From Flavobacteriales bacterium (lineage in GTDB: Bacteria > Bacteroidota > Bacteroidia > Flavobacteriales_E > Vicingaceae), in contig JAJCYO010000104.1 in the NCBI GenBank assembly GCA_029262875.1, forward strand, positions 1-43,501: a DNA stretch of 43,501 nucleotides. Reading direction: 5' to 3'. This document shows, in pieces, positions 1 through 43,501 of this stretch; the stretch's first letter is position 1, and each line of letters starts with the position of its first letter. The notes under the pieces are model-generated. The model was not told where the DNA came from. It worked only from the letters and a program-made list of their open reading frames with translations, and searched no databases. Made by a program: the position numbers and the translations under genes.

Positions 1-1707
1 AGACAAAGTGATATTCATAAAACAAAAGCTGGAGACATTACCAATGGAAACTGGATGAGTGGTATAAAACCTTTAGATCAAGCCAGGTTGGGGAATCAAG
101 ATAAACTACCTGTGAGCATGACCTCTAACCCTGGACATAACTTGTATTTCTTTCTACCTTTTTTATTAGGATTTATTGGGCTGGTCTATCAATTTATAAA
201 AGACCCTAAAGATTGGTTGATTTTAGGGTTACTCTTCTTCTTTACTGGAATGATGATTAACTTTTATACGAATCCTCCTTCTCCACAACCCCGGGAAAGG
301 GATTACGCTTACGTGGGTTCCTTTTATGTGTTTGCCATATGGATAGCCGTTGGGGTTTATGCGCTTTATGATATGTTGAGCAAAAAAATGCCGCAGATAA
401 TTAGTGCGGTGACCGTAACCGTGGCTTGTTTATTAGCGGTACCAACATTAATGGCTAACCAAAATTGGGATGATCACAATCGTAATGGAGTGTACACGGC
501 AAGTGATTTTGCTAAGAACTATTTGAACTCATGTGCGCCAAATGCCATCTTATTTACTAACGGAGATAATGATACTTTCCCACTTTGGTATGTCCAGGAA
601 GTGCTGCATTATCGGACAGATGTGAGGGTGGTGAACTTAAGTTTGTTGAATACCGATTGGTACATACAGCAAATGAGAAGAAAAGCATGGGATGCTGATG
701 GAATTCCTCAGCTATTACCAGAATCAAAATTAAGGCAAGGAACAAATGATTATGTGCCTATTTATGAAAGACCTGGTGTTACAGGTTTTAGGGATGTAGA
801 TGAGATGATTGGTTTTGTAATGGATGACACTCAAAAATCAAAAGTTGGTGTTGGACAAGGCAGAAAACAAGTGGATTACATTCCTTCTAAAAACTTTAAA
901 ATAACAGTAGATAAAGCCAAAGTGTTGGCAAATGGAACTGTTCCAAAGGATAAGGAAAATCGTATAGTTGACAATGTTGAGTGGACAGTTAATAAGAGCT
1001 ACTTAATGAAAAATGATTTAATTATCCTTGATATTTTAGCAGCTAACGATTGGGAAAGACCTGTCTATTTTGCCATTACCACTGGGGCAGATAGTTATTT
1101 AGGATTAACAAACTATTTTTCATTAGAAGGATTGGCTTATCGTTTAGTGCCTTACAAAGCACAAAGTTATGACCGTCAGACAGGAGAAGTAGATGTTAAA
1201 ATAATGTATGAAAATTTGATGACGAAATTTAGATGGGGAGGAATGGATGAAGGAGACCTTTACATGAATGAGAACAACAGAAGAATGTGTATGAATTTTA
1301 GAAATAATTTTTCACGTTTATCTGGAGAGTTTATTCGATTAGGGCAAAAAGAGAAAGCCATTGAAGTGTTGGATGAATGTTTGGAGGTAATGCCAGAAAA
1401 AAATGTTCCATTTAATTATTTCGTCCTTTCTATTGCAGAAAACTACTATAAGTTAGGAGAGTTTGAGAAAGGAAATAAAATTATTGGAAGTCTAGTAGAT
1501 CGATATGAAGATGACTTGAAATATTATTTATCCCTTAAAGGAGAAGATAAAAAAGCAGTTAGAGAAGATGCGGAAAGGGCAAAAATGATTCTTCAGCAAA
1601 TCATCATGATGACTAATGATCAGTATAAAGAGACAGGAATGGAACAAGGGATGAAAGACAGGTTTACAAGCATCAATAGTTTGTTAATGACAGCAACACC
1701 TAATTAA
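1..1707 (+). CDS. DUF2723 family membrane protein (protein O-mannosyltransferase-like), C-terminal part
   Basis: The reading frame is open from base 1, so the gene begins upstream of the window and only the C-terminal ~568 residues are present. Two or three hydrophobic segments are followed by the block QPRERDYAYVGSFYVFA, which I recognise from Bacteroidota DUF2723 proteins, a family of large multi-pass membrane proteins related to protein O-mannosyltransferases. A long soluble region follows, ending in helical TPR-like repeats (around FIRLGQKEKAIEVLDECL and the next helix pair). A role in sugar transfer to secreted proteins or envelope glycans is inferred from the family; the catalytic N-terminal half is outside the window. 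An FkbM methyltransferase follows 18 bp downstream on the same strand and may be co-transcribed. The internal ATG at base 55 is not the true start. Confidence 0.85.
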   Translation, partial: RQSDIHKTKAGDITNGNWMSGIKPLDQARLGNQDKLPVSMTSNPGHNLYFFLPFLLGFIGLVYQFIKDPKDWLILGLLFFFTGMMINFYTNPPSPQPRERDYAYVGSFYVFAIWIAVGVYALYDMLSKKMPQIISAVTVTVACLLAVPTLMANQNWDDHNRNGVYTASDFAKNYLNSCAPNAILFTNGDNDTFPLWYVQEVLHYRTDVRVVNLSLLNTDWYIQQMRRKAWDADGIPQLLPESKLRQGTNDYVPIYERPGVTGFRDVDEMIGFVMDDTQKSKVGVGQGRKQVDYIPSKNFKITVDKAKVLANGTVPKDKENRIVDNVEWTVNKSYLMKNDLIILDILAANDWERPVYFAITTGADSYLGLTNYFSLEGLAYRLVPYKAQSYDRQTGEVDVKIMYENLMTKFRWGGMDEGDLYMNENNRRMCMNFRNNFSRLSGEFIRLGQKEKAIEVLDECLEVMPEKNVPFNYFVLSIAENYYKLGEFEKGNKIIGSLVDRYEDDLKYYLSLKGEDKKAVREDAERAKMILQQIIMMTNDQYKETGMEQGMKDRFTSINSLLMTATPN

Positions 1708-1725
1708 AAGAGGGAAGAAAGAGCA

Positions 1726-2484
1726 ATGAGAAAGTTAATTAGAAGTGTCTTAAGAGGGTTAGGCTTGTATTCATTTACCTTAGATGTAGAGAATAAACTA
1801 ATCACCGTTTTCAAAAAATCAGAACGTAAGGAGTTTTATAGTGAATTTATCAAACCTGGAGATGTTGTTTTTGATGTTGGTGCTAACAAAGGAAACAGAA
1901 CAGTTATCTTTTTAGAATTAGGGGCAAAAGTAGTTGCTGTTGAACCCCAAAAAGAGTGCTACGAGCATTTAACCAAACGTTTTGGAAATACAATAGACTT
2001 AGTTAAACTTGGTTTAGGTGAAAAAGAAAGCACAGAAACGATGTATGTTTCAGGGTCAACATTAATATCTTCTTTTTCTAAAGACCATGTTGACATGATG
2101 CAGGAAGATCGGTTTAAAGGAGCAGATTGGGGTGAAACGATAGAGATAAGTATGATCACCATGGATATACTTATTGACAAGTATGGAACACCAGCCTTTT
2201 GTAAGATTGATGTTGAAGGTTATGAATATGATGTGCTAAAAGGATTATCGAAACCTTTAGTTGCACTTTCTTTAGAATACATTGTTCCAGAAAATACGCA
2301 GGTATTGGTCGATTGTTTAACGCACTTATCCAGTTTAGGAAGTATTGAATGTAATTTCTCTTATGGAGAATCAATGAAATACAATTTACCAAAATGGAAA
2401 TCTGGCCAAGAGATGATTGAATTTGTTCAAACGAATGAATTTATTGATACCTCCTATGGAGATGTTTACATTAAGTTCGTTTAG
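1726..2484 (+). CDS. FkbM family SAM-dependent methyltransferase
   Basis: A 252-residue protein with a class I methyltransferase fold. The SAM-binding motif I is DVGANKG (residues 50-56), the acidic end of strand 2 is in VAVEPQ (about 70-75), and the FkbM signature KIDVEGYEYDVL begins near residue 160. FkbM proteins O-methylate sugars or natural products; the substrate here is unknown. The ATG is preceded by the purine-rich GGGAAGAAAGAG. It lies 18 bp after the DUF2723 gene, which fits a joint role in glycan decoration (inference). The last 14 bases overlap the 3' end of the convergent histidine kinase gene. Confidence 0.88.
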   Translation: MRKLIRSVLRGLGLYSFTLDVENKLITVFKKSERKEFYSEFIKPGDVVFDVGANKGNRTVIFLELGAKVVAVEPQKECYEHLTKRFGNTIDLVKLGLGEKESTETMYVSGSTLISSFSKDHVDMMQEDRFKGADWGETIEISMITMDILIDKYGTPAFCKIDVEGYEYDVLKGLSKPLVALSLEYIVPENTQVLVDCLTHLSSLGSIECNFSYGESMKYNLPKWKSGQEMIEFVQTNEFIDTSYGDVYIKFV

Positions 2485-5400
2485 GGATTTCAATAAAGAA
2501 AGAAGTACCAATATTTTCTTTTGTTGTAAACCAAATACTACCATTAGCGTTTTCAACTATATTTTTAACCATTGCTAAACCAAGTCCCATTCCTGTACTT
2601 TTTGTAGTAAAGTTTGGTACAAAAATTTTGTCTTTTTTATCGTTTGGAATACCCGTACCATTATCTTTTATCTCTATTAAGAAGTTATTTTCTTTTTGAG
2701 AAATGAATACCGTTATTTTTCCTTCGATGTTTTCGGGTATAGCTTGTAGGGCATTTTTGATGAGGTTATTAAATACGCGAGATAGTTGATCCTTATCGGC
2801 AACAATGTTGGCTGTTCCATTGCACTCATCAGTTAATGTAATGGCTGTATTTTCCTCTTTATACAGATCTATCGTTGTTTCAATGATAGGGATTAAATTA
2901 AATTCTACCTCATCTGCTTTAGGCATTTTTGCAAAGCTAGAAAACTCATTGGCAATCTTGGTCAAGGTTTCTATTTGTTCGATTAACGTTATTGCCGTTC
3001 TTTCTATCCTATCATTTAAGTCATCCGGGTTGTCTTTAGAAATACGCTGTAATTGCTGGATGCTCAATTTCATTGGTGTTAATGGGTTTTTGATTTCATG
3101 GGCAACTTGTTTGGCCATTTCTCTCCAGGCACTTTCTCGTTCAGATTTAATTAAGAGGTTAGCACTTTTTTCTAATTCCAATACTTTTTTGTTGTATTCA
3201 AAGACCAATGCACCAATTTCATCATTAGATTCCCATTCTAATAAATCATACGATTGACCCAATTGGAGGGCGCTTATCTTATTCTTAATCATTCTTACAG
3301 GTTCAGAAATGTAATTGGCAAAGAATACAGCAATGATTGTAGAGATTAAGAAGAGGAGGCCGTAAATGTTAATCAATGCCGTATAGAAAGATGACAATTC
3401 ATTTTCCAATTCATTTTGCTTTGCAAAGTAGGGCAAATTCATGTAAGCTAAAATTTTCTGTTTTTCATTTCTAAAAGGAACGTAAGTCGATAAATAACTT
3501 AAATCTCCAATGTTTTCAGAGTGGGTAAAGTTTGATTTTTTATGAAGGTGAATTTGATTGAAAGCTTCCGGATTCATTTGTTCACTTACCAGTCCTCTTT
3601 CAAAAATTTCTGGTCTGGATGTAGCCAAGAGTGTTCCTGTTTTGTCGTATAAATTAATATCTGTATAAAACACATTGGAGAATTTAACCAGGTAATACGT
3701 CATCTCATCATATAGTTCTGGAGAGAGCTTAGTTTTGTCACCTAATTTATGTTCCAATTCAATTAAAACAGATTGGACTTTTTCGGCCAACTGTGTTTTG
3801 TTTTTTTCTAAGTATTGTTTTTTGATGTAATACGAAGTTCCCAATGTAAAAAGAAGGAAGCCTAAAAAGATAGAAGCAATGATAAACAGTTGGATTTTTG
3901 TACTGAAATCAGTCAATGCTATTTGCCAATTAAATGGAGAAATTCTAAAGAATAACCCAATTACCAAAACAACAATACTGGTAATGATAAAGAAATAAGA
4001 AAAAGTAGTAATGTAGTTGAAGATGGATTTTTGAGGCGAACTTAAAATGATAGAAGTGTTCTTATCGCTTTGATAAATCACATGGTAAGCATCACCAAAT
4101 GTAGTTTTGAAAAATCCATCATTGTTAAAACGATGTTGATCACTTAGTTCTATACTGTAATTAAATTTTCCAGCATTGTCAATCAATTTGCCTTTTTTGT
4201 ATTTGGCATACGAATAGGTATTTGTATTGATTGGTGTGGTTACATCTTTTTCATTTAAAAGTAACTCAGGGTACCCTTCGGTTTTAGAGAATACTTTCGG
4301 AAACAACTCTATAAATAAAGACCAATTATCATTGCTTAGGGTATCAAAAGGATTGATTTTAAGTTTTGCCAAATAACTACTTACTCCTTCATCTGAATAA
4401 AGAAAATTAATGGACTCATTAATGAGAAAAGGATTGTCTGTTTCTTCTTCAATTTTATTTTCAAAAAAGGAGAAACAATGTACCAAATTGTCTTCATCTA
4501 TATATATGGAATCTTGTGCATCGCAATAACCGATAATATTAATGTCGTATTTGCTAAAGTGTCCACCGAAATACCGATCAATAATGTGTTTGTCGATTCT
4601 CTCTTTGTGCTCATAGTAGGTTGGAATACTGTTTTGGATAATGCTATCGGTTTCAATTTTTGGTTTAAGATCTTCAAATAAATATTCGGCAACGGGATCT
4701 CGTTCTTTGGCTAACTTTTTAGCAATAAACTCTTTGTTAATTTGCTCTTTGTCCATTCCTAAACGAATAAAACCATAGGAAGTGGTTATGGAGACCACCA
4801 ATACCAAGAAAACACTTCGGTAAAAACTAATTCTTGAACTGGTTTTAAATGAGAACGCTAAGATGACCAACAGTATCCATGAAGTTAAAAACGCGCTAAT
4901 TTCCATGAAAAAGTGTCCAATAATAACCGCTAACAAGCTGACGATCCAAAAGATTTTAATGAGGTGGTTTCGTTTAAAAGCCTTATCTAAAAAATGGTTA
5001 ATACAAATTTTAATGAATAAAATTAATGCAATAAAAAGTAAGGTGAGCGCTCCAATTCCTGCAAAACTATAGGCGTTTAAATCGAGAAGGTAGTTGATGT
5101 CAAAATTAATTTTTGAATTGATTATCAACCCTTTTAACAGGTTTGCCAAAATCAAAGAAAAGATAGAACAAGCAATTACAATAACAAAGACAATCGGTTT
5201 GTTATTTGGGTTAACTTTTTGAATGGCTCTTGATAAGTAGTAAATAATTAGCGCAAAGAAAATAGTACTGATCACTAAATCTCCAAGTGAAGGTAAAAAA
5301 GCGGATTGTGCGTAAATGGTTGGGCTAAATAATTCTTGATCAAATAAGGAGGTAAAAGGATGAAAGTACAGCAATAAAATTCTACTCAATGCGATAAAAG

Positions 5401-6121
5401 CAATGACAATAATGGGTGAAAATTTTCTAAACACAGCAACCTTTCGTGTTTGCTTGCTGATAAAGGAGACTGCTAAGAAAAAACCAGTGAAGAAGATAAA
5501 AACAAGTAACCAGTTATTATCAGTTGTTGAGGGCGGTACTGAATTGCTTGATGTTAACGTGAATAGAAAGTCACCGTTATTCGCATAGATTGCTTTCTCT
5601 TTATTGGTATCCTTAGTTGTAATAGTAACAGCATTATTAATTTTAAAACTGTTGTGAAAGCTGTTTTTAAGGTATTTGTTTTTAATGGTGTAATTGTGTT
5701 TAATAAGAATTAAGGCCAAATAGGTTTTCTGATTACTCTTTTTAATCAGGTATTGGTACCAACCATTCTTCAACTGAACCAATCCATTTTTAGCAGTAAA
5801 TTCATTTAAATCAGCAGAAAAATAAGTACTTCTATCTGTCCAATTGGTTAAGGTGTTGTTTTCCAACACATAAAAAGAAATTCCTTTTTCTTTATTGAGC
5901 TGAGCAAATTTTTCGGTAAAATAAAAGGTGTTTGCTGAGGGGTAAGTGATTAGTTCATCTAATGTTTGTTCGGCTAATGTTTCTTTTTGATTAAGAGAAG
6001 CATTAAATTTAGCAATATCTGGGTGGTTATTATTGAAAAAAGTAGCACTAAAGTAGAGTAGAAGGAAAGCAAGTATTCCTATAAATAAATGAATAAAGGG
6101 GTGCTGTAATATTCTTTTCAT
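2471..6121 (-). CDS. large multi-pass sensor histidine kinase (HAMP, HisKA, HATPase)
   Basis: A 1216-residue protein, unusually long for a histidine kinase. By eye there are about a dozen hydrophobic segments: one near the N-terminus, a run of seven to eight between roughly residues 200 and 460, two around 730-790 and one near 920. Extracytoplasmic stretches sit between them. A HAMP-like region (ISEPVRMIKNKI onward, about 935-990) leads to the H-box AHEIKNPLTPMKL with phospho-acceptor His1008. Then come the N-box NNLIKNALQAI, the G1 box IKDNGTGIP and the G2 box STGMGLGLAMVKN. The catalytic end resembles NtrY-type kinases. No receiver domain and no response regulator are nearby, so its partner is elsewhere. 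It reads convergently into the FkbM gene with a 14-bp overlap. The stimulus is unknown; the polytopic sensor region suggests a membrane or envelope signal (inference). Confidence 0.9.
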   Translation of the reverse strand: MKRILQHPFIHLFIGILAFLLLYFSATFFNNNHPDIAKFNASLNQKETLAEQTLDELITYPSANTFYFTEKFAQLNKEKGISFYVLENNTLTNWTDRSTYFSADLNEFTAKNGLVQLKNGWYQYLIKKSNQKTYLALILIKHNYTIKNKYLKNSFHNSFKINNAVTITTKDTNKEKAIYANNGDFLFTLTSSNSVPPSTTDNNWLLVFIFFTGFFLAVSFISKQTRKVAVFRKFSPIIVIAFIALSRILLLYFHPFTSLFDQELFSPTIYAQSAFLPSLGDLVISTIFFALIIYYLSRAIQKVNPNNKPIVFVIVIACSIFSLILANLLKGLIINSKINFDINYLLDLNAYSFAGIGALTLLFIALILFIKICINHFLDKAFKRNHLIKIFWIVSLLAVIIGHFFMEISAFLTSWILLVILAFSFKTSSRISFYRSVFLVLVVSITTSYGFIRLGMDKEQINKEFIAKKLAKERDPVAEYLFEDLKPKIETDSIIQNSIPTYYEHKERIDKHIIDRYFGGHFSKYDINIIGYCDAQDSIYIDEDNLVHCFSFFENKIEEETDNPFLINESINFLYSDEGVSSYLAKLKINPFDTLSNDNWSLFIELFPKVFSKTEGYPELLLNEKDVTTPINTNTYSYAKYKKGKLIDNAGKFNYSIELSDQHRFNNDGFFKTTFGDAYHVIYQSDKNTSIILSSPQKSIFNYITTFSYFFIITSIVVLVIGLFFRISPFNWQIALTDFSTKIQLFIIASIFLGFLLFTLGTSYYIKKQYLEKNKTQLAEKVQSVLIELEHKLGDKTKLSPELYDEMTYYLVKFSNVFYTDINLYDKTGTLLATSRPEIFERGLVSEQMNPEAFNQIHLHKKSNFTHSENIGDLSYLSTYVPFRNEKQKILAYMNLPYFAKQNELENELSSFYTALINIYGLLFLISTIIAVFFANYISEPVRMIKNKISALQLGQSYDLLEWESNDEIGALVFEYNKKVLELEKSANLLIKSERESAWREMAKQVAHEIKNPLTPMKLSIQQLQRISKDNPDDLNDRIERTAITLIEQIETLTKIANEFSSFAKMPKADEVEFNLIPIIETTIDLYKEENTAITLTDECNGTANIVADKDQLSRVFNNLIKNALQAIPENIEGKITVFISQKENNFLIEIKDNGTGIPNDKKDKIFVPNFTTKSTGMGLGLAMVKNIVENANGSIWFTTKENIGTSFFIEIPKRT

Positions 6122-6211
6122 TAATAACTAATTGCTGTGAATTTACGAAAAACCAAACGCTTAGTCTTAAAGTCTTGAAATATCTTCACCATCTATGAAA
6201 GCAAAGCATCT

Positions 6212-8134
6212 TTATTTTGTCAATATGAATTTTTCAATTGTTTTACTTTTTCCCATTTGGACCTCTATAAAATAGACCCCATTTTCATTGTTTGAAAGAT
6301 CAACGATTGTATTGATACCATTAACGTTAGCACTAACAACAACTCGGCCTAACAAATCTCTAATAACATAAGTAAAGTCCTTTCCTTCTTTTACCTCAAT
6401 AGTCAGATTACCCTTAGTTGGGTTAGGGTATATTGAGGTATTAGTATTGGCATCAATTTCTTCATCAACTCCAACGCTTTGAAAATCTATTTGGTCAAAT
6501 CCAACACCCTTTAGAAAATAGTATTGGCCAGGCGAATCTGCACTGGTTAAAGTACCACCTCCTAAGCTGGTTACATAAACAATTGGTAGTTCCCAGGTTT
6601 TATCCAATCCGTTTTCAATAACATCGACAGCCATGGTGGGATAACCAGCAGAAAATTCTGAATTATTTCCTGCACTAAGATTGGTGACATTGGTCCATTT
6701 ATTAGTGGCTATTTCATGGCCAATACCTCTGATGGAAGGAAATTCTCGAAATGTACTTAACGTAAGATCAGATGAAAGCCATGTATAGAACATTTTAGTT
6801 CCATCTTGACTTCTTGCTGCTTGCGGCCTGATTAAATGCTGTCTTGCTGCTGCAGATCCATCCCAGGTGTAATCTTCCACTCTTACCGAGTCAACAAAAC
6901 TAATATCATAACTGCCCAAACCAGTATTGGTTGCAATTTCAAACAAAAATTTTGATTGAACAGCAGCAAAATAATAATTAAGAGAATCGGGAGCACTTGA
7001 AAACCCTGAATGTACTTGACAAAAAATTCTTAGTTCTCCATTGTTATCTACCACGACATCAAAATCTCCAAAAAATGGTCGTTTTTCAGTAGGGTTGGTG
7101 TTTAATCCCCATATATAATTCTGAATCACAGCATCAGTAGAAAAATCAAAATCAGGAAATCTAACCCAATTAGCCCCTCCATCAATTGTTTTAATAATGT
7201 AAGGTCTCCACATGGAATTATTACTCGCATTAGAATCTGCACCCATAGTAACCATGTATCCCGTCATACCATCTATTGACCAAGCCATATTCGGACTGGT
7301 AGCAACATTGGTGTAATAACCTGCTGCCGCTGGTGTGGAATACCATGATGGCGTAATGGTATCTGTAGTAACCCAATCATATTGATTGTTTCCCACGTTA
7401 AATACTCCTTTGGTAATAAAAAAGTCATGGTAACTTCCTGTTAAGTGAAGATTCACATCTGCTGTTATGTTCCAGTTAGAAGAGCAGTACCAAGCTTCTC
7501 TTAAATCAGTAACGTATAAACCATAGCCTCCATGTTCATTATCACTTACGCTAGGACCTATCGTTGAATTAACACTATACGTTTCGTCTAATAACGTTCC
7601 ATCTAACTTTGCTGAAGCTCTAAAACTCCTATCAAATGTAGCTTTTGTTCCGGTCTGAACGATAAAGGAATTGTTCGGGTCTGTATTAGCAGCGGGATTA
7701 TAAATACCTATACTTGGATAGTTATTGCCAGATCCAGCATCAAGGGTTGGAGTAGTTTGAAAAGGATTAATCGTCCAGTTTGCTCCACCATCTGTTGAAT
7801 AATCAAATGACATGATTCCTGTATTTCCTGCTGAACCATTATTTTGCCTATGGCCAAAAGCAACTGTATTAATAGCTGCATTGTAAACTACTTGATTCTG
7901 CCGATCTCTTATGGTAGAGTGAATATTAGAAGAGGTGCCAATTGGAATTTCAGTCACAGCTTTGTCCTGTGGTATTTTAGGAAGTTTGACCGTTGAAGGA
8001 TTGTTTTTTTCTTTTTTTAACGTAAAATTTTCCTCCCCATACGGCATAAGTTCAGCCGATCGGGTGTAGTTGTTTTGTGCAATAATGCAGAGTGGGAAAA
8101 CGAATGTTAGCAGTAGGTAGGTGTATTTTTTCAT
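6212..8134 (-). CDS. T9SS-exported Asp-box (sialidase/BNR-like propeller) protein
   Basis: A 640-residue secreted protein. The N-terminus is a signal peptide (MKKYTYLLLTFVFPLCIIAQ). The body contains two Asp-box-like motifs, STDGGANW and TIDGGANW, as found in sialidase/BNR beta-propellers. The last ~78 residues (563-640) form a T9SS type A sorting domain with SIYPNPTKGNLTIE at its start and GVYFIEVQMG near its end. It should cross the outer membrane through T9SS and be attached to the surface or released. I cannot identify catalytic residues of a sialidase, so an enzymatic role is not claimed. It stands alone between the kinase gene (90 bp away) and the ATP synthase terminator. Confidence 0.85.
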   Translation of the reverse strand: MKKYTYLLLTFVFPLCIIAQNNYTRSAELMPYGEENFTLKKEKNNPSTVKLPKIPQDKAVTEIPIGTSSNIHSTIRDRQNQVVYNAAINTVAFGHRQNNGSAGNTGIMSFDYSTDGGANWTINPFQTTPTLDAGSGNNYPSIGIYNPAANTDPNNSFIVQTGTKATFDRSFRASAKLDGTLLDETYSVNSTIGPSVSDNEHGGYGLYVTDLREAWYCSSNWNITADVNLHLTGSYHDFFITKGVFNVGNNQYDWVTTDTITPSWYSTPAAAGYYTNVATSPNMAWSIDGMTGYMVTMGADSNASNNSMWRPYIIKTIDGGANWVRFPDFDFSTDAVIQNYIWGLNTNPTEKRPFFGDFDVVVDNNGELRIFCQVHSGFSSAPDSLNYYFAAVQSKFLFEIATNTGLGSYDISFVDSVRVEDYTWDGSAAARQHLIRPQAARSQDGTKMFYTWLSSDLTLSTFREFPSIRGIGHEIATNKWTNVTNLSAGNNSEFSAGYPTMAVDVIENGLDKTWELPIVYVTSLGGGTLTSADSPGQYYFLKGVGFDQIDFQSVGVDEEIDANTNTSIYPNPTKGNLTIEVKEGKDFTYVIRDLLGRVVVSANVNGINTIVDLSNNENGVYFIEVQMGKSKTIEKFILTK

Positions 8135-8180
8135 AATGGAAATAGTTTAGTACCTAAAATTAATAAAATAATACAATATA

Positions 8181-8209
8181 AAAAGCCCTCCTGAAACAGG
8201 AAGGCTTTT
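8181..8209 (-). terminator. terminator of the atp operon
   Basis: AAAAGCC (8181-8187) pairs perfectly with GGCTTTT (8203-8209). After one mismatch, TCCTG pairs with CAGGA around an AAA loop, giving a 12-bp stem. It begins 24 bp after the atpG stop. On the minus strand the stem ends in TTTT followed by AT-rich sequence, so it fits intrinsic termination after atpG. The A/T ends make it possibly bidirectional, though no plus-strand gene arrives from the left. Confidence 0.8.
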
Positions 8210-8233
8210 GTGTGTATCATGACTAATTGTTGG

Positions 8234-9115
8234 TTAACCTAATGCTTCTGCACCAGCAACAATCTCTAATATTTCATTTGTAATGGCGGCTTGTCTTGCT
8301 TTGTTGTAAACCAATTTAAGATCATCCTGCAATTCTTGAGCATTATCAGTTGCTTTATGCATGGCTGTCATTCTAGCCCCGTGTTCAGATGCTTGAGAAT
8401 CTAATAAGGCTTTAAATAATTGAGTTTTTAATGACTTTGGAATCATTTCCTCAATGATAAATTCTTTATTAGGTTCAAAAATATAATCAGCTGTACTACC
8501 GGTTTCTTCCTCATTAACTTCAGGTGGAAGAACTGGTAAAAATTGTTCTTCTTGGACAATCTGAACGGCAGCATTTTTAAACTGGTTGTAAACCAAGATA
8601 ATTTTATCCTGATGTCCTTCAGCAAATTGTTCCATTAATGTTTGAGCAATTTCTGATGAATTTTCAAACGTTAAATCGTCCCATATGGTTTCTGCATGTC
8701 TTGGTAACAATGTCCCTTTTATTCCTAATTCAGTATTCTTAAAAGCATCATTACTTTTTTTACCAATAGAAAGAACCGTTACATTATTTCCTTGATAATC
8801 AGTTTCAGCTAAATGTTTTGCTACTTTAATTACATTGTTATTGAAACCACCACAAAGTCCTCTGTTAGAGGTAATGCTTACAATTAAAACATTTTTCACT
8901 TCTCTTTCTACCGAGTAAATACCTTCATTGCTATCTAAACTTGCACTAAGGTTAGAAAGAATTTCTTGTAACTTATTTGCGTATGGGCGCATTTGAGTAA
9001 CAGCGTCCTGAGCCTTTCGCAGTTTCGCAGCAGAAACCATTTTCATCGCAGATGTAATTTGCATCGTAGATGAAATGGATGTTATTCTGTTCCGTATTTC
9101 TTTTAAATTAGCCAT
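8234..9115 (-). CDS. atpG: F1 ATP synthase gamma subunit
   Basis: A 293-residue gamma subunit, the central rotor shaft of F1. The N-terminal helix carries the family pattern RITSISSTMQITSAMKMVSA, the middle has SNRGLCGGFN, and the C-terminal helix has the YNKARQAAITNEILEIVAGA signature. Length and both terminal helices are normal. It is the last gene of the atpB-E-F-H-A-G series, 22 bp after atpA, and is followed by a hairpin terminator. atpD and atpC, which follow atpG in many other bacteria, are absent here, as is usual in Bacteroidota where they form a separate unit. Confidence 0.97.
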   Translation of the reverse strand: MANLKEIRNRITSISSTMQITSAMKMVSAAKLRKAQDAVTQMRPYANKLQEILSNLSASLDSNEGIYSVEREVKNVLIVSITSNRGLCGGFNNNVIKVAKHLAETDYQGNNVTVLSIGKKSNDAFKNTELGIKGTLLPRHAETIWDDLTFENSSEIAQTLMEQFAEGHQDKIILVYNQFKNAAVQIVQEEQFLPVLPPEVNEEETGSTADYIFEPNKEFIIEEMIPKSLKTQLFKALLDSQASEHGARMTAMHKATDNAQELQDDLKLVYNKARQAAITNEILEIVAGAEALG

Positions 9116-9137
9116 TCAATAACCTTAATAAGGCGAT

Positions 9138-10718
9138 TTATGATGAATATTTAGCAGTTAATTCTGATGCAGCACTTTCTAATGTAGAAGTAATGGTGTC
9201 ATCTAACTTTCCAGCTCTTAAAGCATCTAAAACATCTTGATGCTTGTTTGCCATATAAGTCAAGAATTCTGTTTCAAATTCCCTTATCTTATTTACAGGA
9301 ACAGCATTAATTAATCCTTTTGTCCCTAAATAAATAATTGCTACTTGATGCTCAACAGGTAATGGTGAGTTTTGTCCTTGTTTAAGGATTTCAACATTAC
9401 GTTTTCCTTTTTCAATTACCGCCAATGTAGCAGCATCTAAATCAGAACCAAACTTAGCAAAAGCTTCTAATTCTCTATATTGTGCTTGATCCAACTTTAA
9501 GGTACCAGCAACTTTCTTCATCGATTTAATTTGAGCGTTACCACCAACACGAGATACAGAAATACCTACGTTAATCGCTGGACGAACACCTTGATTAAAT
9601 AAATCAGACTCTAAGAATATTTGACCATCAGTAATCGAAATTACGTTGGTTGGAATATAGGCAGATACATCACCTGCTTGTGTTTCAATAATTGGTAGTG
9701 CCGTTAAAGAACCTCCACCTTTAACGATTGGTTTTAGTGACTCAGGTAAATCGTTCATGTCTTTAGCAATACTATCAACATTAACAATTTTAGCTGCTCT
9801 TTCTAATAATCTTGAGTGTAAGTAAAATACATCACCAGGATATGCTTCACGTCCTGGAGGTCTTCTTAACAATAAAGAAACCTCACGGTAAGCAACAGCT
9901 TGTTTAGATAAATCATCATAAACAATTAATGCTGGTCTACCCGTATCTCTAAAATATTCACCAATTGCCGCTCCTGCAAATGGAGAGTAAAACTGCATTG
10001 GTGCTGGATCAGATGCATTTGCTGCAACAACAACAGTATAAGCCATTGCTCCTGCATTTTCTAATGTTTGTACAATACCTGCAACGGTAGAACCTTTTTG
10101 TCCTGTTGCAACATAAATACAAAATACAGGCTCACCTCTATCGTAAAATTCTTTTTGATTAATAATGGTATCAATAGCAACTACTGTTTTTCCAGTTTGT
10201 CTATCTCCAATAATTAACTCTCTTTGACCTCTTCCCACTGGGATCATTGAATCGACTGCTTTAATACCAGATTGTAAAGGTTCAGCAACTGGTTCTCTAT
10301 AAATAACCCCAGGAGCCTTTCGCTCTAATGGCATTTCATAGGTCTCACCTTCAATAGGTCCTTTACCGTCAATTGGATTTCCCAAGGTATCAACAACTCT
10401 ACCTAACATTCCTTCACCAACATTTAGTGAGGCAATTTTATTGGTACGTTTTACGGTATCACCTTCTTTAATTCCTTTTGAAGAACCTAATAGTACAGCA
10501 CCAACATTGTCCTCTTCAAGGTTCAATACAATTGCTGTTAATCCATTTTCGAATTCAATCAACTCTCCAGCTTGCACTTCTGATAAACCGTAAATACGGG
10601 CAATACCATCACCAACCTGAAGAACTGTTCCTACTTCTTCTAATTGTGCTTCAGTTTTAAATCCAGCTAATTGTTGTCTAAGTATAGCTGATACTTCTGC
10701 GGGTTTTACTTCGGCCAT
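9138..10718 (-). CDS. atpA: F1 ATP synthase alpha subunit
   Basis: A 526-residue non-catalytic nucleotide-binding alpha subunit. Its P-loop is [14 protein letters not shown], followed by GQKGSTVA, the [15 protein letters not shown] block, [14 protein letters not shown], and the arginine-bearing [10 protein letters not shown]. Together with beta (not in this window) it forms the alpha3beta3 hexamer. It follows atpH with 27 bp between and precedes atpG by 22 bp. The frame is intact and of normal length. Confidence 0.98.
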
Positions 10719-10745
10719 TTTTATTTGTTTTTATCTTTAATATTA

Positions 10746-11303
10746 TTAATATTCCTTGATGTATGGGTTCTCATCAAACTCCATTTCAAGGTTGGTCAAT
10801 TTTCTTTTTATACTTTCGTCAACTTGTTTGTCACCAATTCTCAGAATCATTCCTCCAATAATTTCGGTGTTTACTACTTCTTTTAAATCAACACTACCTT
10901 GTCCTTCTTTTTTCAATAGATCAGTAATTTTTGATTTTTGACCTACTGTTAAAGGTAATGCAGTAGTAACAGTAGCAGTTGTAATGTTTTTATGGGTTTT
11001 ATAGGTGTCGATAAATGCGCTCGCAATATCACCTAACAATCCTTCTCTTTTTTTAGCTAAGATAATGGAGATAAATGAACTCGAAATTTGAGAAATTTGT
11101 TTTCCAAAAACTTCATCAAGAATTGTAGTCTTTTTATCTGTTTTTACGATTGGACTTTTTAGTAAAAGTATTAAATCGTGGTTGTTACTGCATACATCAT
11201 TTACTAACTGCATATCGTTGTGAAGTTCTTCCAGAACATTCTCGTCAATAGCAATTTTAAGTAATGACTTTGCGTACCTTGATGCAACTTTAATGTCTCT
11301 CAT
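10746..11303 (-). CDS. atpH: F1 ATP synthase delta subunit (OSCP-like)
   Basis: A 185-residue delta subunit, the peripheral-stalk cap joining subunit b to alpha3beta3. The N-terminal helix bundle begins SRYAKSLLKIAID, and the C-terminal family signature is IIGGMILRIGDKQVDESIKRKL. It begins 7 bp after the end of atpF, consistent with tight co-translation. Sequence outside the termini is divergent, as usual for this subunit; gene order removes any doubt. Confidence 0.95.
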   Translation of the reverse strand: MRDIKVASRYAKSLLKIAIDENVLEELHNDMQLVNDVCSNNHDLILLLKSPIVKTDKKTTILDEVFGKQISQISSSFISIILAKKREGLLGDIASAFIDTYKTHKNITTATVTTALPLTVGQKSKITDLLKKEGQGSVDLKEVVNTEIIGGMILRIGDKQVDESIKRKLTNLEMEFDENPYIKEY

Positions 11304-11310
11304 CTAATCC

Positions 11311-11811
11311 TTAGTTTAGATTAATGTCTTTAACTACATTATCGATAATTGCTTTTTGCTTATCAGCAGAAGATAATTCATCTTTTAGAATTTTCTCAGC
11401 AATTTCGATTGATAAAACAGCAACTTGATTTTTTAATTCAGTAATTGCTGCCATTTTCTCATGTTGAATGCTTTCTCTTGCAGCAGCAACAATTTTTTCT
11501 GCTTCCTGATTGGCAGTTGTTTTAGCTTCTGCAACAATATTATCTTTAATCCCTCTCGCTTCTTTTAGCATTTCGTCTCTTTCTGCCCTAGCTTCATTTA
11601 ATAAATCCTCATTGTTAGATTTTAATTCAGCTATTTCTCTTTTTGCGTCTTCCGCAGAATTTAATGCTTCTTCAATTGAGGTTTCTCTTTCTTTAACTGC
11701 AGCTAATATTGGTTTCCATGCGTATTTCGTCAACAATAGCATTAAGATTATAAATACTAATGCTGTCCAGAACAACATTCCAATTTCGGGGGTTACTAAT
11801 GGATTATCCAT
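11311..11811 (-). CDS. atpF: F0 ATP synthase subunit b
   Basis: A 166-residue b subunit of the peripheral stalk. A single N-terminal membrane span (MLFWTALVFIILMLLLTKYAWKPI region, about residues 13-35) is followed by a long charged coiled coil rich in Ala, Glu and Lys, ending in an IEIAEKILKDEL-type delta-binding tail. It lies downstream of atpE across an 80-bp spacer that contains a perfect 15-bp inverted repeat, the largest spacer among the core atp genes. Confidence 0.95.
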   Translation of the reverse strand: MDNPLVTPEIGMLFWTALVFIILMLLLTKYAWKPILAAVKERETSIEEALNSAEDAKREIAELKSNNEDLLNEARAERDEMLKEARGIKDNIVAEAKTTANQEAEKIVAAARESIQHEKMAAITELKNQVAVLSIEIAEKILKDELSSADKQKAIIDNVVKDINLN

Positions 11812-11845
11812 TTTTTATCTTTTTTTGTTATTTAATTAAATGTTA

Positions 11846-11880
11846 ATTCAAACTCGTAACCAACCGTTACGAGTTTGAAT
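11846..11880 (-). promoter_or_regulatory. perfect 15-bp intercistronic hairpin between atpE and atpF
   Basis: ATTCAAACTCGTAAC (11846-11860) and GTTACGAGTTTGAAT (11866-11880) are exact reverse complements separated by a 5-base loop. The hairpin starts 11 bases after the atpE stop and ends 34 bases before the atpF start. On the minus strand the downstream arm is followed by TTAACATTTAATT and not by a clean U-run, so it looks more like an mRNA 3'-protecting or partial-termination element than a full terminator. The plus strand does have ATTTTT after it, but no plus-strand gene ends there. Confidence 0.75.
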
Positions 11881-11891
11881 ATTTTTGTGGA

Positions 11892-12128
<237 letters not shown>

Positions 12129-12146
12129 TTAAACAAAAATTACAAA

Positions 12147-13223
12147 TTAATGATGTTCTGCCACTGCAGAACCTATAAATAAAGCCGATAACATTGTAAA
12201 GACATAAGCCTGTAACAATGCAACCAACAATTCTAATACTGATATAAATAAAGTAAATGGTACTGCTACAGCACTCATGTATATACTTTTAAAAATAAAA
12301 ATTAATGACACTAAACTCAACACTACAATGTGCCCTGCAGTCATGTTTGCAAACAAACGAATCATTAATGCAAATGGTTTAGCGATTAATCCAATCAATT
12401 CAATAGGGATTAAAAATATTTTAATTGGCACTGGTGCTCCAGGCATCCAAAAAACGTGCTTCCAATATTGTTTATTTCCATTAAGGTTAGTCAATAACAA
12501 TGTGATGGTTGACAGTACCAATGTGAAAGCAATATTCCCTGTAATGTTAGCACCACTAAATCCTGGTATTGGAATTAACCCCAATAAGTTATTGAACCAG
12601 ATAAAAAAGAAAGCCGTTAATAAAAACGGAACAAATCTTCTGTGGTGTTTTTCGCCAATATTTTGTAAAGCAATATCATCCTTAACAAACAAGACAAGAG
12701 GCTCCATAAAAGAAGCAATTCCTTTCGGAGCTTTTATTCCTCCTTTATAAGATCTTGCTGCCTTAAAGAAGACCAAACATACAATAAGCATGGAAATTAA
12801 CATTCCAAAAACATTTTTGGTAATAGAAATGTCGATAGGTCTTACATTCGCAACTTTTCCTTCTTCGTCTATGTCTAAATGTTCTTCACCATCATTCAAA
12901 ACATAAATTTTTTCATGATAGTTAACCAAGTTCAGCCCATTTCTAGCAACAATATGGTGCCCTTTTGTGTCGTGATGAAACTCACTTGACATAAAAACGA
13001 CTAATCCATTATCAGTCCATAAAATCACTGGTAAAGGTAAAGCAATTGCATCGTGTCCACCACCAACTATATGCCAACTATGTGCATCTGAAATGTGTTC
13101 CATGATTGGTGGAACAGGATTGTATTTTTCGTCTTTAGAAGATACTGCTTTATGTTCTGTCTCGTTAGCTAACAAGCTAAGAGAGAATAACATAATTGTA
13201 ATGGTAATTAAAATGCTTCTCAT
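12147..13223 (-). CDS. atpB: F0 ATP synthase subunit a, long Bacteroidota form
   Basis: A 358-residue subunit a, which forms the proton half-channels against the c ring. It is about 90 residues longer than the E. coli protein because of an N-terminal signal-like segment (MRSILITITIMLFSLSLLAN) and a periplasmic domain rich in His and Asp, a form common in Bacteroidota. The essential stator arginine is Arg289 in IRLFANMTAGH. C-terminal helices include LELLVALLQAYVFTMLSALF. It opens the atpB-E-F-H-A-G series and has a good TTG/TAnnTTTG promoter match about 55-80 bp upstream. Confidence 0.96.
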   Translation of the reverse strand: MRSILITITIMLFSLSLLANETEHKAVSSKDEKYNPVPPIMEHISDAHSWHIVGGGHDAIALPLPVILWTDNGLVVFMSSEFHHDTKGHHIVARNGLNLVNYHEKIYVLNDGEEHLDIDEEGKVANVRPIDISITKNVFGMLISMLIVCLVFFKAARSYKGGIKAPKGIASFMEPLVLFVKDDIALQNIGEKHHRRFVPFLLTAFFFIWFNNLLGLIPIPGFSGANITGNIAFTLVLSTITLLLTNLNGNKQYWKHVFWMPGAPVPIKIFLIPIELIGLIAKPFALMIRLFANMTAGHIVVLSLVSLIFIFKSIYMSAVAVPFTLFISVLELLVALLQAYVFTMLSALFIGSAVAEHH

Positions 13224-13276
13224 CGAAATAATTTCAAGAATTTTTAATTAAAAAATAGTTGCTTTAAAATTCGGTG

Positions 13277-13306
13277 CAAAACTATGTATTTATTCTAATC
13301 TAACAA
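13277..13306 (-). promoter_or_regulatory. promoter of the atpB-E-F-H-A-G operon
   Basis: On the minus strand TTG (13306-13304) is followed after 19 bases by TAGTTTTG (13284-13277), matching the Bacteroidota primary-sigma consensus of a -33 TTG and a -7 TAnnTTTG at normal spacing. The 140-bp gap after the DUF6168 gene is the widest on this strand between 8234 and 16982. The predicted leader is about 45-50 bases. It would let atp structural genes be expressed apart from the upstream sprE-bactofilin-atpZ genes. Confidence 0.65.
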
Positions 13307-13363
13307 CTGATTTTCGACAGTTTTTTTAATAAAAATTGAAATGAATTCAAGTGTATGATGAAA

Positions 13364-13741
13364 CTACTTTTTAAGACTCCCAATAAGTAAAGAAACTTCA
13401 ACAAATAGGTAGGTAAAAAAGGCAATAAAAAAGTGTGCAATGTAGCTAATACTAATTTCTTTTTCTCCAAACAATAGCGGTGCAAGAAAAAGAACTGCAG
13501 CAATCATTTTAACAAAAACAGAGGCTAAATAAGCAAACCCAAACTTATCAGGATAACTGGATTTTATTTTTAACATAATAATGAAAAAAACAAACGTACT
13601 AATTGCTAAAAAAAGATGTATTCTGTGTATTCCTTCTACGTAATAAAAATCTCCCATTAATGGAGTAGAAAAAAAGTGCAATAAGAAGAATAAAACAGAA
13701 AAAGTAAGCAGCTTAAAATAGATGTTATTTATCATTGTCAT
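13364..13741 (-). CDS. DUF6168-like four-span membrane protein, probable AtpI-like factor
   Basis: A 125-residue protein with four hydrophobic segments (about residues 9-25, 43-60, 70-90 and 98-118) separated by short charged loops. Length and topology match AtpI/UncI, the accessory protein encoded ahead of F-ATPase genes, and I recognise it as the small protein found between atpZ and atpB in Flavobacteriia (DUF6168). A role in c-ring assembly is inferred only from position and topology. Its start overlaps the end of atpZ by 17 bp, so it is likely translationally coupled. An in-frame ATG two codons later is an equally possible start. Confidence 0.7.
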   Translation of the reverse strand: MTMINNIYFKLLTFSVLFFLLHFFSTPLMGDFYYVEGIHRIHLFLAISTFVFFIIMLKIKSSYPDKFGFAYLASVFVKMIAAVLFLAPLLFGEKEISISYIAHFFIAFFTYLFVEVSLLIGSLKK

Positions 13742-13970
13742 TTTGCATTTTAATAACTTCTCTGATGACTAAATACATCGAAAGGCCTATTGATAATAAT
13801 GAAAGTATAATGGTGAAAATTTTAGAATCAGGATTAACGATTTCATCTAATTTTGAGCCACCCCAGGCACCTAAAGCTATGGTAGCACCCATCTGAAAAG
13901 CCATGCCAGAAAATTTTACGTAATTATTAAGCGGTTTGGGCTTCTTCTTGGGTTTCTTGTCTTTCTTCAT
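13725..13970 (-). CDS. atpZ: AtpZ/AtpI family ATP synthase accessory protein
   Basis: An 81-residue protein with a strongly basic N-terminus (KKDKKPKKKPKPL) and two membrane spans. The motif KFSGMAFQMGATIALGAWGG is typical of AtpZ-type proteins encoded just before F-ATPase genes and implicated in assembly or cation handling. It starts inside the end of the bactofilin gene (44-bp overlap in another frame) and overlaps the next gene by 17 bp. A shorter start at Met23 would remove the overlap but would cut into the conserved segment before the first span, so I keep the longer one. Confidence 0.85.
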   Translation of the reverse strand: MKKDKKPKKKPKPLNNYVKFSGMAFQMGATIALGAWGGSKLDEIVNPDSKIFTIILSLLSIGLSMYLVIREVIKMQNDNDK

Positions 13971-14352
13971 GTTGAATACCTTTTACTACAGACCCCATGT
14001 TACAAGATCCCGTGAAGCTAGCACCTGGCTCTATAGATAGTTTATTGGTATTAATATCACTAGTGATATTTGCCGTAGCCTTTAACTGTAACAATTCTCT
14101 AACGGTAAGCTTGGCTTTTATTGTACCTGAAATATCTGCATTCTTGCAAGTTACTTCACCATCAATAACACCACTTGGACCTACAACTACCTTGCCTTGT
14201 GAAATTAATGTTCCACTCAACGTCCCATCAATTCTAATGTCTCCCGAACAGGTAACATCACCCTTTATTTCAGTTCCTTTTCTTACAATATTAATTGCCG
14301 GACTTTCTACTTCGTTATTTCTTGCCATTTGAGATGAATTTTTCTTAAACAT
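13927..14352 (-). CDS. bactofilin (polymer-forming cytoskeletal protein)
   Basis: A 141-residue bactofilin. The central beta-helix shows the repeated pattern of small and aliphatic residues (KGDVTCSGDIRIDGTLSGTL, then VVVGPSGVIDGEVTCKNADI). A short N-terminal tail contains the NIVRKGTEIKG lead-in typical of the family, and the C-terminal tail is acidic/Gln-rich. Bactofilins self-assemble into membrane-associated filaments that position cell-wall enzymes and other machinery. Upstream is sprE (41 bp away); a LytM/M23 peptidase, a frequent bactofilin partner, diverges from sprE. The gene end overlaps atpZ by 44 bp. Confidence 0.92.
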   Translation of the reverse strand: MFKKNSSQMARNNEVESPAINIVRKGTEIKGDVTCSGDIRIDGTLSGTLISQGKVVVGPSGVIDGEVTCKNADISGTIKAKLTVRELLQLKATANITSDINTNKLSIEPGASFTGSCNMGSVVKGIQHEERQETQEEAQTA

Positions 14353-14393
14353 TTATTTAAGCGCTATTTCGAACAAAGATAATCATTTTAAGA

Positions 14394-16982
14394 TTATAGT
14401 TCAACTTCGAAGTTTTCTTTGAAAAACTTGACGTAACCCTTAATGTCTTTATTCTTATAAAAGAGTGCAAAGTTTTTCTGAGATACCAATAGATATTGGT
14501 AGCCCTTTACATTAAGGTCTTTTAAGTTGTCATTATTTAATTTAAATGATTTGAAATAATCAATGGCAGCGTCATAACCCTTCAATTTTTTTACAATAAT
14601 AATTTGATTCAAAGGGTCGACAAAAATATTGCTTACCTCATAAGTTTTATCGCTATAATACTTCATGTTGAAATTTGAGATGTCAACTTTGTACTTATTT
14701 GATTTGGTGTCTTTTCCTGGAACAATGACTACAAAATTAAAGTCAGCATCAAAAACATGCTCATAAGGTACTGCATTAACAGTTTCTTCGACTCCAACTT
14801 TTATTCCTTTTTTAATTAACTCTAAAATTCTTTTAGCCTCAACACTCACTTCAGATTCAGGGTGTAGTACAATAACATTCTGTAGGGCTAATTTAAATGA
14901 ATCCATGGTGTTAGTATGACCAATTGCCATTGCTGCTAAAAAATCAAAATGATCCTGTAGATGGTTATCAGCAAAAATGGACTTGGCTTTTTCACACCGA
15001 ATTAATACTTTGCTATATTTTTCGTCACCGTACATGTCATACACAATACTGTAATAGTTGTCTACACGTTTTCTATTTTCCCTGGTAACTTTGTTATAGG
15101 TAGGGTCTTGAATAATTCGTGCATATTCGCTTTCAGGGTAGTTGTCTAAGATTAGAGTTTTATATTTCTGTTTCATGGCATCATCGTCTATTAATAAGCT
15201 AATCCTGTACAGGTTGTACCATGATGGAAGTTTGTATCGACAGGTGTCATACCTTACAATTAAGTCTTCAAACGATTTAATGGAATTGTTGTAATCTTGA
15301 AAATCTTCACGGTAGATATTCCCTAAAGCGTAAAGAGATTCGATAATCTTATTGTGCGAAACATTCATTTTTTCGTCTGTTAAAGGAATGTACTGTAGAT
15401 AGTATTCTGGGGTCGTCTTTTTGTTGACCTTAACTTTTGTGCTGTCAGAACTTGCTGTGTCGGATTCATCTTCTAAGTCATCTTCAAAGGAAGCAACCGT
15501 TTCTTTATTACTTCTGCGCCAATTGTCCTCCAATTTTCTATTTCCCCAGTTTTTCTTGAAATCTGTAAAACCAAACCCGAGCGTAGTATTGTTATAGAAA
15601 TACCATTTACCCGTATTGGGCAAGTTAGAAGCAATGGTAGAATTGTTATCAAAAGAATTAAACTCATTGTCATTTTCTAATTCCGCTTTTTTACGTTCTT
15701 CTTCGTCAATAGCATCTTGGACTAATTGATCAATCACTTTGTTTCTATAGCCTTCATCATTGGCCAACTTTTGCAAACTATCTTCTTCTTGTACGATGAT
15801 TAGATTTTCCACCAAACGGGTTAATGCTTTGCTTCGCTCATAAACTGTTTCATATCGAGAGTAATCCTCTGGTAAAACCGTTAAACAGCTATCATAATAA
15901 GCTTGTGATTCAACATAAAGTGGTTTAGCGTAAAACAATTCACCAAGTCTTAAATAAGATAATGCTTTTTGCTTATCGTTAGAAACACTTAATGCTGCTG
16001 ATTTTTGTAAGTGATCGATGCCTAATGGTTCATCACCCTCTTTGAAAGCAATATCGGCTAAAGCATAGTGAATTTGATCTAAGAATTCAACGTTCTTACC
16101 GTCTTTAACCATTCTAGATAACATTTTTTTTATGTCTTTTTGATCACCAGATTCAGGATCAAATGATAATGCACGGCTAATTTTGGCATTAAACATCATG
16201 TCATACCTTGGCTTAAGCTTTATTACTTTAGAGAATAGTTCAGATGCTTTTCCAAATTCTTTTTTCTTTAACCATAATTGCGCAAGAACATAATTATACC
16301 TTCTTCTCTTTTTTCTCTTCTTTGTAGTTTCTAATGCCTTAGTAAGTTTGGTGATGGCATCATCATAATTACGTTTTTTGATGTAAAAATTAGCATGTAA
16401 TGCGTTAAATTCACTACTGTATTGCTTTGGAACACCTTGTTCTTCAATTAATGTTAAGTAAGACTCTGCTTTATTCATATTGTCTAATTCAATATGTGTT
16501 CGAGCAAGCCAGATTAAAGCTTCATATTTAACATCATCATTTTTAAATGCCTTAGCAACATATTCAAAAACCTCTTCTCCAACAAAGTATTCTTGTTTAT
16601 AGAAACGAGCTTTTCCCATTAACATATAGCTCTTGTCAATCCATCGATTATATTCAACTTTCTTAATGTACATTGAATGTCTGTCAATTACGGTAGATGT
16701 TTTTTCAATGATCTTATCCATGTCTGGATACATCGCTTTCGATTGGGATTCATCTGGGTAAACAAACAGAGGGATTATTTCAGAAAAATCATCCTTATGT
16801 TCGTCATAAATACGAGTTTTATTGGCTTTATATATTTCCTTGGCATTAAAATAACCGTTATACCGTGATACGGTATTTTGATAGGCTCTGTGGGTAAATC
16901 CTTTCTTTTTTTTAGAACAACTTAAAACACTAATAGTTAGTACTATTAATGTAATTATTTTAATATTTATGTTCTTTGTCAA
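14394..16982 (-). CDS. sprE: SprE/PorW, T9SS periplasmic TPR lipoprotein
   Basis: An 862-residue lipoprotein required in model organisms for type IX secretion and gliding. The lipobox is SVLSC with Cys22. The N-terminal stretch GFTHRAYQNTVSRYNGYFNA is the conserved start of SprE/PorW, followed by many TPR-type helical repeats, an acidic Asn-rich linker near 430-480 and a further repeat/beta region to the C-terminus. Length matches known SprE proteins. The only canonical-type start is TTG at 16982, since no ATG precedes the signal peptide and an in-frame TAA lies just upstream. It heads the block that continues with bactofilin and atpZ. Confidence 0.88.
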   Translation of the reverse strand: MTKNINIKIITLIVLTISVLSCSKKKKGFTHRAYQNTVSRYNGYFNAKEIYKANKTRIYDEHKDDFSEIIPLFVYPDESQSKAMYPDMDKIIEKTSTVIDRHSMYIKKVEYNRWIDKSYMLMGKARFYKQEYFVGEEVFEYVAKAFKNDDVKYEALIWLARTHIELDNMNKAESYLTLIEEQGVPKQYSSEFNALHANFYIKKRNYDDAITKLTKALETTKKRKKRRRYNYVLAQLWLKKKEFGKASELFSKVIKLKPRYDMMFNAKISRALSFDPESGDQKDIKKMLSRMVKDGKNVEFLDQIHYALADIAFKEGDEPLGIDHLQKSAALSVSNDKQKALSYLRLGELFYAKPLYVESQAYYDSCLTVLPEDYSRYETVYERSKALTRLVENLIIVQEEDSLQKLANDEGYRNKVIDQLVQDAIDEEERKKAELENDNEFNSFDNNSTIASNLPNTGKWYFYNNTTLGFGFTDFKKNWGNRKLEDNWRRSNKETVASFEDDLEDESDTASSDSTKVKVNKKTTPEYYLQYIPLTDEKMNVSHNKIIESLYALGNIYREDFQDYNNSIKSFEDLIVRYDTCRYKLPSWYNLYRISLLIDDDAMKQKYKTLILDNYPESEYARIIQDPTYNKVTRENRKRVDNYYSIVYDMYGDEKYSKVLIRCEKAKSIFADNHLQDHFDFLAAMAIGHTNTMDSFKLALQNVIVLHPESEVSVEAKRILELIKKGIKVGVEETVNAVPYEHVFDADFNFVVIVPGKDTKSNKYKVDISNFNMKYYSDKTYEVSNIFVDPLNQIIIVKKLKGYDAAIDYFKSFKLNNDNLKDLNVKGYQYLLVSQKNFALFYKNKDIKGYVKFFKENFEVEL

Positions 16983-17115
16983 ACCTTACTAAAGTGCTAA
17001 ATAAACTATTTAACCATTACTTTATTATATAATCTGCTAAAATACTTATTACTTGTAAAATACGGTAGAAAAATAACAGGATTACTTTCGTGCTAATTTG
17101 TTATTATTGAATCGG

Positions 17116-17123
17116 TATATTTG
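17116..17123 (+). promoter_or_regulatory. -7 element ahead of the M23 peptidase gene
   Basis: TATATTTG matches the Bacteroidota TAnnTTTG element. Its last base is only 11 bases before the ATG at 17135, so the leader would be about 5-8 bases, nearly leaderless. A TTTG at 17097-17100 lies 15 bases upstream, slightly short for a -33 element. Confidence 0.5.
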
Positions 17124-17134
17124 CAGAGAATATT

Positions 17135-18001
17135 ATGGTAGACTTTAAAGATAAACCCAAAAAATTTCAACGGTTAAAACACAAGTATCGCTTGGTGATT
17201 TTAAATGATGATACATTTGAAGAAAAGATTTCGTTAAGGCTTTCTCAACTAAATGTGTTTGTTGTTGTTGGTATTAGTTCTTTGGTTCTGATACTGCTGG
17301 TAATATTATTAATTGCCTTTACTCCTTTAAGAGAATTTATACCTGGCTATGCCAACGTTAGTGTTAGAAAACAAGGGGTAGAAAATTTCTTGAAAAGTGA
17401 TTCCATTGAAGTTATTTTAGCGGAGAACAATCTTTATATCGATAACATTAAACACATTATACAGGGAGATCCCATTGAATTTGATGATAAATCAGTTATA
17501 GATTCTAATGTAAACTATGCGGCCATTAAAAATGAACCCATTGTGGAAGATTCTGTGTTGAGGAACATGATTGAGACGGAAGAAAAATACAATTTGTTTA
17601 ATAAGGCTGGTAGTACACCTGGGAACATCAGTAGTTTTATTTTTCTACAACCTTTAAAAGGAACTGTTACTGATCGATTTAACATTAAAAAACAGCATTT
17701 TGGGATTGATGTAGTTGCTCCAAAAAATGAGGCAATTAAAGCCACGTTAGATGGAACAGTGATTTTTGCTGAATGGACTGTTGAAACAGGATATGTAATC
17801 CAATTGCAACACGCAGATAATATTGTATCCATTTATAAACATAATTCTGTATTGCACAAAGAGGTTGGTGACCATGTTAAAGCAGGTGAAGTAATTGCTA
17901 TAGTGGGTAATTCTGGAGAACTTTCTACCGGACCCCACCTGCATTTTGAGTTATGGTACAATGGGATCCCAATTAATCCTGAGGACTATATGATGTTTTA
18001 G
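17135..18001 (+). CDS. membrane-anchored M23 (LytM) peptidoglycan endopeptidase
   Basis: A 288-residue protein with a basic cytoplasmic N-terminus, one membrane span (about residues 40-62), a ~100-residue linker and a C-terminal M23 domain. Zinc ligands are present: His188 and Asp192 in HFGIDVV, and His268-Leu-His270 in GPHLHFELW. It probably cuts peptide cross-links in the periplasm. It diverges from sprE across a 152-bp gap and sits one gene from a bactofilin, the classic partner of LytM enzymes. Its stop codon overlaps the convergent SGNH gene by 4 bp. Confidence 0.92.
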   Translation: MVDFKDKPKKFQRLKHKYRLVILNDDTFEEKISLRLSQLNVFVVVGISSLVLILLVILLIAFTPLREFIPGYANVSVRKQGVENFLKSDSIEVILAENNLYIDNIKHIIQGDPIEFDDKSVIDSNVNYAAIKNEPIVEDSVLRNMIETEEKYNLFNKAGSTPGNISSFIFLQPLKGTVTDRFNIKKQHFGIDVVAPKNEAIKATLDGTVIFAEWTVETGYVIQLQHADNIVSIYKHNSVLHKEVGDHVKAGEVIAIVGNSGELSTGPHLHFELWYNGIPINPEDYMMF

Positions 18002-19332
18002 TTATTCAGAGGAATTACTTTCTCTAAATAGGAGGCTAAACTCGAAGAAATTATTTCATTTCCAATAGAATTTAAGTGTAGATGGTCAACGTACAATGAA
18101 TCTATTCCAATAAATGGTTTGGCAAAATGATGTGAAATGACGGTCGAATCTTTAGATGGGTAGTTTAATATACATGAATCAATAATGGAATATGCTTCAC
18201 ATATTTTATCGTGATTCAAACGTTGAAAAGAGTAGAGAATTTTTTCTCGTTCATTTGAACTATTATTTTCATGAATAAGCCGTGGTTGTGTTAATAATAT
18301 TGGTTGTGCATCAATAAGTTTGCAGGCATGAACAAATAGGTCTAAGGTTAAATTAAATTGTTTCACAGCTTCAGGTGTAATGGTAAGTCCTTCTTGAGGT
18401 AAATGCTTTATACCTTCGACACCTAAACCTTCAAATTGAAATTTGCGTTTAATTCTTAAATATATTTGTGATATTTCGAGAGGGTCTGTGACTTCATTTT
18501 TAGATTTAATTTTTTCAGGAGTCATCTGTCGATAAAGTGAATTGTTAGGTTTGACTTCTGAAAAGTATTCAATATCATTCCATCCATGACAAAAAATAAT
18601 ATAATCTGGATTGAACAAATGTATTTCAGAATAAAGTCTTCCAAATGAGTCAAAGGATGTATGACCAGGAATTCCAGCATTGATTAGCCTTACATTCTCA
18701 TACCCTTTTTTAGCCAATTTCTGCTGACAATTAGCTACCCAGTTTCTATTATACTGATTTTCTATTGCCTCCCAGCTTAATTTCGATTGATCTCCAAAAA
18801 TAAAAGAACCTCCCATGACTACTATTCTGATTTCATCTTTAGGTTTTTCGTATGAGAAAGAGGGTGAATGGTAACCTTGATTTAGTTTATACATTGTTTT
18901 ATCCGTTAAATATGGATAGGCTACGTTTGTTTGTTTTTGAGGGAAACGTGTACGAGCGAACATGGCATTTTCATAGGGTACCGAGCTGTTGTATAGTTCC
19001 TCTGTGGTTTGTTCGGGTTTAATTCTGAGGATAAATTCTATATAAAATAATGAGGAAAAAACAAAAATAATGGTAATTAATAGACCACCTATCTTTTCTT
19101 TACGATTTGCAAAATTGAAGATTTCTTTTTTATACCCTAAAATTCCACAACAAAATAATACTAATCCTAAAGCACTAATCCAAATTTGAACTTGGTAAAT
19201 GTTGTCGATATAATAATCATGTAAGTTGCCAAAAATACTCTCAATAACGATAGGGTTGATAGCAGCAAGACTCAAGAAAAAAAGCAGTGCTAATACAATA
19301 CAAAACGATGAGATACCTTTATTAACCTTCAT
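17998..19332 (-). CDS. membrane-anchored SGNH/GDSL hydrolase-family protein
   Basis: A 444-residue protein with about three N-terminal membrane spans (residues 8-28, 48-64, 82-102) and an extracytoplasmic SGNH domain. The four family blocks are visible: Ser in MGGSFIFGDQ, Gly in NAGIPGHTSFDS, Asn in HGWNDIEYF, and the catalytic Asp/His in VDHLHLN. Members act as esterases or as acetyl-group hydrolases/transferases on glycans; the substrate is unknown. It starts 16 bp after the acyl-CoA dehydrogenase stop and is probably co-transcribed with it, though no metabolic link is evident. Confidence 0.82.
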   Translation of the reverse strand: MKVNKGISSFCIVLALLFFLSLAAINPIVIESIFGNLHDYYIDNIYQVQIWISALGLVLFCCGILGYKKEIFNFANRKEKIGGLLITIIFVFSSLFYIEFILRIKPEQTTEELYNSSVPYENAMFARTRFPQKQTNVAYPYLTDKTMYKLNQGYHSPSFSYEKPKDEIRIVVMGGSFIFGDQSKLSWEAIENQYNRNWVANCQQKLAKKGYENVRLINAGIPGHTSFDSFGRLYSEIHLFNPDYIIFCHGWNDIEYFSEVKPNNSLYRQMTPEKIKSKNEVTDPLEISQIYLRIKRKFQFEGLGVEGIKHLPQEGLTITPEAVKQFNLTLDLFVHACKLIDAQPILLTQPRLIHENNSSNEREKILYSFQRLNHDKICEAYSIIDSCILNYPSKDSTVISHHFAKPFIGIDSLYVDHLHLNSIGNEIISSSLASYLEKVIPLNN

Positions 19333-19348
19333 ATGGAGTGAAACTAAG

Positions 19349-20554
19349 TCAGAGATTCTCTAACTGAGAACCATCATTCATAAAAGCTGGAATACCAGTT
19401 ACATCCATTCCTGTAATTAATAAATGAATGTCATGTGTTCCTTCATAAGTGATCACAGATTCTAAATTTGCCATGTGACGCATAATTGGGTATTCACCAG
19501 TAATTCCCATTCCGCCATGCATTTGTCTTGCTTCACGAGCAATTTTTAATGCCATGTCCACATTATTACGTTTTGCCATTGAAATTTGTGCTGAGGTGGC
19601 TCTTCCTTCTTCTCTTAAAACACCTAAACGCCAAGTTAATAGTTGTGCTTTGGTGATTTCGGTAATCATTTCTGCTAACTTCTTTTGTGTTAATTGAAAT
19701 GAAGCCACAGGCACTCCAAATTGTATTCTTTCTTTGGTATACCTCAAAGCAGAATCATAGCAATCCATAGCTGCACCAATTGCTCCCCAAGCAATACCAT
19801 AACGAGCAGAATCTAAACAGCCAAGTGGAGCACCCAATCCAGATTTATTAGGCAATAAGTTTTCTTTAGGAACTTTTACATTATCAAAGACCAATTCACC
19901 TGTAATGGAAGCTCTCAACGACCATTTATCATGTGTTTCTGGAGTGGTAAATCCTTCCATTCCTCTTTCTACTAACAATCCATGAATTCTTCCTTCTTCA
20001 TTTTTTGCCCAAACTACAGCAACATCAGCTATAGGAGCATTGGTAATCCACATTTTCGCACCATTTAAAAGGTAATGATCACCCATGTCTTTAAAGTTGG
20101 TAATCATTCCACTTGGGTTAGAGCCATGGTCAGGTTCAGTTAATCCAAAACAACCCATAAATTCTCCCGTTGCCAATTTTGGTAAAAAACGTTGCTTTTG
20201 TTCTTCATTTCCGTATTTCCAAATAGGGTACATCACCAAAGAACTTTGCACCGAAGAGGTAGACCTTAAACCCGAGTCGCACCTTTCTAATTCCTGCATA
20301 ATTAAACCGTAAGAAATTTGATCTAATCCAGGGCCACCATATTCTTCTGGAATATATGGTCCAAAACCACCAACTTCAGCTAAACCTGGTATAATTTGAG
20401 AAGGAAATTCAGCTTTTTGAGCATATTCCTCTATAATTGGAGAAACCTCGGCTTTCACCCAAGCCCTTACTGTATCTCTTATTAATTTATGTTCTTCTGT
20501 TAAAAGCTCATCTAATTGATAATAGTCTGGAGCTTGAAATCTATCGTCTGCCAT
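19349..20554 (-). CDS. acyl-CoA dehydrogenase, glutaryl-CoA dehydrogenase type
   Basis: A 401-residue FAD-dependent acyl-CoA dehydrogenase. Several segments agree closely with glutaryl-CoA dehydrogenases as I recall them: SGLRSTSSVQSSLVM (its Arg contacts the glutaryl carboxylate in that family), CFGLTEPDHGSNP, ARYGIAWG, and TYEGTHDIHLLI with catalytic base Glu371. The reaction would be oxidative decarboxylation of glutaryl-CoA to crotonyl-CoA in lysine/tryptophan breakdown, or a related acyl-CoA oxidation. ETF genes are not nearby. The SGNH gene follows in the same direction. Confidence 0.88.
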   Translation of the reverse strand: MADDRFQAPDYYQLDELLTEEHKLIRDTVRAWVKAEVSPIIEEYAQKAEFPSQIIPGLAEVGGFGPYIPEEYGGPGLDQISYGLIMQELERCDSGLRSTSSVQSSLVMYPIWKYGNEEQKQRFLPKLATGEFMGCFGLTEPDHGSNPSGMITNFKDMGDHYLLNGAKMWITNAPIADVAVVWAKNEEGRIHGLLVERGMEGFTTPETHDKWSLRASITGELVFDNVKVPKENLLPNKSGLGAPLGCLDSARYGIAWGAIGAAMDCYDSALRYTKERIQFGVPVASFQLTQKKLAEMITEITKAQLLTWRLGVLREEGRATSAQISMAKRNNVDMALKIAREARQMHGGMGITGEYPIMRHMANLESVITYEGTHDIHLLITGMDVTGIPAFMNDGSQLENL

Positions 20555-20581
20555 AATGTTTTTGTTATATTCTTAAGGGAA

Positions 20582-20589
20582 CAAAAATA
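20582..20589 (-). promoter_or_regulatory. -7 element ahead of the acyl-CoA dehydrogenase gene
   Basis: TATTTTTG on the minus strand fits TAnnTTTG, 27 bases from the start codon. No clear -33 element at 19-21 bases upstream, so confidence is modest. Confidence 0.45.
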
Positions 20590-20590
20590 G

Positions 20591-20610
20591 CTAATCTCAG
20601 TTAAGATTAG
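20591..20610. repeat. inverted repeat in the divergent promoter region
   Basis: CTAATCT (20591-20597) and AGATTAG (20604-20610) are exact reverse complements around a 6-base centre. The site lies just upstream of the -7 element for the acyl-CoA dehydrogenase gene and 38 bases before that for the cupredoxin gene. It may be an operator or a weak hairpin; nothing else decides. Confidence 0.4.
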
Positions 20611-20648
20611 ACTAAATTTTAATCAAATTTTAATTCAAAAAAAAATGG

Positions 20649-20672
20649 TAAGTTTGATATGATTTAAATCAT
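20649..20672 (+). promoter_or_regulatory. promoter plus FNR-box-like palindrome of the redox cluster
   Basis: TAAGTTTG (20649-20656) fits the -7 TAnnTTTG element, with the ATG 24 bases beyond the palindrome-bearing segment start. Immediately after it, ATGATTTAAATCAT (20659-20672) is a perfect 14-bp palindrome containing TGAT-N4-ATCA, the core of CRP/FNR-superfamily sites. It would cover the transcription start, a position expected for repression. The regulator is not in the window. Confidence 0.5.
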
Positions 20673-20686
20673 AAAAATTCAAGTAC

Positions 20687-21259
20687 ATGAAAAATTCTTT
20701 ACTAATAATTACTTTATTAATTTCAAGCATTTCATTTGCACAAACTAAAGTTTCTGTTGTTGCTGGTGCTGGGATATTTACTTCTGCAAATGTTGTTGTC
20801 AATGTTGGAGATACTGTAGAATGGACGAGTGCAGGATTCCATAATGTAAATGGAACTCAAGCCACGTTCAGTTCTAATCCAGCATCTTTTGGTAATTCTC
20901 CAGCATCTGGGTGGACGTATTTTTTCGTTTTTACCGTTGCTGGTGTTTATAATTATCAATGTGATGTTCATGCACCTAATATGGCTGGGACGGTAACTGT
21001 TCAGACTCCAGTAGGGATTAATGAAAATGCGAACGTTGGTAAAGTTGGTTTTTATCCAAACCCAGCTTCAAAAGAATTGAATTTTTCTAACATTAAATCC
21101 ATCAAACATGTTGGAGTTTACGCTTTAACTGGTGAAAAAATATTAGAATCTAATTTGATAAAAGAGCAATTAGATATCTCTACACTAAGTTCTGGTATAT
21201 ATTTTGTAAAAATAACTACCAATACAGAAACGACTACTGAGAAGTTGATTATTCAATAA
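20687..21259 (+). CDS. secreted plastocyanin-like cupredoxin with T9SS type A sorting domain
   Basis: A 190-residue secreted protein. The signal peptide ends at SFAQ. Residues 20-107 form a cupredoxin domain with the type 1 copper ligands His52 (FHNVNG), Cys92, His95 and Met99 (QCDVHAPNM). A T9SS type A sorting domain follows from about residue 118 (VGFYPNPASKELNF to the end). The protein should be a mobile one-electron carrier or copper site on the cell surface, unlike ordinary periplasmic plastocyanins. It is the first of five same-strand genes; a cytochrome c lipoprotein follows after 14 bp. Confidence 0.88.
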   Translation: MKNSLLIITLLISSISFAQTKVSVVAGAGIFTSANVVVNVGDTVEWTSAGFHNVNGTQATFSSNPASFGNSPASGWTYFFVFTVAGVYNYQCDVHAPNMAGTVTVQTPVGINENANVGKVGFYPNPASKELNFSNIKSIKHVGVYALTGEKILESNLIKEQLDISTLSSGIYFVKITTNTETTTEKLIIQ

Positions 21260-21273
21260 AATACAAAAGTACA

Positions 21274-21642
21274 ATGAGAAATATATTAATCTTAACTACA
21301 GTTCTAATGTTAAGTGCTTGTGCAAGCAACAAAGAGGAACTACCAGAGCCGACCACACCTGTTGCCCCTGTAATCACGGGGCCTGCTATAACATACACAA
21401 ACCATACGAAGAGGTTGTTTGATAGTTATTGTACTTCATGTCATGCTGCAGGGCAGACCCAATCTTTTTGGCCTTTATCAACCTATAGCCAGGTAAGTGT
21501 TTATAGCAATACTGGCGGAAAAATACAAACTAGGGTGTTAGATGCAGGAAATATGCCACCATCAGGATCGGCTGCTGGGTTTTTAACTGCGGCAGAAAAA
21601 GATACTTTGCAAATGTGGTTAAATCAAGGAGCGCCTCAATAA
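21274..21642 (+). CDS. monohaem c-type cytochrome lipoprotein
   Basis: A 122-residue lipoprotein with lipobox MLSAC (Cys16), a Pro/Thr-rich linker, and one haem c site Cys53-Thr-Ser-Cys56-His57. A probable distal ligand is Met94 in AGNMPPSG, and the ending EKDTLQMWLNQGAP is typical of the small cytochromes linked to membrane or surface oxidases in Bacteroidota. It is a likely electron-transfer partner for the cupredoxin encoded 14 bp upstream (inference). Confidence 0.87.
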   Translation: MRNILILTTVLMLSACASNKEELPEPTTPVAPVITGPAITYTNHTKRLFDSYCTSCHAAGQTQSFWPLSTYSQVSVYSNTGGKIQTRVLDAGNMPPSGSAAGFLTAAEKDTLQMWLNQGAPQ

Positions 21643-21669
21643 ATTTCTTTAAATTAATAAATACATAAA

Positions 21670-22218
21670 ATGATGAAAAAAGTTACTTTTTTAATTTTAC
21701 TGATATCCATTGTTTCAATTGGATATTCTCAAAACTTGTATAAAGCAACATCTGGAGAAATTTCTTTTTTCTCAGAAACACCAATGGAAAACATTGACGC
21801 GGTTAACAAAAACCTTAAAGCTTTAATCAATACCAAGAATGGTGATGTTGCTTTTATTGTAACAAACATTGGTTTTAAGTTTGAGAAGCCCTTAATGGAA
21901 GAGCATTTTAATGAAAATTACATGGAGAGCGATAAATACAAAAGCTCTATGTTTAAGGGTAAAATTGTCGGAAATGTTGATTTTACAAAAGATGGAACGT
22001 ACCCAGTAAAGGCAAAAGGAACATTAAACATTCATGGTGTAGATAAAAAACGTGAAATAGACGGTGAACTTACGATCCAAGAGGGTAAAATTAGCATGAC
22101 AAGTGAGTTTGAAGTGAACTTAAAAGATCATAAGATTAAAATACCAAAGCTTGTTGTGAAAAATATTTCAGAAACGGTAAAAGTTACTGTAAACTTGAAT
22201 TTTGAACTTAAAAAATAA
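21670..22218 (+). CDS. YceI family periplasmic lipid-binding protein
   Basis: A 182-residue secreted protein with a signal peptide ending near GYSQ and a lipocalin-like YceI domain. Recognisable parts are ATSGEISFFSETPMENIDA at the start, then KSSMFKGKIVGNVDF, GTLNIHGVDKKREIDGEL and a final strand VKVTVNLNFELKK. YceI proteins bind polyisoprenoid or other long apolar chains. It is 27 bp after the cytochrome gene and 7 bp before the DUF5777 gene. Association of YceI with small cytochromes is known elsewhere (for example in some bacteria with cytochrome b561), but the ligand here is unknown. Confidence 0.88.
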   Translation: MMKKVTFLILLISIVSIGYSQNLYKATSGEISFFSETPMENIDAVNKNLKALINTKNGDVAFIVTNIGFKFEKPLMEEHFNENYMESDKYKSSMFKGKIVGNVDFTKDGTYPVKAKGTLNIHGVDKKREIDGELTIQEGKISMTSEFEVNLKDHKIKIPKLVVKNISETVKVTVNLNFELKK

Positions 22219-22225
22219 TAGCATA

Positions 22226-23131
22226 ATGAATAAATTATTACTACTAATACTATTGTGTTTCTTTAGTGTTTCAATAAATGCTCAAGATGATTTGATGGAC
22301 ATGTTGGAAGATGAGGTTGAAGCGGAAAGTACACCAGAAAAAGTGATGGCAACCTTCAAGGGCATAAGACTAATTAATGCCCAAACCATTCAAACAACCA
22401 AAAAGAGAACATTAGAGTTTAGCATTACGCATCGATTTGGAGATATGGACATAGATGGGCCAACTGGTAAACACACGCTTTACGGGTTGGAAAATGCATC
22501 GAACATTCGGTTTTCTTTTGATTATGGCTTAACGGATAAGCTTAGTATAGGGTGGGGTAGAAGTAAAATGAATGAACATGTAGATGTACATGGAAAATTT
22601 CGTTTTTTAGAACAAAAGAAAGGGGGAATGCCAATTTCAGCTGCTTATTATGTTAATGCGGCCATTTCTCCTGTGTCTCGCCCTGATACTTTTGAATTGG
22701 TGAATAGGTTGTCTTATGTACATCAATTAATCATTGCAAGTAAATTAAATAGTGCCATTTCATTAGAAATTTTACCAACATTTGTACATCGTAATTTTGT
22801 TGATCAGACTATTCTTCACCCAACAAATGGCTCGGTAGATGAGAACGATCTATTTGCTGTTGGTTTTGCGGGGCGATTTAAGATAACCAAACGAATGGCA
22901 TTTGTTATGGATTATTTCCTGACCTTTTCTGAATTTAGGGATGGAGATAATGGTTTTTATGCTCCATTGGCTGTGGGAGTTGAAATTGAAACTGGAGGTC
23001 ATGTCTTTCATATCAATGTTACTAATTCTGCAGGTATTATTGAGAATGATTTTATACCATCAACAACCAGTAACTGGGGTGATGGTCAATACAAATTAGG
23101 GTTTAATATTTCCAGGGTTTTTAGCTTTTAA
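22226..23131 (+). CDS. DUF5777 family outer-membrane beta-barrel protein
   Basis: A 301-residue protein from the ATG at 22226; an upstream in-frame TTG would overlap the yceI end and spoil the signal peptide MNKLLLLILLCFFSVSINAQ, so I reject it. After a short acidic segment, the DUF5777 start VMATFKGIRLINAQTIQT is followed by alternating amphipathic strands such as TLEFSITHRFGDMD, NIRFSFDYGLTDKLSIGWG and a terminal YKLGFNISRVFSF with an aromatic end, as in outer-membrane barrels. Function unknown. It is 7 bp after yceI and 12 bp before the desaturase gene. Confidence 0.85.
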   Translation: MNKLLLLILLCFFSVSINAQDDLMDMLEDEVEAESTPEKVMATFKGIRLINAQTIQTTKKRTLEFSITHRFGDMDIDGPTGKHTLYGLENASNIRFSFDYGLTDKLSIGWGRSKMNEHVDVHGKFRFLEQKKGGMPISAAYYVNAAISPVSRPDTFELVNRLSYVHQLIIASKLNSAISLEILPTFVHRNFVDQTILHPTNGSVDENDLFAVGFAGRFKITKRMAFVMDYFLTFSEFRDGDNGFYAPLAVGVEIETGGHVFHINVTNSAGIIENDFIPSTTSNWGDGQYKLGFNISRVFSF

Positions 23132-23143
23132 TACTTCCTATAA

Positions 23144-24019
23144 ATGGAGTTTCTCGGAATCATAAAGAATGCATACAATGGCTATGCTAATTACTTATGG
23201 TCGGAAGTTACATTCCAATCAGATCCTTGGTATTTGAATTATTTTTGGTGGCTAATTCTGCTTTCCCTTGCAGTATGGTTCTTAGAGTTGATTTTTCCAT
23301 GGCGAAAAAATCAACCAAAAATCCGGGCAGATTTTTGGATAGATACATTTTACATGTTCTTTAATTTCTTCATTTTTAACCTGGTCATCTTTATTGCATT
23401 TTGTGACCTCACCGCACATTTTTTTTCAACTCTTTTTGGAGGAAGTTTACAAGATTTTTCTTTGATAGATATTCAAGATTATCCAGAGTGGTTGCAATTA
23501 CTTATCTTTTTTATAGCAACAGATTTTGTACAATGGTTTACCCATGTTCTATTGCATCGATTTCCTTTTTTATGGCGTTTTCATAAAGTACATCATTCTG
23601 TTGAGGAAATGGGTTTTGCAGCTCATTTGAGGTACCATTGGATGGAAAACGTTTTTTATACGCCAATGAAATACATTATGATAATGTTAATTGGAGGGTT
23701 TCATCCAGAACAAGCATTTATGGTGTATTATTTTGCAATTGCTTTGGGTCACCTCAATCATGCTAACATAGGGTTAGATTATGGACCCTTAAAATATGTT
23801 TTAAATAATCCTAAAATGCACATTTGGCATCATGCATATGAATTACCCAAGCAATATTCCAATGGAGCTAATTTTGGGATATCTTTAAGTCTTTGGGATT
23901 ATATTTTTAGAACCAATTACATTCCTCATTCCGGAAGAGATATTAAATTGGGGTTTGAAAAAGTTGAGAAATTTCCAAAAACATTTTTCAAACAGTTGTA
24001 TTCTGGGTTCAAAGGTTAA
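23144..24019 (+). CDS. sterol desaturase / fatty acid hydroxylase superfamily membrane enzyme
   Basis: A 291-residue integral membrane protein with four or more spans and the histidine clusters of the di-iron fatty acid hydroxylase superfamily: HVLLHRFPF, FHKVHHSVEEM, HLRYHW and HIWHHAYE. These enzymes hydroxylate or desaturate sterols, sphingolipids, carotenoids or alkyl ethers using O2 and an electron donor. The substrate cannot be told. As last gene of the redox cluster it might receive electrons from it or act on the apolar ligand bound by YceI; both are inference. Confidence 0.87.
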   Translation: MEFLGIIKNAYNGYANYLWSEVTFQSDPWYLNYFWWLILLSLAVWFLELIFPWRKNQPKIRADFWIDTFYMFFNFFIFNLVIFIAFCDLTAHFFSTLFGGSLQDFSLIDIQDYPEWLQLLIFFIATDFVQWFTHVLLHRFPFLWRFHKVHHSVEEMGFAAHLRYHWMENVFYTPMKYIMIMLIGGFHPEQAFMVYYFAIALGHLNHANIGLDYGPLKYVLNNPKMHIWHHAYELPKQYSNGANFGISLSLWDYIFRTNYIPHSGRDIKLGFEKVEKFPKTFFKQLYSGFKG

Positions 24020-24072
24020 CGCTTTTCTTTTAGTAAAAGATGGCTTTATATTTCCAAAACCAATGGGGTTTA
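24020..24072. other. short convergent intergenic region without a strong terminator
   Basis: Between the desaturase (+) and ctpA (-) stops there are only short stems: CTTTT-AGT-AAAAG, and AAACC/GGTTT around a 5-base loop followed by ATTATTT. The second could end plus-strand transcription weakly. Confidence 0.3.
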
Positions 24073-25731
24073 TTATTTATTTGTTCCTGCTAAAATTGAA
24101 TTGTATAAAGCTCGATCGTTTAATGTTTTAATTGCTTCATCTAAAACAAGGTCATGCTTTAAGGAAACCTCTATTTGACCTTTTTGGTAATAATATCGAG
24201 ATACTATTTCACTTTCAAGGATGTACTTTATTTCATCTTTAAATTTATATAAATCATCTTTTTTATTGTGGCTTAACTTATTTTTTAATGCTTCATATTC
24301 CGCTTTAACATCGTCAAAATACTTATCGTCTTTAGCAGCCTTTTCAAGCTTTACGAGAATATCTTCACTTTCCGTTGTATATTCATAGTCTTTTCCATCT
24401 AAAAAGTGTACGAAGTTCTCGTATTCATCATCAGATAATGAAAACTCTTTTGTTTCTTTAATCGTTTCATGTTTTATTCTGTACTCGGTAGCATAACTAA
24501 AGAATAAATTTTTTAATAGTAAGCTTGCAGCAATATCACTAAGTAAGTGACTTTTTACTGCAACATCTGGAGCAACACCCTTTCCATCAAAAACACTTCG
24601 TTTGTTTTTCAGCGTTTTGAATTCAGTAATTAAAGAATCTGGTATTTCACCAACCTTTCCATCCTGACCTCTATGAGAATAATCTAATTTTTGAATACAT
24701 CTGCCACTTGGTGTATAGTACTTGGCAACAGTCACTTTTAATTTAGAATTATAGCTTAATGGTCTTACTTGCTGTACCAATCCTTTTCCAAAAGATAAAG
24801 AGCCTAATATTACGGCCCTATCATTATCCTGTAATGAACCCGATACAATTTCTGAAGCTGATGCCGAACCTCCATTAACCAAGACAGCTAAAGGGATTTC
24901 TGTGTCAACTGGGATTGACAACGCTTTATATTCCTTATCCCAATCTTTAATTTTTCCTTTTGTGCTTACAACAGGACTTCCTTTTTCAACAAAAAAGTTG
25001 ACAATATTTACAGATTCTCTCAATAGTCCTCCACCATTTCCTCTTAAATCCAATACAATAGCATTGGCGCCTTTTTCTTTTAAACTAATAAGTGCAGCTT
25101 TTACTTCAGCGCTTGCAGATTCCGTAAATCCAGTTAACCTAATGTAGCCTATACTGTCTCCCACCATTCCAAAATAAGGAACATCTTTAATTTTAACTTC
25201 TTCTCGGGTCACAGTTTTAGTGAGTAGTCCCTCTATTCCGGGTCTTTCAATGACTATTTCGACAGTTGTTCCTGGTTGACCTAAAAGAAATTCTCGAATC
25301 TCGTCAGAGGACTTTCCAACCGCTTCATTACCATCTATTTTAATAATTTTATCTCCAGCTCTTAGTCCAGCTTTGTCTGCTCCAAAACCTTGATAAGGTT
25401 CTGAAATGACTACTTTATCTCCCTGTGTTTGAATTAACGCACCTATACCTCCATACTGACCGGTAGTCATCATTTTGTAGTCTTCCATTTTGGATTCTGG
25501 AATGTAGTTGGTGTAAGGATCCAAAGATTCCAACATCGCATCGATACCTGTTTTCATTAAGTCTCCAGGATCTGCATCATCAACATAATAAATATTCAAT
25601 TCCCTAAAAAGAGTAGCAAAAATGTCGAGGTTTTTAGATACTTCAAAATAACTTTCCACAAACCCAAATGAGAAAATTGACGTGGTTGCAAGAGAAATAA
25701 TTACAACTATTTTAGTGATTCCTTTTTTCAT
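24073..25731 (-). CDS. S41 family C-terminal processing peptidase
   Basis: A 552-residue CtpA/Prc-type serine protease. A signal/anchor segment (about residues 5-24) is followed by a helical region, a PDZ domain (QYGGIGALIQ through the GLRAGDKIIKIDG carboxylate-binding groove) and the S41 core. The core has LDLRGNGGG, the nucleophile region GGSASASEIVSG and the catalytic Lys in FGKGLVQQ. A ~200-residue Lys/Glu-rich C-terminal extension is present, as in Bacteroidota members. It trims C-termini of periplasmic substrates. It lies 45 bp after yidD in the rnpA-yidD-ctpA series. Confidence 0.93.
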   Translation of the reverse strand: MKKGITKIVVIISLATTSIFSFGFVESYFEVSKNLDIFATLFRELNIYYVDDADPGDLMKTGIDAMLESLDPYTNYIPESKMEDYKMMTTGQYGGIGALIQTQGDKVVISEPYQGFGADKAGLRAGDKIIKIDGNEAVGKSSDEIREFLLGQPGTTVEIVIERPGIEGLLTKTVTREEVKIKDVPYFGMVGDSIGYIRLTGFTESASAEVKAALISLKEKGANAIVLDLRGNGGGLLRESVNIVNFFVEKGSPVVSTKGKIKDWDKEYKALSIPVDTEIPLAVLVNGGSASASEIVSGSLQDNDRAVILGSLSFGKGLVQQVRPLSYNSKLKVTVAKYYTPSGRCIQKLDYSHRGQDGKVGEIPDSLITEFKTLKNKRSVFDGKGVAPDVAVKSHLLSDIAASLLLKNLFFSYATEYRIKHETIKETKEFSLSDDEYENFVHFLDGKDYEYTTESEDILVKLEKAAKDDKYFDDVKAEYEALKNKLSHNKKDDLYKFKDEIKYILESEIVSRYYYQKGQIEVSLKHDLVLDEAIKTLNDRALYNSILAGTNK

Positions 25732-25776
25732 AATTTTTTATTCTATATCAAACTGTTATTATCAATAATTGTTCCA

Positions 25777-25998
25777 TTATGGAACTGGATCATGACCATG
25801 TCCTCCCCACGGGTGACAGGAAAATATGCGTTTAAGAGAAAGCCATCCGCCTTTAAATGGGCCATGTTTGTTGATAGCTTCAATACTGTATTGAGAACAA
25901 GTTGGAGTATATCTACAATTCTGGCCTAATATTGGAGAAATACTTAGTTGGTAAATACGAATAATCACAACAAATATTTTACTCACTAACCACTTCAC
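25777..25998 (-). CDS. yidD: membrane protein insertion efficiency factor YidD
   Basis: A 73-residue protein with the full family pattern: an amphipathic N-terminal helix, then [19 protein letters not shown] and [16 protein letters not shown] ending in HDPVP. YidD aids YidC/Sec membrane insertion. The start is GTG (25998-25996), overlapping the rnpA stop by 4 bases, so the pair is translationally coupled. rpmH and yidC, common neighbours elsewhere, are not here. Confidence 0.95.
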
Positions 25999-26375
25999 TC
26001 TTCAATTAAACGTGTTAAAAGTACTTTTATTTTACCTTCAATTTCTTTATACGGTAAAATTTGTTTTGAGGTATAAATAAACATCAAATTTAATTCAGAA
26101 GTATTGTTTTTAAGATGTGTTTTTAGCTCATTACTGTTTAATCGATAAGCTTCTCTTATTCTTCTTTTAATCAGATTTCTGTTTACTGCTAATTTGATGT
26201 TTTTTTTTGAAACAGTAACACCCATATTTATAGGGATATTGTCATGTTCTGATTTTGGAATATAAATGACCCTAACTGGAAAAGCATTAATAGATTTTCC
26301 TTTACTAAAAAGAATGTCAATTGCTTTTTTGCTTTTTAGTTTCTCTTTTTTAGAATATTTATGGTTTGATTCCAT
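25995..26375 (-). CDS. rnpA: ribonuclease P protein component
   Basis: A 126-residue RNase P protein, which binds the catalytic RNA and pre-tRNA leaders. The RNR motif [15 protein letters not shown] is intact and the N-terminus has the usual [19 protein letters not shown]. It overlaps yidD by 4 bases. The TACATTTG element 12 bases upstream of its start on the same strand is a promoter candidate with a very short leader. rpmH is absent upstream; a divergent phosphatase gene takes that place. Confidence 0.95.
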
Positions 26376-26386
26376 ATCTTATTCTA

Positions 26387-26394
26387 CAAATGTA
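26387..26394 (-). promoter_or_regulatory. -7 element ahead of rnpA-yidD-ctpA
   Basis: TACATTTG on the minus strand fits TAnnTTTG. It ends 11 bases before the rnpA start, implying a nearly leaderless transcript. No good -33 match is seen. Confidence 0.45.
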
Positions 26395-26417
26395 ATAGAT
26401 TAAAAGAGCTTTACGAT

Positions 26418-26452
26418 TTTGGTAGATTAGTTTATACTATTTCTTATTTTTG
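26418..26452 (+). promoter_or_regulatory. promoter candidate of the PAP2-crcB-pafA operon
   Basis: TTTG (26418-26421), 23 bases, then TATTTTTG (26445-26452). The -7 element covers the only TTG that could start the PAP2 frame, so promoter and start codon compete for the same bases. Confidence 0.45.
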
Positions 26453-27058
26453 CTTACCACTAAAAGTAAGATTATCTTAACATCCCTTATAGATATTGAT
26501 ACCGAGCTATTCCTGTTTTTGAATGGGATCCATTCGCCAACATGGGACATTATTTTTTCAAGGATTACAAGCAAAACATTTTGGATTCCGCTTTACCTCT
26601 TATTGATTTACTTAACCTATTTGAAGTTTAAGTGGAAGGTGCTTTATATCGGACTTTTTTTAGGCTTACTTTTTTTTATGGGAGATCAGGGTTCAGTGAA
26701 ATTATTTAAAGATGTATTTGAAAGGTTAAGACCCTGTCATAATCCTGCCATAGCAGAATTGGTTCATACTATAAACGGAAAATGCGGAGGTAAGTACGGC
26801 TTTGTTTCTTCTCACGCTACAAATAGTTTTGCATTAGCCGTATTTTGTGGATTTTTATTTAAAAGACATTATAAATATATGTTATGGCTGATGCTCTTTT
26901 GGGCAGCGATAGTCTCCTACAGTAGAGTTTATGTTGGAGTCCATTATCCAGGAGATATAATAGGAGGAGCAGTGCTCGGTAGCCTTGTTGGTCTATTTGT
27001 TTTTTGGTTGATGAAAATTCTAAATCAGAAATTTGGATTAAAAATTGAAGAGATATGA
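26450..27058 (+). CDS. PAP2 family phosphatase
   Basis: A membrane phosphatase of about 190-202 residues with five to six spans. The three PAP2 signature motifs are present: KDVFERLRPCH (K-x6-RP), GFVSSHATNSFA (PSGH-like, here S-SHA) and YSRVYVGVHYPGDIIGG (S-R-x5-H-x3-D). It likely dephosphorylates a lipid phosphate such as undecaprenyl pyrophosphate or phosphatidylglycerophosphate. No ATG or GTG lies near the N-terminus; the start given is TTG at 26450, and ATT/ATC at 26471/26474 are alternatives, so the N-terminus is uncertain. Its stop overlaps the crcB start (ATGA). Confidence 0.85.
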   Translation: MLTTKSKIILTSLIDIDTELFLFLNGIHSPTWDIIFSRITSKTFWIPLYLLLIYLTYLKFKWKVLYIGLFLGLLFFMGDQGSVKLFKDVFERLRPCHNPAIAELVHTINGKCGGKYGFVSSHATNSFALAVFCGFLFKRHYKYMLWLMLFWAAIVSYSRVYVGVHYPGDIIGGAVLGSLVGLFVFWLMKILNQKFGLKIEEI

Positions 27059-27423
27059 TGAATTTATTGGCAATATTTATTGGTGGTGGTTTAGGAAGTT
27101 TGTGCCGATATGGTATATCTAAACTTTCTTTGAAGCTCATTGACACCAATTTTCCTTTGGGAACGTTTATATCAAATATGCTGAGTTGTATAATTTTGGC
27201 CGTAGCTGTTATTTATTTTAGTGGAAAAATTTCAGGAAGTACAGCGTTGAAATTATTTGTGATTACTGGGTTTTGTGGTGGTTTTAGTACATTTTCTACG
27301 TTCAGTATAGAGACATTTGAGTTACTGAAACAAGGAAATTATATTGTAGCACTGCTAAATATTGTAATTAGTGTTTTGGTAGGAGTTTCATTGATATTTT
27401 TTATTTTAAGAAATCAAGCATAA
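27055..27423 (+). CDS. crcB: fluoride channel CrcB/Fluc
   Basis: A 122-residue, four-span protein of the dual-topology Fluc family that exports toxic fluoride. Signatures: GGGLGSLCRYGISKL at the N-terminus, FPLGTFISNML (conserved Asn of the pore) and TGFCGGFSTFSTFSIE (the Phe-box and Na+ site region). One gene copy is enough for a homodimer. It overlaps the PAP2 gene by 4 bases and pafA by 1 base. I see no fluoride riboswitch ahead of the operon. Confidence 0.95.
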   Translation: MMNLLAIFIGGGLGSLCRYGISKLSLKLIDTNFPLGTFISNMLSCIILAVAVIYFSGKISGSTALKLFVITGFCGGFSTFSTFSIETFELLKQGNYIVALLNIVISVLVGVSLIFFILRNQA

Positions 27424-29048
27424 TGAGAAAGTTATTTATTTTAAGTTTAGTTATTATCCCATTTTTTTCTTTTGCTCAAAAGCAAAAACCAAAATTGGTT
27501 GTAGGAATTGTTGTAGATCAAATGCGTTATGATTACCTCACTCGTTTTTGGGATAAATATGGGGACGGTGGATTTAAAAAATTAGTAAACGAAGGGTTTA
27601 ATTGTAAGAATGCTAATTACAATTATATGCCAACATATACAGGGCCTGGCCATGCTTCTATTTACACTGGAACCACGCCAGAAAACCATGGTATAATTTC
27701 CAATACATGGTACAATAAGGTGGCCAATAATAGCATGTACTGCACTCGTGATTACCTGGCTAATACAATTGGGAGTGTTTCAGCCCATGGTAAAATGTCG
27801 CCTAAAAATTTGCTGAGTACAACCATTACGGATGAATTAAAATTAGCAACAAACAATAAAGGAAAAGTTATAGGTATGTCCATTAAAGATAGGGGAGCAA
27901 TATTGCCAGCTGGACATAAAGCAGATGCTGCTTATTGGTACGAAGGAGATAATGTTGGGAAATGGATTTCAAGTTCTTTTTACATGAACGAGTTGCCTAA
28001 ATGGGTTCAAAAAGTTAATAAAAAGAACAATTCGGATAAATATTTAAATACGAAGTGGGAAACACTTTTGCCAATTGAGAACTATACAGAAAGCATGGGA
28101 GACAATAACCCTTATGAGGGCCTTTTTAATACAGAGAAGGCTCCAGTTTTCCCTCATGACCTACCTATGTTAAGAGACAGTAACTTTAATTATAGTTTAA
28201 TAAAAGCTACTCCTTATGGAAATACCATTTTAAAAGAGTTGGCATTGGCAGCAATTAAAGAAGAAAAATTAGGTAAAGATGAATTTACAGATTTCTTGGC
28301 AGTAAGTTTTTCATCCCCAGATTATATTGGGCATCAATATGGACCTTTATCAATTGAGATTGAGGATACTTATTTGAGATTGGATAAAGACTTAGAAGAA
28401 ATCTTAAACTACTTAGAAAAGAACTTTGAAAAAGATGAGGTTTTAATATTCTTAACAGCAGATCATGGAGTAGTTAATGTGCCACAATACTTGATGGATA
28501 ATAATTTACCTGCAGGGTATTTTGATAATGCAAAGTTGATAGATGACTTAAGTGCCTATTTAAAATCGGAATATGATGCGGATTCTATTGTAATGAATGT
28601 ATCTAATTATCAAGTATTTTTAAATCATGAGTACATTAACAAAAATAATTGGAATGTTGAAGCCATTGAAAATACAATTGCCCGATTTTTATTGACCAAA
28701 AAAGGAGTGGCAAAAGCAGTAACGGCAAGTAGTTTAAAAGCTGCGGAATTTACCGATAGAATTTTAGGAAATGCACAAAGAGGATTCCATCAAGCACGGT
28801 CAGGAGATATATTGTACGTGTTAGAATCAGGTTGGATTCCTTCAGGGTATCACACAGGAACTACTCATGGATCGCCTTATAATTACGATACTCATGTTCC
28901 GCTGTTATGGTATGGTGCAGGCATCAAAAAAGGACAATCCGATCATTTTGTGGTGATACCAGATATTGCGGCTACGATTGCAGCTTTACTTGAAATTCAA
29001 GCTCCAAGCGCTTGCACAGGAGTTCCAATAATTGGACTGTTGAAATGA
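27423..29048 (+). CDS. pafA: PafA-type alkaline phosphatase
   Basis: A 541-residue secreted phosphatase with signal peptide ending at SFAQ. Active-site residues of the PafA monoesterase are all in place: metal ligand Asp32 (VVDQMRYDY), nucleophile Thr73 (PTYTGPGH), Asn94 (SNTWYN), Lys155 and Arg157 (KDRGAI), the Zn ligands in SSPDYIGHQYGP and TADHGV, and a late His in YHTGTTHGSP. The Lys/Arg pair separates phosphate monoesterases from diesterases in this superfamily. It should release phosphate from organic esters, independent of phosphate repression in known cases. It overlaps crcB by 1 base and the next gene by 4. Confidence 0.92.
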   Translation: MRKLFILSLVIIPFFSFAQKQKPKLVVGIVVDQMRYDYLTRFWDKYGDGGFKKLVNEGFNCKNANYNYMPTYTGPGHASIYTGTTPENHGIISNTWYNKVANNSMYCTRDYLANTIGSVSAHGKMSPKNLLSTTITDELKLATNNKGKVIGMSIKDRGAILPAGHKADAAYWYEGDNVGKWISSSFYMNELPKWVQKVNKKNNSDKYLNTKWETLLPIENYTESMGDNNPYEGLFNTEKAPVFPHDLPMLRDSNFNYSLIKATPYGNTILKELALAAIKEEKLGKDEFTDFLAVSFSSPDYIGHQYGPLSIEIEDTYLRLDKDLEEILNYLEKNFEKDEVLIFLTADHGVVNVPQYLMDNNLPAGYFDNAKLIDDLSAYLKSEYDADSIVMNVSNYQVFLNHEYINKNNWNVEAIENTIARFLLTKKGVAKAVTASSLKAAEFTDRILGNAQRGFHQARSGDILYVLESGWIPSGYHTGTTHGSPYNYDTHVPLLWYGAGIKKGQSDHFVVIPDIAATIAALLEIQAPSACTGVPIIGLLK

Positions 29049-29710
29049 AATATTGGCTCATTATAATTTGTGTGTTCATGTACGGGTGTTCTTCTGATGT
29101 ACCTTCCGCTGAAAGTGAGTTTAATTATTCCGTTGATATGGATTCGACTGTAAATGAAGAATTACAAGTTGATACTATTGACACACTCAATAATTTAAGA
29201 ACATCAGAAAATCCTAATGCTGCATTTTTAGAATTTTATAAAAAGTTTACCACGTCAATTAGCAGAAAAAATGAGGATGAATTTAATGGTTGTATAAATG
29301 CTAATCTTGGACTGTATACAATTGAATCTGCTGGGGCAGTTCCTTTGGTGATTAAAATTTATGATATAAAAGATTTTACATCATACCATCACCCGGATGC
29401 TACCTTTTTTGAGATGCAGTTTAAGGGCATTTCTAAGGAGCCTGTTTTTGAAGGATTACCTAAGGTTATCTGTGACGATGAAGTTTATGATAAGCTCGGC
29501 TGTTTTGCAGGAGAATCGGATCGTTTAAAGAAAAGCCGGATATGGAATTTTTACAGTTTGAATGAAAAAGAAATTCAGGCGATAGAATCGTTGGTTGAAA
29601 CTGTAGAAATGACTGTGATTAATACATCAAATTACGCCTTTCATTTCTCCTTAATTGATGAGAATTGGTACCTCACCTTTATTGACATTAGGATACCTTG
29701 TACGGCCTAA
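29045..29710 (+). CDS. hypothetical lipoprotein
   Basis: A 221-residue protein from the ATG at 29045, which overlaps the pafA stop as ATGA. A longer frame from an upstream TTG is rejected because the ATG exposes a lipoprotein signal (MKYWLIIICVFMYGC, Cys15). After an acidic Ser/Asp-rich linker there is a compact domain of about 150 residues (AAFLEFYKKFTTSI onward) with alternating helices and strands and two Cys late in the chain. I do not recognise the family. Position suggests a periplasmic or outer-membrane partner of the phosphatase genes, nothing firmer. Confidence 0.7.
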   Translation: MKYWLIIICVFMYGCSSDVPSAESEFNYSVDMDSTVNEELQVDTIDTLNNLRTSENPNAAFLEFYKKFTTSISRKNEDEFNGCINANLGLYTIESAGAVPLVIKIYDIKDFTSYHHPDATFFEMQFKGISKEPVFEGLPKVICDDEVYDKLGCFAGESDRLKKSRIWNFYSLNEKEIQAIESLVETVEMTVINTSNYAFHFSLIDENWYLTFIDIRIPCTA

Positions 29711-29716
29711 AAAATA

Positions 29717-29733
29717 ATCAACAATTTGTTGAT
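29717..29733. repeat. short inverted repeat after the pafA operon
   Basis: ATCAACA and TGTTGAT are exact reverse complements around a 3-base loop, 7 bases after the lipoprotein stop. No T-run follows, so it is at best a weak terminator or mRNA 3' structure. Confidence 0.35.
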
Positions 29734-29797
29734 GAAATTGTTAATAAATACCCTCTTTTAACCTTCTTTCAATCACAATAAAATAGGCTCGTTTGAG

Positions 29798-29805
29798 TAT
29801 ATTTG
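29798..29805 (+). promoter_or_regulatory. -7 element of the gyrB promoter
   Basis: TATATTTG fits TAnnTTTG exactly, 37 bases before the gyrB ATG. The leader contains the purine-rich GAGGAG about 17 bases before the start. No convincing -33 element. Confidence 0.5.
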
Positions 29806-29833
29806 TTTGACCTCAAAAAAGAGGAGATTTTAA

Positions 29834-31795
<1,962 letters not shown>

Positions 31796-31819
31796 AGATT
31801 AGAATTTTAATTAAGATTT

Positions 31820-31844
31820 AGAGCTCCTGTTTTGCAGGAGCTCT
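31820..31844 (+). terminator. gyrB intrinsic terminator
   Basis: A 10-bp perfect stem, AGAGCTCCTG (31820-31829) with CAGGAGCTCT (31835-31844), loop TTTTG, followed by TTT. It lies 24 bases after the gyrB stop. Confidence 0.88.
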
Positions 31845-31899
31845 TTTGGTTATTCATATTTGAGAAATAATTATTTTAAAACGAAGAAAAGAAAATAAA

Positions 31900-32268
31900 T
31901 CATTTTATTAAAAGTGCACCGTTCTTATATAGTTCTAATGCTTGATTCAAAATTAATTTGATTGTTATTATTTGTAGATCTTTAGTTGGATCTACTCGGA
32001 AAATTTTCATTCGAGATCTCTTACCTACCTCTAATTGAGGATGACTGAGATGTTTCCCTTCTACCATAAGAATATATGGTTCTTTGGTTTTCTTGTCCAC
32101 CCATAGGTAACAAAACATTTTGCTTTTATAACAAAAACAAGGCATACCATACTTTCGTGTTTCAGTGATAGCTTTGTCCTGTTTAAGAATAATGTTTTTT
32201 AAAGCAAGTAAACAACTTCTATTTGGTTCTTCTTTGTCTAAGTAATAAGCATCAATATCATCAATCAT
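31900..32268 (-). CDS. DUF1801 family protein
   Basis: A 122-residue soluble protein. The N-terminal IDAYYLDKEEPNRSCLLALKNIILKQD, centre KYGMPCFCYKSKMFCYLWVDK and C-terminal FRVDPTKDL...ILNQALELYKNG fit the DUF1801 (YdhG-like) fold. Family function is not established. It is isolated: the gyrB terminator lies on one side and 151 bp separate it from the PorP/SprF gene stop on the other. No promoter match was found in its upstream gap. Confidence 0.75.
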   Translation of the reverse strand: MIDDIDAYYLDKEEPNRSCLLALKNIILKQDKAITETRKYGMPCFCYKSKMFCYLWVDKKTKEPYILMVEGKHLSHPQLEVGKRSRMKIFRVDPTKDLQIITIKLILNQALELYKNGALLIK

Positions 32269-32419
32269 AACCGAAAATTAAGCATAATTCTCAGTTGATA
32301 TAGAACTAATTTTTCATAATTCAAGTCTGATAAACAGAATACGAGAAGGAAATAAAAAGATGGAATTGGGCTTCGTTTATAAAATTGTCAATGATTGTAT
32401 TCCTAAATTTAAAAGTGTT

Positions 32420-33463
32420 CTAATTAAACCTTGATTGACTTTTAGGGGCTCCAAAAGGGTTGGGGTAAACATAACGTAACGAAATTTCAAAACCGCCATT
32501 CTTGTTCGTAGCATTGTTTAGAGAAGAAGTGTTTATATCATAAGTGAAGCCAAGTGTGTAGTTCGCATATTGAAAAATTAAAGACGGAATTATTGCATCG
32601 TTCCATCTGTAATAAATTCCAAGCCCCATGGCCATTCCCTTTTCTTTAGCATATTTATTGGCTTGCTTTAGTCGATACAATACATCTGAACCAAACATGA
32701 TTTCGTTGATTGATCCCTGCTGTGAATAATAGAGATAAGGAAGTACTGAGAATTTTTCGTTTAATCCAATAATTCCATTTCCATGCCAGATGTAACGGTA
32801 ATGTAATTCATCAGGTGTTAGTCCTTGTGTTTCGATATCTGGTTTACTCAAATGATGAAAAGAAAGGCCACTACTCAAATAGACATTACTACCTGAAAAG
32901 TATTTTTCTGAATTTTTAAAGGTCCACAATATTCCAGCTGTATAATCTGTAGATCCAAAAGAAATACCAGTAAAATCTTCACCTTCTCCAGTAGCAATGG
33001 CTTGGTTGTACTGGTAACCATCAAATTGATTTCCCCATGTTAGTTCATCAACGTTGGCCGAACGTTGAAAATAACCCCCTTGAAATCCTGCTCCGAATGT
33101 ATTTTTGGCATTTAAATTCACATGATAAGCTAAACTTAAATTAATCTGAGTGGTTTTCATTTGGGATGCTCCAGCCTTATCATTATAGATAAAAAGACCA
33201 CCGGCAAAATATCCAAACTTTTTTCCTGCTGTAGATGGTTTGAAATTCATATCATAAGAAGCCATCATGGTAACATAGGGCTCACTCACACTTCCCCATT
33301 GTGTTCGATAATTAAGTATGCCCCTCATCGTATATTCTGCACCAGCATTTGCTGGGTTAACCAAAAGAGGTGTCATGTTTGCTTGAGTTAAATGGATGTC
33401 CTGAGCTGAGCTGCTGACTACAAAAGCTAAAAATAATACTGATATGGTTAATTTTAAGTTCAT
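32420..33463 (-). CDS. PorP/SprF family T9SS outer-membrane protein
   Basis: A 347-residue outer-membrane barrel. The signal peptide ends near SSAQ, followed at once by the family signature QDIHLTQANMTPLLVNPANAG and a row of amphipathic strands with LNYRTQWGSV. SprF-like proteins are needed for export or surface attachment of a type B-sorted partner encoded next to them, as SprF serves SprB. Here the partner is the 1201-residue protein 11 bp upstream. The C-terminal end is not a typical aromatic OMP ending (KSQSRFN), though Phe is penultimate. Confidence 0.92.
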   Translation of the reverse strand: MNLKLTISVLFLAFVVSSSAQDIHLTQANMTPLLVNPANAGAEYTMRGILNYRTQWGSVSEPYVTMMASYDMNFKPSTAGKKFGYFAGGLFIYNDKAGASQMKTTQINLSLAYHVNLNAKNTFGAGFQGGYFQRSANVDELTWGNQFDGYQYNQAIATGEGEDFTGISFGSTDYTAGILWTFKNSEKYFSGSNVYLSSGLSFHHLSKPDIETQGLTPDELHYRYIWHGNGIIGLNEKFSVLPYLYYSQQGSINEIMFGSDVLYRLKQANKYAKEKGMAMGLGIYYRWNDAIIPSLIFQYANYTLGFTYDINTSSLNNATNKNGGFEISLRYVYPNPFGAPKSQSRFN

Positions 33464-33474
33464 AAGGATAGCGG

Positions 33475-36400
33475 TTATTTAAATAAAGTGGTGTTGCCTT
33501 TTAATTCAACTTCTTCACTATTAATTAAAGTAGCCTGAACAGTATATGTATAAACTCCAGTATTTAATTCACTTCCGTTATTGGTTCCGTCCCAGCAGCC
33601 ATCAATGTCATCAGACTCATAAATTAATTCTCCCCATCTAGAATAAACCCTGAAAAGCACTGTAGCTAAGCAATTACTGTAAACTTTTAAGCAATCATTT
33701 TCACCATCATCATTGGGAGAAAAAGCATTGGGAACAAATAAGTCTCCACAAATATTATCTACGTAAACAATTACACAAGCTGTATTACTACAATTGTTCT
33801 CAGTTCCAGTAGCACAATAAGTAGTTGTTTCTTCAGGAGTAGCCGTAGGATTATCACAAACTGTACACGACAGTCCATCAGTAGGTGTCCAGGTAAAAGG
33901 ACCTGCTCCTTGGGCCAATAGATTGGCACTTTGACCTAATATAATCGTTGTATCGTTAAAAGCTGATACATTAGGTAAAGGAATAACAGCAACTGTATAA
34001 TTTGAAGTATCTAAACAACCGTTCATGTTTACAATTAAGGTATAATTAGTGGTGTCATTAGGTGTTGCTGTGATGGTTTGCATAGTATCTGAAGTACTCC
34101 ATAAATAAGTTCCTCCACCAGCACCACTTAGTACTATTGACTCTCCATCACAAATAACGTTACTTCCTGAAATGGATGCCGTTGGTTTTGGCAGTACAGT
34201 CACGGTTACCTGGTTAGAGTCAACACATCCATTTGCATCGGTTCCAATAACGGTATAATTGGTATTAACTACTGGAGATACATTTATTATTGAAGTGGTG
34301 TCTGAGGTGTTCCAAACATAAGATAGTCCCCCAGATGCGGTTAAGGAAGTAGTGATTCCTTCACAGATGTTCACATTGCCAGTAATATTAATAGTAGGCA
34401 ATGGATTTACGGTTACATTTAGAGTTGTAGAATCAATACAGTTGTTGGCATTTGTAACAATTACGGTGTAATTAGTAGTGATCGTTGGTATAACTACAAT
34501 TGAATCAAGATTGCTTCCAGTATTCCATGAATAAGTCCCACCTCCAGTAGCAGTCAACGTAGTAGATTGACCATTACATACAACATTGTTTCCTGTTGCA
34601 TTTACAATAGGTAGAGGACTAACAGTTACATTGAAATTAGTTGTGTCAAAACAACCTCCTAAATCTACAATTACCTCATAGGTAGTGTCTGCAACAGGTG
34701 ACATGTTGATAGAAGTAGAAGTAGCTCCATTGTTCCAGAGGTAAGTTCCACCACCAGAAGCAGTTAAAACAGTTGAGCTTCCAGCACAAATTGAATCATT
34801 TCCAGTAATTGAAGCTATCGGATTAGAGGTAACTTGAATTAAAATACTAGAGGTGTCAGTACATCCACTGGCATTCATTACAGTCACTAAATAGGTACTA
34901 TCAGCACTTGGGGATACCGTTATGGAAGGAGTTATTGCTCCATTATTCCATACGTAAGAACCTCCACCATTAGCAGTTAATGTTGTAGAATTTCCTTGGC
35001 ATATTATTGCTGACCCTGAAATAGAAGCAGTTGGAACGGCATTAACTTGTACACTTACAGTAGTTGAATCAGTACAGTTGCTAGCATTTGTAACAGCTAC
35101 AGTGTAATTTGTATTTACAATAGGAGAAACAATGATGGAAGGGGAATTACTTCCATTATCCCATAAATAAGTTCCTCCACCAGAAGCGACCAACGTATCA
35201 GCATCCCCTAAACAAAGAGGATTATTTCCAGTTATGTTAACATTAGGTGTGGAGTTTACAACAACGGATAATGAATCTTTGGCAGAACAACCAATGGGAT
35301 CAGAAACTTCATAAACTAAGGTGTAATTACCAGCAGTAGCTGGAGTAAAGACGGGGTTAGTAATGGTGCTGTTATTTAAAAATGGTTGTCCAGTTCCTGT
35401 CCATAAATGGGAATACGGGGTTACCCCTCCAGTAGGTATACCATTTAAATTTAAAGTTTCATTGGTACATATAGTGTCATCTGGACTAACATTAGCTACT
35501 GGTAAAGGATTTACGCTCACAAAAACATTTGCTGTTGTTACCATTCCACACTGTCCTGTCACATCTACTGAGTACAATGTGCTTTGAGTTGGTGCTACAG
35601 GAATGGATACGGTACTCCCTGATGTTCCAGCTGGAGTTGAACTCCAACTATAGGTAAAAGGTCCGGCACCAATCGTTTGAGCAGAAACAGTGGCTGTATC
35701 TCCAAGGCAAATGACCGTTTTTGTAGTAATTGCTGTGACAACTTGTACACCACTCGTAGCTGAAATAGTATAAGAACAGATATCTCCTGCAAAACCATCA
35801 ATCATAATGTAATAATCATTACCAGGAATTAATCCAGTTGCTGTAATAGATTGAGAGGTAGTTGTTTCTAAGAATGGAGAAACGGCTGTGAAATTGGTGC
35901 AATTTACACCGCTAAATATTTGCATTTGCATTCCATTTCCATTAGAACAACTGTTTACTTGAACAAACAAAGTTGCCGTGGTTGAGCTTGCCGTAAATTG
36001 TAACCAACTGTTGTTATCTATCTGAACAGGAGATACCCCAGCATAACCTTGTCCAAAAGGAGCTGTTGGGTTAGAGTTTGGAATACCATTCTGGCCAGTA
36101 CCAGTCATGTTACTTGGAAAATCAATGGTGTAGGCACTACTTGTAATTCCTCCGTAGCCATTTAAATCACATATTTGTTGAGCAGTTGCACAATCGTCAT
36201 TGTCTGGTGTAGAAACACAAATGCCAAACTGACCATTGGCATCGTTGTTATACTCCCAAACTCGGATGTACATAGTGGTACCAGGAGTTAACCCAGTACT
36301 ATAAATGTATGGCATTATACCAATTCCATCATCGTCATCACATTCAACTAATACTGGTGCAGAACATGGCCCAGTATAAAGTGCCATTGCTCCATCCGCA

Positions 36401-37080
36401 AAATCTATTGACAAAGTATGAATATCTAACTCACCACTTGCAGGAACAATTACCGAAAACCAAACATCACCACCTGAGTACCCCCCTTGAAATGGGGCTG
36501 ATCCCCCACATGCGGAAGGAGTAGCAACTCCAGATCCAGCTGACCCTAAATTGGTATAGGTATCAAATTGACATGAAGGAGAAACTGTTGGTAGCGGAAA
36601 AGCATTACAAGGGGTATTGTTTGTTGGTGGAGCTAACCCAAAGACACAAACACTAAAAGTAGATGATCCAGAGCCTGCACCATAATGAAAGACCCTAAAA
36701 TAGTAAGTGTTTCCAGGAATTAATCCTGTATTTACTAATACTTCATTTCCGTTTAAGCCATTAACATCTTCACATTGTATTGAGGCCAGTGATCCACATG
36801 TTCCAGAATACAATTCGATAACAGCATCATATCCTATTGATGGATCAACAGTAATTGTCGTGCTTGAACTGTTTGCTACAAAAGAATACCAAACGTCATC
36901 ATCTGCATTACCACCTCCAGAACAAGAAGGTAAAGATTGAGTAGTATTAGCTGATGTTCCAGCAACATAAGAACAGTTTGTAAAAGTAGGAGCTATCGCT
37001 ATAGCACCAGAACAATTGTCATTTTGTGCTAAAACAACCGAAGTAGTAATTACAAAAAAGAAGGCTAAAAGAATTCTCAT
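33475..37080 (-). CDS. large T9SS type B-sorted repeat adhesin-like protein
   Basis: A 1201-residue surface protein with a signal peptide ending near VLAQ. Three related N-terminal beta domains (about 20-150, 153-290, 293-445) each start with N-D/T-x-C and contain W-x-x-F/I and TG-L-PG-T-YYxR motifs, resembling PPC-like jelly rolls. Then comes an Ig-like stretch (450-612), six tandem ~71-residue Ig-like repeats (613-1036), one divergent repeat, and a T9SS type B (gliding-motility-associated, CHU_C) domain at 1109-1201 with PNAFSPNDDGEND and YSRWGELIYES. Cysteines recur once or twice per repeat. It likely acts in adhesion or gliding with the adjacent PorP/SprF protein. The start overlaps the upstream gene's stop by 4 bases. 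Confidence 0.9.
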   Translation of the reverse strand: MRILLAFFFVITTSVVLAQNDNCSGAIAIAPTFTNCSYVAGTSANTTQSLPSCSGGGNADDDVWYSFVANSSSTTITVDPSIGYDAVIELYSGTCGSLASIQCEDVNGLNGNEVLVNTGLIPGNTYYFRVFHYGAGSGSSTFSVCVFGLAPPTNNTPCNAFPLPTVSPSCQFDTYTNLGSAGSGVATPSACGGSAPFQGGYSGGDVWFSVIVPASGELDIHTLSIDFADGAMALYTGPCSAPVLVECDDDDGIGIMPYIYSTGLTPGTTMYIRVWEYNNDANGQFGICVSTPDNDDCATAQQICDLNGYGGITSSAYTIDFPSNMTGTGQNGIPNSNPTAPFGQGYAGVSPVQIDNNSWLQFTASSTTATLFVQVNSCSNGNGMQMQIFSGVNCTNFTAVSPFLETTTSQSITATGLIPGNDYYIMIDGFAGDICSYTISATSGVQVVTAITTKTVICLGDTATVSAQTIGAGPFTYSWSSTPAGTSGSTVSIPVAPTQSTLYSVDVTGQCGMVTTANVFVSVNPLPVANVSPDDTICTNETLNLNGIPTGGVTPYSHLWTGTGQPFLNNSTITNPVFTPATAGNYTLVYEVSDPIGCSAKDSLSVVVNSTPNVNITGNNPLCLGDADTLVASGGGTYLWDNGSNSPSIIVSPIVNTNYTVAVTNASNCTDSTTVSVQVNAVPTASISGSAIICQGNSTTLTANGGGSYVWNNGAITPSITVSPSADSTYLVTVMNASGCTDTSSILIQVTSNPIASITGNDSICAGSSTVLTASGGGTYLWNNGATSTSINMSPVADTTYEVIVDLGGCFDTTNFNVTVSPLPIVNATGNNVVCNGQSTTLTATGGGTYSWNTGSNLDSIVVIPTITTNYTVIVTNANNCIDSTTLNVTVNPLPTINITGNVNICEGITTSLTASGGLSYVWNTSDTTSIINVSPVVNTNYTVIGTDANGCVDSNQVTVTVLPKPTASISGSNVICDGESIVLSGAGGGTYLWSTSDTMQTITATPNDTTNYTLIVNMNGCLDTSNYTVAVIPLPNVSAFNDTTIILGQSANLLAQGAGPFTWTPTDGLSCTVCDNPTATPEETTTYCATGTENNCSNTACVIVYVDNICGDLFVPNAFSPNDDGENDCLKVYSNCLATVLFRVYSRWGELIYESDDIDGCWDGTNNGSELNTGVYTYTVQATLINSEEVELKGNTTLFK
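33973..35244 (-). repeat. six tandem ~212-bp repeats coding Ig-like domains
   Basis: The coding sequence for residues 613-1036 of the adhesin is six units of about 71 codons. Each unit begins near I/A-x-I-T/S-G-x-x-x-x-C-x-G, continues with T-L-T-A-x-G-G-G-x-Y-x-W-N, and ends with C-x-D-S/T-T and V-x-V-x-P-L-P. Units differ in sequence, so this is an old protein-domain expansion and not a simple DNA repeat. Confidence 0.85.
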
Positions 37081-37409
37081 TTTACATCTTTTTTGGTGAA
37101 TTTAACTAAGGCAACATTGTTGTTGATTAAGATTTCTTTAATCTTTTCTATAGACAACGTGCCATTGTTTCCCCCTTCTTTTACAATAATTACCATCTTA
37201 TAATTTAGCCAATCCAACTCGCAAGAGCTTACATTTTTCAGGGATTTAGTCTGATTGGTTACACCATCTACTTGTTGTTGGTGTTTTATTTTATTAAGTG
37301 TAAAAGTATATTTCGATTTCTTCTCTGGAGAAACTTCTTGTGAAAAGATATTATTGCTGCATAAAACAGCAATAAAAAACAACATTGGAATTAGTAATTT
37401 TTTGAGCAT
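37077..37409 (-). CDS. hypothetical small secreted protein
   Basis: A 110-residue protein with a signal peptide (MLKKLLIPMLFFIAVLCSNN, cleavage near FSQ) and a small mixed domain with one Cys (SSCELDWLNYKMVIIVKEGG), a helix (SIEKIKEILI) and a final strand. I do not recognise the family. Its stop overlaps the start of the adhesin gene (ATGA), and it is the first gene after a good promoter, so it may be a cofactor of the adhesin/PorP pair or its leader gene. Confidence 0.7.
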   Translation of the reverse strand: MLKKLLIPMLFFIAVLCSNNIFSQEVSPEKKSKYTFTLNKIKHQQQVDGVTNQTKSLKNVSSCELDWLNYKMVIIVKEGGNNGTLSIEKIKEILINNNVALVKFTKKDVK

Positions 37410-37463
37410 ATAATGTAAGTTTACGCTACTCTATTTGGGGGATTAGCTCAATAAGAAAGCCAG

Positions 37464-37495
37464 CAAACTTACTGATAAATAAAACACAAGTCAAA
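37464..37495 (-). promoter_or_regulatory. promoter of the small protein-adhesin-PorP operon
   Basis: On the minus strand TTTG (37495-37492), 20 bases, then TAAGTTTG (37471-37464), both parts of the Bacteroidota consensus at ideal spacing. The start codon is 54 bases downstream. Confidence 0.65.
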
Positions 37496-37532
37496 TATTT
37501 TTGATTCCTATAAAATGCTTATCTATAATAAT

Positions 37533-37540
37533 TATATTTG
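37533..37540 (+). promoter_or_regulatory. -7 element ahead of the cystathionine gamma-synthase gene
   Basis: TATATTTG fits TAnnTTTG. A start of transcription near 37545 leaves a normal ~30-base leader to the ATG at 37577 but only about a dozen bases to the in-frame TTG at 37559, which favours the ATG. Confidence 0.5.
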
Positions 37541-37576
37541 GGGACTTAATTTAGTGACTTGAAAAACGAGAAAGAC

Positions 37577-38716
37577 ATGAAGTTTGGAACCAAAGCGATA
37601 CACGCTGGTTTAGAATATGATTCAGCTACAGGTGCGATAATGACTCCAATCTATCAAACATCTACTTATGTTCAGGCTGGTATTGGAAATCATAAAGGGT
37701 ATGAGTATTCCAGAACATTAAACCCAACAAGGCATGCTTTGGAGAAAAACATAGCGGCTATAGAAAATGGTAAATACGGAGCATGTTTTGGTTCCGGCTT
37801 AGCGGCTATGGATTGCTTAATCAAGACTCTTAACCCTGGTGATGAAGTGATTTCTACGGATGATTTATACGGTGGTTCTTACCGTATTTTCACTACCATT
37901 TTTCAGAAATATGGCATTAAATTTCACTTTGTTTCGATGAATGATACTTCAGAAATTGAAGTAAAGATGAACAAAAACACTAAATTAATTTGGGTAGAGA
38001 CACCAACTAATCCAATGATGAATATCATAGACATAGAGGCTGTAAGTAAAATTGCCAAGGCAAACAATTGCTTATTGGCGGTTGACAATACTTTCGCTAC
38101 ACCATATCTGCAAAACCCTTTAGATTTAGGGGCTGATGTGGTGATGCATTCGGTTACTAAATACTTGGGAGGACATTCTGATGTAGTAATGGGAGCATTA
38201 ATTTGTAATGATGATGCACTGGCTGAAGAAATTTACAGAATACAAAATAGTAGTGGAGCTGTTTGTGGTCCTCAAGATTCATTTTTAGTATTGAGAGGAA
38301 TAAAAACTTTGCACTTACGTGTTCAAAGACATTGTGAAAATGGGAAAGCGATTGCTAATTTTTTAAGAAACCATCCAAAAATAGATGACGTTTTTTGGCC
38401 AGGATTTGAAAACCATCCAAATCATGATGTGGCGAAAAGACAAATGCGTGATTTCGGTGGAATGGTCTCTTTTACATTGGTAGGAAACCAACTCGAGGAT
38501 GCGTTAAACGTGGTAAAGAAAGTGGAGATTTTTGCTTTGGCAGAATCATTAGGAGGCGTAGAATCGCTAATAGGACATCCAGCAACAATGACCCATGCGG
38601 CTATTCCAAAAGAAGAGAGAGAAAAGACTGGAGTTGTTGACACACTGATCAGGTTAAGTGTGGGAGTAGAGGATGTAGAAGATTTAATTGCTGATTTAGA
38701 GAAAGCATTAAGCTAA
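37577..38716 (+). CDS. cystathionine gamma-synthase/lyase (Cys/Met PLP enzyme)
   Basis: A 379-residue type I PLP enzyme of the trans-sulfuration family. The N-terminus [20 protein letters not shown] and [14 protein letters not shown] are typical; the PLP-binding lysine is Lys195 in [16 protein letters not shown]; the C-terminal block is [18 protein letters not shown] with [12 protein letters not shown]. Gamma-synthase and gamma-lyase cannot be separated by sight. The ATG at 37577 is chosen over an in-frame TTG at 37559 because family members begin at this position. An SDR gene follows after 13 bp. Confidence 0.92.
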
Positions 38717-38729
38717 ATATAATATAGGT

Positions 38730-39452
38730 ATGAATTATTTTTTTATTACAGGATCAAGTAAAGGGTTGGGTAAATCTTTAACAGAGCTTATCTTAAATGA
38801 TGAGAATAATACGGTTTATGGAATAGCAAGAAGTAGTTCAATCCAACATGATAGGTATATTCACGCCAATCTTGATTTGAGTAGGTTGGATGAGGTAGAA
38901 GCCTTCCAATTCCCGTCTTTAAATGATGCAGATAAGGTTGTATTGGTTAACAATGCTGGTATGGTGGGTGACGTAAAACATGTTGGGAAGATTAACAATC
39001 AGAAGATCATTGAAGCTTATAATTTAAACCTAATCGCTCCAGCAATTTTAGTCAACAACTTTGTGGCAGCATATTCGAATTCAGTAAATGAAAAAATGGT
39101 GCTTAACATTAGTTCTGGAGCTGGTAGAACTCCAATAGATGGATGGAATGTGTATTGTTCTACAAAAGCTGGAATGGATATGTTTAGCCAAGTGTTAAAA
39201 GAGGAAGTAAAAATTGATGATTCCAATATTAAAGTACTGAGCTTGGCCCCAGGAATAATTGACACCAATATGCAAGTTCAGATTAGAGAGGCCGAAGAAT
39301 CAGACTTTTCAAATATTGAAAGATTTATCGAATACAAAAAAGGCGGTGACTTAACATCCCCAGCTATTACAGCACAACAAGTCTTAAGATTTATTGAGGA
39401 AGATGAATTGTCAACAAATGTGATCTGTTCCGTTAGAGATTTAACGGAATAG
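38730..39452 (+). CDS. short-chain dehydrogenase/reductase (SDR)
   Basis: A 240-residue classical SDR. The cofactor motif is TGSSKGLG (residues 7-14), NNAG is at 74-77, the catalytic Ser is in NISSGAG (128-129), and Tyr142/Lys146 are in YCSTK. The basic residue after the dinucleotide loop (ARSSS) hints at NADP(H). The overall form resembles sepiapterin/benzil-reductase-like SDRs, but the substrate is unknown. It lies 13 bp after the PLP enzyme gene and is likely co-transcribed. Confidence 0.88.
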   Translation: MNYFFITGSSKGLGKSLTELILNDENNTVYGIARSSSIQHDRYIHANLDLSRLDEVEAFQFPSLNDADKVVLVNNAGMVGDVKHVGKINNQKIIEAYNLNLIAPAILVNNFVAAYSNSVNEKMVLNISSGAGRTPIDGWNVYCSTKAGMDMFSQVLKEEVKIDDSNIKVLSLAPGIIDTNMQVQIREAEESDFSNIERFIEYKKGGDLTSPAITAQQVLRFIEEDELSTNVICSVRDLTE

Positions 39453-39525
39453 CCCTAATCTAGTCCACTTAGCGACAAAAACGACCGTTACTCAAGTTTT
39501 TAGCAATCAAATAATTAATTTTTAT

Positions 39526-39533
39526 TAAATTTG
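39526..39533 (+). promoter_or_regulatory. -7 element ahead of the first M43 protease gene
   Basis: TAAATTTG fits TAnnTTTG, 50 bases before the ATG at 39584. No clear -33 element. Confidence 0.45.
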
Positions 39534-39583
39534 ATACCATTCAGTTTATACTGATTTTTACAAGGACTAACTTTACTTAAGGC

Positions 39584-41704
39584 ATGAAATCATTGAAATT
39601 AACTTTGTTAACGTTTGGGGCTCTATTAATAGCTGCAAATACCAACGCTCAAAAAAAGTCGGTTGACTGGTGTGTAACTAACGAGCAGACAGAAAAACTT
39701 TATCAAAATAATCCTGCATTAATTCAGCAAGATTTAAATTTAAAACAACAAGTAAGAGATTACATTGATAACAATGGTGGAGCTACGAAGAAGGCTTCTC
39801 CTTGGATAATCCCTGTGGTAGTGCATAACATTACACATGATGGAGGCCAAGGTTATGTTTCTAAGGCAGATATAGAAGCGCAACTGGTTACAATGACAGA
39901 AGATTTTAAGCGATTAAACCCTGACGCAGGTAATACTCGAGCATTGTTCGTTCCTTATGCTGCAGCTATGGATGTTGAGTTCAGATTGGCTCATATCGAT
40001 CCAAATGGAAACTGTACTGAAGGTATTGTAAGAATGGAAGACCCATTAAGTAACTTTCCTGTACCAAGAGATGCGATTAAAAGTGTTAGTTATTGGGATA
40101 GTAAAAAATACTTTAACATATGGGTAATTGATAATATTGAAACTTCAGGTGGAGGATTTATTGCAGGATATGCTCAATTCCCTTCTTCAGGTATTAATTC
40201 TACGTATGGTGTTGTTGTTGTAAATCATGCGTTTGGAGGAGGAGATAGAACCATGACCCATGAAATGGGACATTGTTTTGGTCTGTTGCACACATTCCAA
40301 AGTGGATGTGGAAGCAACTGCTCTAATTCAGGGGATCAAATTTGTGATACACCCCCTGTAGATGTATCTACACAAGGATGTCTTTCCACTCAAAACTCTT
40401 GTAACAATGATGCAAATGGACCAGATCCTTATGGAACAAATGTAGTGGATCAAATAGAGAATTACATGAGCTATGACCAATGTCAAAATATGTTTTCTTT
40501 AGAACAAGCATCAACAATGGCGTTTTATTTAAATTCAACGAGCACCTCCACAGGACTTGCTCAGCTTAGTACACCTGCTAACTTGGCTGCTACAGGAACG
40601 GCAAACCCTTATGGTGCAGTTATCTGTACCCCAATTGCAGATTTTTCATACAATAAAGAATTTTTATGTGAAGGGGATGCCGTTACGTTTACGGATGATT
40701 CATATAATGCTACTCCAACTGGGTGGAATTGGACATTTACTGGAGGAACTCCAGCATCGTCATCTGTCGCTAATCCTACCATTACGTATAACACAGCAGG
40801 GGTTTATAGTGTAACACACCAACCATCTACAACGGCTGGTTCAGGAATCAAAACGAAAACAAATATCATTACAGTAAGTTCTTTAACTGCAGATTATATA
40901 GGACCTATAATCGATGATTTTGAAAATACTACTCAATTTAATAACGATTGGATTATAAACAGTGGAACTGATGCTTACGATTGGCAAAATACAACGGCAG
41001 CATCGGTAAGCGGTTCTCGATCAATTAGGGTAGATAATTTTAGCGCTTCATCGAGTGGTTCTGATGTCGATTACATTGTGAGCCCATCATATGATATTTC
41101 TACTTCTGCAAATAAAACGGTTAAATTTAAAGTGGCGTATGCAAATAGAGCTGCTGGTAATTCGGACCGATTGATGTGCTATTACTCGTTAGACTGTGGT
41201 GGAACATGGTTGTTGAAACTTCCTATTACAAATGGAAATTTAGTGACGGCACCTGATCATGGAAATTCTTTTGTTCCAACTTCTTCAGAATGGGTAGAAA
41301 AAACGATGGATTTTACTTCAGTTGGAACAGCTACAAACATTAGGTTTAAATTTCAATTTGAAGCTGGTGGAGGAAATAATATTTATTTAGAAGATATAAA
41401 TATTGGAGACTTTACCATTGGAGTGGAAGACTTTGATAATATAGGAAGCTTCAATGTGTATCCAAATCCAACGAATTCAAATGCTCAGATTTCTTTTAAC
41501 TTGACGAAAGATGTTAAAAGTTTAAGCATTAAAGTCAGAAACGCGGTTGGTCAGGAAGTAACGAATGTTATCAATGAACAGTCGTTTAGTTCAGGGAAAT
41601 ACACTTTGAAAATTGACGAAGAAAGAAAGTTGTCAGCTGGTATTTACTTTATAGAATTTAAGGCGGACAATAATGTAAAGACTCAAAAATTAATCATACA
41701 ATAA
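39584..41704 (+). CDS. T9SS-exported M43 (pappalysin-like) metalloprotease with PKD domain
   Basis: A 706-residue secreted zinc protease. The signal peptide ends at NTNAQ; a prodomain-like stretch leads to the catalytic domain with HEMGHCFGLLH (His226, Glu227, His230, His236), a Cys-rich insert after it (SGCGSNCSNSGDQICDTPP) and the Met-turn NYMSYDQC. A PKD-like domain follows (IADFSYNKEFLCEGDAVTF to GVYSVTH), then a jelly-roll-like domain (about 440-610) and a T9SS type A sorting domain (FNVYPNPTNSNAQIS to the end). It probably degrades extracellular protein. A close paralog begins 26 bp downstream. Confidence 0.93.
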   Translation: MKSLKLTLLTFGALLIAANTNAQKKSVDWCVTNEQTEKLYQNNPALIQQDLNLKQQVRDYIDNNGGATKKASPWIIPVVVHNITHDGGQGYVSKADIEAQLVTMTEDFKRLNPDAGNTRALFVPYAAAMDVEFRLAHIDPNGNCTEGIVRMEDPLSNFPVPRDAIKSVSYWDSKKYFNIWVIDNIETSGGGFIAGYAQFPSSGINSTYGVVVVNHAFGGGDRTMTHEMGHCFGLLHTFQSGCGSNCSNSGDQICDTPPVDVSTQGCLSTQNSCNNDANGPDPYGTNVVDQIENYMSYDQCQNMFSLEQASTMAFYLNSTSTSTGLAQLSTPANLAATGTANPYGAVICTPIADFSYNKEFLCEGDAVTFTDDSYNATPTGWNWTFTGGTPASSSVANPTITYNTAGVYSVTHQPSTTAGSGIKTKTNIITVSSLTADYIGPIIDDFENTTQFNNDWIINSGTDAYDWQNTTAASVSGSRSIRVDNFSASSSGSDVDYIVSPSYDISTSANKTVKFKVAYANRAAGNSDRLMCYYSLDCGGTWLLKLPITNGNLVTAPDHGNSFVPTSSEWVEKTMDFTSVGTATNIRFKFQFEAGGGNNIYLEDINIGDFTIGVEDFDNIGSFNVYPNPTNSNAQISFNLTKDVKSLSIKVRNAVGQEVTNVINEQSFSSGKYTLKIDEERKLSAGIYFIEFKADNNVKTQKLIIQ

Positions 41705-41730
41705 CTAACATAGAACTAAAAAAATAACTT

Positions 41731-43501
41731 ATGAAAACACTTAAACTAACTTTATTAACTTTTGTGGGATTGGCATTTGCATTCAGTGCAAATGGTCAGG
41801 CTCAAGCTACCGGAGATTGGTGTAAAACGGACCAAAATTTGGAACGGATGCAGCAAGAAAACCCTGCTCTTATTCAACAGATGATGCAAATGCAACAACA
41901 AGTAAGAGATTACATTGACAATGATAATGGTGCGATTAACAGAGCTTCAACTTATGTTATTCCTGTTGTAGTGCATAATATTACACATGATGGGGGGCAA
42001 GGATATGTTTCTAAAGCAGACATCGAAGCTCAATTGGTAACGATGAATGAAGATTTTAACAGATTAAATGCTGATGCATCTAATACAAATCCAGTATTTC
42101 TTCCAGTTGTTGCATCAGTTGATATAGAATTCAGATTGGCTCATATTGATCCAAATGGAAATTGTACTGAAGGAATTGTAAGAATGGAGCATTCATCTAG
42201 CGCTAACTTTTCTGATGGAAACAAAAGTATTAGTTATTGGGATAGTAAGAAATACTTTAACATATGGTTGGTTGACCTTATTAATGGATCAAATCCACCA
42301 AGTTATATTGCAGGTTATGCACAGTTTCCTTCAAGTGGGATAGACAATACCTATGGTGTTGTTGTTGATGATACTTTTTTTGGTGGGGGTTCTAGAACAA
42401 TGACACATGAAGTAGGACATTGTTTTGGGTTAGCACATACTTTCCAAAGTGGATGTGGAAATAACTGCTCCAATTCTGGAGATTGGATATGTGATACACC
42501 ACCAGTATCAACTTCAACTCAAGGTTGTCTATCAACTCAAAACTCATGTTCAAATGACAACAATGGACCAGATCCTTTTGGAACAACAAACATGGTTGAT
42601 CAAATTAATAACTACATGAGTTATGATGCATGTCAAAACATGTACACGTTAGAGCAAAAATCTGCTATGGAGTTTTATTTAAATTCAACGAGTACATCTC
42701 AAGGATTAGCACAATTAAACACGCCAGCAAATAGAGCTGCTACAGGTACTGCAGATCCTTATAACCCTGCAATTTGTGCACCTATTGCTGATTTCACTTA
42801 CGATAAAGAATTCATTTGTGAAGGTGCTTCTGTTACCTATACTGATAACTCTTACAACGCAACTCCAACAAGCTTTAGCTGGATTTTTACTGGAGGTACG
42901 CCAGGTACATCATCAGCTGCTAATCCAACTATTGTTTACAATACTGCTGGTGTTTATAGTGTAACACATCAACCAGGAACAACAGCTGGAAGTGGAAATG
43001 AAGTAAAAACAAACATTATAACAGTAAGTTCTTTAACTGCTGATTATGTTGGACCAATAATCGATGGACTTGAAAGTTCAACTCAGTTCAATAATGATTA
43101 TTGGATTAACAATATTTCAGGTCAAACATGGCAAAGTAATAATCAAGCTGCTGCAACAGGTAGTAGATCGGTTAGAATTATGAATTACTTTACAGGTACT
43201 TCAGGGCAACTTGATGAATTAATTAGCCCATCGTTTGATATCTCTGCTACAACAACAAAAACAATGACGTTTAAGCAAGCTTTTGTTAGAAAAACAAGTG
43301 CAGATACAGATAAATTGTTGGTTTATTATTCAACAGATTGTGGTGCAACATGGGCTCTTAAATTGCCATTAACAGTAGGTAATTTAAAAACTGGACCAGA
43401 TCAAACTAGTCTTTTTACTCCAGGAGCATCTGATTGGGTACAAAGATCAGTGAGTTTGACTTCAATAGGTTCTTCAACTAACGTAAGGTTTAAGTTTGCA
43501 T
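41731..43501 (+). CDS. second M43 metalloprotease paralog, cut by the window end
   Basis: The frame opens with ATG at 41731 and stays open for 590 codons to the last base, so the C-terminus (expected sorting domain) is missing. Layout equals the preceding gene: signal peptide (MKTLKLTLLTFVGLAFAFSA), VIPVVVHNITHDGGQGYVSK, zinc motif HEVGHCFGLAH with first His again at residue 226, SGCGNNCSNSGDWICDTPP, Met-turn NYMSYDAC, and the PKD-like domain from IADFTYDKEFICEG. Nucleotide identity to the first copy is visibly high in the catalytic and PKD parts and lower in the prodomain and jelly-roll part. This is a tandem duplication; both copies keep all zinc ligands. Confidence 0.93.
   Translation, partial: MKTLKLTLLTFVGLAFAFSANGQAQATGDWCKTDQNLERMQQENPALIQQMMQMQQQVRDYIDNDNGAINRASTYVIPVVVHNITHDGGQGYVSKADIEAQLVTMNEDFNRLNADASNTNPVFLPVVASVDIEFRLAHIDPNGNCTEGIVRMEHSSSANFSDGNKSISYWDSKKYFNIWLVDLINGSNPPSYIAGYAQFPSSGIDNTYGVVVDDTFFGGGSRTMTHEVGHCFGLAHTFQSGCGNNCSNSGDWICDTPPVSTSTQGCLSTQNSCSNDNNGPDPFGTTNMVDQINNYMSYDACQNMYTLEQKSAMEFYLNSTSTSQGLAQLNTPANRAATGTADPYNPAICAPIADFTYDKEFICEGASVTYTDNSYNATPTSFSWIFTGGTPGTSSAANPTIVYNTAGVYSVTHQPGTTAGSGNEVKTNIITVSSLTADYVGPIIDGLESSTQFNNDYWINNISGQTWQSNNQAAATGSRSVRIMNYFTGTSGQLDELISPSFDISATTTKTMTFKQAFVRKTSADTDKLLVYYSTDCGATWALKLPLTVGNLKTGPDQTSLFTPGASDWVQRSVSLTSIGSSTNVRFKFA

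Follow-up and report, generated by a model that had tools for sequence, protein, structure and literature searches.

The window analysed in this study, a 43,501-nucleotide stretch of DNA from a Flavobacteriales bacterium (contig JAJCYO010000104.1), carries five tandem open reading frames on the plus strand, encoding in this order a T9SS cupredoxin, a monohaem cytochrome lipoprotein, a YceI protein, a DUF5777 barrel and a fatty-acid hydroxylase (FAH) (Table 1). The first start codon is located 38 bp after position 20649, the start of the noted region, and the gaps of 14, 27, 7 and 12 bp between the genes are in full agreement with the closely packed, same-strand set described in the first-pass annotation. 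The Pfam matches for Copper-bind, Por_Secre_tail, YceI, DUF5777 and FA_hydroxylase were each over the cut-off, and the C-terminal Por secretion sorting domain of the cupredoxin was recognised by both PF18962 (56.3 bits; cut-off 27) and TIGR04183 (50.2 bits; cut-off 23). For the cytochrome, no Pfam class I cytochrome c family exceeded its cut-off (Cytochrome_CBB3, 17.5 bits against 27), and the assignment is based on the CX2CH motif together with the family profile. The DUF5777 gene starts with the ATG at 22226; an alternative in-frame TTG at 22202 overlaps the YceI gene.

Table 1. Features of the five-gene locus, in coordinates of the window.
Feature	Position	Strand	Evidence or remark
Perfect palindrome TATGATTTAAATCATA, candidate FNR/Crp-type operator	20658..20673	.	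just upstream of the cupredoxin gene
Cupredoxin (plastocyanin/azurin family), T9SS-exported, type 1 Cu ligand pattern, type A sorting tail	20687..21259	+	Copper-bind 5.5e-07; Por_Secre_tail 3.9e-15; TIGR04183
Monohaem cytochrome c lipoprotein	21274..21642	+	one CTSCH motif; Met-Pro ligand segment; lipobox then CASNKEELPEP
YceI family lipocalin-like periplasmic carrier	21670..22218	+	PF04264 6.8e-11, 43.2 bits (cut-off 23.7)
DUF5777 outer-membrane beta barrel, predicted 12 strands	22226..23131	+	PF19089 2.7e-88; AlphaFold model
FAH, FA_hydroxylase-family integral membrane di-iron enzyme	23144..24019	+	PF04116 4.6e-26, 92.2 bits; HX3H, HX2HH, HX2HH

The DUF5777 protein matches PF19089 over profile positions 1-247 with 295.8 bits (cut-off 23.1), and its AlphaFold model is a 12-strand barrel with pLDDT 92.1. 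Structural matches were KdgM/NanC/COG4313-like barrels, and the closest folds include the lipid-acting barrels LpxR and OMPLA; the fold by itself does not reveal a function, because these matches are to small porins and barrels of a general kind. The PDB sequence search with the DUF5777 profile yielded no relative, only a designed barrel (E 0.86), no mention of DUF5777 was found in the literature searched, and the viral contigs searched contained no DUF5777 protein. The invariant residues His69 and His259 were at first taken as possible axial ligands for a haem held within the barrel, but this idea was dropped because hydropathy parity predicts that both face the lipid, on strands 1 and 11.

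Conservation of the gene set was surveyed using 184 DUF5777 loci from across Bacteroidota. A haem-c protein is a neighbour at 149 of the 184 loci and YceI, the second most constant neighbour, at 140; some redox-carrier candidate, fusions included, is present at 168, and the remaining 16 have no recognised carrier nearby. The enrichment was calculated for 144 DUF5777 loci against the other genes of the same loci, and the P values are indicative only because related loci are not independent: the cytochrome profile matched 157/576 genes that run in the direction of DUF5777 at most three places away, and 13/1523 others (odds ratio 44, P 7e-79), and YceI matched 113 genes near DUF5777 and 5 among the other genes (odds ratio 74, P 3e-60). 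The conserved unit is cytochrome-YceI-DUF5777, kept phylum-wide. As to whether all five genes remain neighbours in relatives, on which the first-pass annotation had made its system depend, the answer is divided: these three do so throughout the phylum, whereas the T9SS cupredoxin recurs in the genus of the window and a few members of the family, and FAH stands beside DUF5777 in this genus only. COX1 was found in all 82 DUF5777-bearing genomes surveyed and also in 107 of the 116 that lack DUF5777; being nearly universal in the sample, it makes a weak link between DUF5777 and respiration.

The distribution of FAH bears on the proposal that the proteins of this locus supply electrons with which the di-iron enzyme would hydroxylate a lipid, sterol-like or other. 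In the window FAH follows DUF5777 directly, its di-iron His motifs are complete and it shows a distant similarity to the ornithine-lipid hydroxylase OlsE, but the OlsE score of 82.4 bits is far below the NCBIfam equivalog cut-off of 475, and an FAH gene next to the operon was seen at only 7 of 145 loci, each from the genus of the window; at three of these it encodes a rhodanese-FAH fusion, with two genes between it and DUF5777. We consider this proposal highly improbable. Of the two purposes first suggested for the system, the one in which FAH would oxidise a polyisoprenoid or sterol-like lipid finds no support, FAH being absent from most such loci. FAH is a local, lineage-specific accessory.

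Indications of function come from natural fusions and from exchange of the carrier. In six genomes of three families, one of them a single-contig genome, a haem-c domain is followed by DUF5777 within one open reading frame; the model of one fusion is again a 12-strand barrel, for which the PDB structure search gave only barrels among the matches listed. These fusions lack a lipobox, which the free cytochromes have. A Rieske protein is present in nine DUF5777 loci where a haem protein was not found, and in three others (L032, L044 and L055) the cytochrome slot is filled by a cupredoxin lipoprotein that carries, after the lipobox Cys, a peptide of the same kind as in the haem version. Among 36 T9SS-tailed proteins encoded in DUF5777 operons, 29 contain a haem motif or copper domain. 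Some operons carry extra genes of the NrfD/Fe-S, ethylbenzene-dehydrogenase-type, molybdopterin or di-haem peroxidase kinds.

From the phylum-wide linkage, the haem-barrel fusions, the carrier swaps and the T9SS redox cargo, we propose, giving the reading an even chance, that the five-gene locus is the form which a Bacteroidota outer-membrane redox module takes in one lineage, and that DUF5777 plus a carrier would be the minimal porin-electron-carrier unit of this module. Its core would consist of a one-electron carrier lipoprotein, usually a monohaem cytochrome c and sometimes a Rieske protein or cupredoxin, of the DUF5777 barrel with its 12 strands, and of YceI as a further carrier. Docking of the electron carrier on the barrel, in a putative physical complex, is the most likely arrangement, and the two would move electrons across the membrane, in a direction and to a partner that we infer, connecting a pool in the periplasm, which may be a quinone or lipid as the presumed ligand of YceI, with haem or copper proteins exported to the surface by T9SS. 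The earlier suggestion of an electron path through the barrel or close to it, served by haem and copper proteins, thus gains support from the fusions, the carrier swaps and the recurrent T9SS cargo, although conduction itself is an inferred step. Against the module, it is not obvious how one or two haems would bridge the outer membrane, given the known tunnelling distances. Its topology is pulled in two ways, because the haem domain of the fusions should be periplasmic, while many free cytochromes carry an acidic post-Cys peptide that resembles a Bacteroidota surface-export signal.

The constancy of YceI favors an antioxidant or quinone role through this protein, the main rival to the redox module. 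By analogy with BcnA, a YceI-family protein which, with the genetically linked and sometimes fused cytochrome b561 LcoA, guards against lipid peroxidation (PMC9113575), a quinone or isoprenoid held by YceI might quench lipid peroxyl radicals and be re-reduced or re-oxidised by the haem, Rieske or copper carrier, with DUF5777 giving access to outer-membrane lipids. An ECF sigma factor gene adjoins some DUF5777 operons, as expected of an envelope stress response, and lipid-acting barrels among the closest folds would also fit. However, the redox partner here is a haem-c, Rieske or copper carrier plus an outer-membrane barrel and not cytochrome b561, for which no gene was found among the five genes and the two genes upstream; the fusion partner of the haem is the barrel, and no YceI fusion was seen; the T9SS surface redox cargo is left without explanation; and the window's FNR-like control speaks for low oxygen or nitrate as the signal and less for peroxidation. 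We judge this envelope antioxidant system rather unlikely; YceI may have a lipid or quinone role.

Such control is suggested by the upstream palindrome. The genome contains five exact TATGATNNNNATCATA sites, others of which lie ahead of a cytochrome c/narG operon and of a Ric/YtfE-cytochrome-Rrf2 set, and one-mismatch sites are located beside crp and narK-type genes. An FNR-like site common to nitrate-respiration genes supports the redox module, and would also suit an anaerobic or nitrosative respiratory accessory that passes the electrons of a periplasmic oxidoreductase (nitrate, NO, sulfite or type II DMSO-reductase family), with the barrel as the matching outer-membrane channel. In line with this, the L087 operon includes the end of a DMSO-reductase-family subunit, a 4Fe-4S subunit, a TorD-like gene and an EB_dh-type gene, and in L035, L038 and L041 a sulfite-oxidase-type molybdoenzyme and a cytochrome follow DUF5777. 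The enzyme neighbour, however, varies by lineage and is usually absent, and the palindrome, present in few relatives' operons, lies some 14 bp ahead of the start codon, where it could also serve for repression; the scan for sigma-70-type promoters gave no excess over shuffled sequences. A respiratory accessory is in our estimate improbable.

Returning to the redox module, its best reading by comparison with known systems is that it would work like Cyc2, the fused cytochrome-porin iron oxidase (PMC8406198), without being a Cyc2. In both, a monohaem cytochrome c is joined to an outer-membrane barrel with the haem domain at the N-terminal side of the barrel, but for DUF5777 a single polypeptide occurs only in the six relatives, cytochrome and barrel being separate genes in the window. 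The barrel has 12 strands, in the models of both the window protein and a fusion, against 16 in Cyc2, and the Cyc2 consensus, AXPXFAR[Q/K][T/Y] before and PXL after the haem motif (PMC8406198), is absent from the window cytochrome (TKRLFDSYCTSCHAAGQTQ) and from the fusion L218 (VAALFERSCTQAGCHGAPV). Moreover, the haem motif of DUF5777 relatives is often CX4CH, and the module has YceI and T9SS partners. With the Mtr/Pcc porin-cytochrome conduits (PMC4245776) the locus shares a barrel encoded together with periplasmic and surface redox proteins. It differs from them in having one haem motif in place of a multihaem periplasmic cytochrome, and a far smaller, 12-strand barrel. The rus operon of Acidithiobacillus, in which an outer-membrane cytochrome is encoded with a cupredoxin and cytochrome c, also resembles the present set, but the window cupredoxin is T9SS-exported and the window operon has no oxidase genes.

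It is conceivable, though we hold it doubtful, that DUF5777 represents a family of minimal electron conduits of the outer membrane that is the second of its kind and independent of the first, with a 12-strand barrel, an exchangeable haem c, Rieske or type 1 copper carrier and T9SS-exported haem or copper acceptors. Such conduits would be present in roughly half of the sampled genera of Bacteroidota, many of which are not considered electroactive. An unstudied barrel within a phylum-wide gene set would then gain a concrete function. If the barrel and its exchangeable carrier do move electrons, surface redox chemistry would be far commoner in Bacteroidota than has been thought, and the export of redox proteins would be among the tasks of T9SS.

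The first-pass annotation had proposed one surface redox and lipid system of five tandem genes, which were confirmed to lie on the plus strand with gaps of 14, 27, 7 and 12 bp. After the Pfam scan of these genes, a cupredoxin domain with T9SS tail, YceI, DUF5777 and FA_hydroxylase were identified above cut-off; the small cytochrome fell below every cut-off and was assigned on the basis of a lipobox, one CTSCH motif and a Met-Pro segment. The genome carries one DUF5777 copy. The operon adjoins a ctpA-yidD-rnpA block, and in many relatives DUF5777 is followed on the same strand by a membrane protein gene, a hemD-like gene, rnpA, yidD and ctpA, so that its location looks ancestral, with orientation and content altered.

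DUF5777 was found in 54 of 60 relatives, in 82 of 198 genomes (52 of 103 genera) of a phylum-wide draw, each at least 90% complete, and in 112 of 195 genomes from a class further removed. In the 184 DUF5777 neighbourhoods read (L-numbers below denote individual loci), a near co-directional haem-c protein was present at 149 and YceI at 140. Over 144 DUF5777 loci, both were strongly enriched against other genes in the same loci, with odds ratios of 44 and 74, respectively. Collecting the loci via DUF5777 keeps the sample free of a bias towards these neighbours, but because related loci are non-independent events, the P values are indicative at most. The most frequent order, cytochrome-YceI-DUF5777, is also that of the window, and these three of its five genes form a phylum-wide unit. 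Neither a mention of DUF5777 nor a description of this gene set was found in the literature accessible outside most subscription journals, mostly titles and abstracts.

The predicted adjacency in relatives thus holds phylum-wide for these three genes and fails for the FA_hydroxylase-family gene (FAH), which was detected within the DUF5777 operon at 7 of 145 loci, in the window's genus only; another family has a close homologue of FAH that does not lie near DUF5777. FAH is incidental to the module. In three of the seven loci it is fused behind rhodanese domains, with a sulfite-oxidase-type molybdoenzyme and a small cytochrome between DUF5777 and the fusion, a possible sulfur-lipid link. Besides the window's genus, a few other members of the family have the T9SS cupredoxin. 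Across 144 DUF5777 operons 36 T9SS-tailed proteins were found, 20 with CX2-4CH (a candidate haem motif, no proof of bound haem) and 9 with a cupredoxin domain, and L036, L038 and L041 carry both kinds together with a cytochrome lipoprotein. The CX2-4CH proteins of about 280 aa are possibly surface cytochromes; three of them, when scanned, gave no Pfam domain over cut-off besides the sorting tail.

Features located in the window and in other loci (L-numbers)
Feature	Location	Remark
Acyl-CoA dehydrogenase	19349-20554	flank; opposite strand to the five genes
Palindrome TATGATTTAAATCATA	20658-20673	perfect
Cupredoxin-T9SS	20687-21259	+
Cytochrome	21274-21642	+
YceI	21670-22218	+
DUF5777	22226-23131	+
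FAH	23144-24019	+
CtpA-like protease	24073-25731	flank; opposite strand to the five genes; named from sequence
ctpA-yidD-rnpA block	24073-26375	
Rhodanese-FA_hydroxylase fusions	L035:5439-7268, L038:7609-9423, L041:4922-6748	~605 aa; downstream of molybdoenzyme and small cytochrome
T9SS-exported proteins, N-terminal CX2-4CH	L034:7079-7954	~280 aa; similar in L036, L038, L041, L087, L088, L103, L104
CX4CH or CX3CH cytochromes	for example L042:10582-10971, L088:2046-2468	DUF5777-adjacent
Haem-DUF5777 fusions	L195, L217, L218, L219, L220, L221	
Genes upstream of fusions	L217:1204-4124, L218	
Crp/Fnr-like gene cluster	L190 (genome G000, contig C81:1-14000)	

As to regulation, the pattern TATGATNNNNATCATA occurs exactly at five genomic sites, the operon being preceded by the perfect palindrome, and with at most one mismatch at 59 sites versus 31 for a reversed control pattern. 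Other sites lie upstream of a cytochrome c/narG operon and of a Ric/YtfE-like gene with cytochrome c and an Rrf2 regulator, or adjoin crp and narK-type genes (all named from sequence). Similar palindromes precede the operon in L031, L036 and L055 and are absent there in most relatives; some other DUF5777 operons instead have an ECF sigma factor gene next to them. A cluster in genome G000 (L190) combines two Crp/Fnr-like genes with ModE- and MobA-like genes, two NarK-type transporters and three FNR-like sites.

The redox part of the first interpretation gained independent support from natural haem-barrel fusions, from recurrent T9SS-exported haem-motif or copper proteins and from exchange of the carrier, the one-electron redox lipoprotein beside the barrel. 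Nine loci (L134, L138, L153, L156, L160, L162, L200, L235 and L236; three confirmed by Pfam, the others assigned by a profile built from those three) have a Rieske protein as the carrier close by and yielded no motif-bearing haem cytochrome, while in L032, L044 and L055 a cupredoxin lipoprotein fills the slot before YceI. Since three one-electron centres interchange there, which is otherwise hard to explain, the slot is probably electron-carrying. Haem and copper carriers share C-x-[YF]-[DNES] after the lipobox cysteine (53 of 112 carriers versus 10 of 297 other predicted lipoproteins), and this acidic peptide is similar to the Bacteroidota lipoprotein export signal, of which the optimal position is +3 (PMC5080379). 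The window cytochrome, CASNKEELPEP, gives no exact match, and its K-E-E starts from +5, so that it is at most a candidate for surface exposure. DUF5777-adjacent cytochromes unusually often have CX4CH, and some CX3CH, in place of CX2CH. A recurrent set of NrfD-like, 4Fe-4S and cytochrome c genes, resembling a quinone-linked complex, accompanies a divergent DUF5777 paralogue in L060, L088, L211 and L213, in the first three also with a 290-315 aa protein.

Six genomes, drawn from three families, encode a CX4CH haem-c domain and the DUF5777 barrel in a single polypeptide; one of these fusions comes from a single-contig genome, making assembly error unlikely. The N-terminal stretch matches the cytochrome profile (residues 43-140 or so in L217; E 2e-5 to 2e-8) and the remainder the DUF5777 profile (E about 1e-40 or better). 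The split cytochromes have a lipobox and the fusions lack it; L195, L220 and L221 retain a second, separate haem lipoprotein. Directly upstream of the L217 and L218 fusions are genes for an MbnP-family protein, a MauG-type di-haem peroxidase and a molybdoenzyme. AlphaFold predicts for the L218 fusion a helical domain followed by 12 strands (pLDDT 86.8, pTM 0.79), and for the window barrel likewise 12 strands (pLDDT 92.1, 60-sequence alignment), resembling KdgM, NanC, COG4313, FapF and LpxR on structure comparison. Its final strand has a beta-signal-like pattern ending in Phe, and invariant DUF5777 residues include H69, Q130, N190, T256 and H259.

The model proposed for Cyc2 has a monohaem cytochrome as the plug in the periplasmic mouth of a 16-strand porin (PMC8406198). 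The DUF5777 module differs in strand number and cytochrome consensus, and in the window is also unfused, and is therefore not a Cyc2. For BcnA with LcoA, electron supply or acceptance through bound quinone has been proposed (PMC9113575); YceI could by analogy be an electron donor or acceptor, and the same quinone redox makes an envelope antioxidant role via YceI the main rival. In the electron-transfer reading the weakest step is transmembrane conduction, because it is not obvious that one or two centres could bridge the membrane; a haem seated at the mouth of the barrel might possibly pass electrons by a short relay to a haem or copper protein on the surface. By analogy, we interpret DUF5777 and its carrier as a minimal porin-electron-carrier module, split in most cases and resembling Cyc2 in function.
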